NCBI GenBank assembly: GCA_903905585.1
Contig: CAIVHB010000007.1
Location: 1 to 64,000, forward strand
DNA from: an uncultured Ferrovum sp.
GTDB taxonomy: Bacteria; Pseudomonadota; Gammaproteobacteria; Burkholderiales; Ferrovaceae
Direction: 5' to 3'
Length of the DNA stretch: 64,000 bases
Position 1 is the first letter of the stretch; each line of letters opens with the position of its first letter. The notes under the pieces are model-generated. The model saw nothing but the letters and a program-made list of their open reading frames with translations. It did not search any database and was not told the origin of the DNA. A program made the position numbers and the translations under genes. Below, piece after piece: positions 1-64,000 of the stretch.

Positions 1-76
1 ACTTTAAGGTACGTACATGATAAGCTTTAAGGCTGTTCCCCGCGAGTGGGGCTTATATGCAAAAGGATTGAGATCC

Positions 77-1189
77 ATGTCGGGTAATACCATCGGCACC
101 TTATTTACGGTAACTTCATTTGGCGAAAGTCATGGCCCAGCGATTGGTTGTGTCGTGGATGGATGCCCACCAGGGTTATCTCTGACCCATGAACACATCC
201 AATTTGAGCTGGATCGTCGAAAACCGGGGACTTCTCGTCACGTGACGCAAAGGCGAGAAAGCGATACGGTTGAAATTCTCTCTGGGATCTTTGAAGGGCT
301 TACGACTGGAGCCCCGATTGGTCTTTTGATCCGCAATGAAGATCAACGCAGCAAAGACTACGGCAATATCGCTGATCGATTTCGCCCTGGGCATGCCGAT
401 TACACCTACACCCAAAAATATGGCTTCCGCGATTATCGTGGAGGCGGCCGTTCTTCAGCGCGTGAAACCGCTGTGCGCGTTGCTGCGGGTGCGATTGCCA
501 AACTTTGGCTGAGAGAGCGCTTTGGGGTGAGCGTGCGAGGATATCTCTCGCAATTAGGTCCCGTGAAGGTTCCTTTTGTACGCTGGGAAGATGTGGATCA
601 AAACCCCTTTTTTGTGGCCAATCAGGATGCGGTGCCCGAGCTTGAAACCTTCATGGATAAGCTGCGCAAAGATGGAGACTCGGTGGGGGCGCGGATTGAT
701 GTCGTGGCAGAAGGCGTTCCTCCTGGTTGGGGAGAGCCTGTTTATGATCGGCTAGATGCCGATCTTGCTTACGCTTTGATGGGCATTAATGCGGTGAAAG
801 GGGTTGAGATTGGAGACGGCTTTGGGGTGATTGATCAACGTGGGACTGTGCACGGTGACGAAATGAGTCCTGAAGGATTTCTTTCTAATCATGCGGGTGG
901 AGTTTTAGGCGGGATTAGCACAGGGCAGTCGATTCTAGCTTCCATTGCAATTAAGCCCACATCGAGTATTCGATTACCCAGAAATTCTGTGAATTTGCAG
1001 GGCGAAGCGGTGATGGTAGAAACCTTTGGTCGTCATGATCCATGCGTTGGTATCCGTGCAACACCCATTGCTGAGGCCATGGTAGCGCTTGTCTTGATGG
1101 ATCATGCACTGCGCCATCGCGCCCAGAATGGAGACGTGAAATGTGAAACCCCAGTTATTCCCGCAAGCTCTTCTAGCCTATCGAGATAA
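77..1189 (+). CDS. aroC: Chorismate synthase
   Basis: Catalyses the last shikimate-pathway step, 5-enolpyruvylshikimate 3-phosphate to chorismate, using reduced FMN in the cytosol. The N-terminus has the family signature [10 protein letters not shown], followed by [15 protein letters not shown] and [13 protein letters not shown], the FMN/substrate-binding stretches. I chose the ATG at 77 because homologues begin [10 protein letters not shown] and AAAAGGATTGAG lies just upstream. An in-frame ATG at 17 would add 20 residues of no family character. At 370 residues it is close to the usual 360. It precedes the leucine genes by 72 bp, and its product feeds the trp genes further along. Confidence 0.97.
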
Positions 1190-1261
1190 CAACAGTCTCG
1201 ATCAGAATGCCCAGCTCATGGCAAAATAGCCGATTATCTTGAATCAAAGTGTGAGTTTTTT

Positions 1262-2662
1262 ATGTCCTCGCAAACGCTGTACGACAAACTTTGGCATTCC
1301 CATGTGATTCGCAGTGAGCCGGATGGCACGGCACTGATTTACATTGATCGCCATCTGGTTCATGAAGTGACCAGCCCTCAAGCCTTTGAAGGCTTGCGCC
1401 TGAATAATAGGCCCGTGTGGCGCGTATCTTCGATCTTGGCGACGCAAGACCATAATGTGCCCACTACGGCCGTAAAAGAAATTACGGATCCCGTGTCTCG
1501 TCTTCAAGTCAGCACTTTAGATGAGAATTGCAAATCTCATGGCATTACTGAATTTGCGATGGGAGATCCCCGTCAAGGTATCGTGCATGTGATTGGGCCA
1601 GAACAGGGCGCGACCTTGCCGGGCATGACGGTAGTCTGCGGTGACTCTCATACCAGTACCCACGGGGCATTTGCAGCGCTTGCAATGGGAATCGGTACTT
1701 CTGAAGTCGAACACGTGTTGGCTACCCAATGTTTGTTAAGCAAAAAAGCCAAATCGATGTTGGTGCGTGTCGAAGGTGTTCTGAGGCCAGGAGTGACAGC
1801 TAAAGATGTCGCTTTAGCCGTTATTGGTGAAATCGGAACTGCGGGTGGAACGGGATATGCCATTGAGTTTGGTGGAAGCGCTATTCGTGGTTTGAGCATG
1901 GAAGGCCGAATGACCCTTTGTAATATGGCGATTGAGGCCGGGGCACGCAATGGAATGGTCGCTGCAGACGAAACCACCATCGCGTACTTGCGAGGACGTC
2001 CCTATGCACCCACTGCGCAACAATGGGATGCTGCCGTTGCGGTTTGGAAGACCTTGCACAGTGACGAGCATGCTCAATTTGATCGCGTGGTAGATATTCC
2101 GGCCGACAGCATCGAGCCGCAAGTGACATGGGGTACGTCGCCTGAGATGGTGACTACAATAGGTGGCAAAGTACCCGATCCTGCTCGAGAGACTGATCCC
2201 ACGCGCCGCCAAGGAATCGAAAAGGCCTTGAGCTATATGGGATTGAAAGCCAATACGCCGATTGCTGATATTGAAATCGATAAGGTGTTTATTGGTTCCT
2301 GCACGAACTCAAGAATTGAAGATTTGCGTGCTGCAGCTGATGTGGTGAAAGGTCGTCAAGTTTCATCTCGCGTCAAACTCGCTATGGTTGTACCGGGTTC
2401 AGGTTTAGTGAAGGCCGCTGCTGAAAAAGAGGGCCTGGATCGTATATTTACTGAAGCAGGTTTCGAGTGGCGCAATCCAGGTTGTTCGATGTGCCTGGGA
2501 ATGAATGATGATCGCTTAGAGCCTGGTGAGCGCTGTGCCTCAACCTCTAATCGCAATTTTGAGGGGCGTCAGGGAACAGGAGGCAGAACACACTTGGTGA
2601 GCCCAGCGATGGCTGCTGCCGCTGCGATTGCTGGCCATTTTGTTGATATTCGCAATCTTTAA
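1262..2662 (+). CDS. leuC: 3-isopropylmalate dehydratase, large subunit
   Basis: Large subunit of the aconitase-like isomerase that converts 2-isopropylmalate to 3-isopropylmalate in leucine synthesis, working with LeuD. The segment [12 protein letters not shown] sits near residue 126. The three [4Fe-4S] ligands are visible as Cys347 in GSCTNSR and Cys408/Cys411 in NPGCSMC. The length of 466 matches the proteobacterial LeuC of about 466-470 residues. It opens the leuC-leuD-leuB-asd run, with leuD starting 25 bp downstream. No leader peptide or attenuator is evident in the 72 bp before it. Confidence 0.97.
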
Positions 2663-2687
2663 GCGCAGCAAGTAAGGAATTTACACA

Positions 2688-3338
2688 ATGCAAAAATTTA
2701 CTACGCATGATGGCTTGGTGGCCCCTATGGATCGCGCTAATGTCGATACCGATGCCATCATTCCTAAGCAATTTCTGAAGTCGATCAAGCGTTCGGGGTT
2801 CGGCCCTAACTTATTCGATGCATGGCGCTATCTTGATGAAGGACAGCCTGGTAAAGACAATTCTAACCGTCCTCTCAACCCTGATTTCGTTTTGAATCAA
2901 GCACGCTATAAAGGTGCATCCATCTTGTTGACGCGGGAAAACTTTGGTTGTGGGTCGAGTCGTGAGCACGCCCCTTGGGCATTAGAGGATTATGGTTTTC
3001 GCGCTGTGATTGCTTCTTCCTTCGCCGATATCTTCCATAGTAATTCCTATAAAAATGGTTTGCTTCCCATTACCTTGTCGGCCGAAATCGTGAACGATTT
3101 GCTTCACACCACGCTAAGCCATGAGGGATATCGTCTCACCATTGATCTGCCTGAACAAAAAGTAATGACTCCCGACGGACGCGCATTCACTTTCGAGATT
3201 GATGGATTTAGAAAATATTGTTTGATTGAAGGCTTGGATGATATTGGTCTGACGCTTCGTCATGCAGAGGAAATAAAAAACTTTGAGGGTAGCCGGCGCG
3301 CCGCCCAACCTTGGCTTTATGTGGAGAGTGCACGATGA
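2688..3338 (+). CDS. leuD: 3-isopropylmalate dehydratase, small subunit
   Basis: Small (swivel-domain) subunit that completes the isopropylmalate isomerase with LeuC. Recognisable parts are the start [16 protein letters not shown], the [14 protein letters not shown] segment and the substrate-binding loop [13 protein letters not shown]. At 216 residues it has the usual length of proteobacterial LeuD (about 200-216). A Shine-Dalgarno-like TAAGGAA lies about 10 bases before the ATG. Its TGA overlaps the leuB ATG by four bases (ATGA), so translation of the two is probably coupled. Confidence 0.97.
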
Positions 3339-4414
3339 AAGTCGCTGTATTGGCTGGAGATGGGATTGGCCCAGAAATTATTGCTGAAGCGTTAAAAGTC
3401 ATTGATGTGCTTCGTGCAGAAGGTCTTCATATAGAAACAGAGGCGGCTGCAGTGGGTGGAGCAGGGGTAGACCTGACTGGAGACCCACTTCCAGAAGCCA
3501 CTTTGAAACTCTGCCGTGAATCGGATGCCATTTTATTTGGCGCGATTGGTGGCCCTCAGTACGATGTATTGCCCCGTGAACAACGTCCGGAGCGGGGACT
3601 ATTGCGTTTGCGTAAAGAACTTGATTTGTTTGCAAACCTTCGTCCGGCAAAAGTGTTTCCCCAGTTAGCTGCGGCTTCAACCTTGCGTGCTGATGTGGTG
3701 GCTGGGCTAGATATGCTGATCATTCGTGAGCTCACCGGTGATATTTATTTTGGTGAGCCGCGGGGTATTCGCATTGAGGCCAATGGAGAGCGGGTAGGTT
3801 TCAACACCATGATTTATAGTGAAAGTGAGATCCGTCGGGTAGCGCATGTAGGCTTTCAGTCTGCGCAACGACGCAACCATCGCCTGTGCTCGGTCGATAA
3901 AATGAATGTGTTGGAAGCGACCCAGTTATGGAGGGACGTGGTGATCGAGGTTTCTAAGGAATATCCTGACGTCGAGCTTTCACATCTGTTGGTCGATAAT
4001 GCAGCGATGCAATTGGTTCGCAATCCTCGTCAGTTTGATGTGATCCTAACGGGAAATATTTTTGGCGACATCTTATCGGATGAGGCCTCAATGCTGACAG
4101 GTTCTATCGGCATGTTGCCATCGGCTTCTTTGAACGCTGGTTCTCAGGGCTTGTATGAGCCGATTCATGGATCGGCCCCTGATATCGCAGGGAAAGGCTT
4201 GGCAAATCCGTTGGCGCAAATTCTCTCGTTGGCAATGATGTTTCGGTACTCCTTAAACCGAGCTGATCTTGCTGATCGCATCGAAAAAGCAGTAGAAGAT
4301 ACGCTTGAGGCTGGCTATCGCACGGGCGATATTGCAATGCCCGGGGAAAAGAAGATTGGAACCGTTGAGATGGGTGATGCAGTAGTTCGCGCCCTTAAGC
4401 AGGGGCATGCATGA
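3335..4414 (+). CDS. leuB: 3-isopropylmalate dehydrogenase
   Basis: NAD-dependent oxidative decarboxylation of 3-isopropylmalate, the third leucine-specific step. The protein begins [15 protein letters not shown]. It contains the substrate-binding [19 protein letters not shown] and the metal/nucleotide-binding [13 protein letters not shown] and [13 protein letters not shown] motifs. A longer in-frame start at 3311 lies inside leuD and lacks family similarity. The ATG at 3335 overlaps the leuD stop and gives a normal 359 residues. Its own TGA overlaps the asd start, continuing the coupled series. Confidence 0.97.
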
Positions 4415-5532
4415 TGTTAAAAACGGGATTAATTGGATGGCGTGGGATGGTGGGTTCCGTGCTCATGCAGCGTATGCAAGAGGAGCAAGATTTTGCCTAT
4501 ATTGCCCCCACTTTTTTTACCACCTCTCAAGTCGGTGCTGCTGCCCCAAGCCTAGCGGGTGATCAAGCAAAGCTGCATGACGCAAGTGATTTAAATCTTC
4601 TTGCAGAAATGGACGTGATTCTGACTTGCCAAGGTGGAGATTACACCACTGAAATCTTTGATGCCCTGCGAGCTCAAGGTTGGAGCGGATATTGGATCGA
4701 CGCTGCTTCAACGCTCAGGATGCGGGATGACGCCGTTATCATTCTTGATCCCGTTAATCGAGAAGTGATTGATGCGGCACTCGATTCAGGTATAAAGAAT
4801 TATGTGGGCGGCAATTGTACTGTTAGTCTGATGTTGATGGGCTTGGGGGGATTGTTTCGAGAGGATCTCGTTGAGTGGGTTTCAGCAATGACATATCAAG
4901 CAGCATCGGGAGCAGGTGCGCAAAATATGCGTGAACTGCTTGCTCAGATGGGGGTGTTAGAAAACAAGGTTGCCCCGCAACTTGCTGATCCTGCCTCTGC
5001 AATATTGGAAATTGATGCTGCTGTGACGGCTTCCTTGCGAGATGGCTCACTCCCTACCCAAAATTTTGGATATCCGCTTGCGGGTAGTTTATTGCCTTGG
5101 ATTGATAAAGATTTAGGCAATGGGCAAAGCAAAGAGGAATGGAAGGCGCAGGTCGAAGCCAATAAAATTCTTGGTCAATCTGCTCACCCTATTCCTGTTG
5201 ATGGAGTATGTGTGCGGATTGGAGCGATGAGATGTCATAGCCAGGGCTTAACGATCAAGATAAAAGAAGACTTACCGATCCATCAAATTGAGAAAATTAT
5301 TGCATCTTCTAATGATTGGGTCCGCGTGATTCCGAATCAGCGGGAGGCTAGCTTAATGGGTTTGACCCCCACTGCAGTCAGTGGAAAATTAGATATTCCG
5401 GTAGGTAGATTACGGAAATTATCTTTGGGGCCTCACTACTTATCTGCGTTCACAGTAGGTGATCAGTTACTTTGGGGTGCAGCAGAGCCCTTGCGGCGCA
5501 TGCTTAGGATTCTCGCCGCAAGGACAAATTAG
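4411..5532 (+). CDS. asd: Aspartate-semialdehyde dehydrogenase
   Basis: Reduces aspartyl-4-phosphate to aspartate semialdehyde with NADPH, feeding lysine/diaminopimelate, threonine and methionine synthesis. The N-terminal nucleotide-binding sequence is [13 protein letters not shown]. The catalytic cysteine is Cys136 in [10 protein letters not shown], and residues around 238-260 have the usual substrate-binding arginine/histidine region. ATG codons at 4411 and 4414 are both possible; 4411 gives an ATGA overlap with leuB, 4414 a one-residue shorter protein. The 373-residue length is typical of the Gram-negative type. An asd gene after leuB is a common betaproteobacterial arrangement. Confidence 0.96.
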
Positions 5533-5587
5533 TGGTAACTTTCTGGGTTGCAAGGCGATATCGACCGCAGCACCTATGGAGTTTTGA

Positions 5588-8431
5588 ATGCGCGGCACTG
5601 TGAAACCCCCCATGATTAAACTGCAAGGCTTAAAACCTTGGATACTTGCGCTTAGCTTTTTACTAAGTGCTGGAATGGCTGATGCCGCAAGTTTTGGCAA
5701 GATGAAGGTCTTGTCGACACTCGGTCAGCCTTTGCTTGCCGAAATCGATTTGGTGAATGTCACGCCCGATGATTTGCTCGGCATGTCAGCGAAGATCGCT
5801 TCTGCTGAGATGTTTAGCGAAGCGAATATCGAACGATCTCCTGCTTTGGATTCAGTGAAGTTGGTGATTGATAAACGTGAAAACGGTCAGCCTTTTATTC
5901 GTGTGAGTAGCTCACAAGCTATTTCACTTGCGTCGTTGAATCTATTAGTTGAGGTGAATTGGGCTTCGGGGCGTTTGGTCAGGGATTATCCGGTTTTACT
6001 CAACCCACCTAAATCCGTGGCAAGCGCATCGGGTGCGGGGACTGTTAACCCGCCTGGGTTTGTGAATCAAACGCCTCCCACTCCTGTTGAGGCAAAAGAG
6101 AAAGAGCCTTCAGCGCCTGCTGTTGAATCCTCCAAACCCATCGCACCTCCCACGCAAGTTGCTACTTCTGCTCCACCGCCACCGCCGCCACCGCCGCCTG
6201 CTGCGCCTGCGCCAGCACCGGAAGCCTCTCGCGAAGAGTCCGCCCCGCCACCCGTTCTCCCAGCGGGGGCTACTTCGCCTGAGCGTTCAAGTACCAATGA
6301 AAAATCGACTAAAGCAGTGGATAGCCAAGCTAAGCCTCATAAAATAGTAAAGGTCAAAAATGGAGATACGCTGACCAACATCGCAGCTAAACTTCACCCG
6401 CCTAAGGGGATGCTAGAACAGACCATGGTGGCGGTATTCGAAGCTAATCGTCGGGCATTTATTAAAGATAATGTCAATCGCATCCGGGCTGGATCTAGCC
6501 TAGAAATACCGGATGCAGCTGAGGTAGCTGCTGTTCCATCCGAAGAGGCAAGTAAGCGTCTTAAATTAATGGCCAAAGATTTCGATGCCTATCGTGGCCG
6601 TCTGGCGAGTGCTGCAGCAGCTCGGCCTGTCGCTTCTTCTTCGGCTAAAGCGCCGGTTACAGGAAAAATGGAAGGGGCTGCAGATGATGCGGCAACGCCC
6701 GTGAAGCCCGGTGCAAATGATGTTTTGAAGCTATCACGAAGCGCAGAGGGTAAAAAAACCGAAAAGTCTGGGCGTGGTGAGGAGCCTAAGACAGATAAAG
6801 CCCCGGAGAAATCGTCTGAGAAAGGCAAGGCCAATTCGGCGCTTGAGGACAAACTCCGGGAAGAAGCGATTGTTCGTGAGAATCAGCTTAAGGAAGCGCG
6901 CGAACGTGCGGCTATCCTTGAAAAAGATGTAGGGCAAATGCGAAAGCTTTTGCAGGAGAAAGAGGAGCTTGCTCGTAAGACTGAAATAGAGAATGCAAAA
7001 AAAGCGGAAGAGCAAAAAAAGGCGGATGAGAAACAAAAAGCGGAAGAGCAGAAGAGAACTGCTTCCAAAATGATGGCTCCAGTCGCTTTGCCCGAAGCAA
7101 TCAAACCGGTGCTCACAGAGGAACAAAAAGAAGCGGCAAGGAAAGAGTCACAATTGAGCAAAGAGGCTGCTGCCAAAAAAGAGGCAGATAACAAGCCCGC
7201 AGAAGAAAAGCCCCCTAAAGTTGACGATGCGGGCTCGGCCAGTAAAGTGCCAGAAGCTTCAGCACCCCCCGCTAAAGCTGCGGGCGAAGCAAATGAAAAA
7301 GATACCAAAGAGACGGATCAAGAGAAAAAAGAAAGTGTTAAAGAAGAAGAGAAGCCGGTTGCACCCTTGGGCCGACCCGATAAAAAACCGGCCCCGCCAG
7401 AAACCCCTGAGGCATCATCAGGCATCCTAGGCCTGCTCACAGAGAATCCCCTAGCGATCGCCGGAGGTTTGGCAACCGGGGTATTGGTGGGTTGGCTGGG
7501 CTTAACTGCGCTGCGTCGCCGTCGTGAGAGACTGCAGGATGCGCTGTTTGAACCGGACCCTATTGATCCCATTTCTCATGGGGTCACTACGCCAGAATCA
7601 GAGCCCGTCCCTGTTGAGCAGGTTAAGGCCGTGCAAATTGCCGAGACCCTTAAAAGTTTCTCTGAGGGCGATGCGGCAGAAGAATTGGCATCTAATGTGC
7701 GTCAGGATGTTGACCCGATCGAAGAGGCGGATGTTTACATTGCCTATGGTCGAAATGAGCAAGCCGAAGAAATACTGCTCAAAGCAATCATGTCAAATCC
7801 AGCGCGTCTGGAGCTCATTAAGAAATTGCTCGATCTCTACGCCATGGAAAAACGGTTGCCAGATTATGCGCAAGGCTTTGCCAAGTTGCAGTCTCTGGCG
7901 CCGGCCGGAAGTACCTTGCTGGCGGCCGCAAGAAGGGTAGGCGCAGAGCTTGATCCTGCCAATCCTCTTTACAGCATGGTGGCCCCTCCTGCCGCTCCTG
8001 CAGCAGCCCCAGTGATCGCTCCAACTGCAGCAACACCGCCGAGCTTGAGAGGCGTGGATCTTGACGTGACTTCTGGCCCGGCACCTGCGGGTGGTCCTAA
8101 TATTGCTTCCGCTCCTTCCGCCCCCGCTTCTTCTCTTGTTCCGCCTGTGCCTGGAGAATCTGTCACACCTCCTGGTAGTTTTGGCGATATCAATCTTGAG
8201 CTCGATGCGGAAAAACCAGCAGCAACCCCCGCAGTCACTCCCGCAGATACGCCTCCTGCTGAACGCGGGCCAGAGTGGCAAGCTGTTGCAACGCAATTGG
8301 ATCTTGCACGGGCGTATATGGAAATTGAAGACAAGGACAATGCGCGCGATCTACTCAATGAGGTGATTGCAAAAGGAGATGCTGCCCAGCGCGGCGAGGC
8401 AGAGCGCATTCTGGCTGAACTAGGCGGCTAG
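5588..8431 (+). CDS. fimV: FimV/HubP-type polar hub protein
   Basis: Large inner-membrane protein that binds peptidoglycan and organises the cell pole, type IV pili or division machinery in relatives. Order along 947 residues: signal peptide (about 1-34), conserved N-terminal FimV domain, Pro/Ala linker with an eight-plus proline run near residues 197-205, LysM around 253-300, a long Lys/Glu-rich coiled-coil region about 400-610, one transmembrane helix about 620-640 followed by RRRRER, acidic cytoplasmic region with a TPR-like segment, and the C-terminal FimV motif ending in AERILAELGG. GGAG six bases before the ATG at 5588 supports this start; ATG 5612 would still leave a signal peptide. 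The exact partner in this organism is unknown. Confidence 0.93.
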   Translation: MRGTVKPPMIKLQGLKPWILALSFLLSAGMADAASFGKMKVLSTLGQPLLAEIDLVNVTPDDLLGMSAKIASAEMFSEANIERSPALDSVKLVIDKRENGQPFIRVSSSQAISLASLNLLVEVNWASGRLVRDYPVLLNPPKSVASASGAGTVNPPGFVNQTPPTPVEAKEKEPSAPAVESSKPIAPPTQVATSAPPPPPPPPPAAPAPAPEASREESAPPPVLPAGATSPERSSTNEKSTKAVDSQAKPHKIVKVKNGDTLTNIAAKLHPPKGMLEQTMVAVFEANRRAFIKDNVNRIRAGSSLEIPDAAEVAAVPSEEASKRLKLMAKDFDAYRGRLASAAAARPVASSSAKAPVTGKMEGAADDAATPVKPGANDVLKLSRSAEGKKTEKSGRGEEPKTDKAPEKSSEKGKANSALEDKLREEAIVRENQLKEARERAAILEKDVGQMRKLLQEKEELARKTEIENAKKAEEQKKADEKQKAEEQKRTASKMMAPVALPEAIKPVLTEEQKEAARKESQLSKEAAAKKEADNKPAEEKPPKVDDAGSASKVPEASAPPAKAAGEANEKDTKETDQEKKESVKEEEKPVAPLGRPDKKPAPPETPEASSGILGLLTENPLAIAGGLATGVLVGWLGLTALRRRRERLQDALFEPDPIDPISHGVTTPESEPVPVEQVKAVQIAETLKSFSEGDAAEELASNVRQDVDPIEEADVYIAYGRNEQAEEILLKAIMSNPARLELIKKLLDLYAMEKRLPDYAQGFAKLQSLAPAGSTLLAAARRVGAELDPANPLYSMVAPPAAPAAAPVIAPTAATPPSLRGVDLDVTSGPAPAGGPNIASAPSAPASSLVPPVPGESVTPPGSFGDINLELDAEKPAATPAVTPADTPPAERGPEWQAVATQLDLARAYMEIEDKDNARDLLNEVIAKGDAAQRGEAERILAELGG

Positions 8432-8447
8432 GAAAGCCCGCTAAGTT

Positions 8448-9260
8448 GTGCGAATAGCACTCGGACTGGAGTATGACGGCCGTGGATTTGCTGGTTGGCA
8501 ACGTCAATCAGATTTACCAACGGTTCAGCTGGCGGTGGAATCTGCCATCGCAGCAATCGCAGGGCACGAGGTGACCTTGCATGCTGCGGGACGAACCGAC
8601 CGAGGTGTGCATGCCCTCCTTCAAGTAGCGCATTTTGATACCGATGCAGACCGCCCCGAAACAGCTTGGGTGCGGGGGGTAAATAGTCATCTGCCTCAAG
8701 GGATCGCAGTGCTTTGGGCTACCGTTGTGGAAGAACGTTTTCATGCTCGATTTTCAGCTACTGGCAGGCATTACCGTTATTTAATGCTCGATCACCCCGT
8801 TCGGCCTGCCTTGGCAGCAGGACAGTTAGGTTGGTACCACGCAAAGCTGGATGTTGAAGCAATGGCTGCAGCCTGTTTATGTTTGTTGGGAGAACATGAT
8901 TTTTCTAGTTTTCGAGCGTCAGAGTGCCAGTCAGATACCCCTGTAAAAGAAGTTCGTTACGTGAGCGTTCAGCGACTTGGTGGGCTGATAGAATTTCGCT
9001 TCTCAGCCAATGGATTTTTGCATCATATGGTACGTAATCTTGTGGGAAGTTTGGTGGCGATTGGAAGTCACCGCCAACCTGTAGAGTGGATGGCCGAGTT
9101 GCTATTTGCCCGGGATCGCACCATTGCGGCACCTACCTTTGCGCCAGATGGTTTGTATCTGAGCAAAATTGACTATCCCGCTGAATTCAATTTACCCCTC
9201 ACACAGCCACATTGTTTGTTGTCATCAGATGCTGTCCTTGCTGAATCGGGCTTTCAGTGA
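8448..9260 (+). CDS. truA: tRNA pseudouridine(38-40) synthase
   Basis: Converts uridines 38-40 of the tRNA anticodon arm to pseudouridine. The catalytic aspartate is in AAGRTDRGVHA, and the RYLMLDHPVRPAL and MVRNLVGSL segments are typical of TruA. It begins with GTG at 8448, giving MRIALGLEYDGRGFAGWQ, which aligns with the family start. Length 270 is normal. The stop overlaps the trpF start as TGATG. The fimV-truA-trpF order is conserved in betaproteobacteria, although the functions are unrelated. Confidence 0.96.
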   Translation: MRIALGLEYDGRGFAGWQRQSDLPTVQLAVESAIAAIAGHEVTLHAAGRTDRGVHALLQVAHFDTDADRPETAWVRGVNSHLPQGIAVLWATVVEERFHARFSATGRHYRYLMLDHPVRPALAAGQLGWYHAKLDVEAMAAACLCLLGEHDFSSFRASECQSDTPVKEVRYVSVQRLGGLIEFRFSANGFLHHMVRNLVGSLVAIGSHRQPVEWMAELLFARDRTIAAPTFAPDGLYLSKIDYPAEFNLPLTQPHCLLSSDAVLAESGFQ

Positions 9261-9877
9261 TGCGCTGTCGAATTAAAATCTGTGGTTTGACGAGGCCTGA
9301 AGATGTAGAGACTTGCGTAGAGGCAGGTGCTGACGCCATTGGTTTTGTTTTTTATTCTGAGAGTCCGCGCGCTGTAACGCCTCAAAACATGCAAGCGCTT
9401 TTAGCGAACATTCCTGCCTTTGTGCAAACTGTGGGGCTTTTTGTAAATCCTGATCGTCGATGGGTGGAAGAGGTTTGTCAGGCCGTGCCTTTAGATCTTT
9501 TGCAATTTCATGGTGAAGAGTCCCGTGCGTTCTGTGAAAGCTTTGGAAAACCTTATATCAAGGCTATTCGGGTTAGACCCGAGCTCGATTTGCTACAATA
9601 TTGCTTCACCTATGCGTCTGCGCGGGGTGTGTTGTTGGATGCTTACCACCCAAACCTTTGGGGCGGGAGTGGGCAATCCTTCGATTGGTCTTTGATACCA
9701 AAGAATTGTTCTCTTCCGGTGATTTTGTCGGGAGGGTTGAATGAATCGAACGTGGGTGAGGCGATTCGCGCCGTGCACCCGTTTGCCGTCGATGTTAGCA
9801 GTGGCGTGGAGATCTCGAAGGGGATCAAGGACGCCAGTCGCATCCAGGCGTTTATCAGCGGAGTTTTAAAAGCATGA
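9260..9877 (+). CDS. trpF: Phosphoribosylanthranilate isomerase
   Basis: Amadori rearrangement of N-(5-phosphoribosyl)anthranilate in tryptophan synthesis, a (beta/alpha)8 barrel. Visible motifs are [11 protein letters not shown] with the catalytic cysteine, [25 protein letters not shown] and the phosphate-binding SGGL...VDVSSGVE. I start at ATG 9260, which overlaps the truA stop by one base; a GTG at 9257 would add one residue. Length 205 is standard for monofunctional TrpF. The stop overlaps trpB by four bases. Confidence 0.96.
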
Positions 9878-11073
9878 AGATTTATGACCTGCCGGATGCA
9901 AGAGGGCACTTTGGTCCTTATGGTGGAACCTTTGTTGCAGAGACACTGATTGCAGCATTAGATGAACTGCGCCTGAACTACTTGCGCTTAAAAGATGACC
10001 CTAAGTTTAAAGAAGAGCTGGCCTACGAACTGGCTCACTATGTAGGGCGTCCTAGCCCGATTTACTTTGCTCGTCGCATGACGGAACTGGCCGGTGGGGC
10101 ACAAATTTTCTTGAAGCGTGAAGATTTGAATCATACGGGGGCTCATAAGGTTAACAATACGGTTGGCCAGGCAATGGTAGCGCGTCATATGGGCAAGCCC
10201 CGTATCATCGCGGAAACCGGGGCCGGACAGCACGGTGTGGCTTCAGCAACCGTTGCTGCGCGTTATGGAATGGAATGCGTGGTTTACATGGGTTCCGAGG
10301 ATGTGAAACGTCAGGCGCAAAACGTGTATCGCATGAAATTACTGGGTGCGACCGTTGTGCCGGTGGAAAGTGGCTCGAAGACTCTCAAGGATGCGCTCAA
10401 CGAAGCAATGAGAGATTGGGTGACCAACGTACAGAATACTTTTTACATTATCGGAACCGTTGCAGGTCCCCATCCTTATCCCATGATGGTGCGTGACTTT
10501 AACTCTATCGTTGGTAAAGAATGCCTGACGCAAATGCCTGAGATGTGTGGCCGCCAACCTGATGCAGTGCTTGCTTGCGTTGGGGGAGGGAGCAATGCGA
10601 TGGGCATCTTCCATCCCTATATTCCTTATGAAGAAGTGCGCCTCATTGGCGTTGAAGCGGGCGGGGAAGGGATTGCTACAGGTAAACATTCGGCTTCTTT
10701 ATCTGCCGGAACACCCGGTGTGTTGCATGGCAATCGCACCTATCTGCTGCAAGATGAGAACGGTCAAATCATTGAGACCCATTCCGTCTCTGCAGGGCTA
10801 GATTATCCTGGAGTGGGCCCCGAGCACGCTTGGTTAAAAGATAGCGGCCGGGCTGAGTATGTCAATGTGACTGATGATGAAGCATTGCAAGCATTCCATG
10901 ATCTTTGCCGTCATGAAGGGATTATCCCGGCCCTGGAATCTAGTCATGCCTTGGCTTATGCAATGAAACTTGCTAAAGAAATGCGACCTGATCAAATTAT
11001 TTTGGTGAACCTTTCAGGCCGTGGCGATAAAGATATGGCGACCGTTGCTGAACGCATGGGTATGACTTTATAA
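9874..11073 (+). CDS. trpB: Tryptophan synthase, beta chain
   Basis: Condenses indole with serine to form tryptophan, with PLP bound as a Schiff base. The PLP lysine is Lys92 in HTGAHKVNN. Other hallmarks are GPYGGTFV at the start, [11 protein letters not shown], the phosphate loop CVGGGSNA and the C-terminal SGRGDKD. The length of 399 is normal. It is coupled to trpF by an ATGA overlap and followed 21 bp later by trpA, as needed for the alpha2-beta2 complex. Confidence 0.98.
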
Positions 11074-11094
11074 AATAGTTTTTGGAGAAACACA

Positions 11095-11934
11095 TTGTCT
11101 CGTATTGCTCGTACCTTTGAACAACTGGCTGCCCAGGGTCGTTCTGCATTGATCCCTTTCTTTACTGCAGGCGATCCTGATCCTGAAAGTGCGGTCCCGT
11201 TCATGCGCGCCATGGTGAAAGGAGGGGCAGATATCATTGAACTCGGTGTTCCTTTCTCCGACCCGATTGCAGATGGTCCTGTTATTCAGCGTTCTAGTGA
11301 ACGCGCACTCAAGCATGGCGTATCTTTGCGACGGGTGATTGAAATGGCGCGTACTTATCGTAAGGAAGATCAAAAGACTCCGCTTGTGTTGATGGGCTAT
11401 GCTAATCCGATTGAGCAAATGGGGTTTGAGCACTTTGCCGATACGGCCAAAGAAGCAGGTGTGGATGGCGTTCTTGTGGTGGACTATCCACCCGAAGAGT
11501 GTGAGCGCTTGGTTGAGGTATTGCGTTCAAGAGATATCGATACTATTTTTTTGTTATCTCCCACGAGTACCAATGAGCGGGTAGAAGCCGTAGGTAAATT
11601 GGCTTCAGGGTATGTGTATTACGTTTCTCTGCGAGGTGTCACGGGTGCTGCCAATATCGATACCCAGGATGTTGCCCAACACGTTGAGCGGATTCGTCAG
11701 CATGTGAGCGTTCCAGTGGGAGTAGGCTTTGGAATTCGTGATGGCGAAACCGCGCATGTCATCTCAAAAATTGCCGATGCGGTGGTCATTGGAAGCCGTA
11801 TTGTTTTGACCATTGAAGAGTCAGCAAATGGCGAAGCTGCAGTGCCTCGCATTGAGGTCTTGTTGCGGGAGTTCAGGGAAGCAATGGATCGCAGCCAAAA
11901 AACAGTCAGTTTGGGCTCAGGGAAAACAACATGA
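11095..11934 (+). CDS. trpA: Tryptophan synthase, alpha chain
   Basis: Cleaves indole-3-glycerol phosphate to indole, which is channelled to TrpB. Catalytic glutamate and aspartate lie in [11 protein letters not shown]. The phosphate-binding region is [10 protein letters not shown]. The start is a TTG at 11095, preceded at good spacing by GGAGAAA. It gives [11 protein letters not shown], matching family N-termini, and no closer ATG exists. Length 279 is slightly above the usual 268 because of a short C-terminal tail. The stop overlaps accD by four bases. Confidence 0.96.
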
Positions 11935-12800
11935 GTTGGTTCAAAAAGCTACTTCCCCCAAGGATTAATCGTGATGCCATCAGTGCTAAACGATCCACCA
12001 TGCCTGAGGGTTTGTGGAGCAAATGTGATTCCTGTGAGGCTGTTCTGTACCGCTCTGACCTCGATAACAATTTGCAAGTGTGTCCGAAATGTTCCCATCA
12101 CAATCGAATTAGCGCGCGAGATAGGCTGGATGCTTTTCTTGATGAAGATGAGCGGTTTGAGTTGGGTTCTGAGGTGGTCCCGGTTGATACGCTTAAATTT
12201 AAAGATAGTCGGCGTTATACAGAGCGCTTAACTGAAGCCCAGCGGGTTACGGGTGAGACAGATGCACTGGTTGTCATGCAAGGGACAGTGCACGGATTAC
12301 CCGTCATTGCAGCAAGCTTTGAGTTTTCTTTCATGGGGGGCTCGATGGGCTCGGTTGTCGGTGAACGCTTTGTGCGCGCAGTGGATGCTGCGATGGACCA
12401 AAAAGTCCCTTTTGTTTGCTTTTTGGCAAGTGGGGGAGCACGCATGCAAGAAGGACTGTTGTCCTTGATGCAGATGGCAAAAACTTGCGCAGCGCTTAAA
12501 CGGCTTGCAGGTGTTCCGCTGCCTTTTATTTCTGTTTTGACTGACCCTACCATGGGTGGAGTGTCGGCCAGTTTTGCGATGATAGGTGATGTGGTGATTG
12601 CTGAACCTGGCGCACTGATTGGTTTTGCTGGTCCACGAGTGATTGAGCAAACTGTTCGTGAAACACTCCCAGAAGGTTTTCAGCGTGCTGAATTTCTGTT
12701 GGAAAAAGGCGCAATCGATATGATTGTGGATCGCCGAGGAATGCGTGAGAAAGTGGCGAGCTTGCTCGCCTTGCTCACTGGCCAGACTCTCGCTGCCTAA
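11931..12800 (+). CDS. accD: Acetyl-CoA carboxylase carboxyltransferase, beta subunit
   Basis: Transfers the carboxyl group from biotin carboxyl carrier protein to acetyl-CoA together with AccA, forming malonyl-CoA. The N-terminal four-cysteine zinc ribbon is present (KCDSC then CPKC), followed by the crotonase-fold core with [21 protein letters not shown] and [11 protein letters not shown]. Length 289 is typical. The trpA-accD-folC order is widely conserved in Proteobacteria. It starts within the trpA stop (ATGA), so its expression may follow the trp genes. Confidence 0.97.
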
Positions 12801-12820
12801 GGTTAAAGGCTCGCATTTCA

Positions 12821-14113
12821 GTGAGTTCCGCCTCCCCCTTTCCTACCAGCGGCGTGGTTGCTGACTGGTTAAGCTATCTTGAGGGATTGCATGCCAAAGC
12901 AATCGACATGGGTTTAGACCGTGTTGTTGAGGTGTTGCATCGCCTACCACACGCAAAAAAGATCCCCGTCATTACTGTGGGGGGTACCAACGGTAAGGGA
13001 TCTACGACGGCTTATCTTGAAGCCATCCTTCATGCTGCTGGCTATAAAACAGCTTGTTATACCTCCCCGCATCTGTTGCGCTACAACGAACGGATTCGTA
13101 TTAATCGAAAGCCAGCTTCAGATGCAGAGATTGTTGAATCTTTCTTGGCAGTCGAGGCGGCTCGTCAGCAGACATCTTTGACCTATTTTGAATTTGGAAC
13201 TTTAGCCGCCCTTCATCACTTTAGTCGATCTGAGGTCGATGTTCTGATTCTTGAAGTGGGGATGGGAGGCCGACTGGATGCGGTAAATGTGATGGATTCT
13301 GATTGCGCTATCGTCACCAGCGTTGCATTGGACCATATGGAGTTTCTGGGCCCAGATCGCGAGAGTATTGCGCTAGAAAAAGCGGGTATTTTTCGATCAG
13401 GATGTGTGGCAGTTTTTGGTGAACAGGATGTTCCTGAAAGTCTTGGTGAATATGCGCAGAAATTAGGCGCAAAACTTTGGGTTGCAGGTAAAGCTTTTCA
13501 TCACCATTCTTCTCCATCCCAATGGGATTTTGTTGGGCCTGACGGCACTTTGTTTGCCTTACCCTATCCTGCTTTGCGGGGCGCATATCAACTTGACAAT
13601 GCCTCATGTGCTTTGGCCGCTTTGATGGCACTCCAAGATTTACTTCCGGTTTCCATGCAACATATCCGTCAAGGATTTGTCTCGGTGGATCTTCCTGGGC
13701 GCCTTCAGGTTTTGCCTGGCCGTCCAGCGATCATTCTTGATGTTGCGCATAATCCCCATGCTGCAGAGGCTTTAGCGCGAAGTTTGGAACGTATGGCAGG
13801 ATTCAAAACTACGCGCATTGTATTGGGGATGTTGCGTGACAAAGATGTGCGAGGTGTGACCCAATTATTTTCAGGATTAGCGGGCGCTTGGTATATCTGT
13901 GACTTGCCTGCACCGAGAGGAGCTTCTGCTGAGGAAGTGGCAAAGCAAATTGATTGGGCAGATCCAAACAGCGCTCCCACGCTTCAACTTTTTTCAAATC
14001 CTGCGCAGGCCCTGCAAGCCGCGCAACATGACGCTGATCCCGATGATCGTATCGTTGTTGTAGGATCTTTCTTGACAGTTGCTTCGGCTCTGGGGAGTTT
14101 GGGAAGAACATGA
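12821..14113 (+). CDS. folC: Bifunctional folylpolyglutamate / dihydrofolate synthase
   Basis: Mur-ligase-fold ATP-dependent enzyme that makes dihydrofolate and adds glutamates to folates. The P-loop is TVGGTNGKGSTTAYLEA, followed by YTSPHLLRYNERI, LEVGMGGRLDAVN and the second-domain DVAHNPHAAEAL. It starts with GTG at 12821, 20 bp after accD. Length 430 is normal. The TGA overlaps the next gene by four bases. Its usual partner accD sits immediately upstream. Confidence 0.96.
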   Translation: MSSASPFPTSGVVADWLSYLEGLHAKAIDMGLDRVVEVLHRLPHAKKIPVITVGGTNGKGSTTAYLEAILHAAGYKTACYTSPHLLRYNERIRINRKPASDAEIVESFLAVEAARQQTSLTYFEFGTLAALHHFSRSEVDVLILEVGMGGRLDAVNVMDSDCAIVTSVALDHMEFLGPDRESIALEKAGIFRSGCVAVFGEQDVPESLGEYAQKLGAKLWVAGKAFHHHSSPSQWDFVGPDGTLFALPYPALRGAYQLDNASCALAALMALQDLLPVSMQHIRQGFVSVDLPGRLQVLPGRPAIILDVAHNPHAAEALARSLERMAGFKTTRIVLGMLRDKDVRGVTQLFSGLAGAWYICDLPAPRGASAEEVAKQIDWADPNSAPTLQLFSNPAQALQAAQHDADPDDRIVVVGSFLTVASALGSLGRT

Positions 14114-14853
14114 CTGATGCTGATTTAGCGGATATCAAAACAAGATCTCGGCATCGTTTGATCGGTGCATTTTTGTTAGTTCTTTTATTCGTCATTGCCG
14201 TTCCCATGGTTTTAGATCGTCAGGCGCCTCGATCTGAATCGGTTCATGCGTCGGCTGAGCCCCCCTCATCCGACTCCGGATCAACTGCTCCTGCAAGTTC
14301 GGATCGTTCTATGCCTTCTTCCTCTCCTGATGTCCAATCAGAGCCGGTATCTGCTGAGCATGCGACCACTGCAGTGATTCCGCCTCTGCCAGATTCTGTT
14401 CGGCCAGGTGAAAGGGATACCGCCAAGTTGGAGGCTAGAGCTAAGAGTGTGGCGCGTTCGCCAGCGGCTGAAACTGCTGTATCTTCTCGCGCGCCTGATC
14501 AATCTCCCGCCCCTGTTGCATCTAGCGTACCTGCTCAATCTGCCGCTCCTGTTGCATCCAGCGTACCTGTTAAACCTTCCACACCTGTCGCGTCTGCTCC
14601 GCTTGAAGAAAAAGCAGAGACAGCAAAAGGATGGTTTGTGCAGTTAGGGGTATTTGCTGAGGAAGCACGCGCAACATCATTGCGTGATCGATTGCATGAA
14701 AATGGGGTAAGCCTTCAAACCGATACCATTCATGGTCCGCGGGGAACCTTTACGCGCTTAAGAGCAGGCCCTTATCAGCAACGCGAGGAAGCAAGCTCTT
14801 TACTCGCGCGTATTAAAGCTTTAGGGGAAAATGCGATTTTGGTACATCAATAG
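14110..14853 (+). CDS. SPOR-domain (DedD-like) membrane protein
   Basis: Probable septal-ring protein that binds denuded peptidoglycan during division. Residues about 17-36 form a single membrane helix (LIGAFLLVLLFVIAVPMVL), followed by a low-complexity Ser/Pro/Ala periplasmic linker. That linker carries three near repeats of a PVASSVP unit (nt 14510-14600). The C-terminal SPOR domain is at about 172-247 (GWFVQLGVFAEEARATSLRD). The gene lies between folC and cvpA as in many Proteobacteria, where it is called dedD. Function is inferred from domain and position. Confidence 0.9.
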   Translation: MTDADLADIKTRSRHRLIGAFLLVLLFVIAVPMVLDRQAPRSESVHASAEPPSSDSGSTAPASSDRSMPSSSPDVQSEPVSAEHATTAVIPPLPDSVRPGERDTAKLEARAKSVARSPAAETAVSSRAPDQSPAPVASSVPAQSAAPVASSVPVKPSTPVASAPLEEKAETAKGWFVQLGVFAEEARATSLRDRLHENGVSLQTDTIHGPRGTFTRLRAGPYQQREEASSLLARIKALGENAILVHQ

Positions 14854-14866
14854 GAAAATAGATCTC

Positions 14867-15421
14867 ATGGAGTTCCTTTCCAACTTGAGCGCCTATGACT
14901 GGATCATCATCCTAGTGGCTGTTTTTTCAATGCTGGTGGGCTTGATGCGCGGAATGATTACCGAATTGGTGAGCTTTGGTTCGTGGTTTGGCGCTCTCCT
15001 CTTGGCTAGGCTAGGGGCGGAGCCATTGGGAAGATTTTTTGAACATACGATGGAAAACAGTGCGTTGCGCTTGGGCCTAGCGTTCATTTTGATTTTTTTT
15101 GTGGCGTTGATTTCGATTCGTTTACTAGGCCGGGCCTTGTCAAAAGCAGCAAGTAGCGTGGGTTTGGGCTTGCTTGATCGTTTTCTCGGCGCTGTGTTCG
15201 GTTTGGTGCGCGCTGCAGCGATATTAATGGTGTTGGTTGTATTGGCTGCCTTGACCGGATTAAATGAACAAGCTGATTGGAAGCGTGCATGGTTTACCAT
15301 ACCTCTAGAACATTTGACTGCCTTGGCACTCCCTTTGTTACCTAAGGCTGTTGCTGTGAGGGTTCATCTGCATTACGACAGCCATGTGTCGACCAATATT
15401 CGATTTGCCAAGGAGGCTTGA
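14867..15421 (+). CDS. cvpA: CvpA family membrane protein
   Basis: Small inner-membrane protein, named for colicin V production in E. coli; its molecular role is not settled. Four hydrophobic segments are visible (about 9-28, 31-50, 62-82 and 100-125). The family pattern [20 protein letters not shown] is at the N-terminus. The start at 14867 is chosen because homologues begin at this methionine; the reading frame extends 12 residues upstream without family similarity. Length 184. It directly precedes purF, as in most gamma- and betaproteobacteria. Confidence 0.94.
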
Positions 15422-15426
15422 CCTGC

Positions 15427-16962
15427 ATGTGTGGAATTGTTGGAGTGATGGGACGTGCACCGGTTAATCAAGTGCTCTACGATGCGCTGCAGCTTTTACA
15501 ACATCGTGGGCAAGATGCCGCAGGAATCGTGACTGCAGAGGGCAATACTTTTCATATGCATAAAGGGTTGGGCCTCGTTCGAGACGTATTTCGTACGCGT
15601 GATATGCGTTCTTTGACTGGCCACTCGGGTATTGGGCATTGCCGCTATCCCACTGCGGGTTCCGCAAAATCCCCCGCTGAGGCGCAGCCCTTTTATGTGA
15701 ATTCCCCTTTTGGGATTGTGTTGGGACACAACGGTAATCTGACGAACTCACGACAGCTTCGCAAAGAACTGTTCGTTGAAGATCTTCGCCATGTGAACAC
15801 GAATTCAGACTCTGAAGTCTTGCTGAACGTATTGGCGCATGAACTGCAGGCGGAGGCCGCTGGCCACAGACTGGATGCCGAAGCGATCTTTCGTGCAGTG
15901 GCGGGGGTACATCGCCGCTGCAAGGGGGCTTATGCGGTAGTGGCCATGATTGCAGGTTATGGCATGGTGGCTTTTCGTGATCCATTTGGCATTCGTCCGC
16001 TCGTTGTAGGCACTGCTGATACGCCGAACGGCCAGGAATGCATGGTGGCTTCAGAGAGCGTGGCTTTGGATGCAGTGGGCTTTCAGTTCTTGCGAGATGT
16101 GGCCCCTGGTGAGGCCATTTTTTGCGATTACGAAGGCAATTTCTTAAGCCGTCAATGTGCCTTGCGCCCCGCCTTAAATCCCTGCATTTTTGAGTATGTT
16201 TATTTGGCGCGTCCGGATTCAGTGTTAGATGGAGTCTCGGTATATGAGACGCGCTTGCGCATGGGGGAAAGTTTAGCCGAGCGAATCATGGAAGAATTTC
16301 CCGATCTGGAATTAGACGTAGTCATACCGATCCCTGATACCAGTCGCCCCAGTGCCCTTCAGTTGGCTTTGAAATTGGGTAAACCCTACCGGGAAGGCTT
16401 TATCAAAAATCGCTACATTGGTCGTACCTTTATCATGCCGGGGCAGGCAGAACGTAAGAAATCTGTTCGGCAGAAACTGAATGCAATCGCCATGGAATTT
16501 AGAGGCAAGAATGTCTTGTTGGTGGATGACTCGATCGTGCGTGGAACGACGAGTCGGGAAATTGTGCAAATGGCTAGGGATTGTGGTGCCTTAAAAGTGT
16601 ACTTTGCTTCAGCGGCCCCTCCAGTGCGTTATCCCAATGTGTACGGTATTGATATGCCTACACGCAGAGAGCTTTTGGCCACCAATAGAACGGACGAAGA
16701 AATTGCGCGCGAGATTGGCGCCGATGCCGTTTTTTATCAAGATTTGGGCGCGCTGGAACGTGCCATTCAATGCGATAACCCAAATATAGAAAAGTTTGAT
16801 GCGAGTTGTTTTGATGGTGTCTACATTACGGGCGATATTACTCAGGCATATCTTGAAGAGATTGAAAACCATCGTGAAGATGGAGAAACCTCGCAAGCCG
16901 GTGAACCTGTTGCCCAACTGGATTTTAATTTATCCAGTGAGCCTGAAATGGCAAACTCATAG
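15427..16962 (+). CDS. purF: Amidophosphoribosyltransferase
   Basis: First committed step of purine synthesis: PRPP plus glutamine gives phosphoribosylamine. The protein begins MCGIVGVMG, so the catalytic nucleophile Cys becomes residue 1 after methionine removal. This fixes the start at 15427, preceded by a strong AAGGAGG at about 15410. The N-terminal Ntn glutaminase domain has [10 protein letters not shown] and GHNGNLTN. The C-terminal PRTase loop is [14 protein letters not shown]. Length 511, as in E. coli-type PurF. There are only five bases between the cvpA stop and this start. Confidence 0.97.
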
Positions 16963-16973
16963 CGGAGTTGCAT

Positions 16974-18170
16974 GTGAAATCTAAATTGCCTCCGTTATCA
17001 GAGTTATCGTTGGAAACCCTTGCCATTCGGGCGGGCATTGATCGTTCTCAATTTCAAGAACATTCCGAGGCAATGTACCTGACCTCGAGTTTTATTTTTG
17101 AATCGGCTGCCCAGGCCGCTGCGCGTTTTTCAAACCAAGAGCCGGGAAATATCTATTCTCGCTTTACCAACCCAACCGTAACAGCCTTTGAGGCGCGCTT
17201 GGCTGCGATGGAAGGTGCAGAGATGGGTTTGGCTACCGCTTCAGGTATGGCGGCGATTCTGGCCTGCTCAATGGGCTTACTGAAGGCGGGAGACCATCTC
17301 GTGGCTTCACGCAGTATCTTTGGCGCCACCATTGTTCTGTTCAACAATATTCTGGGGCGTTTTGGAATTGAAACCACTTGGGTAGAGTTGTCTGATGTTG
17401 ATGCGTGGATGGCCGCGGTAAAACCCAATACGCGTATGTTCTATCTTGAGACGCCCTCGAATCCCACAATGGAATTGGTCGATATTGCTGCGCTCTCTGC
17501 GCGCACCCGCCCATTGGGTATTCCTTTGGTGGTGGATAACTGTTTATGTACTCCGGTTCTGCAAAAGCCTTTGGCTCTTGGGGCGGATATCGTGATTCAT
17601 TCAGCCACTAAGTTTTTGGATGGGCAGGGTAGGGTGCTTGGTGGAGCTGTGCTGGGTTCTGCTGAGATCATCCGTGACAAGATCTTGCCGGTACTGCGCA
17701 CCGCTGGGCCTACCTTGAGTGCCTTTAATGCATGGGTATTGTTGAAGGGCTTAGAGACGCTGCAAATTCGGGTAGAGGCACAGAGCGCGCGTGCGCTCGC
17801 CATCGCGCAATGGCTAGAGAGTCATCCTGCCGTGGAGCAGGTGCTGCACCCTGGGCTGCCTTCGCATCCCCAATATGATCTCGCCTGTCGTCAGCAGACT
17901 GCAGGTGGGGCAGTGCTTTCGTTCATTGTTCGAGGGGGAAGAGCGTCTGCCTGGAAGGTGGTTGACAACTGCAAGATCATTTCAATCACCGCCAACCTCG
18001 GCGATACTAAATCCACGATCACCCATCCTGCTACGACTACCCACGGTCGTATCGCGCAGGAAGAGCGCGATCGTGCAGGTATTGTTGAAGGCATGGTGCG
18101 TGTGGCGGTAGGGCTAGAAGGCCTTGAGGACCTCAAGGCAGATCTTGCTCGAGGCCTCTCCCAAATCTAA
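16974..18170 (+). CDS. metZ: O-succinylhomoserine sulfhydrylase
   Basis: PLP enzyme of the Cys/Met metabolism family that makes homocysteine from an acyl-homoserine and sulfide. The PLP lysine is in IHSATKFLDGQGR, and the DGQGRVLGG tail is characteristic of MetZ. Other family segments are YSRFTNPTV and TPSNPTMEL. I choose GTG at 16974 because GGAG lies six bases upstream; a TTG at 16968 is an alternative adding two residues. Length 398. The purF-metZ order is common in betaproteobacteria. O-acetylhomoserine as substrate cannot be excluded from sequence. Confidence 0.92.
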   Translation: MKSKLPPLSELSLETLAIRAGIDRSQFQEHSEAMYLTSSFIFESAAQAAARFSNQEPGNIYSRFTNPTVTAFEARLAAMEGAEMGLATASGMAAILACSMGLLKAGDHLVASRSIFGATIVLFNNILGRFGIETTWVELSDVDAWMAAVKPNTRMFYLETPSNPTMELVDIAALSARTRPLGIPLVVDNCLCTPVLQKPLALGADIVIHSATKFLDGQGRVLGGAVLGSAEIIRDKILPVLRTAGPTLSAFNAWVLLKGLETLQIRVEAQSARALAIAQWLESHPAVEQVLHPGLPSHPQYDLACRQQTAGGAVLSFIVRGGRASAWKVVDNCKIISITANLGDTKSTITHPATTTHGRIAQEERDRAGIVEGMVRVAVGLEGLEDLKADLARGLSQI

Positions 18171-18243
18171 ATTCAGCGCCGACTAAAACTCTTCCTAACA
18201 GTACGAAGCGATTCTATAAAAGGCCCAGGGACTGAATGCGCAG

Positions 18244-19650
18244 CTAGCCGCGGCGCCAGGTGGTGCCATGAGGGCCGTCTTCTAGAACAATGCCTTGGGC
18301 CAGAAGCGTATCGCGGATACGATCCGATTCAGCAAAATTACGGGCTTTGCGCGCGGCATTGCGGGCATCTACCCTCTCATCAATAGCTTGATCGCTTCCG
18401 GCTGAATCCGGATTGCTGACTAGGGCTTTTCCGCTTCCTCCTTTAAACCAAAGCTCTGGGTCGCGTTCTAGAAAGCCCATGAGTCCTGCTAGCTGGAAGA
18501 GCATTTTTACAGCATGCCCATTGGCATCTCGGTTTGCATCGCGAGCCAGCTCAAACAGAATGGCAACGCATTCTGGGGTAGCAAAGTCTTCTTCCATGGC
18601 TGCTTTGAAGCGCGCAGCGATGGGGGCGTTCCAATCGATCGCGGAAGATTGAAAAGCAGCTCGAAGAGCACTGTGCTCGCGCACGGCAGTGTAGAGGGTG
18701 TTCAGAGCCTGACGGGCATCCTCTAGCTGAAGATCAGTGTAATTAAGCGGGCTGCGGTAGTGGCCACGCAAAAGGAAAAAGCGCACAACTTCCGGATCAA
18801 AAACCTTCAGTACCTCTGCGATGGTGAAAAAATTACCTAAAGACTTCGACATTTTTTCATCATTGACGCGCAGAAACCCATTGTGCATCCAGTGATTGAC
18901 AAACGTGCAGCCATTGGCCGCTTCGCTTTGGGCAATTTCATTTTCATGGTGAGGGAATTGCAGATCATGGCCGCCCCCATGAATGTCGAAGTGCGGACCT
19001 AGCAGGGCTTCACTCATCACCGAGCATTCAATATGCCAGCCGGGACGTCCTGCACCCCAAGGCGAAGGCCAAGAAGGCTCGTCAGGTTTGGCCGCTTTCC
19101 ACAACACAAAATCTAATGGGTCACGCTTGAAGTGATCGACATCAACCCGTTCACCGGCTCGAAGATCATCCAGCGATTTGCCAGATAATTTACCGTAGCC
19201 CTGAAATTGACGAACGGCATAGAACACATCTCCATTGGCTCCTGGGTAAGCAAACCCTTTTTCGATTAAGGTCTCAATCATCTTGACCATGCCGGGAACG
19301 TATTGCGTGGCGCGCGGTTCATGATTAGGATCGCGAACCCCCAGCAGGGCTAAGTCGGCATGCATGGCGGCAATCATGCGTTCAGTCAGGGCATCAATGG
19401 GTTCGCCATTTTGAGCGGCACGTTGAATGATTTTGTCGTCGACATCGGTGATATTTCTGACATAAGTGACATCGAGACCGCTTGCCAATAACCAGCGATA
19501 CACCATATCAAACACCACCATCATGCGGGCGTGGCCGAGGTGACAAAGATCGTAAACGGTGATCCCGCATACGTACATACGCACGTGGCCAGGGTCAATC
19601 GGTGAAAATAGCTCGATCTTGCGGGTCAGAGAGTTGTATATTCGCAGCAT
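18244..19650 (-). CDS. cysS: Cysteinyl-tRNA synthetase
   Basis: Class I synthetase that charges tRNA-Cys. The N-terminal ATP-binding HIGH box appears as HLGH in [11 protein letters not shown], the KMSKS loop as KMSKSLGNF. The zinc-binding residues include the Cys in VCGITVYD, the Cys in HIECSVM and the [15 protein letters not shown] segment. At 468 residues it is full length. It is convergent with metZ (73 bp gap without a convincing terminator) and divergent from the TPR gene. Confidence 0.97.
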
Positions 19651-19729
19651 TCGGTAAGCACGGCGATGGCCTTTTCAGGGTTCAGCCGGATGATTCCTAA
19701 CAGAAATTTAGAACAGAACGCGAGTATAC

Positions 19730-20797
19730 ATGAGAGTCGCCGCCCTTCTTCTTAGGCTTAGCTATGTTGCAAGCCTTGTATTTTGGTTCAGCGCAGGTTC
19801 TTGCTTGGCCGCTGACGATTTTAAGGCCTCCTATGAGGCCATGAAACTTGGGAATTCTGATCTGGCTCTCAATAAAGTATCTGAGTTCCTCTCTACGCAT
19901 CCCAAAGATGCGCAAGCGCGATTATTGAAAGGGGTTATCCTCGTTGACTTAGGCAAGACGGCAGAAGCTATTCAGGTCTTTACCGCGATGACCGAAGAGA
20001 TGCCTGAGCTACCAGAACCCTATAACAATCTTGCTGTGATCTATGCTTCGCAAGGAGACTATGAGAAAGCACGAACTTTGCTAGAGCTTGCCCTGCATAC
20101 GCATCCCAGCTATGGAACATCGCACGAGAATTTAGCGGATGTGTACGCTAAGATCGCTACAAAATCTTATGAGAAAGCGCTGCATAACGAAAAATCAGCT
20201 TCACCCAAACCCAAATTGATGATGCTGAAGTCTTTGGGGACTGTTCGATCTTCCAGCCTGGCTGCTCAGTCTCCTGCGCTGAATAAATCAGGTATTGCTG
20301 CCCCTGAGGCTGCGCCGCTCAGCAATGCAAGTCCGGCCCCGGCCCCGGCCTCAGCTGCAGTTGCTCTGCCGGCCACTCCTAAAGAAGCCGCCCCCAGGGA
20401 AACCAAAAAAACATCCTCTCGTCAAGAACCCCCTCTTAAGCCTTCAGAGTCTAAAGAAACCAAGGCGATTTCAGAAAGTGTTAAATCTTGGGCTGCCGCT
20501 TGGAGCGCCAAGGATGCGGATCAGTATTTGAGCTTTTATGGCAAAGACTTTAAGACCCCTAAGGGTGAGAGCACTGCAGAGTGGGAAAAAAGTCGCCGTG
20601 AGCGCATCACGCACGCAAGCTCCATCCATGTTGAAGTGCAGGATATCGCGATCAATATGATGGATAGCGATACCGCATCGGTGACCTTCAAGCAAAAATA
20701 TCATTCAGGCCAAATGCGGTCTTCCCATCATAAAGTGCTGATACTCAAGCGCGACTCTGGTCGCTGGGTCATCATTGAGGAACGCGCACAAACTTGA
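19730..20797 (+). CDS. Periplasmic TPR protein with C-terminal NTF2/Cds6-like domain
   Basis: Not assigned a precise function. It has a signal peptide (about 1-28, ending SAGSCLAADD). Three to four tetratricopeptide-like repeats follow (about 30-165, with PEPYNNLAVIYASQGDYEKA), then a Pro/Ala/Lys-rich linker. A C-terminal domain of about 110 residues begins SVKSWAAAWSAKDADQYLSFY and ends GRWVIIEERAQT. That pattern is typical of the NTF2-like domain found in or next to L,D-transpeptidases. The L,D-transpeptidase gene begins 26 bp downstream, so the two probably form an operon. The role may be to guide cross-linking; this is inference. Confidence 0.85.
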   Translation: MRVAALLLRLSYVASLVFWFSAGSCLAADDFKASYEAMKLGNSDLALNKVSEFLSTHPKDAQARLLKGVILVDLGKTAEAIQVFTAMTEEMPELPEPYNNLAVIYASQGDYEKARTLLELALHTHPSYGTSHENLADVYAKIATKSYEKALHNEKSASPKPKLMMLKSLGTVRSSSLAAQSPALNKSGIAAPEAAPLSNASPAPAPASAAVALPATPKEAAPRETKKTSSRQEPPLKPSESKETKAISESVKSWAAAWSAKDADQYLSFYGKDFKTPKGESTAEWEKSRRERITHASSIHVEVQDIAINMMDSDTASVTFKQKYHSGQMRSSHHKVLILKRDSGRWVIIEERAQT

Positions 20798-20823
20798 GAT
20801 AAGAACGCTCACAACGCCTGACC

Positions 20824-21996
20824 ATGAGACCCTTTCTGCATACTATTTTGATGACCCGTTCCCTGCGCTTTGGTGTTGCGACGACGCTTGTAATGGCTTG
20901 GGTTGTTTGGGCTTTAGGCGGTGCACCCAATGCGCCCTTGCTTCCTCAGATGCAAGGGACTGCGCAGACGATGAAGGTTGAGGATGTGCGTTGGCTATCT
21001 TCTATCCCGATGGCTGAGGCGCAGGCTACTCCTGAGGTACGCACATCCAATGATAGCGCTGCTTCGCCCTCCTTAGAGCAAAAAATGGTGTTGGCGTATC
21101 AGGCCGCTGATGCGGGGAACGCTACCAAAGCGATGGCAGAAGTAGATCAAATACTCAGTATTGAACCTGCATTCAGACCCGCTCTGACTTTGCGTGGTCA
21201 GCTTGCTGCGGAATGGGCAAAAACCAACGGTGCTGCGTTGGATGCCTCCCAGACATTAATCGAGGACGCGCGTGTGCGCCTAGAGGCGCAGCGGCTGCGA
21301 CATCAACGCGCGCAAGAAGTCCCCTCCAATCTGGTTTTGATTTCCCCTACCATTCATACCGTATTGGCAGCAGATATTCAGGAAGCAAGGCTGTATGTGC
21401 TCAAGCGAAATGGAGAGCAGTTTAATCTTGCCACTGATTATTATTTAAGCACTGGAACAGCAGGGGCGCACAAGCATGTTGAAGGGGATCAGCGCACACC
21501 TGTGGGGATTTATTCACTCAGACCTAGACTAAAAAATACCGATTTGCCAGCCCTTGCGGGCCATGGCGCTTGGCCATTAAATTTCCCTAATCACTGGGAT
21601 AAAGCTCAAAAAAGACTGGGATCCGGCATCTGGTTGCATGGCACCTTACCCGGACAGTACGACGGCTTACCGCACTCCACCAATGGTTGCTTAGCGCTGT
21701 CTAATGAAAACTTGGATGATCTGGCGCCCTCGCTTTCAGACCCGGGGACCATTGTTCTGATAGCCGAGCATCTTGAATGGGTAAACCCTCAAGTGTTGGC
21801 AAAACAGCGCAATCAAGTTTTGAAGCGCCTGAGTAATGACCCCATTATTTATCGTGGAAACGAAGAGGCTAGTATCTATCTCTACCCGGCAGAGCAAGAT
21901 GTGCTGTTGATCCGTTCACATGAAGGTACCGATCAAGTGAAAGAGCATTTTTGGTCTGGCGATGGATCTACACGACTAGCGCTAGATCACTCATAA
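20824..21996 (+). CDS. L,D-transpeptidase (YkuD family)
   Basis: Periplasmic cysteine enzyme expected to cross-link peptidoglycan or attach proteins to it. An N-terminal membrane/signal segment (about 14-34) is followed by a TPR-like region (about 75-110). The YkuD catalytic domain occupies about 170-320. The catalytic motif reads HSTNGCLALS, with Cys289, and the upstream histidine is in GSGIWLHGT. The usual SHGC is TNGC here, a variant known in YafK-like members. ATG 20824 is used; ATG 20851 is possible. A TPR/Cds6-like partner lies upstream. Confidence 0.9.
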   Translation: MRPFLHTILMTRSLRFGVATTLVMAWVVWALGGAPNAPLLPQMQGTAQTMKVEDVRWLSSIPMAEAQATPEVRTSNDSAASPSLEQKMVLAYQAADAGNATKAMAEVDQILSIEPAFRPALTLRGQLAAEWAKTNGAALDASQTLIEDARVRLEAQRLRHQRAQEVPSNLVLISPTIHTVLAADIQEARLYVLKRNGEQFNLATDYYLSTGTAGAHKHVEGDQRTPVGIYSLRPRLKNTDLPALAGHGAWPLNFPNHWDKAQKRLGSGIWLHGTLPGQYDGLPHSTNGCLALSNENLDDLAPSLSDPGTIVLIAEHLEWVNPQVLAKQRNQVLKRLSNDPIIYRGNEEASIYLYPAEQDVLLIRSHEGTDQVKEHFWSGDGSTRLALDHS

Positions 21997-22035
21997 TATG
22001 GGCTTTTATTCGTTCTCCATTTCAAGGTCTCATCC

Positions 22036-22653
22036 ATGTACTCTCGACGTCATTGGCTTCAACGAATTAGTCTTGGGCTGATTTCAATCCCTGCTTTATC
22101 TTTTATTCAATTGGATGCTCAGGCATCTTCTCATTGCACCCCCGCCTCTAAAGGAAAAAAAATGGTCCGTCTTAAAACCAGTGCTGGTGATATCGTTCTT
22201 GAACTTGATCAGGAAAAAGCACCTAAAACTGTTGCGAATTTTCTTCATTATGTTGAATCAGGTTTTTATGCGGGCACGATTTTCCATCGTGTGATCAACG
22301 GCTTCATGGTTCAAGGTGGTGGATTTGACGTGAAAGGGCAGCAAAAGAAGACCGAAGCGCCCATTGAAAATGAGGCAGCGAATGGCTTAAAGAACGATAT
22401 GTACACGGTTGCAATGGCCCGCACCGGTGATCCCCACTCTGCTACGGCCCAGTTCTTCATCAATGTGTCGAACAATGATTTCCTCAACTTCACCGCTCCT
22501 AATCCAAGAGGTTTTGGTTACGCTGTTTTTGGTAAAGTAGTGGAAGGAATGGATGTCGTCGATAAGATGAAAGCGATGCCCACCTCCACACGTATGGGCA
22601 TGGCAGATTGGCCTAAAGAAGACTTGGTTATTCTTTCAGCTGAAGTGTGCTGA
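22036..22653 (+). CDS. Cyclophilin-type peptidyl-prolyl cis-trans isomerase
   Basis: Cis-trans isomerisation of X-Pro bonds. The cyclophilin core has [33 protein letters not shown] and FGYAVFGKV. From ATG 22036 the protein is 205 residues with an export-type leader of about 31 residues. That leader contains SRRHWLQR, which resembles a twin-arginine motif. A second in-frame ATG at 22162, preceded by AAGGA at ideal spacing, would give a 163-residue cytosolic PpiB-type protein starting [10 protein letters not shown]. Both products may be made. The stop overlaps the lpxH start by seven bases. Confidence 0.93.
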
Positions 22654-23387
22654 AATCTAAACAAGTCAGCCTACTTGTATCGGATGTACACCTGTGTGAA
22701 GAACGTCCTGCGCAGGTGGATCGCTTTATCGGTGTGTTAGAGGGGCCTGCTCGCGAAGCCGATTCTGTATTTATCCTAGGCGATTTATTTGAATACTGGG
22801 TAGGCGATGATGATTGCTCGGCGTCTTTGCCTCAGCGTGTGATGGCGTCTTTGAAGGTATTGTCTGACTCGGGTTGTAAAACTTACTTTACCTGTGGTAA
22901 CCGTGATTTTTTAATCGGTAAAGCCTTTGCGGATCAGGCTGGGTTGATCTGTCTGGATGACCCTTGCTTGATCGATATTCAAGGTACGCCGACTATTCTG
23001 ATGCACGGTGATTTGTTGTGTACGGATGACTCTGCTTATCTTGCTTTTCGTCAGCAGGTGCGTCACCCGCAATGGCAAGCGCAGTTTTTGGCGCAACCCC
23101 TCGCGCTTAGACACCAAATGGCACGTGGCGCGACTGTTGAAAGCGGTAAAGCCAAGCAAACCAAATCTGAAGAGATTATGGATGTGACTGAGACAGCGGT
23201 CGCTGCAGTCTTCCAGAAATTCAAAGTGAACCGCCTGATTCATGGGCACACGCATCGACCCGGGCATCACCAACACCTCGTTGATGCTCAACTTAGGGAT
23301 CGTTGGGTATTACCCGATTGGTATGGCCCAGGTGGTTATATACGGGTCACACCCAACCATATCGAAGAGATTCTTTTTTCAGCGTAA
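22647..23387 (+). CDS. lpxH: UDP-2,3-diacylglucosamine diphosphatase
   Basis: Peripheral inner-membrane metallophosphoesterase that hydrolyses UDP-2,3-diacylglucosamine to lipid X in lipid A synthesis. Metal-binding motifs in order are [34 protein letters not shown] and [10 protein letters not shown]. It starts with GTG at 22647, overlapping the cyclophilin stop, a neighbour arrangement common in betaproteobacteria. Length 246 is normal. Confidence 0.95.
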
Positions 23388-23431
23388 ACTTTTCATGCGT
23401 CATCCGCTCAAAGCATAAAAAGGAGTTTTAT

Positions 23432-24070
23432 ATGACCCCCGAAGAAAAAAGTCTTTTGAATGCATTTTTAGGGCGCCTAGGAAATGCAGGTCCTGTTCAG
23501 GCTGATGCAGAAGCCGCGATGATGATTGCTAAAACGGCAGAGCAGCACCCTTCAGCGCTGTATCTTACGGTGCAAAGAGCAGTATGGTTGGAGCAAGCCC
23601 TTCAACATGCCGAAGAGAGAATTAAAGCGCTTGAGGCGGAAAAACAGCAAGCGGGTGTTCCGGCTGCCGCGGGTAACCCTTGGTTATCGAATACATGGGG
23701 ATCTGGCGCCGATAATGGGCGTGTTGCAGTGCCTCCGTCGCGTGGGGTTGTGCCAGGGCCTGCACAGGGAAATCCAGCTTATATGGCCCCGGGGCCTGTT
23801 TATGGTGCGAATCCGGGTTTTATGGCGGGTGGTGGTTTTATGGGCGGGGGCGGCGGTAGTTTCCTGGCGAACGTTGCCGCTACAGCTGCTGGCGTGGCGG
23901 TAGGAGAAATGGTGGTAGATGCCTTTAGCCATCACTCTGATTCTCGTGCTGAATCCGATATTCCTGCCGAGCATCACCCTCACCATTCTGTGGTGGATAC
24001 GGATTACACCCCATCAGATGACTACGATAGCGGTGATAGTGGGGGATTTGGCGGCGGAACAGATGTTTAA
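23432..24070 (+). CDS. DUF2076 family protein
   Basis: Conserved protein of unknown function. The start at 23432 is fixed by AAGGAG nine bases upstream and by MTPEEKSLLNAFLGRL, the usual family N-terminus. The N-terminal half is helical (about 1-75), the middle is Gly/Pro/Ala-rich with FMAGGGFMGGGGGSFLANVA, and a small hydrophobic stretch (about 145-165) follows. The tail is rich in His and Asp (HHPHHS, DDYDSGDSGG), which could bind metal. It ends before a bidirectional terminator. Periplasmic or ligand-binding roles are reported only by annotation, so I propose none. Confidence 0.85.
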   Translation: MTPEEKSLLNAFLGRLGNAGPVQADAEAAMMIAKTAEQHPSALYLTVQRAVWLEQALQHAEERIKALEAEKQQAGVPAAAGNPWLSNTWGSGADNGRVAVPPSRGVVPGPAQGNPAYMAPGPVYGANPGFMAGGGFMGGGGGSFLANVAATAAGVAVGEMVVDAFSHHSDSRAESDIPAEHHPHHSVVDTDYTPSDDYDSGDSGGFGGGTDV

Positions 24071-24131
24071 AAGGGAGACGGCATGGGAGGAGATCAACAG
24101 ACCTCCTTGCGACAACAATCGCTGAGCCAAA

Positions 24132-24172
24132 TAAAAAAAAGAGGGTGCGCATTGCAGCGCCCTCTTTTTTGA
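24132..24172. terminator. Bidirectional intrinsic terminator between DUF2076 gene and dnaJ
   Basis: A run of A, then GAGGG, TGCGC, a short loop, GCGC, CCTC and a T run. The GC-rich stem is flanked by A-tract and T-tract, so it can end transcripts from both strands. It lies between the convergent DUF2076 gene and dnaJ. Confidence 0.88.
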
Positions 24173-24185
24173 TGCCATCCCTCTT

Positions 24186-25310
24186 TTATTCTGCTGCGAA
24201 GAAGGCCTTCACTTTATCCATCCAAGATTTTGCCCTTGGGTTTTGACTGCCATCTTTCATGTTGATGGAATCAAATTCGCGCAGGAGTTCTTTCTGGCGG
24301 TCGGTAAGTTTGACCGGAGTCTCAAGGATGACGTGGCACATGAGATCGCCATGCCCTGAGCTTCTGAGTGCTTTGATGCCTTTGCCGCGAAGCCGGAAGA
24401 CTTGCCCTGATTGTGTTTCAGAAGGAATCTTTAACTTAGCGTGGCCATCTAGTGTGGGGATGTCGATTTCTCCACCCAGTGCAGCCGTAGTAAAGCTAAT
24501 TGGCATTTCGCAATGCAGATCATTATTTTGACGTTGGAATACGGGGTGATTACGGATTTGAATCACTACATACAAATCTCCACGCGGGGCACCTGGTGAC
24601 CCGGCTTCGCCCTCACCGTTGAGACGAATACGATCTCCTTCATCAATTCCAGCAGGAATTTTGACTGAAAGCGTTTTGTTGCGGCGAATGCGTCCTGAGC
24701 CAGAGCATGGGCTACAGGGGCTGGTGATCATCTTGCCAGAACCATGACAACGGGCGCAGGTTTGTTGAATGGAGAAAAAGCCTTGCTGCATGCGTACCTG
24801 GCCTTGACCATTACAGGTAGTACAGGTAATGGGTTGTGTTCCGGCCTTTGCACCAGAGCCTTTGCACGTTTCACAAGACTCCATGGCAGGAACTTGAATG
24901 CGGGTCTCTGTTCCTCGAGCGGCTTCTTCTAAGCCGATCTCTAGGTTGTAACGCAAATCGGCCCCACGATAGGGACCGTTTTGTCGCGAACGTCCAGCGC
25001 CTCCGCCAAAGATATCGCCAAAGATATCGCCAAAGGCATCAGCAAAATTAGGACCTGCGCCTCCCGCACCCCCCGCCATTGAGGGGTCTACACCGGCATG
25101 CCCATAACGATCATAGGCACTGCGTTTTTCTGGTTCGGAAAGAATTTCATAGGCCTCTTTGGCTTCTTTGAACATCGTTTCCGCTTTGGGATTATCCGGA
25201 TTACGATCCGGATGATGTTTCATCGCTAGCTTTTTATAGGCCTTCTTGATTTCTTCATCCGAGGCGTCACGATTGACGCCTAGGACTTCATACAGGTCTT
25301 TTTTGCTCAT
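24186..25310 (-). CDS. dnaJ: Chaperone DnaJ
   Basis: Co-chaperone that stimulates DnaK ATP hydrolysis and delivers substrates. The J domain (about 1-70) has the HPD motif in [10 protein letters not shown], followed by a Gly/Phe-rich linker. Four CxxCxGxG zinc repeats ([32 protein letters not shown]) lie at about 145-215, then the C-terminal substrate-binding domains. Length 374 is standard. It starts three bases after the dnaK stop, as the last gene of grpE-dnaK-dnaJ. Confidence 0.98.
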
Positions 25311-25313
25311 TCC

Positions 25314-27278
25314 TTAGGCCTTACCGGGATCCTTAACTTCCTCAAATTCAGCATCGACAACGTTGTCTTTGCCCTCTGCGGTTCCTGCATGGCTTGCACC
25401 AGAGGCACCTGCGGTGGAGCTGGATCCTGCGTGGCCATCACCTCCACCCGCTGCACCCGCTTGCGCAGCATACATTTTTTCGGTGAGCTTATGCGAAGCT
25501 TCAGCAAGTGCGGTGGTTTTGGCTTCAATTTCTTCAACACTTTCAGATTTTTCGGCCTCTTTAGCATCTTTCAATGCCTGTTCGATCTTGGACTTCTCGT
25601 CGGCTTCCATGCCTTCGCCATGATCTTTTAGCATTTTCTCGACGGAGTGAACCAATCCTTCCAAGCTATTGCGTGCATTCACTAAGGCCAAGGTCTTCTT
25701 GTCTTCCTCTGCATGGGTTTCAGCATCGTTCACCATGCGTTGAATTTCTTCCTCAGTCAGGCCCGAATTTGCCTTAATGGTGATTTTATTTTCTTTGCCT
25801 GTTGCTTTGTCTTTAGCGCTGACATGCACATTGCCGTTGGCATCGATATCAAACGTTACCTCAATTTGTGGCGTGCCACGTGGTGCGGGTGGAATGTCTG
25901 ACAAATTGAATTGCCCCAAACTCTTGTTGCCAGAGGCCACATCGCGCTCACCTTGCAGCACGTGGATGGTCACAGCAGATTGATTGTCATCCGCGGTTGA
26001 GAACACTTGTGAAGCACGGGTAGGAATGGTGGTGTTTTTGGCGATCAACTTGGTCATCACGCCACCCATGGTTTCAATACCAAGAGACAGAGGGCTGACG
26101 TCTAATAACACGACATCTTTTACATCGCCTTGCAGCACTCCGCCCTGAATGGCGGCCCCCACTGCAACCGCTTCGTCGGGGTTCACATCGCGACGGGGGT
26201 CGCGCAGGAAGAATTCTTTCACTTTCTCTTGCACTTTGGGCATACGTGTCTGACCGCCAACCAAAATCACATCAGCGATATCAGAAATTTTGACGCCAGC
26301 ATCTTTCATTGCTATCTCGCAAGGTCCGATGGTGCGGGCAATTAAGTCGTCTACCAAGCTCTCTAGTTTTGAGCGCGTGAGTTTAACGACCAAGTGCTTA
26401 GGTCCTGTAGCATCTGCCGTGATGTAGGGCAGATTGACTTCGGTTTGTGCAGAGGAAGAGAGCTCAATTTTGGCTTTTTCAGCGGCATCTTTAAGACGCT
26501 GCAAGGCCAACATATCTTTGCGCAGATCAATACTATTTTCTTTGCGGAACTCTTCTGCCAAGAAATCAATGATGCGTAAGTCAAAATCCTCACCGCCCAA
26601 GAAGGTATCGCCATTGGTGGAGAGCACTTCGAAGGCGTGTTCCCCGTCGATTTCGGAAATATCAATAATCGAAACGTCAAAGGTGCCGCCACCCAAGTCG
26701 TACACGGCAACCTTACGATCGCCTTCTTTCTTATCCATACCAAAGGCTAGTGCAGCAGCGGTAGGTTCATTGATGATACGTTTGACATCAAGACCAGCAA
26801 TACGGCCAGCGTCTTTGGTGGCTTGACGCTGAGAGTCATTAAAATAAGCAGGAACAGTAATGACGGCTTCGGTGACTTCTTCGCCCAGATAATCCTCGGC
26901 AGTTTTCTTCATTTTGCGTAAAACTTCGGCGGACACTTGAGGCGGTGCCATTTGTTTGCCGCGCGCTTCTACCCATGCGTCGCCGTTAGATGCTTTCACG
27001 ATGCTGTAAGGCACCATGCCTTTGTCTTTTTGCACCATATCTTCATCAAAGCGCCGACCAATCAGGCGCTTAACAGCAAACAAAGTGTTGGTAGGGTTAG
27101 TAATTGCTTGGCGTTTTGCAGGCGAGCCAACTAAAACCTCACCATCCTCCATGTACGCCACGATAGAAGGAGTGGTGCGAGCGCCTTCTGCGTTTTCAAT
27201 CACTTTAGGGACCCCGTTTTCCATGACGGAAACGCAGGAGTTAGTCGTACCTAAGTCAATTCCAATGATCTTGCCCAT
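25314..27278 (-). CDS. dnaK: Chaperone DnaK (Hsp70)
   Basis: ATP-dependent folding chaperone. The nucleotide-binding domain begins [15 protein letters not shown] and has [13 protein letters not shown] and the second signature [15 protein letters not shown]. The linker [15 protein letters not shown] leads to the substrate domain, and the lid ends in a Gly/Ala-rich tail and EFEEVKD. Length 654 is slightly long but normal. AGAGGAA precedes the ATG. A sigma-32-like promoter lies in the 115 bp between grpE and this gene. Confidence 0.99.
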
Positions 27279-27317
27279 GATTTTGTTCCTCTAAGCGGGA
27301 AATAACAGATGACTCAT

Positions 27318-27345
27318 AACTGGGGGAGTCCTTCTGGATTTCAAG
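27318..27345 (-). promoter_or_regulatory. Sigma-32 (heat-shock) promoter upstream of dnaK
   Basis: On the minus strand CTTGAAA, 13 bases, then CCCCAGTT. This matches the RpoH consensus CTTGAAA / CCCCATNT with one mismatch in the -10. It lies in the grpE-dnaK gap, so dnaK-dnaJ can be transcribed separately from grpE. The predicted transcript starts near 27311, about 33 bases before the ATG. Confidence 0.72.
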
Positions 27346-27393
27346 CGGTGATGATTTGAAAACGATGATTTTTTTAAATTTTTTGATCTTTTA

Positions 27394-27954
27394 TTACGCT
27401 GGGGGCGTGTCTGGTTTGGCTTTAGCAACGGTTACAAAGGCCGGACGCAGAATACGTTCATGCAAGGCATAGCCTTTTTGCATTACTGAAAGCACGGTAT
27501 TGGGTGCTTCATCACTTTCTAAAGCAGAAATCGCTTGATGACGGTTAGGATCAAATTTTTCGCCAACAGGAGAAATTTCAAGCACATTAAATTTTTCGAA
27601 AACGCTTGATAGTTGTCGCAAGGTTAATTCAACGCCATTACGATAGGCTTCGACTTCGCTTTGTTGCACGGTTAAGGCCGCTTCAAGGCTGTCTTTTACG
27701 GTGACGAGTTCTGCTGCAAAGCTTTCTAAGGCGAATTTGCGCGCTTGCTGAAGATCGGCAGAAGCACGCTTGCGCACGTTATCGGTTTCAGCTTTGGCGC
27801 GCAAAAAATGATCGTGATTTTCTTGGGCCAAGGCTTCAACTTTGGCCAGACGCTGTTCTACGGTGAGATCTTCATAGGGGGTTGCCGCGGCGCTGGCAGC
27901 TTCTTCTGAGGCGGGGGGGTGGATAGGTTCTGGGTTGGTTTGCTCGTCTTGCAT
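27394..27954 (-). CDS. grpE: Nucleotide exchange factor GrpE
   Basis: Exchanges ADP for ATP on DnaK. The N-terminal part (about 1-45) is acidic and disordered. A long coiled coil about 48-100 follows (AKVEALAQENHDHFLRAKAE), then the beta domain with FDPNRHQAIS and VLSVMQKGYALHERILRPA. The start at 27954 is chosen because AAGGAG lies six bases upstream on the minus strand; the frame extends nine residues further to 27981 without support. Length 186. Confidence 0.96.
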   Translation of the reverse strand: MQDEQTNPEPIHPPASEEAASAAATPYEDLTVEQRLAKVEALAQENHDHFLRAKAETDNVRKRASADLQQARKFALESFAAELVTVKDSLEAALTVQQSEVEAYRNGVELTLRQLSSVFEKFNVLEISPVGEKFDPNRHQAISALESDEAPNTVLSVMQKGYALHERILRPAFVTVAKAKPDTPPA

Positions 27955-27997
27955 GAAGGGCTCCTTGAATACTGACATCAACTGCCGGTTGGCATGC

Positions 27998-28025
27998 AGA
28001 TGGGGGCGTTACGTCACGCTTCAAG
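27998..28025 (-). promoter_or_regulatory. Sigma-32 (heat-shock) promoter upstream of grpE
   Basis: On the minus strand CTTGAAG, 13 bases, then CCCCATCT, a near-perfect RpoH promoter. The predicted start near 27990 leaves a leader of about 36 bases before the GrpE ATG. The -35 end lies 21 bp from the hemH stop, so grpE is not dependent on read-through from hemH. Confidence 0.8.
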
Positions 28026-28045
28026 TGTGCCCAGAAAAAAACCTT

Positions 28046-29155
28046 TTAGTATGTGCTGCCGAGCGCTTTAGCTGCCTTACTCTGAATTTCGGCTTCTTCT
28101 TGATCTTTTTGAGGATTCCAATCAAGACTGCGCCATCCGCTTAAGTTTTCTGCAGCGATCTTGGCCATGGCCGCTATCCATTGAGGGTCAGTATTTAGGG
28201 CAGGGATGTAATGATAGGTTTCACCCCCCTCCTCGATAAAGGCATCATGGACTTCCATGCCAATCTCTTCGATTGTTTCTAGGCAGTCAGAGGGGAATCC
28301 TGGGCAGATCACATCTATTTTTCGAGTCCCTGTTTTTGCCAGTTCTCGAACGGTGGGCTCGGTGTAAGGTTTGATCCACTCCGCACGGCCAAATAGCGAT
28401 TGGAAGGTGACAATCCAATCATCTGGTTTCAGTTCTAGGTATTCTGCTAACAGGCGCCCGGTTTTGAGACACTCGCAGTGATAAGGGTCACCTTTATCGA
28501 GTGTATAGCGGGGCACCCCATGGAAACTCATCACGAGTTTCTCGGGTTGTCCATGCTCTGCCCAATGTTTGCGAACATTGGAGGCTAGTGCAGCAATATA
28601 GGCTGGGTGGTCATGAAAATTTCGCACTGTGCGCAATCCGGGCACATTACGTAAACGACGGAAGGTGTCGGCAACCGCATCCATTGAGGAGGCCGTGGTA
28701 CTGGCGGCATATTGCGGGTACATCGGGAAAAACAGGAGGCGGTCACAGCCTTTGGCCCTGAGCTCTAGTATGGCCGATTCAATCGAGGGGTTGCCATAGC
28801 GCATTCCCCAAGCCACCTCAACAGGTTCTCCGCCGTCTTTTGATAGCGTTTCGGCAAGTCCTTTGGCTTGTTGTTCTGTCCAGTATCTAAGAGGAGAGCC
28901 GCCTTCTTCCATCCAGACTTTGGCGTACTTGGCCGCTGACTTGGCAGGGCGAGTATTGAGAATGATACCGTTCAGAATGAGCCACCAAATTGGCCGAGGA
29001 ATTTCTACCACACGTGGATCGCCCAAAAACTCTTTGAGGTATCTCCTCAGAGCGAGGGCAGTGGGGGCGTCAGGGGTGCCTAGGTTGGTCACAATGATCC
29101 CTATTCGGCGAGGAGAACCGTGTTGATAAGCGGGTTCTGGGATGTACTGAGGCAT
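28046..29155 (-). CDS. hemH: Ferrochelatase
   Basis: Inserts ferrous iron into protoporphyrin IX, the last haem step, at the membrane face. The N-terminal VTNLGTPDAPT, the RYWTEQQA segment, MRYGNPSIESAI and FFPMYPQYAASTT are family motifs. The catalytic histidine lies in VMSFHGVPRYTLDKGDPYH. The signature FQSLFGRAEWIKPYT is near residue 258. Length 369 is typical of proteobacterial enzymes. GGAG lies seven bases before the ATG. It sits between hrcA and grpE, as in many betaproteobacteria. Confidence 0.97.
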   Translation of the reverse strand: MPQYIPEPAYQHGSPRRIGIIVTNLGTPDAPTALALRRYLKEFLGDPRVVEIPRPIWWLILNGIILNTRPAKSAAKYAKVWMEEGGSPLRYWTEQQAKGLAETLSKDGGEPVEVAWGMRYGNPSIESAILELRAKGCDRLLFFPMYPQYAASTTASSMDAVADTFRRLRNVPGLRTVRNFHDHPAYIAALASNVRKHWAEHGQPEKLVMSFHGVPRYTLDKGDPYHCECLKTGRLLAEYLELKPDDWIVTFQSLFGRAEWIKPYTEPTVRELAKTGTRKIDVICPGFPSDCLETIEEIGMEVHDAFIEEGGETYHYIPALNTDPQWIAAMAKIAAENLSGWRSLDWNPQKDQEEAEIQSKAAKALGSTY

Positions 29156-29230
29156 GAAGTCTCCGAAAAGAGGGCAGTAAACCGGGAGTCAGCACCGGTG
29201 ATCAAAGTGTATCAGCTAAAAAAATGAGTG

Positions 29231-30247
29231 TTATGCAGACAGTGCGCTTGAGAGAAGTTTTGCAGTGATATCCACAATGGGGATAATCCGTTCGTAGGCC
29301 ATTCGGGTGGGCCCAACAACGCCAACTGTTCCCACTACCTTTCCGTCTACCTCATAGGGGGCAGAAACCATCGTAAATTCATCTACAGGCAACAGGCCAG
29401 AGTCCCCACCAATAAAGATACTCACCCCATCAGCCCGTTGACTGGCATCCAGCAACTGCAGTAAAGAGGTTTTTTCTTCAAACATTCCAAATAATTGACG
29501 CAATTTCAACATATCAGCGGTGGGTTCATGACGAACAATTAAATTTCCCTCACCCGATAGTACGTAGTCATTGCGTGTTTCGTTCAGTGCTTCTCTACCT
29601 AAATTGATTGCCGTTGTCATCAGTGAAGAAATATCTCGGTGCAGTGATTGAAGCTCTCCATGCACTCTATCTCGAACAGAATCAAAGCTCTGGCCAGCAT
29701 AATGGGTGTTGAGGAAGTTGGCGGCTTCGGTGAGCTGCGAGGGGCTATAGGGGCGATCCGTGACGATGATGCGATTTTGAACATCCCCGTCTTGTCCCAC
29801 AATAATGAGTAATAAGCGCTTTTCATTGAGGCGCAAAAACTCAACATGCCGGAAGCTAGGCGACTGGCGGGAAGGCATTCTGACCAATCCCGCGAACTGA
29901 GTGAGTTCAGAAAGAAGCTGTGAGGCCTGAGCCATCAATCGTTGAGGGTCATCAGGATGAAGATGGTCTTCAATTTGATTGAGTGCTTCTGACTCGATGG
30001 GTTTAATGGTGAGCAGGGTATCCACGAATATCCTGTATCCGCGGGGTGTGGGGATGCGTCCTGCAGAGGTATGGGGGCTTGTGACTAAGCCCATTTCTTC
30101 AAGATCGGACATCACATTGCGGATGGATGCAGGGGAGAGCTCCAAGCCAGAATGGCGTGACAAAGTCCGCGAGCCAACAGGTTGCCCCTCGACGATATAA
30201 CGCTCAACGAGCGCTTTTAGTAGCGAACGTGCCCGATCATTTAACAT
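29231..30247 (-). CDS. hrcA: Heat-inducible transcription repressor HrcA
   Basis: Repressor that binds CIRCE operators in other bacteria. The N-terminal winged helix includes [28 protein letters not shown] and [21 protein letters not shown]-like and dimerisation parts follow. I choose 30247 because homologues start [11 protein letters not shown]; 18 further in-frame upstream residues overlap the dyad region. Length 338. I found no CIRCE-like site (TTAGCACTC-N9-GAGTGCTAA) near it or near grpE/dnaK. Its targets, probably groESL, must be outside the window. Confidence 0.96.
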
Positions 30248-30271
30248 ATTGGATATTTTACACAAATACGC

Positions 30272-30318
30272 TTGAGCGTTATGAATACCCATTGCGCTCA
30301 ATGCAGACCGGTATTCAT
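30272..30318. promoter_or_regulatory. Two interleaved inverted repeats between hrcA and nadK
   Basis: Arm A TTGAGCG (30272-30278) pairs with CGCTCAA (30295-30301). Arm B ATGAATACC (30281-30289) pairs with GGTATTCAT (30310-30318). The arms alternate A1-B1-A2-B2. As DNA this could be overlapping operators for the divergent genes; as RNA it would fold as an H-type pseudoknot in the hrcA leader. Both pairings are perfect. Confidence 0.55.
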
Positions 30319-30361
30319 ATAGGTTTACTGCATCTCTAGCGGGTGTGGTTTAATCACGTTC

Positions 30362-31234
30362 ATGCAACCCACATTCGACATCATTGGGGTGATTGGTAAG
30401 TACGATAGTGCGCATCTCACCCGCTCAATGGAAAAATTAATTGGCTTTCTCATGACAAAGGGAAAGCAAGTCATCGTGGATGATCGTTCCATCGTTGTTG
30501 TCCCGTCTGGTCAAGTTGTGATGAAGCCTCTTTCTGAGCTCTCTGCCCTTGTTGATCTCGCTATCGTGCTGGGCGGCGATGGCACATTGTTATCTGCGGC
30601 GCGCCAGCTTGTTCAGCATGATGTGCCCGTAGTGGGGATCAATTTAGGTCGTTTGGGCTTTCTAACGGATATCCCTGCCGACTCGATGGAAGCGATGCTG
30701 GGCCAAATTTTAGAAGGGCAGTTTAAAGAGGAAGAGCGCGCCTTACTCTCTACAGTCGTGCTGCGTCATGGCTTACCCGTTCAAGAAACCTTGGCAATGA
30801 ATGATGTGGTGGTCAGCAAGGGTGCACGTGGGAGCATGGTCGAAATTGAAGTGTATGTAGACGGGCAGTTTGTGTATGGTTTGCGCGCCGATGGGCTGAT
30901 TATCTCGACCCCTACGGGATCTACGGCTTATGCATTGTCTAGTGGCGGCCCTATTGTGCATCCCTCTTTGAATGCTTTGATTTTGGCGCCTATTTGCCCG
31001 CATACGCTGAGTAATCGTCCTATTGTGCTCAGTGACCTTTCCCGCGTTGAAATTATTTTGGTGCGCGGGCCTTCTGCAAACGTCAATTTTGATGTTCAAA
31101 ATACATTCGATTTGGAAGATGAAGACCGTATTGTGATTACGCGGTCAGCTTCGCCTGCTCGACTTCTCCATCCGCATGGTCATAGCCATTTCGCCATGCT
31201 TCGCGAAAAGCTCCACTGGGGCGCGCATCTCTAG
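30362..31234 (+). CDS. nadK: NAD kinase
   Basis: ATP-dependent phosphorylation of NAD to NADP. The nucleotide-binding motif is VLGGDGTLLSAARQL, followed by INLGRLGFLTDI, the NE/D-like MNDVVVSKGA, DGLIISTPTGSTAYALSSGGP and the C-terminal HPHGHSHFAML. The length of 290 fits. It is divergent from hrcA and followed 12 bp later by recN, a frequent gene order (hrcA/nadK/recN) in Proteobacteria. Confidence 0.97.
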   Translation: MQPTFDIIGVIGKYDSAHLTRSMEKLIGFLMTKGKQVIVDDRSIVVVPSGQVVMKPLSELSALVDLAIVLGGDGTLLSAARQLVQHDVPVVGINLGRLGFLTDIPADSMEAMLGQILEGQFKEEERALLSTVVLRHGLPVQETLAMNDVVVSKGARGSMVEIEVYVDGQFVYGLRADGLIISTPTGSTAYALSSGGPIVHPSLNALILAPICPHTLSNRPIVLSDLSRVEIILVRGPSANVNFDVQNTFDLEDEDRIVITRSASPARLLHPHGHSHFAMLREKLHWGAHL

Positions 31235-31246
31235 GAAGCTTTAGCT

Positions 31247-33004
31247 ATGCTGCTCTCGCTGGAGGTCCGTGACTTTGTCATTGTGGAGCAGGCTGCTATT
31301 GAGTTTCGTCCTGGGATGACGGTTCTCACGGGGGAAACCGGGGCCGGGAAATCTATTCTGATTGACGCTTTGGGTCTCGTGTTAGGAGCCCGATCAGAAA
31401 ATGGAATGGTCAGGGCAGGCTGCGAACGTGCTGAACTCTCTGCCTTATTTGGTTTGCCCTTGAAGTCTTTGGCGGAGAAATCTTCTCACGAAGTTAGGCA
31501 GCCAATGGGGCCTCATTCCGATGAAGAGGAAGAAAGTAATGATGCTGCCTCTATGGGTCCTAGGGCTTGGCTGGAGGCGCAGGGCTTTTCTGTTGAGGAA
31601 GATTCGGTATTATTACGTCGCAGTCTCGATACCCAAGGGCGATCCCGTGCCTGGATCAATGGGCGCTCTGCTACGGTTCAGCAACTCAGAGCGTTAGGAG
31701 CGGGACTGTTAGATATTCACGGACAACATGCGCATCAAACCCTGCTTCGACCTGCCACCCAAAGAAATTTGATCGATGGCTATGGTGAAACCACGGCGCT
31801 TGTGTCTGAGGTCGCCAGTGCATGGAAAGCTTGGCAAGGATATGAGTCAGCGTTAACTGAATGGGCAATCAAAGAGGAGGCCATTGCGCAAGAGCGGGAA
31901 GCACTTCAGCAAGAGCGCGATGATCTAGAGCCCGTTAGCCTAACGGCAGAAGCCTGGGAAGAACTGCAGTCTGAGCAATCACGGCTTGCCCATGCGAGTA
32001 GTTTATTAGAATCAAGTCAATGGGCAGTGGATCGCTTATCTGAGGGTGATGAGGATGCCCTTTCGCAATTACATGCGGTGAGTCAGCGCCTCATAGACCT
32101 TGAAAGTATCGATCCTGCCCTTAAGGGAGCCAGAGAACTCATTCAGTCTGCCGCTATTTCATTAGAGGAAGCCGCGTCAGATTTGCGGCGCTATGCGCAT
32201 GGAGTGGATCTTGATCCCGATCGCTTGGCTTTGGTTGAGGATCAAATGCAGCGCATCATGGCCTGTTGCCGTCGTTATAGAATGAACCCAGATCAAATGC
32301 ATGCGCGATTACTTGCATTACGCGCCAGACTTGAGGCACTTGAGATCAGCGGATCCAGAGAATCCTTGATTCAGTTGCGAGATTCTGCAAGAAATCACTA
32401 TCAAAAACGCGCTCATGAATTATCTGCTTTGCGAAAAAAAGCAGGAGAGCGTCTGGCCTGTGCAGTCACTGAAACCATTCATGACTTAGCGATGGGAGAT
32501 GGGCAGTTTGTGGTTCAGATGCATCCTATTTCTGAGGGGAGTGCTTGGGGTAATGAGCACATCGAATTTTGTTTGTCTGCCTTCAAGGGGCAAGTTCCCT
32601 CGCCTCTAGCAAAAACTGCGTCAGGCGGTGAACTTTCTCGCATCAGTTTGGCAATTCAAACCGCGTTGGCCCAAGTGTCTCGAACTCCAACCCTGATTTT
32701 TGATGAAGTCGATTCGGGTATTGGGGGCAGAGTGGCTGAGATCGTGGGCAAATTGCTGCATCAAGTCGGTCAGCGTTGTCAGGTGATGTGCGTCACGCAT
32801 TTGCCGCAAGTAGCTGCTTGGGCAAATCACCATCTTACCGTTTCAAAAGAGTCTACGGATTCAGCGCCGATTAGCCGGATTACGGTTCTGGATGAAGATG
32901 GGCGTGTAGATGAGGTGGCACGCATGCTAGGTGGGGTAGAGATCACGACGACGACACTTCAACACGCACGTGAGTTGATTGATCACTGTAGCCCCCCATT
33001 TTAA
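31247..33004 (+). CDS. recN: DNA repair protein RecN
   Basis: SMC-like ATPase acting in double-strand-break repair. Walker A is GETGAGKSILIDAL near residue 28. The coiled-coil arms span about 190-400. The C-terminal signature TASGGELSRISLAIQTAL and Walker B LIFDEVDSGIGGRVAE close the ATPase. Length 585 exceeds the usual 550-560. An acidic insertion at about residues 77-106 (QPMGPHSDEEEESNDA) explains the excess. No LexA-like operator is evident upstream. The stop overlaps the convergent next gene by four bases. Confidence 0.96.
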   Translation: MLLSLEVRDFVIVEQAAIEFRPGMTVLTGETGAGKSILIDALGLVLGARSENGMVRAGCERAELSALFGLPLKSLAEKSSHEVRQPMGPHSDEEEESNDAASMGPRAWLEAQGFSVEEDSVLLRRSLDTQGRSRAWINGRSATVQQLRALGAGLLDIHGQHAHQTLLRPATQRNLIDGYGETTALVSEVASAWKAWQGYESALTEWAIKEEAIAQEREALQQERDDLEPVSLTAEAWEELQSEQSRLAHASSLLESSQWAVDRLSEGDEDALSQLHAVSQRLIDLESIDPALKGARELIQSAAISLEEAASDLRRYAHGVDLDPDRLALVEDQMQRIMACCRRYRMNPDQMHARLLALRARLEALEISGSRESLIQLRDSARNHYQKRAHELSALRKKAGERLACAVTETIHDLAMGDGQFVVQMHPISEGSAWGNEHIEFCLSAFKGQVPSPLAKTASGGELSRISLAIQTALAQVSRTPTLIFDEVDSGIGGRVAEIVGKLLHQVGQRCQVMCVTHLPQVAAWANHHLTVSKESTDSAPISRITVLDEDGRVDEVARMLGGVEITTTTLQHARELIDHCSPPF

Positions 33005-34092
33005 ACAGCAAAACGCTCTATCACGGCCATGTCCGGCTCCAGTCCCAAGCCTGGTCCTTGAGGCACCGCAACCGATCCATTAAAGGGTCGCACTGCTGCA
33101 CCGTACAAAGTATCTTCGGGCTCGATCAGCAAGTGCTCTACGAGCATGTCTTCACCCGCCGCTGCATTCACATGCAAAGTCGCAAGTAAAGCGGGCCCAA
33201 GGTAAGGGGAATGCGGATGCACGGTGACGTTATAAGCGCTCGCTAATGCAATGACTTTTCGCATTTCAGTGACGCCTCCCACTTTGCCTACCGAAGGCTG
33301 AGCAAAGTCGATGGCTTCAGCTGTAATGAGATGTTTAAAGTCCATGGCTGAGCCCGCATTTTCGCCTGCGGCAATTGGAATCCCGCCATTGGTGCGGACG
33401 TCAGCAATGCCATCATAGTTTTCAGGTGGCCAGACGGGTTCTTCTAGCCAGAACAATTCGAGCTCGGCTAAGTGTCGGCAAAATTCAATCGCATCACCTG
33501 GGCTCATGGGGCAATCAAGATCTAGCATGAGCGGTATTTCATATCCTGCTGCCTCGCGTGCTGCATTGATTGGATCTAGATCAATCTCGTGAAGCTTGAT
33601 CGATCTGAATCCCCGCTTGAGCGCTAACTCAACATTTTTTGTAACTTGCGTTGCATCTGCGGTGCGCAGAATACTGGCATAGGCGGGCAGGTGAGTGCGC
33701 GTAGAGCCTCCTAACATTCTGAAGAGTGGCATCCCAGCCATTTTCCCATTGATGTCCCATAAGGCGATATCCACAGCAGAGAGCGCGCAGGCGACAGGAC
33801 CTGTTCGACCGTAAAGATGGAGGCGTCGCTGCAAATCATTCATCAAGGGGACGATCTGGCTTGGATCACGTCCCAGCAGATTAGGAATGACTAAATTTTC
33901 TAATGCACTTTTGGTCACCGCACCCGCATGAAAAACAAAGGCTTCCCCCCATCCTACTAGCCCTCCATCTGTTTCCAAGCGAAGCAATAAAGTGTCGAAG
34001 GTTTTCCAGGGACGGCCATATAAGGCGGGTTGAGGTGATTTATTCTCAACAGGAACTTGCAGCAGAATTGCTTCAGCATGAGTGATGAGCAT
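33001..34092 (-). CDS. Enolase-superfamily enzyme (mandelate racemase/muconate lactonizing family)
   Basis: Metal-dependent enzyme abstracting a proton alpha to a carboxylate; likely a sugar-acid dehydratase or racemase, substrate unknown. The capping domain covers about 1-120. The barrel shows a K-x-H motif in RSIKLHEIDL, and Mg ligands in LMLDLDCP, FWLEEPVWP and AAGENAGS. QPSVGKVGG and VTVHPHSPYLGP follow. Length 363. It pairs with a NIPSNAP gene 11 bp upstream in the same direction, forming a small catabolic-looking cassette between recN and a phosphatase gene. Its 3' end overlaps recN by four bases. Confidence 0.85.
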   Translation of the reverse strand: MLITHAEAILLQVPVENKSPQPALYGRPWKTFDTLLLRLETDGGLVGWGEAFVFHAGAVTKSALENLVIPNLLGRDPSQIVPLMNDLQRRLHLYGRTGPVACALSAVDIALWDINGKMAGMPLFRMLGGSTRTHLPAYASILRTADATQVTKNVELALKRGFRSIKLHEIDLDPINAAREAAGYEIPLMLDLDCPMSPGDAIEFCRHLAELELFWLEEPVWPPENYDGIADVRTNGGIPIAAGENAGSAMDFKHLITAEAIDFAQPSVGKVGGVTEMRKVIALASAYNVTVHPHSPYLGPALLATLHVNAAAGEDMLVEHLLIEPEDTLYGAAVRPFNGSVAVPQGPGLGLEPDMAVIERFAV

Positions 34093-34103
34093 AAGTCAGG
34101 CGC

Positions 34104-34424
34104 TTAGCAGAGCACGGACAAAGGAGTGGGGTTCAGTCGTGTTACTTGAACGGTTTCGCGGTTCAGTATTTGGTCAATAAAGGGTTTAATCTCATTCAAC
34201 CATTTTGGGTCTTCATACACTGCGGCATAAAGACGCACACGCGCCGCTTCATCATCAAAACGTCTTAACCAAATATACACATCGGGTTCGGTTTCTGAGG
34301 TAAAGCTTCCTGCTACTACAATCCCTTTTGATACTTGAAAGGGAATGATGGTGCTTTCCATATAAGCAACCCATTCGGCACGCCTGCCTGCGCGGATTTC
34401 ATAACGGCGAAGTTCGTACAACAT
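34104..34424 (-). CDS. NIPSNAP family protein
   Basis: Small dimeric alpha/beta-barrel-type protein. The start MLYELRRYEIRAGRRAEWV and the central VYIWLRRFDDEAARVRL are typical NIPSNAP sequence. Length 106 is normal for the single-domain form. Biochemical role is unknown. Such genes often neighbour sugar-acid or aromatic catabolism enzymes, and here it lies directly upstream of an enolase-superfamily gene on the same strand. Confidence 0.85.
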   Translation of the reverse strand: MLYELRRYEIRAGRRAEWVAYMESTIIPFQVSKGIVVAGSFTSETEPDVYIWLRRFDDEAARVRLYAAVYEDPKWLNEIKPFIDQILNRETVQVTRLNPTPLSVLC

Positions 34425-34527
34425 GTGGATGTGTCCTATTCTTTGAGTGATATGTCAGCAATAGATACCAATCTACCATTATAAATCTCGTCAGGTAGCC
34501 TTGTCTGAATTGGGCTTAAAAGAGACA

Positions 34528-35172
34528 ATGTCAACCATGACGACACTTACTCTTTGCATGGCTCGCCATGGCGAAACCGACTGGAACGCCGAAAATAGAA
34601 TTCAAGGCCAACTCGATATTCCCCTTAATAGCCGAGGGCAAGAACAAGCCAAGGCCTTAAGTTCAGTGCTTGCATCCATGCATTTCGATGCGATTTACAG
34701 CAGCGATTTATCCCGAGCATCTGTTACCGCTGCGGCTATCGCCGATCAACTTGGTCTTGAATTAAATATCAATCCCGCTTTGCGAGAACGCCATTACGGA
34801 AGTTTTCAAGGTTTGACCTACGCCGAGGTTGGCCGAAAAACGCCAGAGGGGCTCAAGCGATTTCTGGCGCGTGAACTTGAATACGATATGGAAGGTGGCG
34901 AAAGTTTAAACACCCTTTGGTCACGCTGTGTCACTGCGCTGGGAGATTTAGCTCGCGCTCACCCTAATCAGACGGTGCTCGTTGTCTCACATGGGGCTGT
35001 TCTCGATACGGTATATCGTTATTTGGTTGGCCATGCATTGGATGCCCCACGCAGTGTGACCACCCCTAATTGCGCTTTGAATTGGATGTCATGCCGAGAT
35101 GGCGCGTGGAAGCTAGATGTGTGGGGGGAAGTCTCGCACGTTGCTGATGCGCTCGATGCACTTCCTGAGTGA
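34528..35172 (+). CDS. Histidine phosphatase family protein (phosphoglycerate mutase-like)
   Basis: Branch-1 histidine phosphatase. The catalytic RHG motif is MARHGETDWNAENR near the N-terminus. ALRERHYGSFQG and the second histidine in LVVSHGAVLDTVYR complete the active site. Substrate is undetermined: a cofactor-dependent mutase-like phosphatase or alpha-ribazole phosphatase are both possible. Starts at TTG 34501, ATG 34528 and ATG 34537 are possible; I take 34528 as the first ATG with some purine-rich upstream sequence. Length 214. It is convergent with mnmC. Confidence 0.88.
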   Translation: MSTMTTLTLCMARHGETDWNAENRIQGQLDIPLNSRGQEQAKALSSVLASMHFDAIYSSDLSRASVTAAAIADQLGLELNINPALRERHYGSFQGLTYAEVGRKTPEGLKRFLARELEYDMEGGESLNTLWSRCVTALGDLARAHPNQTVLVVSHGAVLDTVYRYLVGHALDAPRSVTTPNCALNWMSCRDGAWKLDVWGEVSHVADALDALPE

Positions 35173-35185
35173 ACCCTGTTGCTGA

Positions 35186-37075
35186 TTACGCAACAATTCG
35201 ACTGCGCAAGCTCTTACGATCTGGGGAAACAGCCTTGGCCAAATGCTTGCTAAGTGGAAGAGGCTCTTGGTTCATTTGAGCGACCAGTAATTCTGCAGCA
35301 AGGGCATGCCATGCCAATCCTCTCGAGGCAAAAGCCCGACAGTGCCAAAGCCCGTTATATATCGGGTCTGCTCCGATCATTGGAAGGCGGTCTGAAGCAA
35401 CACTGCGGTAGCTTGCTCTTCCGCCTTGAATCTCATGCTGGCTTACATTGATACTCAATAGTTCTTGTAGTTTTGTAGTATTTTCTAGTATCCCTTTTTC
35501 GCTGGTTTCTAAGGTATTGATCTCATCATACGTGGCGCCTACGCTCCAGTTCCCATCTGCTGAAGGACAGATATAGCCTTCTCCGCATATCACTAAATCA
35601 AGTTCTTGCTTAGGCTGAAGGCTAAAGTGCGTGACCTCTCCTCTGATACGTTGAAGAGGTCGCAGTGATGAAGGTAAAAAATCATTAAAAGGCATTGCCT
35701 CAATATGCGGTCCGGCTCCTGAGGCAATCACTACCTGTGGTGCGCGCGCAATTTCCTTGCCTTCATGGTCTAGTGCTAGCCATCCTCTATATTTATGGTT
35801 TTCTTGCTTCAGAGAGTGAATGGTCTGATTCCAATTACTCAGTAGGTTTTTGGAAAGGCTTGAAAGGGTTTGCTCGCAGAGGAGTCTGGGCTGGGCCCAG
35901 CCTGCAAGTGGAAAAAGTAAGCCGCCCTGTTTAAGGGAATGACCAGAGCGCTTTTGAGCTTCTTCGCGAGACAATAACTGAATCCATTCACTCGGCACTG
36001 GAGTCGTATTGAACATCGCAATCCATTGTTGAAATTGATCCTGATCGCGCGCAATTTGAAGTACTCCAGTCGGGTGCCATGCGGGAGAGGGTGAGGGTTG
36101 AAAACGCTCCCAGCGTTGAATGGCATACAGCAAGGCAGCACGCGTGAATTGGCTGCTTGGGTTGTCATCGCGAGATACAAGGGGGCGAATCACGCCTGAA
36201 GTGTTTCCTGATGCCGCGAGACCGGGACCGTTTGCTGCATCGATTAATATGACCTGCCAACCACGCTGAATAAGGCGTTCTGAAATCGCTGTTCCGGCTA
36301 ATCCTGAACCCAAAACAATGACTTTTTTTTCGTCGTTGGATAAAGCTTCAGCGCTTAGAGTGGATGCATCTAAAGTTGAAGGGTTAAACACGCACCGCGC
36401 GCGGGTGGTCTCATGCCAAGGGCTCAAGCTTGGGCCTTGTTGTACCTCAAAACCCACCTGCTCCAAGCGTTTGCGTATTTCACTTGCGGCACACCAAGTA
36501 GCCAGTTTTGTGCCTACTTTACTTCGTTCAAATAGTAATTTAAAAACTGCTTCGGACCATAATTCTGGATTGCGTTCAGGGCTGAAGCCATCTAGATAAA
36601 TGGCATCAACGATTCCGGATAGCATGTGCAAAGCGAGCGCATCTTCGCCATAAGCCAATGTTAAGCACACTTTTCCTTGCTCAAATTCCAGGCGATGACA
36701 CCCCCTTATAGGGAGCGGTAAGTTCATACGCAACGCACGGCCTATGGCGGCGAGATGCGGTTCACTTGCATGGACGCGTGCGAGTTGTGAAAGTGTAATG
36801 GGGTGACATTCAATGCTTAAAAAATGCAGCTGATCAGGTCGGTTGGGGTCTTTTTTCCACGCATCCCAAGTTGCAAGAAAATTGAAGCCCATTCCAAAGC
36901 CGGTTTCCAAAATACTGAAGCACTTTTTTTTCTGCCATGCGCTTGGAATATCGCAGCCCTTTAGGAAGACCGAACGTGCTTGTTCCAATGCGCCAATTGG
37001 ACCGAAATAGCGATCTCCGTAGAGCGCAGAGCGGGGACCCTCTGGAGTAAATTCAAGATTTTCGGGGGTGAGCAT
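35186..37075 (-). CDS. mnmC: tRNA 5-methylaminomethyl-2-thiouridine biosynthesis bifunctional protein
   Basis: Completes the mnm5s2U34 modification of tRNA. The N-terminal methyltransferase part (about 1-235) has FSILETGFGMGFNFLATW and AIYLDGFSPERNPELW. The C-terminal FAD oxidoreductase part (about 245-629) starts with the dinucleotide fold VIVLGSGLAGTAISERL and has GGRASYRSVASDRLPMIGA. Length 629 is full. Both activities are present, so the cell likely has MnmE/MnmG elsewhere. Confidence 0.95.
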   Translation of the reverse strand: MLTPENLEFTPEGPRSALYGDRYFGPIGALEQARSVFLKGCDIPSAWQKKKCFSILETGFGMGFNFLATWDAWKKDPNRPDQLHFLSIECHPITLSQLARVHASEPHLAAIGRALRMNLPLPIRGCHRLEFEQGKVCLTLAYGEDALALHMLSGIVDAIYLDGFSPERNPELWSEAVFKLLFERSKVGTKLATWCAASEIRKRLEQVGFEVQQGPSLSPWHETTRARCVFNPSTLDASTLSAEALSNDEKKVIVLGSGLAGTAISERLIQRGWQVILIDAANGPGLAASGNTSGVIRPLVSRDDNPSSQFTRAALLYAIQRWERFQPSPSPAWHPTGVLQIARDQDQFQQWIAMFNTTPVPSEWIQLLSREEAQKRSGHSLKQGGLLFPLAGWAQPRLLCEQTLSSLSKNLLSNWNQTIHSLKQENHKYRGWLALDHEGKEIARAPQVVIASGAGPHIEAMPFNDFLPSSLRPLQRIRGEVTHFSLQPKQELDLVICGEGYICPSADGNWSVGATYDEINTLETSEKGILENTTKLQELLSINVSQHEIQGGRASYRSVASDRLPMIGADPIYNGLWHCRAFASRGLAWHALAAELLVAQMNQEPLPLSKHLAKAVSPDRKSLRSRIVA

Positions 37076-37112
37076 AAGGGATGACTAAAGCATGTCGTGA
37101 AGGGACTGAATC

Positions 37113-37258
37113 ATCATCATAGCCTGATGATCTAATTTTTTTGCTCTTCTTGTGCGGGCCAACATATCTCTTAAGCTTCAGACTTAAGGTGCATCACTTT
37201 TGTCTTCAAGACAGCTTTCCTTTTTGGAAAGAAATAATATCCAGTGCTTTTAGCACTG
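37113..37258. repeat. Array of five short stem-loops in a 300-bp gap
   Basis: The gap between mnmC and the orphan gene (37076-37374) holds consecutive perfect dyads. They are ATCATCA/TGATGAT (37113-37131, followed by a T run), CTTAAG/CTTAAG (37170-37188), TGTC/GACA around TTCAA (37201-37213), CTTTCC/GGAAAG (37215-37231) and CAGTGCT/AGCACTG (37242-37258). Loops are 3-7 bases, often T-rich. I see no open reading frame or clear promoter here. They may form a structured leader or untranslated RNA on either strand. Confidence 0.5.
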
Positions 37259-37374
37259 ACATCGGGTAATGCGCCAAAGATTTTTTCTGAAGCGCAATAC
37301 AGTCTCGCCAGATGGCCCTTTTTCGCTATTTGGCGGGAGAGGTGCCTCTGGCTTTTTTTTATATGAGGTGTCTC

Positions 37375-38508
37375 ATGTATTTATTGCCTTTTGAAATTGT
37401 TTTTTATCTTGTTTGTATGATGGTGAGGAGTATGCGGTGGTTTGCAGAGAAGTTCATTCGAAGAACGCCCAAGTGGCGTTCGATGGCAGTGATGGCATTT
37501 CCTCAACAGCGTTTGGCGGCGGTTTCAGTGCCATCCAATGGTGAAGGGGATCAAGCGATGACTGATACGACTACTCAAGATTCTGATTCTGAAAAGGAGG
37601 AGATGGAAAGACGTGCTGCGTCTAACAATCCTTATGATGAAGCCTTTGGGAGTCGTGATTACACCCTTGCAAGTTTTCACACGAGAGAGGGAGATGGTTT
37701 CAAAATTGTCTTTCATTTTCAAGTGAAAAAACACCGCGTGCGGCGTGTGGTTTGGTTGGATTTCAGTCGTCTTGTTACCCGAATGGGGCGGGATGCTGCA
37801 TGGGCCATGCGCGCACGTTTAGGGCAGGCGCAAATGCGTTTTTCGGTCAGTGGGCCCGCTCATCCTTGGGGTCGACTGGAGTTGCCGGATGCGTGGTTGG
37901 AAATAGGATCTTCACGCGAGAGTAAAGCCAGGAGTTTTATGCTGGACACGCTTGATGCAGTCAATCAACTGATTGAGTTAGGCGGGATGGATCTTGTGTC
38001 TGGCCATCATCAAAGTTTGCCTGTGGGGGATCCTAAGCCTGTTGAGAGTGCAGATTCTTCCTCATCAAAAGGAGGAAAGCGCAGTCGTAAACACACTTCT
38101 CAATCTGATGCAGGAAAGATTCAGGCAAAGGGGACTTTGACTGGCAATGAGGAAGCGGGTTTATCCTCAAAGCCTAAAGTTGCTTTACCTGGTGTTGATC
38201 CGGCTGATGACCATCAAGGGTTGCCACCTGGTGTCACCCCTGAATACGTATGCTCGGGGATTTTGGCGGCAACAGGATTTACGGAACGCTCAGACTCTGC
38301 GGGGCGTCATTACCGTATTTTTTATGCGGATGTGGATACGGGTTCGGGTAAGTTGAATCGGCAAACCGGAACCGACCTAGAGCGAGCCCTGTATTCAGTG
38401 AAAGCCGAGGTTGGGATGCGAGTGCGTCTTCAGCATTTGGGACACGTTCCTGTCAATGGAGGTCGTTATCGCCGTAAAGTGTGGCAAGCAGCCGTTCTGG
38501 CTGGATGA
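37375..38508 (+). CDS. Orphan membrane-anchored protein with mobile-element-type C-terminal module
   Basis: Not recognised as a whole. A hydrophobic N-terminus (MYLLPFEIVFYLVCMMV) is followed by a basic stretch, so the bulk is probably cytoplasmic. Residues about 85-210 are an unassigned globular domain containing KIVFHFQVKKHRVRRVVWLD. A Ser/Lys-rich linker precedes the last 95 residues. That end (YRIFYADVDTG, TDLERALYSV, VGMRVRLQHLGHVPV, KVWQ) resembles a module at the ends of plasmid relaxases and primases. The start at 37375 is chosen for GAGGTG five bases upstream; ATGs at 37312 and 37363 are possible. Flanked by hairpins and a terminator. Confidence 0.7.
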   Translation: MYLLPFEIVFYLVCMMVRSMRWFAEKFIRRTPKWRSMAVMAFPQQRLAAVSVPSNGEGDQAMTDTTTQDSDSEKEEMERRAASNNPYDEAFGSRDYTLASFHTREGDGFKIVFHFQVKKHRVRRVVWLDFSRLVTRMGRDAAWAMRARLGQAQMRFSVSGPAHPWGRLELPDAWLEIGSSRESKARSFMLDTLDAVNQLIELGGMDLVSGHHQSLPVGDPKPVESADSSSSKGGKRSRKHTSQSDAGKIQAKGTLTGNEEAGLSSKPKVALPGVDPADDHQGLPPGVTPEYVCSGILAATGFTERSDSAGRHYRIFYADVDTGSGKLNRQTGTDLERALYSVKAEVGMRVRLQHLGHVPVNGGRYRRKVWQAAVLAG

Positions 38509-38527
38509 AAGCATTTCATTTTTTAAA

Positions 38528-38558
38528 GGCTACGGTGCATAACCGTAGCCTTTTTTTT
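38528..38558 (+). terminator. Intrinsic terminator of the orphan gene
   Basis: GGCTACGGT, loop GCATA, ACCGTAGCC and eight T: a perfect 9-bp GC-rich stem with a U tract, 19 bases after the stop at 38508. An upstream AAA run is too short to make a convincing terminator for degS on the other strand. Confidence 0.92.
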
Positions 38559-39714
38559 AGCCTAAATCGTGTGAATCTAGATCACGTGGACGACGACCAA
38601 TAGAGATTTCTATGGTGATCTCACGTTGGTTACGTAAGATCTTTAAACGTATCGATTGACCGGGGTGGGTATTAGCAAATTGCGCTAAGGCATTCGCTGC
38701 ATTCTGGATGGGGTTGCCATTTAGACTGAGCAGAATATCGCCCGGGCGCACACCTGCCTTGTCCCCCGGTCCGCTGCGCACCAAACCTGCTACAAATGCA
38801 CCTGATTTAATACCAAGCGCTGCGGCTGCATCGGCGGGCACGTCTTGCGGTTCAATGCCGATCCAACCTCTTGCTACGCCTCCGTGAAGAACAATTTGCT
38901 CCATGACTTGGCGCACAATACTTTCTGGAATGGCAAAACCAATACCTAAGGACCCCCCGTTCTTGGAGTAAATTGCACTATTGATTCCTATCAAGAAGCC
39001 GTTCGCATCGACTAAAGCTCCTCCTGAATTACCAGGGTTAATTGCGGCATCAGTTTGAATGAAGCTTTCTAAAACATTGATCCCTAGGTTGCTGCGCCCC
39101 AGCGCACTCACAATCCCCATGGTGACGGTTTGCCCTACACCAAAGGGGTTGCCAATCGCCAAAACAAAATCCCCTATTTGTAGGGTATCGGCTTTGCCCC
39201 AGGTGATCGGTGTTAAATTTTTTGCCTCAATTTTGAGCACAGCCAAATCTGTTTCTGGGTCGGTTCCCACTACTTTGGCTGGAACGCGTCGACCGTCATT
39301 GAGGGCCACTTCAATTTGATCTGCTGAATCAACCACATGATTATTGGTGAGGATCAGGCCTTCTGGTGTGGCAATGACGCCTGAACCTAAGCTGTTTTGA
39401 GTCTGCGTTTCAGGTAGGCCGGGCACCTTGAAAAACCGCCTAAAGACGGGATCATCAAACAAAGGATTGCGTTGCAAACGGAGTTCTTTGGTGGTGTAGA
39501 TATTGACTACCGAGGGTTGGGCTTTTTTTGCCGCTGGAGCAAGTGTCCAAGCGCTTCGGCTATTAGGTGGCGCTTCTTGAAGGTTCAGCGGTGCGGCTTC
39601 AAGCCTAGGGTGTTCCAGCCAAATGGCAAAAATCAATAGGGCGCTGGCGCTAAAAAACAGCGCAAACCCGTTGCGCGGGATGAGTCGATGAAAGGAATGC
39701 AACACAGAACGCAT
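38557..39714 (-). CDS. DegS-like trypsin-like serine protease with one PDZ domain
   Basis: Membrane-anchored periplasmic HtrA-family protease. A basic N-terminus and one hydrophobic anchor (about 15-33) precede the protease domain. The triad is visible as His in LTNNHVVDSA, Asp in TDLAVLKIEA and Ser in NPGNSGGALVD. A single PDZ domain is at about 285-375 (SGPGDKAGVRPGDILLSLNG). One PDZ and an uncleaved anchor favour DegS/AlgW over DegP/Q, so a role in envelope-stress signalling is plausible. GGGAG eight bases upstream supports the start at 39714; an in-frame ATG at 39768 is less likely. Confidence 0.92.
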   Translation of the reverse strand: MRSVLHSFHRLIPRNGFALFFSASALLIFAIWLEHPRLEAAPLNLQEAPPNSRSAWTLAPAAKKAQPSVVNIYTTKELRLQRNPLFDDPVFRRFFKVPGLPETQTQNSLGSGVIATPEGLILTNNHVVDSADQIEVALNDGRRVPAKVVGTDPETDLAVLKIEAKNLTPITWGKADTLQIGDFVLAIGNPFGVGQTVTMGIVSALGRSNLGINVLESFIQTDAAINPGNSGGALVDANGFLIGINSAIYSKNGGSLGIGFAIPESIVRQVMEQIVLHGGVARGWIGIEPQDVPADAAAALGIKSGAFVAGLVRSGPGDKAGVRPGDILLSLNGNPIQNAANALAQFANTHPGQSIRLKILRNQREITIEISIGRRPRDLDSHDLG

Positions 39715-39878
39715 TAAAAATCTCCCGGCGATAATGGGGCGCATGCCCTTAGATGGTTCCATTTTCAAATAGATTGAACGATTGCGGTGCGAGCAGGGTA
39801 TTCAATTGAGTTGGCGTTGCATTGAGATATTGGGGCAATCTTCAGGAATTCCAAGGCTTAATTCTATGGTTTTAAATA

Positions 39879-39906
39879 TTGGCATGCTTTCTGCTTTATA
39901 TAAAAT
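39879..39906 (+). promoter_or_regulatory. Sigma-70-type promoter for a candidate small RNA
   Basis: TTGGCA, 16 bases, TAAAAT, each hexamer one mismatch from consensus. The predicted start lies near 39912. It drives the non-coding segment that ends at the strong terminator at 39971-40003. Confidence 0.6.
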
Positions 39907-39911
39907 GTGGG

Positions 39912-40003
39912 CATGGCTCTGTGACTATCGTCCGGATCCTTCCTCATTTTCTCCTCCGAGAGCGGCTTAACCCATCGGTACAGTGTACCGATGGGTTTTT
40001 TTT
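39912..40003 (+). ncRNA. Candidate small regulatory RNA with CU-rich anti-Shine-Dalgarno segment
   Basis: About 92 nucleotides between a good promoter and a very strong terminator, in a 340-bp gap between degS and a CbiB-like gene. GCTCT (39916-39920) can pair with AGAGC (39959-39963), leaving a loop that holds TCCTTCCTC and CTCCTCC (39951-39957). The latter is complementary to a Shine-Dalgarno sequence. The only ATG (39913) is followed by two codons and a stop, so it is not coding. The layout resembles CCUCCUCC-loop small RNAs known from Proteobacteria, but I do not recognise the family. The rest of the gap (39715-39878 and 40004-40054) shows nothing definite. Confidence 0.58.
39971..40003 (+). 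terminator. Perfect 11-bp stem terminator of the candidate small RNA
   Basis: CCCATCGGTAC, loop AGT, GTACCGATGGG, then eight T. Two A before the stem can extend it into the T run. This is the strongest intrinsic terminator in the window, and no protein gene precedes it on the same strand. Confidence 0.95.
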
Positions 40004-40054
40004 ATGTGTTAAATTCGCGATAAGCATTGTTGCCTATCTCCTGTGGTCTTTAGA

Positions 40055-40981
40055 ATGATTTTCTTGTCTGTCCTATCGGCGCTCATCCTAGAACATTATC
40101 TGAGCTGGAATCGTCGAGATCGCTTATCTGTCGGCTTTGATCGATGGAGCCAGATGTTGCGTGATGTGCTTGATTCTGGTGCAGAGCGGCACGGTATGCT
40201 GGCATGGTTCCTAGCCATCACCCCCCTCTTTTTATTTGGGGTAGCCATCCATGCATTGACGCTTCGTTTTGGTGGTGCGGGTTTAGCCTGGTTAATTGAT
40301 ACGCTTATTCTAGGGGCCATCGTTGACTTTAAAACGGTGTCTGATCGATTAGGTGAAATTGCTGTTGACCTAGAAGCCGAGAATATTGAAAAGGCTAAAG
40401 CGGCGATTGAGGCCTGGGAGGGTGCCCCGCTGCCGGGAGAATTCGATATTCCTGGGCTAGCATCCAGAGCAATCCAGTTGGCATTGCTTCATGCGCATAC
40501 GCGGGTTCTGGCTCCCCTTCTGTGGTATGTTCTTTTGCCCGGTGCATCGGGTCCTTTGTTGTATGTTGGGGCGTTAGCTTTGCGTCAAAGATGGCAATCT
40601 CCTCATGCTGACAATAGCCAGTTTCCTCGCTTTGCGATCAGTGCCATGCAATTTCTAGATTGGTTGCCTGCGCGCTTAACCGCTTTATCCTATGCAGTAG
40701 TGGGAAACTTTGAAGAGTCTTTTTTTTGCTGGAAAACGCAGGCTAAGTTGCAGTTACACGACGGGAGAAGAATTGTGCTCGCAGCCGGTGCAGGTGCCTT
40801 AGGCGTGCATTTTGAACCTGCTCCCACCCTGCCGTATGGGGTGATCAACGGGGAGCTTGGAACAGGTGATTTCCCCGGAGCCGATCATCTTGAAAACACC
40901 GAAGGTTTGTTAGCGCGTACTCTGGTTTTTGCTGTGGTGTTGTTGGGGCTGCTCACGCTGGCAAGCATAGTAGGCATTTAA
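40055..40981 (+). CDS. CobD/CbiB-related membrane protein
   Basis: Polytopic membrane protein of about 308 residues, with hydrophobic segments near 1-15, 50-72, 75-90, 150-180 and 285-305. Segments such as FEESFFCWKTQA and a C-terminal acidic stretch fit the CobD/CbiB family (adenosylcobinamide-phosphate synthase-like, also related to AmpE). In betaproteobacteria this version is encoded near rsgA or queG and its role in cobalamin synthesis is not proven. Start ATG 40055 is chosen; GTG 40043 is an alternative. It is convergent with rsgA. Confidence 0.7.
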   Translation: MIFLSVLSALILEHYLSWNRRDRLSVGFDRWSQMLRDVLDSGAERHGMLAWFLAITPLFLFGVAIHALTLRFGGAGLAWLIDTLILGAIVDFKTVSDRLGEIAVDLEAENIEKAKAAIEAWEGAPLPGEFDIPGLASRAIQLALLHAHTRVLAPLLWYVLLPGASGPLLYVGALALRQRWQSPHADNSQFPRFAISAMQFLDWLPARLTALSYAVVGNFEESFFCWKTQAKLQLHDGRRIVLAAGAGALGVHFEPAPTLPYGVINGELGTGDFPGADHLENTEGLLARTLVFAVVLLGLLTLASIVGI

Positions 40982-40991
40982 ACCGCAGGTC

Positions 40992-41903
40992 TTATGGTTT
41001 TTTTCTTTCCCAGGGTGCTAGGCGCGCATTTTCATCCAGGATTTCCTTGAGCCATTCAAGACGTTTCGCGCTTTGAGTATGCAGATTCGCTTTTTCTTTA
41101 AAGGCACAGCCGGGTTCCAACTGATGATTACAGTCATTGAATCGACATGCACCCATCGCATCGGCAAACTCTGGAAATGCCGCTTCAATTTGTTGTTTAT
41201 CTAGATGCTGAAGACCAAATACTTGCATTCCGGGCGAATCGGTAATGGATCCGCCACTGAAAAACGCATAGCGGCGAGAAGCGGTGGTGGTGTGGGTTCC
41301 GGTATCGCTGGATGAAGAAAGAGCGCCTACACGGGAGTGCGCTTCGGGCAGTAATGCATTGACCAGAGTAGATTTCCCCATCCCTGATTCGCCCACAAAA
41401 ATACTGTCTTCACCGGTAAGACGTGTTGTGAGTTCTGCAACACTGTGCTTTGCGCTGAGTGTCATCACCTCAATTCCCAGATCTCGGTAATAATTCAGTT
41501 CTGATGCAATAGCTTGGGTTTCAGCCAGGTCTTGTTTGTTGCAAACGATGAGCGCTGCAATATTGGCTGCACTGGCTGCAGCCAGGCAGCGCGTAAGCAA
41601 ATTCTCGCGATATCGGGGTAGGCCGGAAACAACAATGCCGGCCAAATGAACATTCGCTGCAAATATTTTTTGGCGGTGGGCATCAGAGCGATACAGGACT
41701 GTTTCCCTCTGTAGAACGGATTCGATAACCCCCTCAGCGTTTCCTGAGATATTGAATTGCACCCGATCGCCACACGCAACATCTTGCTGTCGTCCCCGTC
41801 TCACGCAGTTCCAAACATTGCCGTCAGATGCACGAACCTCATGGCGGCGGCCAAAAGAAGCAATGACTTGACCTTGTTGTGGCTGATTTTTGAAATCAGT
41901 CAT
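40992..41903 (-). CDS. rsgA: Ribosome small subunit-dependent GTPase A
   Basis: Circularly permuted GTPase that aids 30S subunit maturation. An OB-fold N-terminal domain (about 10-75) precedes the GTPase core. There the G4 motif VCNKQDL comes before the P-loop GESGMGKSTLVNALL, as expected for the permuted order; the G3 motif is ITDSPGMQVFGL. A zinc-binding C-terminal region contains CRFNDCNHQLEPGCAF. Length 303 is typical. Confidence 0.97.
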   Translation of the reverse strand: MTDFKNQPQQGQVIASFGRRHEVRASDGNVWNCVRRGRQQDVACGDRVQFNISGNAEGVIESVLQRETVLYRSDAHRQKIFAANVHLAGIVVSGLPRYRENLLTRCLAAASAANIAALIVCNKQDLAETQAIASELNYYRDLGIEVMTLSAKHSVAELTTRLTGEDSIFVGESGMGKSTLVNALLPEAHSRVGALSSSSDTGTHTTTASRRYAFFSGGSITDSPGMQVFGLQHLDKQQIEAAFPEFADAMGACRFNDCNHQLEPGCAFKEKANLHTQSAKRLEWLKEILDENARLAPWERKKP

Positions 41904-42097
41904 GTGCGAAGAGGGGTGCCCTACAAGGCGGGATAGGAATCACAATTTTCTGACGAATAATATGAAAGAGATTGAGTAGCTCGGCTGCTATGCGCCGTAT
42001 AATTTGCCAGCTTTTTGAAGTGAGGACGAATGTATCAGCATTCACTCACCTGCAAGTCGATCAGTATGATCGATCTCCCTTGGATTTTAGGAAAATT

Positions 42098-42670
42098 ATG
42101 GCACAAGATAAAAACAGGTTGATTTGGATTGATTTAGAAATGACGGGATTGGTGCCTGAGCGCGATCGTATTATAGAAATTGGTATTGTGATTACCGATT
42201 CCCAACTAGAGTCTGTGGCAGAAGGCCCCACTTGGGTGGTGCATCAGTCGGATGAGATATTGGCTGGAATGGATGCTTGGAATCAATCTACGCATGGTAA
42301 GTCTGGTTTAACAGAGCGGGTGCGTGCATCAACCCATCATGAAGCAGAAGTTGAACAGAGCGTGATTGCTTTTTTAGAAGCGTGGGTGCCTAAAGGGGTA
42401 TCCCCGATGTGCGGGAACTCGATTTGCCAAGATCGGCGCTTTTTAGCGCGTTATATGCCGACGCTAGAGGATTGGTTTCATTACCGTAATCTTGACGTGA
42501 GTACCTTGAAAGAACTGACCAAACGCTGGTATCCCGCCATTTACTCTGGCGTAAAAAAAAGTGGAAAACACGAAGCACTTGCTGATGTGTATGAGTCTAT
42601 TGAGGAATTGCGTTACTACCGTCAGGCTTTATTCCCAGCAACACCCCCGACAACGAATACTGCCGCCTAA
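42098..42670 (+). CDS. orn: Oligoribonuclease
   Basis: 3'-5' exonuclease that degrades very short RNAs, including pGpG. The DEDDh residues appear in [11 protein letters not shown], the [13 protein letters not shown] segment and [14 protein letters not shown]. The start at 42098 gives the family N-terminus [10 protein letters not shown], with AGGAAAATT before it; the frame extends 42 residues upstream without similarity. Length 190. It is divergent from rsgA and convergent, with a four-base overlap, with the DsbD-like gene. Confidence 0.97.
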
Positions 42671-43224
42671 GGTTTGGATGCACTGAGCTGAAAGGTTTTG
42701 TGAACAGGGGGGTAGCAGAGCCCGGCCTCTGCACAGCCCTGCCATATCGCTTCAATTTCGATTTGCGAGGGGGGCTGTGAGTTGGGCGGTATAGCGATGA
42801 TCGGAGCAGCTATGAATACCTTATCGCGATAAATGGTGTGCATGCCTCCTAGAAAAGGGTCTTCTAGCATTTCACCCAATGGAAGATCTAGTTTTCCCAG
42901 ATTTGTGATGGTCTCGGATTGGGTTTGGGGTAGCAGTTTGAGTTGGAAACGATCTTGATAGAGATAGCAGCCTGGCGCAATGGTGAACTCTCCTCGAACG
43001 AAGTTGCCGTCATAGGTCCACTTTACTTTGAAGGCTTGTGCTACAGAGGGAAATCGAGGCGATTTTGAAGTGACGCCCGAACTTGGGGTATCTAATACGC
43101 CGCTGATTGCATAGGGTGAGATCAGGTGGGTGAGTAAGAGCAGGAGAATGGCCCGCTTCCTCGAGAGCAACGTGTTGGATTTAAAGGTATAGGAAATCAA
43201 TTTTCCTGAAACCACACTACCCAT
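42667..43224 (-). CDS. Stand-alone DsbD N-terminal (alpha) domain protein
   Basis: Periplasmic protein resembling only the first domain of thiol:disulfide interchange protein DsbD. A signal peptide or anchor is at about 22-42. The immunoglobulin-like domain carries the redox cysteine pair in [13 protein letters not shown], close to the E. coli DsbD alpha pattern, and [14 protein letters not shown]. The central eight-helix membrane domain and C-terminal thioredoxin domain are absent, and no remnant lies in the 30 bp beyond or downstream. It is either a specialised electron acceptor or a reduced DsbD. GGGAG precedes the ATG. Confidence 0.85.
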
Positions 43225-43256
43225 TTGTCATTCTCCCGATTGTTGCCATACTCCAA

Positions 43257-44351
43257 TCATGATGCCTTCTGAAGGCGCTGAAGCGCCCACTCTACATGTT
43301 CAAGCACCATGGGATCGGAGTGCTTCATTAAAGCGGATCTTAAAGCCTGGAGGGTGAATTCGTTTTTAGGGCCGTTACCGATGGCCACAGCAATATTCCT
43401 GATCCAACGTTGATACCCAATACGTCGAATGGGTGAGCCCGCTAATCGCGCATTGAACTCTGCCTCAGACCAATTAAAGAATTTGAGTAAATGGCCGGAG
43501 TCTAAGTTCTCGCGGTTGGCAAAATCTTCAGGACAGGTCTGCGGCTCAGGGTCTTTGTTCCATGGACAAAACAATTGGCAATCATCACAACCATAGATGC
43601 GATTCCCCATCATGGGTCTGAGGGTCTCTGGTATAGATCCCGGGTGTTCGATGGTGAGATACGCGATACATTTTCGCGCATCCACTTGATAGGGAGCAAA
43701 AATAGCACCGGTAGGGCACGCATCCATGCATGCGCTGCAAGTTCCACAATGCTGCGTGCTGGGTGGATCAGCGGGAAGGGGAATGGTGGTATACATTTCA
43801 CCTAAAAAAAACCACGATCCTTCGGTACGATTTAATAATAGCGTATGTTTCCCTCTCCAACCCAAACCAGATTGTGAGGCGATTTCCACTTCCATTACCG
43901 GGGCGCTATCGCAAAATACGCGCCCTGGAGGCGTTCCAGACAGGATGCTGAGGGTGCGAGCGAGTTTGGCTAAGCGATGGCGCATCACTTTGTGGTAGTC
44001 CCGGCCTAGGGCGTAACGGGAAATATAAGCCCGTTCTTTGTCTTTGAGTATTTGTTTGGCGGGCGCGCCGTTTTCTGCCGAATAAGGTAGGGTGACGCTG
44101 ATCACCCGCACGGTACCGGGAACTAATTGCTGGGGATTGGTGCGTAATTCTACGCTGCGCTCAAACCATTTCATCTCGCCGTGATGCCCAGCTTTCAGCC
44201 ATTTTTGCAGATCTAACTTAGCCTTGGACAAGTCCGGCATACTTACCCTCAAACCGGAAAATCCAAGTTTCTTCGCCTCTGCATTTAAGCGCTCACGCAC
44301 ATCCACTAGGTTGAGTGGGTTTGAAGAGGAAGGAGGAGAAGGAATAGACAT
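43257..44351 (-). CDS. queG: Epoxyqueuosine reductase
   Basis: Cobalamin-dependent iron-sulfur enzyme that reduces epoxyqueuosine to queuosine in tRNA. Two [4Fe-4S] clusters are supported by CGTCSACMDACPTGAI and CDDCQLFCPWN; the active-site region FCDSAPVMEVEIA is present. Length 364. It needs B12, and a CbiB-like gene lies 2 kb away. It is divergent from tsaE, a common betaproteobacterial pairing. Confidence 0.96.
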   Translation of the reverse strand: MSIPSPPSSSNPLNLVDVRERLNAEAKKLGFSGLRVSMPDLSKAKLDLQKWLKAGHHGEMKWFERSVELRTNPQQLVPGTVRVISVTLPYSAENGAPAKQILKDKERAYISRYALGRDYHKVMRHRLAKLARTLSILSGTPPGRVFCDSAPVMEVEIASQSGLGWRGKHTLLLNRTEGSWFFLGEMYTTIPLPADPPSTQHCGTCSACMDACPTGAIFAPYQVDARKCIAYLTIEHPGSIPETLRPMMGNRIYGCDDCQLFCPWNKDPEPQTCPEDFANRENLDSGHLLKFFNWSEAEFNARLAGSPIRRIGYQRWIRNIAVAIGNGPKNEFTLQALRSALMKHSDPMVLEHVEWALQRLQKAS

Positions 44352-44437
44352 GGCACCCTAAGCATAACAAACCAAGAACACCTTGCTCTTTAAATGAGCA
44401 CCAAAGGTTTCATTTAAAAACAATAGGCTTGCGAGGT

Positions 44438-44974
44438 ATGCTTTTGTGTGATTGCATACCCACCGTGTTATCCAAACCTATTATTCCTTCTTCTGCTGTG
44501 TGGCGTTACTTGCCTGACCTCGATGCAACGGAGGCTTTGGGAGGGGTGTTGGCGTCTGTATTGTTCCCGGGAGCGCTGGTTGCTTTAGAAGGGGAGCTGG
44601 GAAGCGGTAAAACCGCCTTGGTTCGCGCTATGCTCAAAAGTTGGGGCTTTCAAGGTCGCGTTAAAAGTCCGAGCTATACGCTTATTGAACAATATGATTT
44701 TGCCAATTTTACAGTATGCCATTTTGATTTTTATCGTTTTAGCGAGGTTCTTGAAGCCGATCAGGCGGGATTTCGTGAGCACTTTAATGCACATTCTATT
44801 TGTATCGTTGAATGGCCTAATCGTGCAGAGCAGTGGCTTCCTGCGGCTGATCTTAAAGTGAATTGGTGGCCTGTTAAGGAAGGGCGTTTAGTGTCTTTGT
44901 ATTCTCAAAAAAACTGGGTATTGCCCAATGATTTGCCGGGTATTCCTCACCATGAGGTAGCGCATGGTGCTTAG
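44438..44974 (+). CDS. tsaE: tRNA threonylcarbamoyladenosine biosynthesis ATPase TsaE
   Basis: ATPase of the TsaBDE complex that makes t6A37 in tRNA. Walker A is LEGELGSGKTALVRAML. The SPSYTLIEQYDF, CHFDFYRF and VEWPNRAEQWLP segments are diagnostic. Length 178 from ATG 44438; TTG 44429 would add three residues. The stop overlaps the amiC start by 11 bases, indicating a tsaE-amiC-mutL-miaA operon. Confidence 0.94.
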   Translation: MLLCDCIPTVLSKPIIPSSAVWRYLPDLDATEALGGVLASVLFPGALVALEGELGSGKTALVRAMLKSWGFQGRVKSPSYTLIEQYDFANFTVCHFDFYRFSEVLEADQAGFREHFNAHSICIVEWPNRAEQWLPAADLKVNWWPVKEGRLVSLYSQKNWVLPNDLPGIPHHEVAHGA

Positions 44975-46442
44975 ATTCCTTCCTTTCTTGCTGATGGTTT
45001 TTTTACTTTTTTCACAGCTTGCTCCTGCTGGTTCTGTGGGAGCTTTGGGTTCTGGGAATGCAGGGGCAGGTTTAACTGCGCCAGGAACACTGTCTTCAGC
45101 GGCGGGAACTTCAAGCTCAAATAATGCCTCTTTACCCACGCTTGTCGGGGCAAGGCTCTGGCCCGCTCATGATTACACGCGCTTGACCCTCGAAGCACGT
45201 GCACCTATCCGCTGGAATTTGTTTGTCATTGATTCACCCGATCGACTCGTTTTAGATCTTGAGGGGATTGAACCCAATGTTGTGTTGGATAACATCGCTA
45301 GCCGAGTGAGAGGCGATGATCCTTGGGTGCGGTCGATCCGCGTAGGTCGTTTTAAGCCAGGAACGATGCGTATTGTTTTAGATCTTAAATCCCCTGTAAA
45401 GCCCTTGGCGACATTGCTAGAGCCCGCGGGGGACTATGGATACCGTTTGGTGTTGGATATTTATCCCGCAGAAGGAAGCGACCCGATATTGGCCTTGCTT
45501 GCGTCCAAACAGTCTGAGTCCAAACAGTCTGAGTCTAAGCAAGCAGATTCCAAACAAGCAGATCCCAAACAAGCAGATCCCAAACAAGCAGATTCGAAAC
45601 AAGCAGATTCGAAACAAGCAGATTCGAAACAAGCAGATTCCAAACAAGCAGAGGTGAAGTCTAGCGAAGGGCTGTCGCCCGAGTCCTCTCCTTTCTTTGT
45701 TGCAGAGAGTAAGTTGATTACTGTTGCCGTTGATGCTGGACATGGCGGTGAAGATCCCGGTGCGCATGGTGAGGGGGGAACACTCGAAAAAGAGGTGACT
45801 TTAGCGATTGCCAAGCGCGTTAAAGTACGCATTGATGCAGAGCCGGGAATGCGCGCGGTGCTGGTGCGTGATGGAGATTACTTCATTCCCTTAATGGGAC
45901 GAACGAGTAAGGCGCACCAATTGAAAGCAGATATGTTTGTGTCGATTCATGCTGATGCGTTTATGAATCGTGATGCGCGCGGTTCATCTGTTTTTATTTT
46001 GTCTGAGCGCGGTGCCACTTCCGTTGCTGCGCGTTGGCTGGCTAATAAGGAGAATCAGGCCGACTTGATTGGCGGAGTGAATATCCATGCCCGCAACCCC
46101 TATCTTGCTGAGACTTTATTTGATTTGTCGCAAACCGCTACGATTCAGGACAGTCAGCGTCTTGCGCGTTTTGTGCTTAAAGAGCTGAGTGGTTTAAATC
46201 GCTTGCACAAAGGAGAGGTCGAGCAAGCAGGTTTTGCAGTGTTGAAGTCTCCGGATATCCCTTCTATTTTGGTAGAGATGGCGTTTATTACCAATCCCGA
46301 TGAGGAAAAACGTTTAGCGGATGAACGTTATCAAGATGAATTGGCAACGACTCTGGTACGCGGGCTAAAAAAATTTGTGATTGCGCATCCGCCTCCGGGA
46401 AAAGCGCGTTTGTCCTCATCGGAGCGAAATAAAACTCAATGA
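44964..46442 (+). CDS. amiC: N-acetylmuramoyl-L-alanine amidase (AmiC-like)
   Basis: Zinc amidase that splits septal peptidoglycan during cell separation. Signal peptide about 1-25, AMIN domain about 58-165, linker, then Amidase_3 domain about 255-475. Zinc ligands are in VDAGHGGEDPGAHG, EKEVTLA and SIHADAF, with catalytic glutamate in ILVEMAFITN. The linker holds ten SKQAD-type pentapeptides encoded by a 15-bp tandem repeat. Length 492. It starts inside tsaE and its stop overlaps mutL (ATGA). Confidence 0.95.
   Translation: MVLRFLPFLLMVFLLFSQLAPAGSVGALGSGNAGAGLTAPGTLSSAAGTSSSNNASLPTLVGARLWPAHDYTRLTLEARAPIRWNLFVIDSPDRLVLDLEGIEPNVVLDNIASRVRGDDPWVRSIRVGRFKPGTMRIVLDLKSPVKPLATLLEPAGDYGYRLVLDIYPAEGSDPILALLASKQSESKQSESKQADSKQADPKQADPKQADSKQADSKQADSKQADSKQAEVKSSEGLSPESSPFFVAESKLITVAVDAGHGGEDPGAHGEGGTLEKEVTLAIAKRVKVRIDAEPGMRAVLVRDGDYFIPLMGRTSKAHQLKADMFVSIHADAFMNRDARGSSVFILSERGATSVAARWLANKENQADLIGGVNIHARNPYLAETLFDLSQTATIQDSQRLARFVLKELSGLNRLHKGEVEQAGFAVLKSPDIPSILVEMAFITNPDEEKRLADERYQDELATTLVRGLKKFVIAHPPPGKARLSSSERNKTQ
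45504..45653 (+). repeat. 15-bp tandem repeat, ten copies, inside amiC
   Basis: Ten consecutive units of the form TCCAAACAAGCAGAT with small variations: two early TCTGAG types, two CCC types and three TCG types. It encodes SKQSE x2, SKQAD x2, PKQAD x2, SKQAD x3 and SKQAE. All units are multiples of three, so copy changes keep the frame and alter linker length between the AMIN and amidase domains. Confidence 0.97.
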
Positions 46443-48244
46443 AACGCATACAGGCTTTAAGCCCAGCATTGATCGCCCAAATTGCTGCAGGAGAGGTGGT
46501 TGAACGACCTGCATCGGCATTAAAGGAATTAATTGAGAATAGTTTAGATGCGGGAGCCAGCGATATTTCTGTTTTTCTGGATGAGGGCGGAATTCGCGGA
46601 ATACGGGTAGAAGATGATGGGCATGGGATTGCTAAAGAAGATTTATGTTTAGCAATGACCTCTCATGCTACGAGCAAAATTGGATCTCTGGAGGACTTGG
46701 AGCAAGTGGCTAGTTTGGGTTTTCGTGGGGAGGCGCTAGCCAGTATTGCGGCGATTGCAAACGTTAGGGTTTTAACCCGCACTGAACTGGAGTCACAGGC
46801 CTGGAGTATTCGTGCTTCGGGCGGTCGTATGGGCGAGATAGAACCTGCTGCACGCACGCACGGCTGCACGGTCATTGTTGAAGATTTATATGCTCATACT
46901 CCAGCCCGTCGAAAGTTTCTCAAAACAGCAGCGACAGAATACGGTCATTGCGATGAGGCTCTCGCCCGATTGGCTTTGGCTCGCCCCGAAGTGAAATGGA
47001 CAATACACCACAATGGCCGTTTAACACGCCATTGGCCTAAGGCCAGTCTTGCCGCTAGAGTGAGTGATGTCATGGGAGAGGATTTTGCGCAGGCTGCTTT
47101 ACCGCTTGATCAAGTGATTGGAACCTTACGCTTGTATGGAGTGGTAGGAAGACCCGCTGCAGCAAAGAGCTCTAGAGATGCGCAATATGCTTTTGTGAAT
47201 GGACGCTATGTTCGAGATAAGGTTCTATCCCACGCTATTCGACAAGCCTATCAAGATGTATTGCATCACGAGAAGCATCCCTCTTATGTACTGTACTTGG
47301 AACTAGACCCTGCCTTAGTGGATGTGAACGTACATCCGGCAAAAACAGAAGTCCGATTTCGAGACAGTCAAGCGATTTATCGATTCGTTTTGCATAGTAT
47401 CCAGCAGGTTTTGGCTTCTACTTCCCCCGGGGCGAGTGCTGAGGGTTTAAGGGGTCTAGCAGAAATGAATAGTGATGTTGGTGCGAGAACCGTCCCTCAG
47501 TGGAACCCTGGTCAGCAAGCCTGGACGATGCGTCAGCCCGATACGCACTATGAAGTCTTATTCGGAAAGGCTAATGCTGAATCCTCGCATGACGAACTGG
47601 CTCAGCCTCGTTCATTGCATCCGTTAGATGAACGGACCTCTCATGATGAGATCAGTGAGTCGCCTCCTCTAGGCTTTGCCATTGCGCAGCTTCATGGCAT
47701 TTACATCCTGGCTCAAAACGCCCAAGGTTTGATCGTAGTCGATATGCATGCTGCCCATGAACGGGTGGTGTACGAGCGCCTGAAAGCGAGTTATGGAGAT
47801 CAGGGGCTGCCTAGTCAGCCACTATTGTTGCCCAGATCCATCGCGATCACTGCGCTTGAGGCAGCCGCAGTTGAGGAATTTAATGAAACATTAAGTTTGC
47901 TCGGTTTTGATCTGGCTCTGCTGGGGCCGCAGACCGTAGCAGTGCGATCAGTTCCTCTTTTAATTGATGAGCAAGCCAGTGCCGAACTGATTCGAAGCCT
48001 CTTGGCTGAATTGAGAGACTATGGTGCCGGGCGTGTTCTAACCGAGCGCCGCGATGCCTTGCTGGCAGGCTTTGCTTGTCATGGGGCGGTGAGAGCTAAC
48101 CGGCAACTGACTTTGCCAGAGATGAATGCATTGCTCCGCGATATGGAAAGAATAGATCGTGCAGATCAGTGCAATCACGGACGCCCAACTTGGCGTATGG
48201 TGCCTTTGGCTGAGTTGGATCAGTGGTTTATGAGGGGCGAATAG
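46439..48244 (+). CDS. mutL: DNA mismatch repair protein MutL
   Basis: GHKL ATPase linking MutS to strand incision. The N-terminal ATPase motifs are IAAGEVVERPASALKELIENSLDAGA, quoted here only in part (AAGEVVERPASALKEL), DDGHGI and GFRGEALASI. The C-terminal dimerisation domain starts near residue 410, contains VVDMHAAHERVVYE, and ends with CNHGRPTWRMVPL. Length 601. The C-terminal region carries a CNHGRP motif, so an endonuclease-type MutL should be considered, though the DQHAxxER motif reads DMHAAHER. Confidence 0.96.
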   Translation: MKRIQALSPALIAQIAAGEVVERPASALKELIENSLDAGASDISVFLDEGGIRGIRVEDDGHGIAKEDLCLAMTSHATSKIGSLEDLEQVASLGFRGEALASIAAIANVRVLTRTELESQAWSIRASGGRMGEIEPAARTHGCTVIVEDLYAHTPARRKFLKTAATEYGHCDEALARLALARPEVKWTIHHNGRLTRHWPKASLAARVSDVMGEDFAQAALPLDQVIGTLRLYGVVGRPAAAKSSRDAQYAFVNGRYVRDKVLSHAIRQAYQDVLHHEKHPSYVLYLELDPALVDVNVHPAKTEVRFRDSQAIYRFVLHSIQQVLASTSPGASAEGLRGLAEMNSDVGARTVPQWNPGQQAWTMRQPDTHYEVLFGKANAESSHDELAQPRSLHPLDERTSHDEISESPPLGFAIAQLHGIYILAQNAQGLIVVDMHAAHERVVYERLKASYGDQGLPSQPLLLPRSIAITALEAAAVEEFNETLSLLGFDLALLGPQTVAVRSVPLLIDEQASAELIRSLLAELRDYGAGRVLTERRDALLAGFACHGAVRANRQLTLPEMNALLRDMERIDRADQCNHGRPTWRMVPLAELDQWFMRGE

Positions 48245-48246
48245 GT

Positions 48247-49191
48247 TTGAACAAGGGACCCGCAGTCTTACTGCTCATGGGGCCAACTGCAGCAGGAAAG
48301 TCTGCGCTCGCTCTAGAGATCGCTGAGCATTTCAATGCAGAAATCGTGAGTGTTGATTCTGCATCGATTTATCAATCCATGAATGCGGGAACGGCTAAAC
48401 CGAGTCAGGCAGAGCGGGGTCGCATTCCTCATCATTTGATTGATATTGTATCGCCGCTCGAATCGTATTCTGTGGAGCGTTTTCGACAAGATGCCTTGGC
48501 GTGTGTGCGAGACATTCATGCCCGTGGAAAACAGGCTGTACTTGCCGGCGGGACCATGATGTACTTCAAAGCACTGATGCATGGATTAGATGCCATGCCA
48601 GAAGCTGATCATGATGTGCGTGAGGCACTCGATCAGCAAGCCAAAGACATCGGTTGGCCTGGAATGCATGCAAAGCTCATGCAAGTAGATCCTGTGACTG
48701 CACATCGATTAGACCCCAATGACGCCCAACGCATTCAGCGCGCACTAGAAGTGTTTGCGCTTGCAGGCCAGCCTCTATCTGCTTTACATGGGCGCACCTT
48801 GAACAAGGAAATAGAAGGAATCCATTTTAAAACCCTCGCTTTGATGCCCTCTGAGCGTTCAGTATTACATGAGCGCATTGCTCAACGTTTTGAGTTGATG
48901 TTGCAAGCCGGACTATTAGAGGAGTGTCGTCAATTGCGCCATGACTATCCTGATTTGCATGCAGGCTTGCCCTCGATGCGCTGTGTAGGTTATCGCCAAG
49001 CGCTGGAGTTTCTGGATGGCAAAACGGATGAAGTTGAGTTTAGGTTTAAAGCGATTGTTGCTACGCGTCAGTTGGCTAAACGCCAAATGACCTGGATGCG
49101 ATCTTTGGGGAGCGATAGTGAGATTGACCCATTGACACCAGATTTAATGGAAAAAGGCCTCCTCGCAGCGGGCGCGCTGCTTGGAGCATAG
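48247..49191 (+). CDS. miaA: tRNA dimethylallyltransferase
   Basis: Adds a dimethylallyl group to A37 of tRNAs reading UNN codons. The P-loop is MGPTAAGKSALALE, followed by VSVDSASIYQSMNAGTAKPS and HLIDIVSP, and AGGTMMYFKAL. I choose TTG 48247 (MNKGPAVLLLMG), three bases after the mutL stop with GAGGGG nine bases upstream; it gives 314 residues, near E. coli length. An ATG at 48223 inside mutL would add eight residues. Confidence 0.95.
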   Translation: MNKGPAVLLLMGPTAAGKSALALEIAEHFNAEIVSVDSASIYQSMNAGTAKPSQAERGRIPHHLIDIVSPLESYSVERFRQDALACVRDIHARGKQAVLAGGTMMYFKALMHGLDAMPEADHDVREALDQQAKDIGWPGMHAKLMQVDPVTAHRLDPNDAQRIQRALEVFALAGQPLSALHGRTLNKEIEGIHFKTLALMPSERSVLHERIAQRFELMLQAGLLEECRQLRHDYPDLHAGLPSMRCVGYRQALEFLDGKTDEVEFRFKAIVATRQLAKRQMTWMRSLGSDSEIDPLTPDLMEKGLLAAGALLGA

Positions 49192-49268
49192 TTCAGTCCC
49201 CCCGATAACAGAGAACTCTGGGGATTAAAAATAGCTGTGTGTTGCCTATATCCAGAACTTGCAGAAAG

Positions 49269-50678
49269 CTAAGGTTCAGCGCGCGCAGCCAATTTTCCGT
49301 GGGCTAAGACCAATTCTAAGCGATCATCTTTGTGAACTTGATGTGGCGAACGCAGTAAAGCGCCATCAGGGGCATACACCAAGCTGTAGCCGCGTTGCAG
49401 CACTTGCCCGGGGTCAAGAAGCTGAAGCGCTTGTTGCCAACGCTGCAGCCCGCTATGACGCTTTTCAAGGCCACGCGACCAAGCCTTAGATCTGCGATCG
49501 ATCAGGTTTGATAAATCTCGGCTGAGAAAGGTGATTTTGTTTTTGGGATGTTGAAGGTGCAAGCGTGCTCTGAGCGTCTCGATATCTTGCTTACGATTGG
49601 AAAGGGCTTGTCGGGGATGTACTAATCGACTGGCCAAACGATCTAAGGCCCAACTTCTTTCTTCTAATCGACGTCTTGCAGAATGGCTCAAGCCTAATTG
49701 CGTGCGCTGAAGTTGATGTTGTAGGTGATCCATTTGGTGAAGTACAGATCGTGTCATGTGCCTCTTAATCAGAATGAGCTGATCAATCAGGGCGGATTGC
49801 GAAGGGGCGCACAATTCTGCTGCAGCTGTTGGGGTTGGGGCGCGGACATCTGCTGCAAAGTCTGCAATGGTGAAATCTGTTTCATGGCCCACACCGCTCA
49901 CTACTGGCATGGGGGCTTGGGAGATGGCTCTGGCAACCTGTTCATCATTAAATGCCCAGAGATCCTCCAGACTCCCTCCCCCGCGACAAATGACTAACAC
50001 ATCCACTTCTTTGCGTTGAGAAGCTTGTAGGATTGCGCTCACAATTTTGGGTGGGGCTTCAGCGCCTTGAACGGGCGTGGGATAAATGATCACTAAGACG
50101 TGTGGTGCCCGACGTGCAAGGGTGGTTAACACATCTTTTAATGCTGCAGCGGCAAGAGAAGTCACAATGCCAATAGAGCGTGGGTGAGAAGGCAGATTGC
50201 GTTTGCGACGCGTGTCAAATAAGCCTTCTTGTTCTAGACGCACCTTCAGCTTTAAAAAAGCCTCATAGAGTGCACCTTGTCCGGCCGGCCGCATTTGATC
50301 GACCACAATTTGAAATTCGCCACGCGCTTCATATAGGGTTGGGGCTCCCTGTAACTCAACCGCGTCCCCATTTTTCGGGAGCCAGTTCATGCGTTGATTG
50401 CGACCACGGAACATGGCGCAGCGAACTTGCGCTTCCTGATCTTTGAGTGAGAAATACCAATGCCCAGAACTGGCTCTCGTAAACCCTGATAGTTCACCGC
50501 TGACCCACTGAAGTGGGTAATGTTGCTCAATCGTTTGTCTGATTTGTCTGGCCAGTGCTGATACGGTAATCGTGCCCCCGTTTTGAGGTAAATCCAAAGG
50601 ATTCAGTCCGTTATTCGATGAAACGATCCCCGTATCGAGTTGTTGGTTGGGGACGGAATATTTATTATTATTTGACAA
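49269..50678 (-). CDS. xseA: Exodeoxyribonuclease VII, large subunit
   Basis: Degrades single-stranded DNA in both directions with XseB. The N-terminal OB-fold has ITVSALARQIRQTIE, WVSGELSGFTRASSGHWYF and RCAMFRGRN. The catalytic domain has IGIVTSLAAAALKDVL and CRGGGSLEDLWAFNDE, and the long coiled coil follows. The apparent start is TTG at 50678 with a weak GAG upstream; the first 36 residues lack family similarity, so the true start may be internal. Length 469. Confidence 0.94.
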   Translation of the reverse strand: MSNNNKYSVPNQQLDTGIVSSNNGLNPLDLPQNGGTITVSALARQIRQTIEQHYPLQWVSGELSGFTRASSGHWYFSLKDQEAQVRCAMFRGRNQRMNWLPKNGDAVELQGAPTLYEARGEFQIVVDQMRPAGQGALYEAFLKLKVRLEQEGLFDTRRKRNLPSHPRSIGIVTSLAAAALKDVLTTLARRAPHVLVIIYPTPVQGAEAPPKIVSAILQASQRKEVDVLVICRGGGSLEDLWAFNDEQVARAISQAPMPVVSGVGHETDFTIADFAADVRAPTPTAAAELCAPSQSALIDQLILIKRHMTRSVLHQMDHLQHQLQRTQLGLSHSARRRLEERSWALDRLASRLVHPRQALSNRKQDIETLRARLHLQHPKNKITFLSRDLSNLIDRRSKAWSRGLEKRHSGLQRWQQALQLLDPGQVLQRGYSLVYAPDGALLRSPHQVHKDDRLELVLAHGKLAARAEP

Positions 50679-50713
50679 ATGCTTTCTCGTTATAAGTGTA
50701 TGAAAAATATAGA

Positions 50714-50735
50714 TTTTTTGATTTTGATCAAAAAA
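50714..50735. repeat. AT-rich perfect hairpin upstream of xseA/exbB
   Basis: TTTTTTGAT, loop TTTG, ATCAAAAAA: a 9-bp perfect AT-rich dyad in the xseA-exbB divergent gap. It is too AT-rich to be a normal terminator and lies 70 bp from two DnaA-box-like sequences. Confidence 0.6.
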
Positions 50736-50803
50736 TGATCGTTACAAAAAAAACCCTTTAGCTTGATGCACTTAACCATACCAGAGGGAAATCTCCCACA
50801 AGT

Positions 50804-50826
50804 TTATCCACAGAGAATGTGGACAA
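50804..50826. promoter_or_regulatory. Inverted pair of DnaA-box-like sites
   Basis: TTATCCACA (50804-50812), a perfect DnaA box, faces TGTGGACAA (50818-50826), the complement of TTGTCCACA with one mismatch. The spacer is five bases. It sits about 75 bp upstream of exbB. It may give replication-linked control of exbB or xseA; alternatively it is a fortuitous dyad. No dnaA or other origin features are nearby. Confidence 0.5.
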
Positions 50827-50900
50827 GTTTTAAACCACTGAATAATCCTCGCTTTCCGGTACACTAGCCACCTTTCTAAAATTTTTAGGTGGGTATTGCT

Positions 50901-51509
50901 GTGTTATCCATTTTAGAGGCAGCGGGTTGGCCAAGTTGGTTTTTGTTAGCGTGTTCGGTGATTGCGTTAGCCATTATTTTTGAGAGAAGTTGGGCTTTAC
51001 GTTCTCATGCTGTCACCCCCAGTGATTTGCTCCCGCGCGTACTGGACCAATTTAAGAGCCGTGGAATGAATAGTGAGGTGATTGAGCGATTAGCTCAATC
51101 GTGTCCGCTAGGGCGTGTTCTGGCTGCAGGACTCATGAATGCGCAATCTTCAAGAGAAATCATGAAAGAGTCTATTGAAGATGCGGGACGTGCTGTCATG
51201 GTCGAGCTTGAGCGTTACCTCACTACTTTAGGCACCATCGCAACGATTAGTCCTTTACTCGGTTTATTTGGAACGGTAGTCGGTATGATCGTGATCTTCC
51301 GTACCCAAGGACCGGCAGGGACCAATCCTGCAGAGTTGGCGCATGGTATCTCTATTGCACTCTACAACACCGCCTTTGGTTTAATTGTTGCTGTGCCATC
51401 TATGGTTTTTTATCGCCACTTCCGTGCCCGAGTGAATAGCTTGATCGTTGAAATGGAGCAGCAGGCGGTGAAACTGGTTGAAATTGTGCATGGGCATCGT
51501 CAGGGATAA
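50901..51509 (+). CDS. exbB: ExbB/TolQ-type proton channel protein
   Basis: Inner-membrane motor subunit that uses the proton gradient to energise TonB or TolA. Three membrane helices are visible (about 10-28, 110-135, 145-170). The family motif LGTIATISPLLGLFGTVVGMI is quoted in part as ISPLLGLFGTVVGM. GTG 50901 is chosen because TAGGTGG lies seven bases upstream and homologues begin MLSI; GTG 50889 would add four residues. Length 202. It heads exbB-exbD-lpxK; no tonB gene is visible. Confidence 0.93.
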   Translation: MLSILEAAGWPSWFLLACSVIALAIIFERSWALRSHAVTPSDLLPRVLDQFKSRGMNSEVIERLAQSCPLGRVLAAGLMNAQSSREIMKESIEDAGRAVMVELERYLTTLGTIATISPLLGLFGTVVGMIVIFRTQGPAGTNPAELAHGISIALYNTAFGLIVAVPSMVFYRHFRARVNSLIVEMEQQAVKLVEIVHGHRQG

Positions 51510-51516
51510 GACGATT

Positions 51517-51939
51517 ATGAATTTCCAAAAAGGGAGAAATCGTGAAGATCCCGAGATCAATTTGATCCCGATGATTGATGTGCTGCTCGTCATTCTGATT
51601 TTTCTGATGGTGACCACTACTTACACACGCTATACCTCTTTGCAGATCAATCTGCCGCAAGCAGGGGGTGATGAGCGCCGCGAGCTTCCTGCAGTCATTC
51701 AGGTGGCCGTTGATTCAATTGGTCGTTATACCGTTGATCAGGTGCCTGCAAACTTTGTTGATCCAGAAAGCTTTGCTGAAGTTCTTAAACAAGCTGTAGG
51801 GGATCGCAAGGAGGTTGTCCTCACGATCAGTGCAGACGCGCAAGCCACACATCAGTCAGTGGTGAATGTGATGGAATCAGCGCGAAGGGCAGGGATTTCT
51901 CATGTCACCTTTACCACTCAAGGTACCCAGAATCGCTGA
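51517..51939 (+). CDS. exbD: ExbD/TolR family transport protein
   Basis: Partner of ExbB. A short cytoplasmic tail is followed by one membrane helix with the conserved acidic residue (INLIPMIDVLLVILIFLMV), then a periplasmic domain. ATG 51517 is chosen from alignment; the frame extends 13 residues upstream into exbB. Length 140. The stop lies inside the beginning of lpxK. Confidence 0.94.
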   Translation: MNFQKGRNREDPEINLIPMIDVLLVILIFLMVTTTYTRYTSLQINLPQAGGDERRELPAVIQVAVDSIGRYTVDQVPANFVDPESFAEVLKQAVGDRKEVVLTISADAQATHQSVVNVMESARRAGISHVTFTTQGTQNR

Positions 51940-53053
51940 GTCTCGATTCACGGCTTGGGTACTTAACCGCTGGTACGGGCCGCATCCGATTGCTTTCTTG
52001 AAGCCATTCGCATCACTATTTGAATGGAGTGTGCAGCGCAGACGAAAGGCTTATTCCAGCGGGCGAAAACAGGTAAAACGACTTCCTGTTCCTGTCATTG
52101 TGGTGGGGAATATTGTGGTAGGAGGGGCCGGTAAAACGCCTACTGTGCTGGCTGTTGTCGACGCACTCAAGCATCTTGGATATCGGCCCGCCATTTTGTC
52201 GCGGGGTTATGGCGCTCACCCACAGCATCCTCGTATGGTGACAGCGCATTCCACTCCGTCAGAGGTAGGGGATGAGCCTGTACTTTTATTTAGGCATGCA
52301 GGCGTGCCTCTGGCGGTGGGTGTAGATCGCTTTGCAGCCGGACAGCTCTTGCTGCGCCAACATCCAGAAATTAACTGCATAGTCAGTGATGATGGTTTGC
52401 AGCACTATGCATTACATCGAGATATTGAATGGGTGGTGATTGCGCGTGATAGAGGTTTGGGCAATGGGGCTCTTCTTCCTGCAGGCCCCTTGCGAGAATC
52501 TATTTCACGACTCAGCGAGGTGGATGCTTTGGTTTTGCACGGTACAAGCCCCCAACGCTCTTCTGAATCACAGATCGCTCAGGTGCAGCCGCTCGAAGCG
52601 CTTATCCCTGAAGCTGTACCCCAATTTACGCTTGTATTGACGATGGGCGCTCCTGAGCCGTTTCAGCAATGGAGGGCAAAGCTAGACTCTCAGCATCTGG
52701 AACAAGTTGCCAATCAAAGTAGTCAGGAAAAACGGGATGAATGGGATAACCCCCACGCTTGGTCTGTTTGGAAGGGCAATCTTGTTCATGCGGTTGCAGG
52801 CATTGGGCACCCCCAGCGTTTTTTTACTGCGCTTGAGCAGCAAGGAATGGTGGTGACCCCTCATGCCTTTGCTGACCACCACCGCTTTGCTGGGCATGAG
52901 CTTAATTTTCCTGAGCCTTATCCCATCATGATGACGGAGAAGGATGCAGTAAAATGCTTAAACTTAGCATTGGATCGCCATTGGGTGGTCCCGCTTCACG
53001 CCAAATTGGATTCTCATGCGGTGGCGTGGTTACGAAACAAACTGGAGAAGTAA
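51902..53053 (+). CDS. lpxK: Tetraacyldisaccharide 4'-kinase
   Basis: Phosphorylates the lipid A disaccharide precursor at the inner membrane. Walker A is VGNIVVGGAGKTPTVLA, followed by ILSRGYGAHP, GDEPVLLFRHAGVPLAVG and VSDDGLQHYALHRDIE. The C-terminal TEKDAVK is present. Length 383 is slightly long. ATG 51902 overlaps exbD by 38 bases and has AGGG at good spacing. Translational coupling to exbD is likely. Confidence 0.95.
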   Translation: MSPLPLKVPRIAESRFTAWVLNRWYGPHPIAFLKPFASLFEWSVQRRRKAYSSGRKQVKRLPVPVIVVGNIVVGGAGKTPTVLAVVDALKHLGYRPAILSRGYGAHPQHPRMVTAHSTPSEVGDEPVLLFRHAGVPLAVGVDRFAAGQLLLRQHPEINCIVSDDGLQHYALHRDIEWVVIARDRGLGNGALLPAGPLRESISRLSEVDALVLHGTSPQRSSESQIAQVQPLEALIPEAVPQFTLVLTMGAPEPFQQWRAKLDSQHLEQVANQSSQEKRDEWDNPHAWSVWKGNLVHAVAGIGHPQRFFTALEQQGMVVTPHAFADHHRFAGHELNFPEPYPIMMTEKDAVKCLNLALDRHWVVPLHAKLDSHAVAWLRNKLEK

Positions 53054-53054
53054 G

Positions 53055-53234
53055 ATGGACCCCAAACTGATTGAAATTCTGGTGTGCCCGGTGTGCAAAG
53101 GCCCCCTGATCCGTCGAAGCAAAGAATCTGATTTGGTGTGCAAGCCCTGCAGAATAGCTTTTCCCATTCAGGACGGTATTCCTGTGATGTTGGTGGATGA
53201 AGCGACTGAACTTCCACCGGACTTAGACCTTTGA
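53055..53234 (+). CDS. Trm112 family small zinc protein (YcaR-like)
   Basis: Fifty-nine-residue protein with four cysteines in two pairs (LVCPVCKGPL and LVCKPCRIAF), predicted to bind zinc, ending in DGIPVMLVDEA. ATG 53055 follows the lpxK stop by one base and has GGAG upstream. Located between lpxK and kdsB, as ycaR is in enterobacteria. It may activate a methyltransferase, by analogy to eukaryotic Trm112; this is not shown here. Confidence 0.93.
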   Translation: MDPKLIEILVCPVCKGPLIRRSKESDLVCKPCRIAFPIQDGIPVMLVDEATELPPDLDL

Positions 53235-54016
53235 CGGCTGTTGTTCCTTTTTCAGTTCTGATACCAGCACGTCTGGCCTCTACTCGCTTGCCGCGCAAAC
53301 CCCTGCTGGATATCGCTGGGGTGCCCATGGTGGTGCGTTGCTGCCACTGCGCCCAAGCTTCAGGGGCCGCAAGTATTGCAGTGGCGACCGATAGTTTGGA
53401 AATTGCTGATGTGGTGCGCAATCATGGCTTTGAAGTAGTGCTTACTGATGCGCACCATGCAACAGGTACCGATAGGCTGGCGCAGGCAGCATCACTGCTT
53501 GGATTGGGTGATCAGGACATTGTGGTCAATCTGCAGGGGGATGAACCCCTCATGTCTCCGGAATTACTCAGACAGGTAGCTGAGCGTTTGGCCTCTCGTT
53601 CTGATGCAGTGATGGCTACGCTGGTTCATCCTATTCATGATCTGGCGAGCTTTATGAATCCAGCTGTGGTGAAGACGGTACTCAACGCACAGGGAGATGC
53701 CATATGGTTTTCACGAGCGCCTATTCCTTGGCCGCGAGACGCTTTTGCTCAGGACCCCAAGACTTGGCCCTTAAAGCAGGCTCCCTTACGCCATGTGGGT
53801 CTTTATGCTTATCGCCGTCATTTCTTGCCCACTTACGCTGCACTGGCTGCTCCAGCCTCTGAGCAGGCTGAATCTTTAGAGCAACTTAGGGTTCTGCACC
53901 ATGGTTATATTTTAAGCTGCGTTCAGGTAGAGCACGCCCCTGAAGGGGGCGTAGACACCCAAGAAGACCTCATTCGTGTGCGACTGCAAATTGACCGATT
54001 GGGCGATGTGAGGTAG
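53231..54016 (+). CDS. kdsB: 3-deoxy-manno-octulosonate cytidylyltransferase
   Basis: Activates Kdo as CMP-Kdo for lipopolysaccharide. Motifs VLIPARLASTRLPRKPL (substrate binding), VATDS, NLQGDEPLM, ATLVHPI and HVGLYAYRRHFL are present. The start is a TTG at 53231 overlapping the stop of the Trm112 gene (TTGA). Length 261. The lpxK-Trm112-kdsB-adk order matches many betaproteobacteria. Confidence 0.95.
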   Translation: MTAVVPFSVLIPARLASTRLPRKPLLDIAGVPMVVRCCHCAQASGAASIAVATDSLEIADVVRNHGFEVVLTDAHHATGTDRLAQAASLLGLGDQDIVVNLQGDEPLMSPELLRQVAERLASRSDAVMATLVHPIHDLASFMNPAVVKTVLNAQGDAIWFSRAPIPWPRDAFAQDPKTWPLKQAPLRHVGLYAYRRHFLPTYAALAAPASEQAESLEQLRVLHHGYILSCVQVEHAPEGGVDTQEDLIRVRLQIDRLGDVR

Positions 54017-54736
<720 letters not shown>

Positions 54737-54738
54737 GC

Positions 54739-56004
54739 ATGGCAAGACCTAAAAACGCTTTCTATGCGCAGTCTGGTGGTGTCACCGCTGTGATTAATGC
54801 CTCTGCTTGTGGTGTTATTGAGACCGCAAGGAAATATCCCGAGACCATCGGCAAAGTCTATGCAGGACGAAATGGCATTCTTGGCGCGCTTCAAGAAGAC
54901 CTGATTGATACCGGAAAAGAGTCTGATGCCGCCATTCGTGCCCTGCGCCATACCCCAGCAGGTGCTTTTGGCTCTGCGCGCTATAAGCTCAAAGGTCTTG
55001 ATCAAAATCGCGCAGAGTATGAGCGATTAATTGAAGTATTTCGCGCCCATAACATTGGCTATTTTTTCTATAACGGGGGGGGCGATTCACAAGATACCTG
55101 CCATAAAGTCTCGCAAATTGGAGACGAATTGGGATACCCCGTGGTTTGTGTAGGTGTGCCTAAAACGATAGACAATGATTTGCCGTATACCGATTGTTGT
55201 CCTGGGTTTGGTTCTGTAGCGAAGTATGTAGCGACCTCTATTCGTGAGGCGGGTTATGACGTGGCCTCTATGGCAGCGACTTCCACAAAAGTTTTTGTGC
55301 TGGAAGTGATGGGCCGGCACGCTGGATGGATTACCGCTGCGTGCGGTTTGGCCACTGAGCAGGCGGGGGAAGCGCCTCACATTTTGTTGTTTCCTGAAAT
55401 TCCTTTGGATCAAAAAGCCTTTCTTGCTCGCGTGAAAGAAGTGGTAAAGACACATGGCTTTTGTGTAGTGGGTGTCAGTGAGGGGATTCGCGATCTTGAG
55501 GGTAAATTTATTTCTGACAGTGGTCTGCGGGATGCTTTTGGGCATGCACAGCTGGGTGGAGTGGCCCCTGTGATTGCCAATCTGATTCGCTCTGAATTGG
55601 GTTACAAATATCATTGGGCTGTAGCCGATTATCTGCAGCGCGCCGCCCGTCATTTGGCTTCAAAGACGGATGTCCGGCAAGCCTATGCGATGGGTAAGGC
55701 TGCAGTTGAACTCGCTGTGAAAGGGCACAACGCGGTGATGCCGACTATTGAGCGTATCTCTGATGTTCCCTACAAATGGAAGGTGGGTAAAGTGGGGCTG
55801 GCAGAGGTAGCCAATCAGGAGCGGATGATGCCGCGCGACTACATCACGGCAGATGGTTTTCATATCACTGCAAAATGTAGACGCTATTTATCGCCCTTAA
55901 TTGAGGGTGAAGATTACCCTCCTTACCGCAATGGTCTGCCTGATTACGTGCGCTTGAAACTCAGTAGCGTGAAGAAAAAGCTCAATAAAGAGTTTAAGCC
56001 CTAA
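54739..56004 (+). CDS. pfp: 6-phosphofructokinase, probably pyrophosphate-dependent
   Basis: Interconverts fructose 6-phosphate and fructose 1,6-bisphosphate. The phosphoryl-donor loop is NGGGDSQDT (Asp116), and the catalytic loop PKTIDNDLP has Lys142. Asp at the second position and Lys instead of Gly in the P-[GK]-TIDND motif mark PPi users rather than ATP users. Length 421 is like PPi enzymes of methylotrophic and nitrifying Proteobacteria. Such an enzyme is reversible and saves ATP. It is next to adk, three bases apart, as in some methylotrophs. Activity is inferred from two residues. Confidence 0.9.
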   Translation: MARPKNAFYAQSGGVTAVINASACGVIETARKYPETIGKVYAGRNGILGALQEDLIDTGKESDAAIRALRHTPAGAFGSARYKLKGLDQNRAEYERLIEVFRAHNIGYFFYNGGGDSQDTCHKVSQIGDELGYPVVCVGVPKTIDNDLPYTDCCPGFGSVAKYVATSIREAGYDVASMAATSTKVFVLEVMGRHAGWITAACGLATEQAGEAPHILLFPEIPLDQKAFLARVKEVVKTHGFCVVGVSEGIRDLEGKFISDSGLRDAFGHAQLGGVAPVIANLIRSELGYKYHWAVADYLQRAARHLASKTDVRQAYAMGKAAVELAVKGHNAVMPTIERISDVPYKWKVGKVGLAEVANQERMMPRDYITADGFHITAKCRRYLSPLIEGEDYPPYRNGLPDYVRLKLSSVKKKLNKEFKP

Positions 56005-56010
56005 GCTGAT

Positions 56011-56988
56011 TTAAGCGGGACGGAGGCGAAGATGCATCGCCTCTGTTGCGTTCACCAATTCTGATCGTATGCCAGGTTCAAAAGCCGCATGTCCTGCGTC
56101 TGCCACCACACAGTAATGTGCGCTTGGCCAAACTTGGTGAAGCTCATAGGAAGAAACCGCTGGGCAGACCGCATCATATCGACCCTGAACGATAAAACAG
56201 GGTAAATGCCGAATGCGATCAATCCTATCAAGCAACGAATTATCAGGTAGAAAAATATGGTTCACAAAATAGTGCGCTTCAATTCGCGCAAGACTTAAGG
56301 CCACATTATCACTCGCGAAGTGGTTTTGAGTGGCTAGGCTTGGCAGCAGTGTGCTGCAGGCTCCTTCATAGGTTCCCCAAGCGCGCGCTGCGGGCATATG
56401 AATGGTTGGATCAGGGTTAGTCAAACGCTGATGGTAAGCCGTTAACAGATCATGACGTTCGGATTCCGGAATGTGACTGCTGAAGCGTTCCCACTGGTCT
56501 GGAAAGATATGGCGGAGACCATATAGGAACCAATCAATTTCAACGGGCCGGCATAAAAATATCCCGCGCAATATCAACCCTAGGCAGCGTTCCGGATGTG
56601 CCTCAGCATAGGCGAGTGCAAGGGTACTGCCCCATGATCCGCCAAACACCACCCATTGATTAATGCCCAAGGTTTTTCTGAGCAATTCGATATCGGAGAT
56701 TAATAAGGGCGTTGTGTTATTGCGTAGTTCTCCAAATGGGCGCGAACGCCCTGCGCCGCGCTGATCAAAAATCACAATGCGATAGCGCGAGGGGTCGAAG
56801 AAACGGCGATGCTGAGGCCCTGAGCCCGCACCGGGCCCCCCATGCAGAAACACCACGGGTATCCCTTTAGGATTGCCTGATTCCTCCCAATACATGGAAT
56901 GCAGGTCATCTAGTTGCAAATAACCTGAATCGCGTGAGGCGATTTCAGGAAATAGGGGGGTTAGTTCTGCCGGCTCCGATAAGGGCAT
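56011..56988 (-). CDS. pip: Proline iminopeptidase
   Basis: Alpha/beta-hydrolase that releases N-terminal proline. The nucleophile motif is VFGGSWGSTLALAYA, preceded by the oxyanion-hole HGGPGAGS and DQRGAGRSRPF. The acid and histidine are in QGRYDAVCP and DAGHAAFEPG. Length 325 is standard. The gene is convergent with pfp at a gap of six bases. Confidence 0.94.
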   Translation of the reverse strand: MPLSEPAELTPLFPEIASRDSGYLQLDDLHSMYWEESGNPKGIPVVFLHGGPGAGSGPQHRRFFDPSRYRIVIFDQRGAGRSRPFGELRNNTTPLLISDIELLRKTLGINQWVVFGGSWGSTLALAYAEAHPERCLGLILRGIFLCRPVEIDWFLYGLRHIFPDQWERFSSHIPESERHDLLTAYHQRLTNPDPTIHMPAARAWGTYEGACSTLLPSLATQNHFASDNVALSLARIEAHYFVNHIFLPDNSLLDRIDRIRHLPCFIVQGRYDAVCPAVSSYELHQVWPSAHYCVVADAGHAAFEPGIRSELVNATEAMHLRLRPA

Positions 56989-57210
56989 CGTTGACTCTTT
57001 ATTATTGGTTTAAGAACTTTAATTTATTATGTGGTATTTTGCTGCACTGCGACAAATTTTTGCAATCTGATCGTGATATATTGTCAATGCGTTGGTTATT
57101 TTTTTGTGTCAAGCTAGGCTGACGCAAGACCTTGTTTATTCGTTTCGCTTAAAATCCATGTTTTTCCCTCTGGCTTAACGCGAAATTACTGATTGTAATC
57201 GAGAGGCCTC

Positions 57211-58431
57211 ATGCTATACGAACTCCATGAAATGCAGCACTCCTACTTTGCGCCTATCCGCGCGGTAGCGCAAACGGTAGTCAGTATGTACGGCCATCCC
57301 ATCAGCCCACTGAGCTACTCACCGATCTCACGCGCGATTGCCGCGGGCTCAGAACTGATCTTGCGCACGACGCAACGTTACGACAAACCTGCTTTCAATA
57401 TCAGCACCACAGAATTTCAAGGACACACTGTAACCATCGAAGAAGAAGTCGTGATGGATAAAGCTTTTTGTCAGTTACGCCACTTCCGTAAGGTAGGTGT
57501 TAAAAAAGAAGGCCCTGTTGTTCTCATCGTGGCCCCTCTTTCCGGTCATTACGCAACCTTACTGCGCGATACCGTGCGCGGCTTTTTGCAGCACCATGAC
57601 GTGTACATCACAGACTGGAAAGACGCAAAAATGGTTCCCCTCTCTTTGGGTGAATTTGGATTTGATGATTACGTAAAGTACGTGATGGAGTTTCTGGAAC
57701 ACTTCCAGGGTAAGGCTCATGTTGTTTCTGTCTGTCAGCCCACTGTTCCTGTATTAGTTGCAGTGTCTCTCATGGCTGCGAAGTCATCCGCTTCGTTACC
57801 GAGATCTATGGTGATGATGGGCGGCCCGATTGATGCCCGAAAAAGCCCAACGGCAGTGAATATTTTTGCTACTGAACACACCCTAGATTGGTTTGTTGGC
57901 CATTTGATTTACCCCGTGCCTTCAAAGTATCCAGGCTATTCGCGACGCGTGTACCCTGGATTTTTGCAACATACCGGGTTTGTTGCAATGAATCCGGGGC
58001 GTCATATTTCATCGCATCGTGATTTTTTCTATCATCTGATTCAAGGGAACGGTGATAGCGTGCATCATCACAAGACCTTCTATGATGAATACAATGCGGT
58101 GATGGATTTGCCGGCAAAATATTATATTGAGACCATCTCACGGGTATTCCAGCTGCAATCCTTACCTAAAGGTGAACTCGAGTCTTGCGGCCAACACGTT
58201 GATCCTAGTCGAATCAAAACCACTGCGTTGTTAACGGTGGAAGGTGAACTCGATGATATTTCTGGGGGTGGACAGACTGAGGCAGCGCACGAACTGTGTA
58301 CGGGTATTCCTAAAGATCACCATCTTCACATCACCGTTCCAGATGTAGGACATTACGGAATTTTTAGTGGTCGTCGTTATCGTGAAATTATCTATCCGCA
58401 GCTCGCGCAATTCATCGCAAAGTACGATTAA
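57211..58431 (+). CDS. phaZ: Intracellular polyhydroxyalkanoate depolymerase
   Basis: Mobilises cytoplasmic polyhydroxybutyrate granules. The sequence starts MLYELHEMQHSYFAPIRA, typical of the PhaZa1-type family, with alpha/beta-hydrolase fold. The nucleophile is a cysteine, Cys175 in VSVCQPTVPVLVA, instead of serine, as in the Cupriavidus enzyme. The acid/His are in LTVEGELDDISG and PDVGHYGIFSGRRYRE. Length 406. GAGAGG precedes the ATG. It is followed by a PhaM-like gene, linking it to storage-granule metabolism. Confidence 0.93.
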   Translation: MLYELHEMQHSYFAPIRAVAQTVVSMYGHPISPLSYSPISRAIAAGSELILRTTQRYDKPAFNISTTEFQGHTVTIEEEVVMDKAFCQLRHFRKVGVKKEGPVVLIVAPLSGHYATLLRDTVRGFLQHHDVYITDWKDAKMVPLSLGEFGFDDYVKYVMEFLEHFQGKAHVVSVCQPTVPVLVAVSLMAAKSSASLPRSMVMMGGPIDARKSPTAVNIFATEHTLDWFVGHLIYPVPSKYPGYSRRVYPGFLQHTGFVAMNPGRHISSHRDFFYHLIQGNGDSVHHHKTFYDEYNAVMDLPAKYYIETISRVFQLQSLPKGELESCGQHVDPSRIKTTALLTVEGELDDISGGGQTEAAHELCTGIPKDHHLHITVPDVGHYGIFSGRRYREIIYPQLAQFIAKYD

Positions 58432-58446
58432 GCTCAAGGAGTAGTC

Positions 58447-58863
58447 ATGAGTAAAGACGCCTCATCTAACGAAATTTTTGAAGCTTTTCAGCGCATGATA
58501 AATCCTATGGCTTTCCCTATGCAGAATTTGCTGATGGGAGGGATGAAGCTTGAGGATGTAGAGCGCAAAATCTCTGAATTGCAAACCGTGCATCACTGGT
58601 TATCCACCAACCTGGGTATGCTGGAATTGACCATCAAAACTTTGGAATATCAGAAGGCTTTGCTCACCCCAAGCAAGAAAGAGGGGACTGACGATGCAGC
58701 AGAAAACAAAGTTGAGAATCCTTTTATGAATCCCGCAATGTGGCCGTGGCCTTATGGTCAAGCTCATGCCCCAGCCCAAGAAGAAAAGAAAGAAACGCGT
58801 GCTGAAAAAACAGCTGAAGCCGCTTCATCAAAAACATCCAGACCCGGTAAAAAAGCGAGTTAA
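58447..58863 (+). CDS. PhaM-like PHB granule-associated protein
   Basis: Small protein with a helical N-terminus (AFQRMINPMAFPMQNLLMGGM), a central coiled-coil-like stretch, Pro/Trp segment WPWPYGQAH, and an Ala/Lys-rich tail ending in RPGKKAS. This order matches betaproteobacterial PhaM, which activates PHA synthase and tethers granules to the nucleoid. The tail is shorter than in Cupriavidus (full protein 138 residues). AAGGAG precedes the start. It lies directly after phaZ and overlaps folA by four bases. Confidence 0.8.
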   Translation: MSKDASSNEIFEAFQRMINPMAFPMQNLLMGGMKLEDVERKISELQTVHHWLSTNLGMLELTIKTLEYQKALLTPSKKEGTDDAAENKVENPFMNPAMWPWPYGQAHAPAQEEKKETRAEKTAEAASSKTSRPGKKAS

Positions 58864-59378
58864 GTTTTCTCGCGTTTGACCCAACGGGTAAATTGCAAAT
58901 GGAAAGCGTTTTTCACATCTGCGGGGTGGTCAATGCATTCATCCTGAACCCATTGCGAATGATCGAAATCCGGGAAGTGCGTATCACCTTGGAGTTCTGT
59001 GCCAATCTCAGTGATATGCAAGATGTCTGCGAGCGCTAGGAAGCGCGCGTAAACCTCGGCGCCACCAATCACGAATAGTTTGGGTGTCTGATGGGTTTGC
59101 GCCCAAGAGAGCGCATCCTCGGGGCTTTGAACGAGGGTGTAGCCATCAAGCGCTAGATCGCTCTGGCGACTCATGACTAAATTCAGCCGGCCAGGAAGAG
59201 AGCGCCCAATGGCTTGCGCTGTTTTGCGGCCCATTAGAATGGGGTGTCCCATGGTCAGCGCTTTAAAGTAACGCAGATCGGCGGGTAAATGCCAAGGCAT
59301 GGCATTGTCGTTTCCGATGACTCCGTTCCGTGTTCGGGCTACTACGATTTCTATCGTAGGACGATCTGTTTGAGTCAA
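58860..59378 (-). CDS. folA: Dihydrofolate reductase
   Basis: NADPH-dependent reduction of dihydrofolate to tetrahydrofolate. The substrate-site signature is GVIGNDNAMPWHLPADLRYFK, quoted as GNDNAMPWHLPADL. The nucleotide-binding parts are MGRKTAQAIGRSLPGR and FVIGGAEVYARFL. Length 172. The apparent start is TTG at 59378 with no clear Shine-Dalgarno, so it may differ by a few residues. It lies downstream of pqqE on the same strand. Confidence 0.95.
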   Translation of the reverse strand: MTQTDRPTIEIVVARTRNGVIGNDNAMPWHLPADLRYFKALTMGHPILMGRKTAQAIGRSLPGRLNLVMSRQSDLALDGYTLVQSPEDALSWAQTHQTPKLFVIGGAEVYARFLALADILHITEIGTELQGDTHFPDFDHSQWVQDECIDHPADVKNAFHLQFTRWVKREKT

Positions 59379-59402
59379 GTTTTGGGTTCCGGGTGCTTTG
59401 GA

Positions 59403-60566
59403 TTAGGCTGAAGGCTTACAAAACTCTTTGGAGTTTTGGTCTAGTCGGAATACCAGCGGACGCGTGATTTTAGGTTGCTCGCGTTCCGCATTCGCTACGG
59501 CATCCTCGACAGTGTAGTGGTGCGGTGCCAATTCGCATACGGGGTCGGTGTTTGTGGCATCGCCAGTCAGCAAATAGGCCTGGCAACGACACCCGCCGAA
59601 ATCTTTTTCCTTGTCGGGGCAGGTTTTGCACGGGTCTTTCATCCAGCTGTTACCGCGATAACGATTGAACGCATCGCTGTCATGCCAAATCGTTTTCAGG
59701 CTGTGCTCTCGTACATTAGGAAAACGAATACCCGGAAGCATTTTAGCTTCATGGCAGGGCAGTACGGTTCCGTCTGGAGTGATCGTGACGAATACGGCAC
59801 CCCATCCATTCATACAGGCTTTAGGGCGGGATGCGTGGTAATCCGGTACTACAAAATACACCCGCATCTTATCGCCTATGCGTTCACGAAAACGCTGCAC
59901 CGCTGCTTCAGCTGCTGTTAATTGGGCGCGAGTCGGGATGAGGTGATCACGGTTTAAAAATGCCCAGCCGTAGAACTGAGAGTTGGCTAGCTCTAGATAA
60001 TCCACGCCGATGCTTTGAGCGAGTTCGAGAATCTTTTCGATGTGGTCAATATTCAGGCGATGAATGACCACATTGAGCACCATGGGGTAGTCATAGGCCT
60101 TAACGAGGTGAGCCACTTTTTGTTTGAGCTCAAACGTTTTGGTACTGCCCAAGAAATCGTTTAATTCTTTGGTTGAGTCTTGAAATGAGACTTGAATATG
60201 ATCTAAGCCTGCATCTTTGAGTGCCTTGATCTTGGCTTCAGTCAGGCCGATACCAGAGGTGATGAGATTGCTGTAATAACCTAGTTTGCGACCTTCAGTG
60301 GCGAGTTCTATTAAGTCATCCCGCATTAAAGGTTCTCCGCCCGAAAAACCCAACTGTGCAGAACCCATAGCACGGCCTTCTTGCAGTACACGCACCCACT
60401 CTGCCGTACTGAGTTCTTTACCTGCCGAAGCGTAATCCAGTGGGTTTGAGCAATACACGCAGTGTAGCGGGCATTTATAAGTGAGTTCAGCCAGTAGCCA
60501 AAGTGGTGGACGAATGACGACGCTCGAGGCGCCTTGGTCAGCGGTATTCAACCCAGCCTTGTCCAT
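59403..60566 (-). CDS. pqqE: PQQ biosynthesis radical SAM enzyme PqqE
   Basis: Joins the glutamate and tyrosine of PqqA, with PqqD as peptide chaperone. The radical-SAM motif is CPLHCVYCSNP, and the C-terminal SPASM cysteines are in KACMNGWGAVF, CHEAKML, CKTCPDKEKDFGGCRC. The start at 60566 has GGAG seven bases upstream and overlaps pqqD by 29 bases. Length 387. Last gene of the pqq operon, followed 24 bp later by folA. Confidence 0.96.
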   Translation of the reverse strand: MDKAGLNTADQGASSVVIRPPLWLLAELTYKCPLHCVYCSNPLDYASAGKELSTAEWVRVLQEGRAMGSAQLGFSGGEPLMRDDLIELATEGRKLGYYSNLITSGIGLTEAKIKALKDAGLDHIQVSFQDSTKELNDFLGSTKTFELKQKVAHLVKAYDYPMVLNVVIHRLNIDHIEKILELAQSIGVDYLELANSQFYGWAFLNRDHLIPTRAQLTAAEAAVQRFRERIGDKMRVYFVVPDYHASRPKACMNGWGAVFVTITPDGTVLPCHEAKMLPGIRFPNVREHSLKTIWHDSDAFNRYRGNSWMKDPCKTCPDKEKDFGGCRCQAYLLTGDATNTDPVCELAPHHYTVEDAVANAEREQPKITRPLVFRLDQNSKEFCKPSA

Positions 60567-60825
60567 GCGCGATCTCCAAAAAGGAAAGTACCTCGGGCTC
60601 AAGGCCCTTGTGATTAAAAGCAGTCTCGAGATCAGTCGTGATCTCTTGAACTGAACGCACGCCATCACAACGCTTTAAAATTTCCCCAGCGCTTTGATTG
60701 AGTTGCACCATGCCTTCGGGGTACAACAGCACATGCTTTTGTTGCACTTCTTCCCATTGCAAGCGAAACAGCTTTTTAATTGCGGGAATTGTTGTGCTTG
60801 CTGGTTTCATGGTGGGATCAGACAT
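60538..60825 (-). CDS. pqqD: PQQ biosynthesis peptide chaperone PqqD
   Basis: Binds PqqA and presents it to PqqE. The protein has [32 protein letters not shown]-like [14 protein letters not shown], and a helical C-terminus. The start at 60825 overlaps the pqqC stop by eight bases. Length 95 matches the family. Separate pqqC, D and E genes, not fused forms. Confidence 0.93.
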
Positions 60826-61528
60826 GGCGCCCCGGGCGAATGACCAAGTTGGTCTCCATCGCATCGAGCATGGTCCACAATACATCTAGCTTGAACTGTA
60901 GAATATCCAGAGCGCGTTCTTGTAGGGGGCGAGTGTTGAAATACTGCAGCGTGATCGCAAGGCCGTGTTCAACGTCTCTGTTGGCTTGTTGCACCCGATT
61001 CTGGAAGTAGGTCAGGCCTGTTTGGTCGATCCATTTGTAATGGTCAGGCCAAGTTGCAAGGCGCTCTTTATGAATTTTAGGCGCAAACATTTCGGTGAGT
61101 GAAGAACAAATGGCTTCTTGCCAAGGGCGGGTGCGCGCAAAATTAGTGTAGGCATCCACCGCAAAGCGCACTCCCGGGAATACTCCTTTGAGTGAGGTGA
61201 TCTCTTCGCGCTTTAAACCGGTTGCTTCACCTAATGTGATCCATGCTTCAATTCCGCCATCGGTGCCTTCCTGTCCGTCGTGATCGACAATACGTTTAAT
61301 CCATTCACGGCGAATTTCACGGTCCTCGCAATTCGACATAATTGCGGCATCTTTGCGGGGAATGCTGATTTGATAATAGAAACGGTTTTGTACCCAGGAA
61401 CGAACCTGCTCAGGCGAACATTGACCACTGTTTAGCATCACATTGAAAGGATGGTTAATGTGGTATCCCGCGCCTTTTTCGCGCAGGCGGGCTTCAAATT
61501 CTTCTTTGCTCCAAGCAAGATCACTCAT
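60818..61528 (-). CDS. pqqC: Pyrroloquinoline-quinone synthase PqqC
   Basis: Oxygen-dependent final ring closure and eight-electron oxidation giving PQQ. The helical haem-oxygenase-like fold has [43 protein letters not shown] and [12 protein letters not shown], including active-site histidines. Length 236 is usual. Its start overlaps the pqqB stop by four bases. Confidence 0.97.
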
Positions 61529-62439
61529 AGTTCGATTTCCATTCCGTCATAGGCGACTTCAATCCCCGCTGCATTGAGTTGCGCGCGTTCTTCTGAATCT
61601 TCATCCAAAATGGGATTGGTATTGTTGATATGAATTAAAACTCTACGTTTATCCGGGAAACGCGCCAATTGTTCCATCATGCCGCCTGGGCCTGATTGGG
61701 GAAGGTGTCCCATCTGGCGGGCTAATTTATGGGCAATTCCTCTTCGCGCCATTTCATCGTCGGTCCAGCATGTACCATCAACGAGTAAACAATCCGCGGC
61801 TTGCCATGCGGCTTCCACTTTTTCGTCAATTTGAACAAGCCCTGGTGCATAGAACACTGTTTTGCCTGTGCGTTTGTCACGAATGCTCAAGCCTAGATTA
61901 TCCCCCTCGTGCGGATCATCGCGGTGGCTGGAGTAGGGAGGGGCTTTTCCGCTGACAGGAATAGGGCTGAATTCTAAGTCTTCCGCACCAATCGGACTAA
62001 ATACATCTTCAGGTCGGAAGCCTATAGGATGCCAGCGGGGTTCGCAGTAATGCGTAAGCAACTTGAGAAGGGGATTTGTGACGGATAGATCATCGTGCAC
62101 GGGTTCAGTGCAATAGAGTTCTAGGATCTTGCCTTCACGCAGCATGAGTAAGCCGGTGGTGTGATCAATCTGGGCGTCCATCAGGACTACAGAAGAAATA
62201 CCCGTGTCGCGAATGGCGCGTCCGGGTTGTAGGGCAGGGAAGTGCTTAATTTGGGTGAGAATATCCGGAGAGGCATTGAGCAACACCCAGCGAATGCCAT
62301 CCTGTGAGACTGCAATAGAGGATTGGGTGCGTGCTTGTGCCCGGATGGTGCCTTTGCGCTGACCATCGCACATGGGGCAATTACAGTTCCACTGGGGAAA
62401 CCCCCCTCCAGCGGCAGAACCTAGGACTCTAATTTTCAT
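61525..62439 (-). CDS. pqqB: PQQ biosynthesis metallo-hydrolase PqqB
   Basis: Metallo-beta-lactamase-fold protein that hydroxylates the cross-linked PqqA dipeptide. The N-terminus [18 protein letters not shown] includes the zinc-binding cysteines, and [11 protein letters not shown] and HINNTNPI are metal/active-site motifs. Length 304. It follows pqqA with a terminator-like hairpin between, explaining abundant pqqA transcripts. Confidence 0.97.
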
Positions 62440-62456
62440 TTCTTTTTTGCTCTATC

Positions 62457-62493
62457 AAAAAAAACGCGGAAGCCCCTGAGGGCTCCCGCGTTC
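62457..62493 (-). terminator. Hairpin with T tract between pqqA and pqqB
   Basis: On the minus strand ACGCGG-G-AGCCC, loop, GGGCT-T-CCGCGT, then a run of eight T. It probably ends most transcripts just after pqqA, giving excess peptide precursor over the enzymes, as known in other pqq operons. Confidence 0.9.
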
Positions 62494-62509
62494 AGTACAT
62501 GCTCCGGGA

Positions 62510-62584
62510 TTAGCGGGTAGCGATGTACATGGTTACTTCGAAACCGAAACGCAGATCGGTTGCAGCAGGTGTAGTCCAGGCCAT
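62510..62584 (-). CDS. pqqA: PQQ precursor peptide PqqA
   Basis: Twenty-four-residue peptide, too short for most gene callers. It begins MAWTTPAAT and ends in EVTMYIATR, so the cross-linked Glu16 and Tyr20 are in the invariant E-x-x-x-Y spacing. The strong AGGAGATATAAC leader precedes the ATG. It is divergent from the sensor kinase and followed by a terminator. Confidence 0.97.
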
Positions 62585-62631
62585 GTTATATCTCCTAATG
62601 ATTTTACTAATAAAGTCCGAGGTTTGTTAAG

Positions 62632-62643
62632 AACACCGGTGTT
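62632..62643. promoter_or_regulatory. 12-bp palindrome in the pqqA/kinase divergent region
   Basis: AACACCGGTGTT is a perfect palindrome 48 bp upstream of pqqA, flanked by direct copies of GTTTGTT (62622-62628 and 62641-62647). The 224-bp gap separates pqqA and the MoxY-like gene, so the dyad may be an operator for a response regulator. The rest of the gap shows a short CGCT/AGCG hairpin and two TCTAGG repeats only. Confidence 0.45.
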
Positions 62644-62808
62644 TGTTGTGCATCGCTTGTCAGGTAAAAATTTATCCGTGAACTGCTTTGCTATGTACGA
62701 ACTATCCTCTAATCATGTGCATGACCATAGGTAGGTTTCGCTCTATAGCGCCTAGTGATTTTCATTAGACCCAACATTCTGAACTCTAGGATCTAGGGCA
62801 TCACAACA

Positions 62809-64000
62809 ATGGCTGGAGTATCATCCTTGGCCATGACCCTGCGTTCCCAAATAAATGTGTTCATCGCCCTGCTCATGGGCCTGTTTCTTGCCGCTGTCAT
62901 CGCGTTAGAGGTGGATGCTACACGCCGCAGTATTCGCGAGGAGATTGAGGCCTCTACCCGTATTACCTTACAGTTGTTGGGTACCGTGGTGGCGGATACG
63001 CAAGGACGAGGCGGAAACGTTTCGCCGCAACTGCTCACGAATTTTTTTCAGCACCTCGGGCGCGTGCGTGCCAACAGCATCAAACTGGAGGGTGCCGGCG
63101 GGCAAGTTTTTTATGTATCCCCCCAATCTCATTATAAAGAAGGCCGTTATGCGCCTGCGTGGTTTGTTGACTTGGTTACCCCTGTTGTCTTGCCTACCCA
63201 AATTCGAATTGCGGGGGGCCTGATCACTGTGACGCCTGATCCTTCACGATCGGTGGTCGATGCTTGGGATGATTTATCAAGCCTGCTACAGCTGGGTTTA
63301 GCCTTTTTAGCTTTGGTACTCGGCTTGGTATTTATTATGGCGGGCCGTTTGCTCTCCCCCTTGCAGATGATTGTTTCTGGGCTGCAACAAATGGAACGGG
63401 GTGAGTTTCATGCGCGCCTACCGGCTTTTAAAGTGACTGAACTCAATAGTTTGGCGGAGAGTTTTAATCGCATGGCACAAGCGGTAGAGGAGAGTTTTAC
63501 GCTTCGTCGAGAATCTGCCCAACGCGCCGAAGAGCTTCGTGAGAATCGCGCCGTCACTGCCCTCATTCAACAACATGTTGAAGCCGAACGGCGGGCCTTG
63601 GCGCGCGAATTGCATGATGAGCTTGGACAAGGTGTGACGGCTGTTCGAACGATTGCTTCATCGATTGCCCAACGGGCACATGAACGCGCTCCTGATTTAG
63701 AGGTCAATGCTTTAGCGATCGTTCAGGTCGCTGGCGAGATGTACGATGCCATGCACAGTATGGTGCGCCAACTCAGGCCCATTGCACTGGACAATCTTGG
63801 CTTAGCGGATGCCTTACGTGAGTTGGCGGCTAGCAGCCGACTGCGTAAGCCTGAACTTTCAGTGGATCTGGAATTGGGTGCCCATTTAGACGGCTTCGAT
63901 GAGCACACTAACATTACGGCTTATCGAATTATTCAGGAATCATTAACCAATGTGGCAAGGCATGCCGCAGCCGATACCGTGATTGTGCGTGTATCCCATC
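62809..64000 (+). CDS. MoxY-like sensor histidine kinase, partial at right edge
   Basis: Two-component kinase of the NarL/UhpB (HisKA_3) type, cut off after 397 residues. Order: transmembrane helix (about 12-34), periplasmic domain of about 125 residues like the N-terminal domain of LapD/MoxY proteins, second helix (about 161-183), HAMP domain (about 183-235), HisKA_3 with phospho-accepting His269 in ARELHDELGQG, then the start of HATPase with QESLTNVARHA. In methylotrophs MoxY acts with MoxX to control methanol dehydrogenase; the pqq genes beside it make that plausible. The partner regulator lies beyond the window. Confidence 0.88.
   Translation, partial: MAGVSSLAMTLRSQINVFIALLMGLFLAAVIALEVDATRRSIREEIEASTRITLQLLGTVVADTQGRGGNVSPQLLTNFFQHLGRVRANSIKLEGAGGQVFYVSPQSHYKEGRYAPAWFVDLVTPVVLPTQIRIAGGLITVTPDPSRSVVDAWDDLSSLLQLGLAFLALVLGLVFIMAGRLLSPLQMIVSGLQQMERGEFHARLPAFKVTELNSLAESFNRMAQAVEESFTLRRESAQRAEELRENRAVTALIQQHVEAERRALARELHDELGQGVTAVRTIASSIAQRAHERAPDLEVNALAIVQVAGEMYDAMHSMVRQLRPIALDNLGLADALRELAASSRLRKPELSVDLELGAHLDGFDEHTNITAYRIIQESLTNVARHAAADTVIVRVSH

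Follow-up and report, generated by a model that had tools for sequence, protein, structure and literature searches.

A candidate sigma-54-controlled small RNA carrying an anti-Shine-Dalgarno core in Ferrovum and two further families of its order

Small RNAs (sRNAs) under sigma-54 control, i.e., with a -24/-12 promoter and enhancer sites, are known elsewhere, among them NrsZ, Qrr, GlmY and CrcZ. In betaproteobacteria, CU-rich sRNAs directed at ribosome-binding sites are a known kind, represented by the Betaproteobacteria toxic sRNA family of Rfam (RF02278, with bdhR1, ncS03, ncS05, ncS27 and ncS62 as well as Hsnc059, Hsnc063, Hsnc086 and Hsnc107 of H. seropedicae) and by S17 of Bordetella pertussis. 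Toxicity to E. coli on overexpression is a trait of the RF02278 family. In the parts of the reports consulted here, RF02278-type and related CU-rich RNAs are predicted to cover ribosome-binding sites (PMC5688073, PMC7011215, PMC4603805), and action at the ribosome-binding site is shown for one target of S17, with transporters and a sigma-54 activator among the targets listed (PMC11722255). S17 is described there as made from a sigma-A promoter in the form of a ~190-nt precursor that is processed. NcS25 of Burkholderia cenocepacia is an 84-nt sRNA with a seed complementary to Shine-Dalgarno (SD) sequences and a target linked to nitrogen metabolism, and the consulted part of its description reports no upstream sigma-54 motif and unchanged levels under nitrogen depletion (PMC10117139).

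The window analysed here, the whole stretch of 64,000 nucleotides from an uncultured Ferrovum sp., very probably encodes a small regulatory RNA in a short stretch between two unrelated genes (Table 1). The sRNA gene itself is well supported, its anatomy, conservation and terminator being read from the sequence, and the proposal of the initial annotation that a stand-alone small RNA with an anti-SD element is located here was supported. The ends of the ~90-nt transcript it suggested barely shift (98 nt), but the regulatory logic differs. Its statement that no protein gene separates promoter and stem was borne out by the ORF list of the window, in which we judged no ORF between TTGGCA-16-TAAAAT and the terminator to be gene-like. 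By Pfam, the upstream neighbour, on the minus strand, encodes a DegS-like protease with trypsin and PDZ domains, and the genes downstream are for a protein resembling CobD/CbiB and AmpE, for RsgA and for an exonuclease of RNase_T type. The cobD/ampE-like ORF (40043-40981) lies on the same strand as the sRNA and starts ~40 bases past the T run, as would be expected if the element were a leader or attenuator of this gene with a conditional terminator. This is highly improbable, since at four other loci (L099, L100, L111 and L137) the next ORF of at least 80 aa is on the opposite strand while promoter, hairpin and core are still kept, and a leader function was ruled out by these differing neighbours. 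Among 22 loci compared, the next downstream ORF varies in kind and direction, an acyltransferase-like gene (named by eye) lies upstream in ten, and RsgA is encoded within ~2 kb downstream in the window, in four loci of the genus Ferrovum and in L099 of family f17. The RNA is retained in other families of the order next to different genes, which fits a trans-acting RNA, as had been suggested initially. Elsewhere in the window, a terminator-like stem of 12 pairs with a T run is found at 38525-38553 (+), after the ORF at 37312-38508.

Table 1. Predicted features of the sRNA locus in the 64,000-nucleotide window.
Feature	Position	Strand	Description
Possible activator site GAACGATTGCGGTGC	39776-39790	+	One mismatch to GCAC-N7-GTGC; 116-130 bases upstream of the predicted +1
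Sigma-54 -24/-12 element TTGGCATGCTTTCTGCT	39879-39895	+	GG 39881-39882, N10, GC 39893-39894; 11/13 consensus positions
Predicted sRNA transcript, 98 nt	39906-40003	+	+1 set 12 nt past the C of the -12 GC; ± few nt
5' stem-loop	39907-39947	+	Variable sequence; hairpin predicted in 21/21 members
Conserved core TTTCTCCTCCGAGAGCGG with anti-SD CTCCTCC	39948-39965	+	May fold as UUCUC-CUCC-GAGAG or CCG-AGAG-CGG
Intrinsic terminator	39968-40003	+	13-pair stem 39969-39997, T run 39996-40003

The genome of the window carries one full copy of the sRNA. Searches with a 171-base query gave a match at E <= 1 in 47 of 100 genomes, mostly weak and short, and at 1e-6 or better in five genomes of the genus including that of the window, the part common to the genus matches being TTTTCTCCTCCGAGAGCGGCTT plus the terminator. 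All five genomes sampled from the genus have core and terminator, as do members of two other families within the order. Of 399 genomes of the order, 13 contain the exact 16-mer TCTCCTCCGAGAGCGG, in 12 of them with an adjoining terminator by eye; in the remaining one (G168) the terminator is absent by eye and the match was treated as chance. A model of core and terminator (R1) likewise reached at least 55 bits in 13 of the 399 genomes, namely in two Ferrovum-genus genomes, a single genome of family f17 and ten of the twelve sampled f23 genomes, the next scores being 42.4 bits for a second copy in G246 and then at most 33.5; at E <= 0.1 it matched 286 of 399 genomes, nearly all weakly. Compared with the exact searches, the model added G216 as a member, whose core has one change. 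Of the many R1 places below 55 bits, from a search whose stricter filters can lose weak matches, 13 were read; twelve were RF02278-like or unrelated terminators and the other was the second G246 copy. This copy-like place (L203, G246:C47:54581-54635) has ATTCTCCTCCGAGAGCG and a terminator and, by eye, is without a sigma-54 element.

An exact scan of 84,980 species genomes for the 18-base core returned 41 loci, a set that overlaps those of the 16-mer and of R1 (L137, from strain GR16-43, is apparently G180) and in which the invariance of the core arises by construction and was therefore not counted as evidence. Loci with core and terminator were classed as members (21 of 41). L111 and L130 failed the perfect-stem rule of the script and were counted as members because folding gives a terminator there, whereas L122 was not counted despite a script-flagged 7-pair hairpin, its record being from another phylum and without a sigma-54 element. 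Members are partly close relatives, so the counts given below are not independent.

The predicted RNAs of the members are 74-99 nt long and consist of a 5' hairpin, followed by UUUCUCCUCCGAGAGCGG and the terminator. For the terminator, the perfect stem and the T run up to 40003 described initially are present, but the stem has 13 pairs around the loop AGT instead of 11 bp. Similarly, CTCCTCC and TCCTTCCTC were correctly located, the latter outside the conserved core, but the stem GCTCT/AGAGC thought to close a loop around them did not hold: GCTCT is found in the 5' arm of one of 21 members, the window itself, and folding instead gives the 5' hairpin and a small hairpin UUCUC-CUCC-GAGAG. The core can fold alternatively into this hairpin or into CCG-AGAG-CGG, and CUCCUCC may be either exposed or half masked by a hairpin of 5 pairs. 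The folding energy of the 93-nt RNA (z of -4.75 against dinucleotide shuffles) is low because of the terminator; for the 62 bases before it, z was -0.11 and 79 of 200 dinucleotide shuffles were equally good. Compared with mononucleotide shuffles, the mean z of the 5' arms was -3.9 over 21 members (-2.4 for the window), with values below -2 in 20 of them and of -1.0 in L121. Between the window and L121, its nearest relative, 18/18 positions are identical in the core, 36/38 in the terminator and 14/18 in the sigma-54 element, and the 5' arm (33/51) is no more conserved than the mid-intergenic region (61/100). Four small sets of 5' arms, compared without gaps, gave no informative covariation. No claim is made for covariation in the terminator, because the MAFFT alignment slips: the structure slid by -1 paired slightly better than the proposed one (70.1 vs. 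67.3% of cells).

Regarding transcription, TTGGCA-16-TAAAAT is present at 39879-39906 as annotated, but its reading as a sigma-70 promoter is at chance level and not conserved. Constitutive expression from such a promoter, the original proposal, could draw on a 10/12 match to sigma-70; however, two sites of this type were found in a 3-kb region where 2.9 are expected, and a -10-like hexamer near the proposed spacing is present in 2 of 21 homologous loci, one of them the window. The sigma-70 promoter was dropped on these grounds and the constitutive sRNA is quite improbable, though the window alone may have a second promoter of this kind. The sigma-54 element begins at the same base as the proposed sigma-70 promoter and is conserved among members. 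Scored at 13 positions against the sigma-54 consensus, the window element is weak alone, as the 64 kb contain two sites of at least 11/13 (1.1 expected) and eight of at least 10/13 (8.0 expected). Among members, GG-N10-GC at 10-12/13 is present in 20 of the 20 loci with enough upstream sequence (L133, with 17 bases, was left out) and starts 47-70 bases before the core, whereas the element is absent from all 20 loci that share the 18-mer but are not members (best score 9/13). One main reason for trusting the sigma-54 reading is that the predicted +1 largely coincides with the hairpin base: when folding was allowed to begin 25 bases earlier, the 5' boundary of the hairpin was at most 4 nt from the predicted +1 in 19 of 21 members, with -4 in the window and with L130 (-8) and L135 (-15) as exceptions. 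Taken together, these comparisons give good support to a promoter of sigma-54 type, in kind like those of NrsZ, Qrr, GlmY and CrcZ. As sigma-54 requires an activator, the sRNA gene should respond to a signal. Elsewhere in the window, the sigma-54-like element TTGGCGCGCGAATTGCA at 63598-63614 (+) scores 12/13, with 0.1 expected per 64 kb.

At gathering, no Rfam family matches the window or 15 member loci. The best sub-threshold match of the window is to RF02278 (21.2 vs. 50 bits required for gathering), and anti-hemB (RF02837) scores 18.8 vs. 49.5 bits. The window RNA might accordingly be regarded as a divergent member of RF02278 (bdhR1/NcS27/S17 group), i.e., a mere sequence variant, in support of which the copy of G047 reaches 33.5 bits against that family, and UCUCCUCC in the 5' part, the terminator, the short stand-alone format with hairpin and the likely action are common to both. 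We consider this improbable, since neither the window nor any of the 15 member loci reaches gathering and the window RNA is without the second CU-rich loop that RF02278 loci carry in a GC-rich CCACC/GGTGG-type hairpin. Moreover, a sigma-54 element of at least 10/13 within 100 bases was found at none of 28 RF02278 loci (26 above and two below gathering, with L060 and L063 dropped as short), and G053 carries this RNA and, elsewhere in its genome, an RF02278 match of 33.1 bits, below gathering. The first hairpin of RF02278 RNAs with its CU-rich loop (e.g., CCATCCTCCTCCTTTGGTGG) after TGTCTCCTCC is, by eye, absent from the window RNA and the members. S17, compared here by its description, is conserved in betaproteobacteria and shares with the window RNA the terminator end and the (here putative) direction at ribosome-binding sites; it differs in its promoter and processing, whereas the window RNA has a sigma-54 element and a +1 near the hairpin base. 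NcS25 was ruled out as a homologue by the absence of a sigma-54 motif in the consulted part of its description (PMC10117139). Searching the core strings in the open-access literature gave no related paper by title, and this RNA was not described in the consulted parts of open-access papers on NtrC/sigma-54 sRNAs and on small RNA of Ferrovum. The initial label "undescribed" is thus right as regards Rfam but too wide as regards kind: the window RNA would represent a new family within a known kind of sRNA, set apart by sigma-54 control.

A different CU-rich RNA, TCTCCTCCTCCTTTA followed by AAG and a terminator, was noticed at L067-L076, L078-L080 and L082-L084, in genomes of the family of the window, in G002 of its genus and in G053 of f23. 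In at least nine loci it lies directly after the end of a gene that we read as phasin-like.

For the activator, NtrC sites have the form GCAC-N7-GTGC and lie some 80-150 bases ahead of +1; we read the same spacing at P-II loci. With up to one mismatch, such a site was found ahead of the -24 box in 12 of 21 member upstreams (20 sites) vs. 2.5 ± 1.4 in shuffles, a count that includes close relatives. No other spacing of GCAC..GTGC is as enriched, the others occurring in 1-8 of 21 upstreams. None of the 21 upstreams has an exact site and nine lack one even at one mismatch; the site of the window alone is no better than chance, and TGCGGTGC is retained in its closest relative. The opposite orientation, GTGC..GCAC, is equally enriched (N3 and N6 in 12 of 21 each at one mismatch), with exact GTGC-N6-GCAC in eight and TGGTGC-N6-GCACCA in seven of the 21. 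The latter was dropped as a dedicated sRNA site after an occurrence search of seven f23 genomes, with places compared by eye: G180, G275 and G360 have one occurrence each, at the sRNA, G332 has two, one of them at the sRNA, G385 has one away from it, and G053 and G409 have none. By eye, GCACC-N5-GGTGC adjoins the sigma-54 element at five P-II loci of 18 scanned, each of them from a genome that also carries the sRNA. In Ferrovum, including the genome of the window, P-II loci that have a sigma-54 element have no perfect dyad.

The genome of the window encodes two clear sigma-54 activators, L140 and L141, besides three weaker Pfam activator-domain matches. L140 adjoins an NtrB-like kinase, the NtrB/NtrC naming being our own reading, and L141 is another two-component regulator. 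Activation by an L141-type regulator or another signal in place of NtrC is a serious, if less favoured, possibility, given the presence of two clear activators and given that TGGTGC-N6-GCACCA and exact GTGC-N6-GCAC differ from the arrangement at P-II loci. By contrast, the enrichment of the P-II spacing and the fact that the everted pair of L109 can also be read as a pair of neighbouring N7 sites at a distance of 21 bp speak for NtrC, which is a plausible activator of the sRNA.

With respect to targets, UUUCUCCUCC is complementary to GGAGGAGAAA. GGAGGAGAA followed by ATG after 2-9 bases occurs four times in the genome of the window (reversed control 0), one of these, the start of sucC, being the only real gene start. 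G004 likewise has four occurrences (control 1), and no ORF of 60 aa starts at any of these; G003 has one. In G180, apparently GR16-43, there are 14 occurrences (control 1), of which 12 open an ORF of at least 60 aa. Conserved pairing with sucC was ruled out, as the full complement is not retained across the genus, where the sucC leader retains GGAGGA or GAGGAGGA. Among the GGAGGAGAA genes of G180 (L217-L235), an export-like hydrophobic start was found in 11 of 12 by script and in 12 of 12 by eye, compared with 4 of 9 for AAAGGAGAA with the same script; by eye they encode TonB-dependent receptors, Bug/TctC-type and other solute-binding proteins, a TRAP-type protein and secreted enzymes. In the locus list, L245 is a second start of L244. 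This export bias is suggestive in a small sample and may just mirror strong SDs of genes for exported proteins. A link between the SD type GGAGGAGAA and export in G180 is possible as such. Published relatives are reported, in the parts consulted, to target transporters and carbon-uptake genes (PMC11722255, PMC5688073).

Overall, we think it probable that the locus encodes a sigma-54-controlled trans-acting sRNA that masks SD sequences, with NtrC perhaps as its activator. RNA polymerase with sigma-54 would be held at TTGGCATGCTTTCTGCT until an enhancer-binding activator acts, possibly NtrC under nitrogen limitation, bound ~100 bases upstream. Activation would then yield an RNA of ~98 nt, composed of the 5' hairpin, UUUCUCCUCC as a copy of the anti-SD of 16S rRNA and the terminator with its U tail. 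U tails of this kind are bound by Hfq, and we infer that Hfq might bind here too and that the CU-rich segment would pair with GGAGGAG(AAA) in the ribosome-binding sites of some mRNAs, blocking translation initiation. The targets are possibly uptake and envelope genes and some central metabolism, repressed during starvation. A more specific version, offered tentatively and with the chances rather against it, is a nitrogen-starvation switch of NtrC and sigma-54 in which the free anti-SD RNA and the ribosome would compete for the strongest SDs and translation of a class of exported and transport proteins would be stopped.

So far, Ferrovum and two further families in its order are the groups in which the RNA with core, terminator and sigma-54 element has been found. 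Because such a promoter depends on an activator, the inducing condition should be directly testable, e.g., in GR16-43, whose complete genome is named and has a strong copy of the sRNA. If correct, this reading adds a family absent from Rfam 15 and places an anti-SD sRNA under sigma-54, whereas the related sRNAs with discussed promoters, S17 and NcS25, are not sigma-54 driven according to the consulted parts of their descriptions (PMC11722255, PMC10117139).
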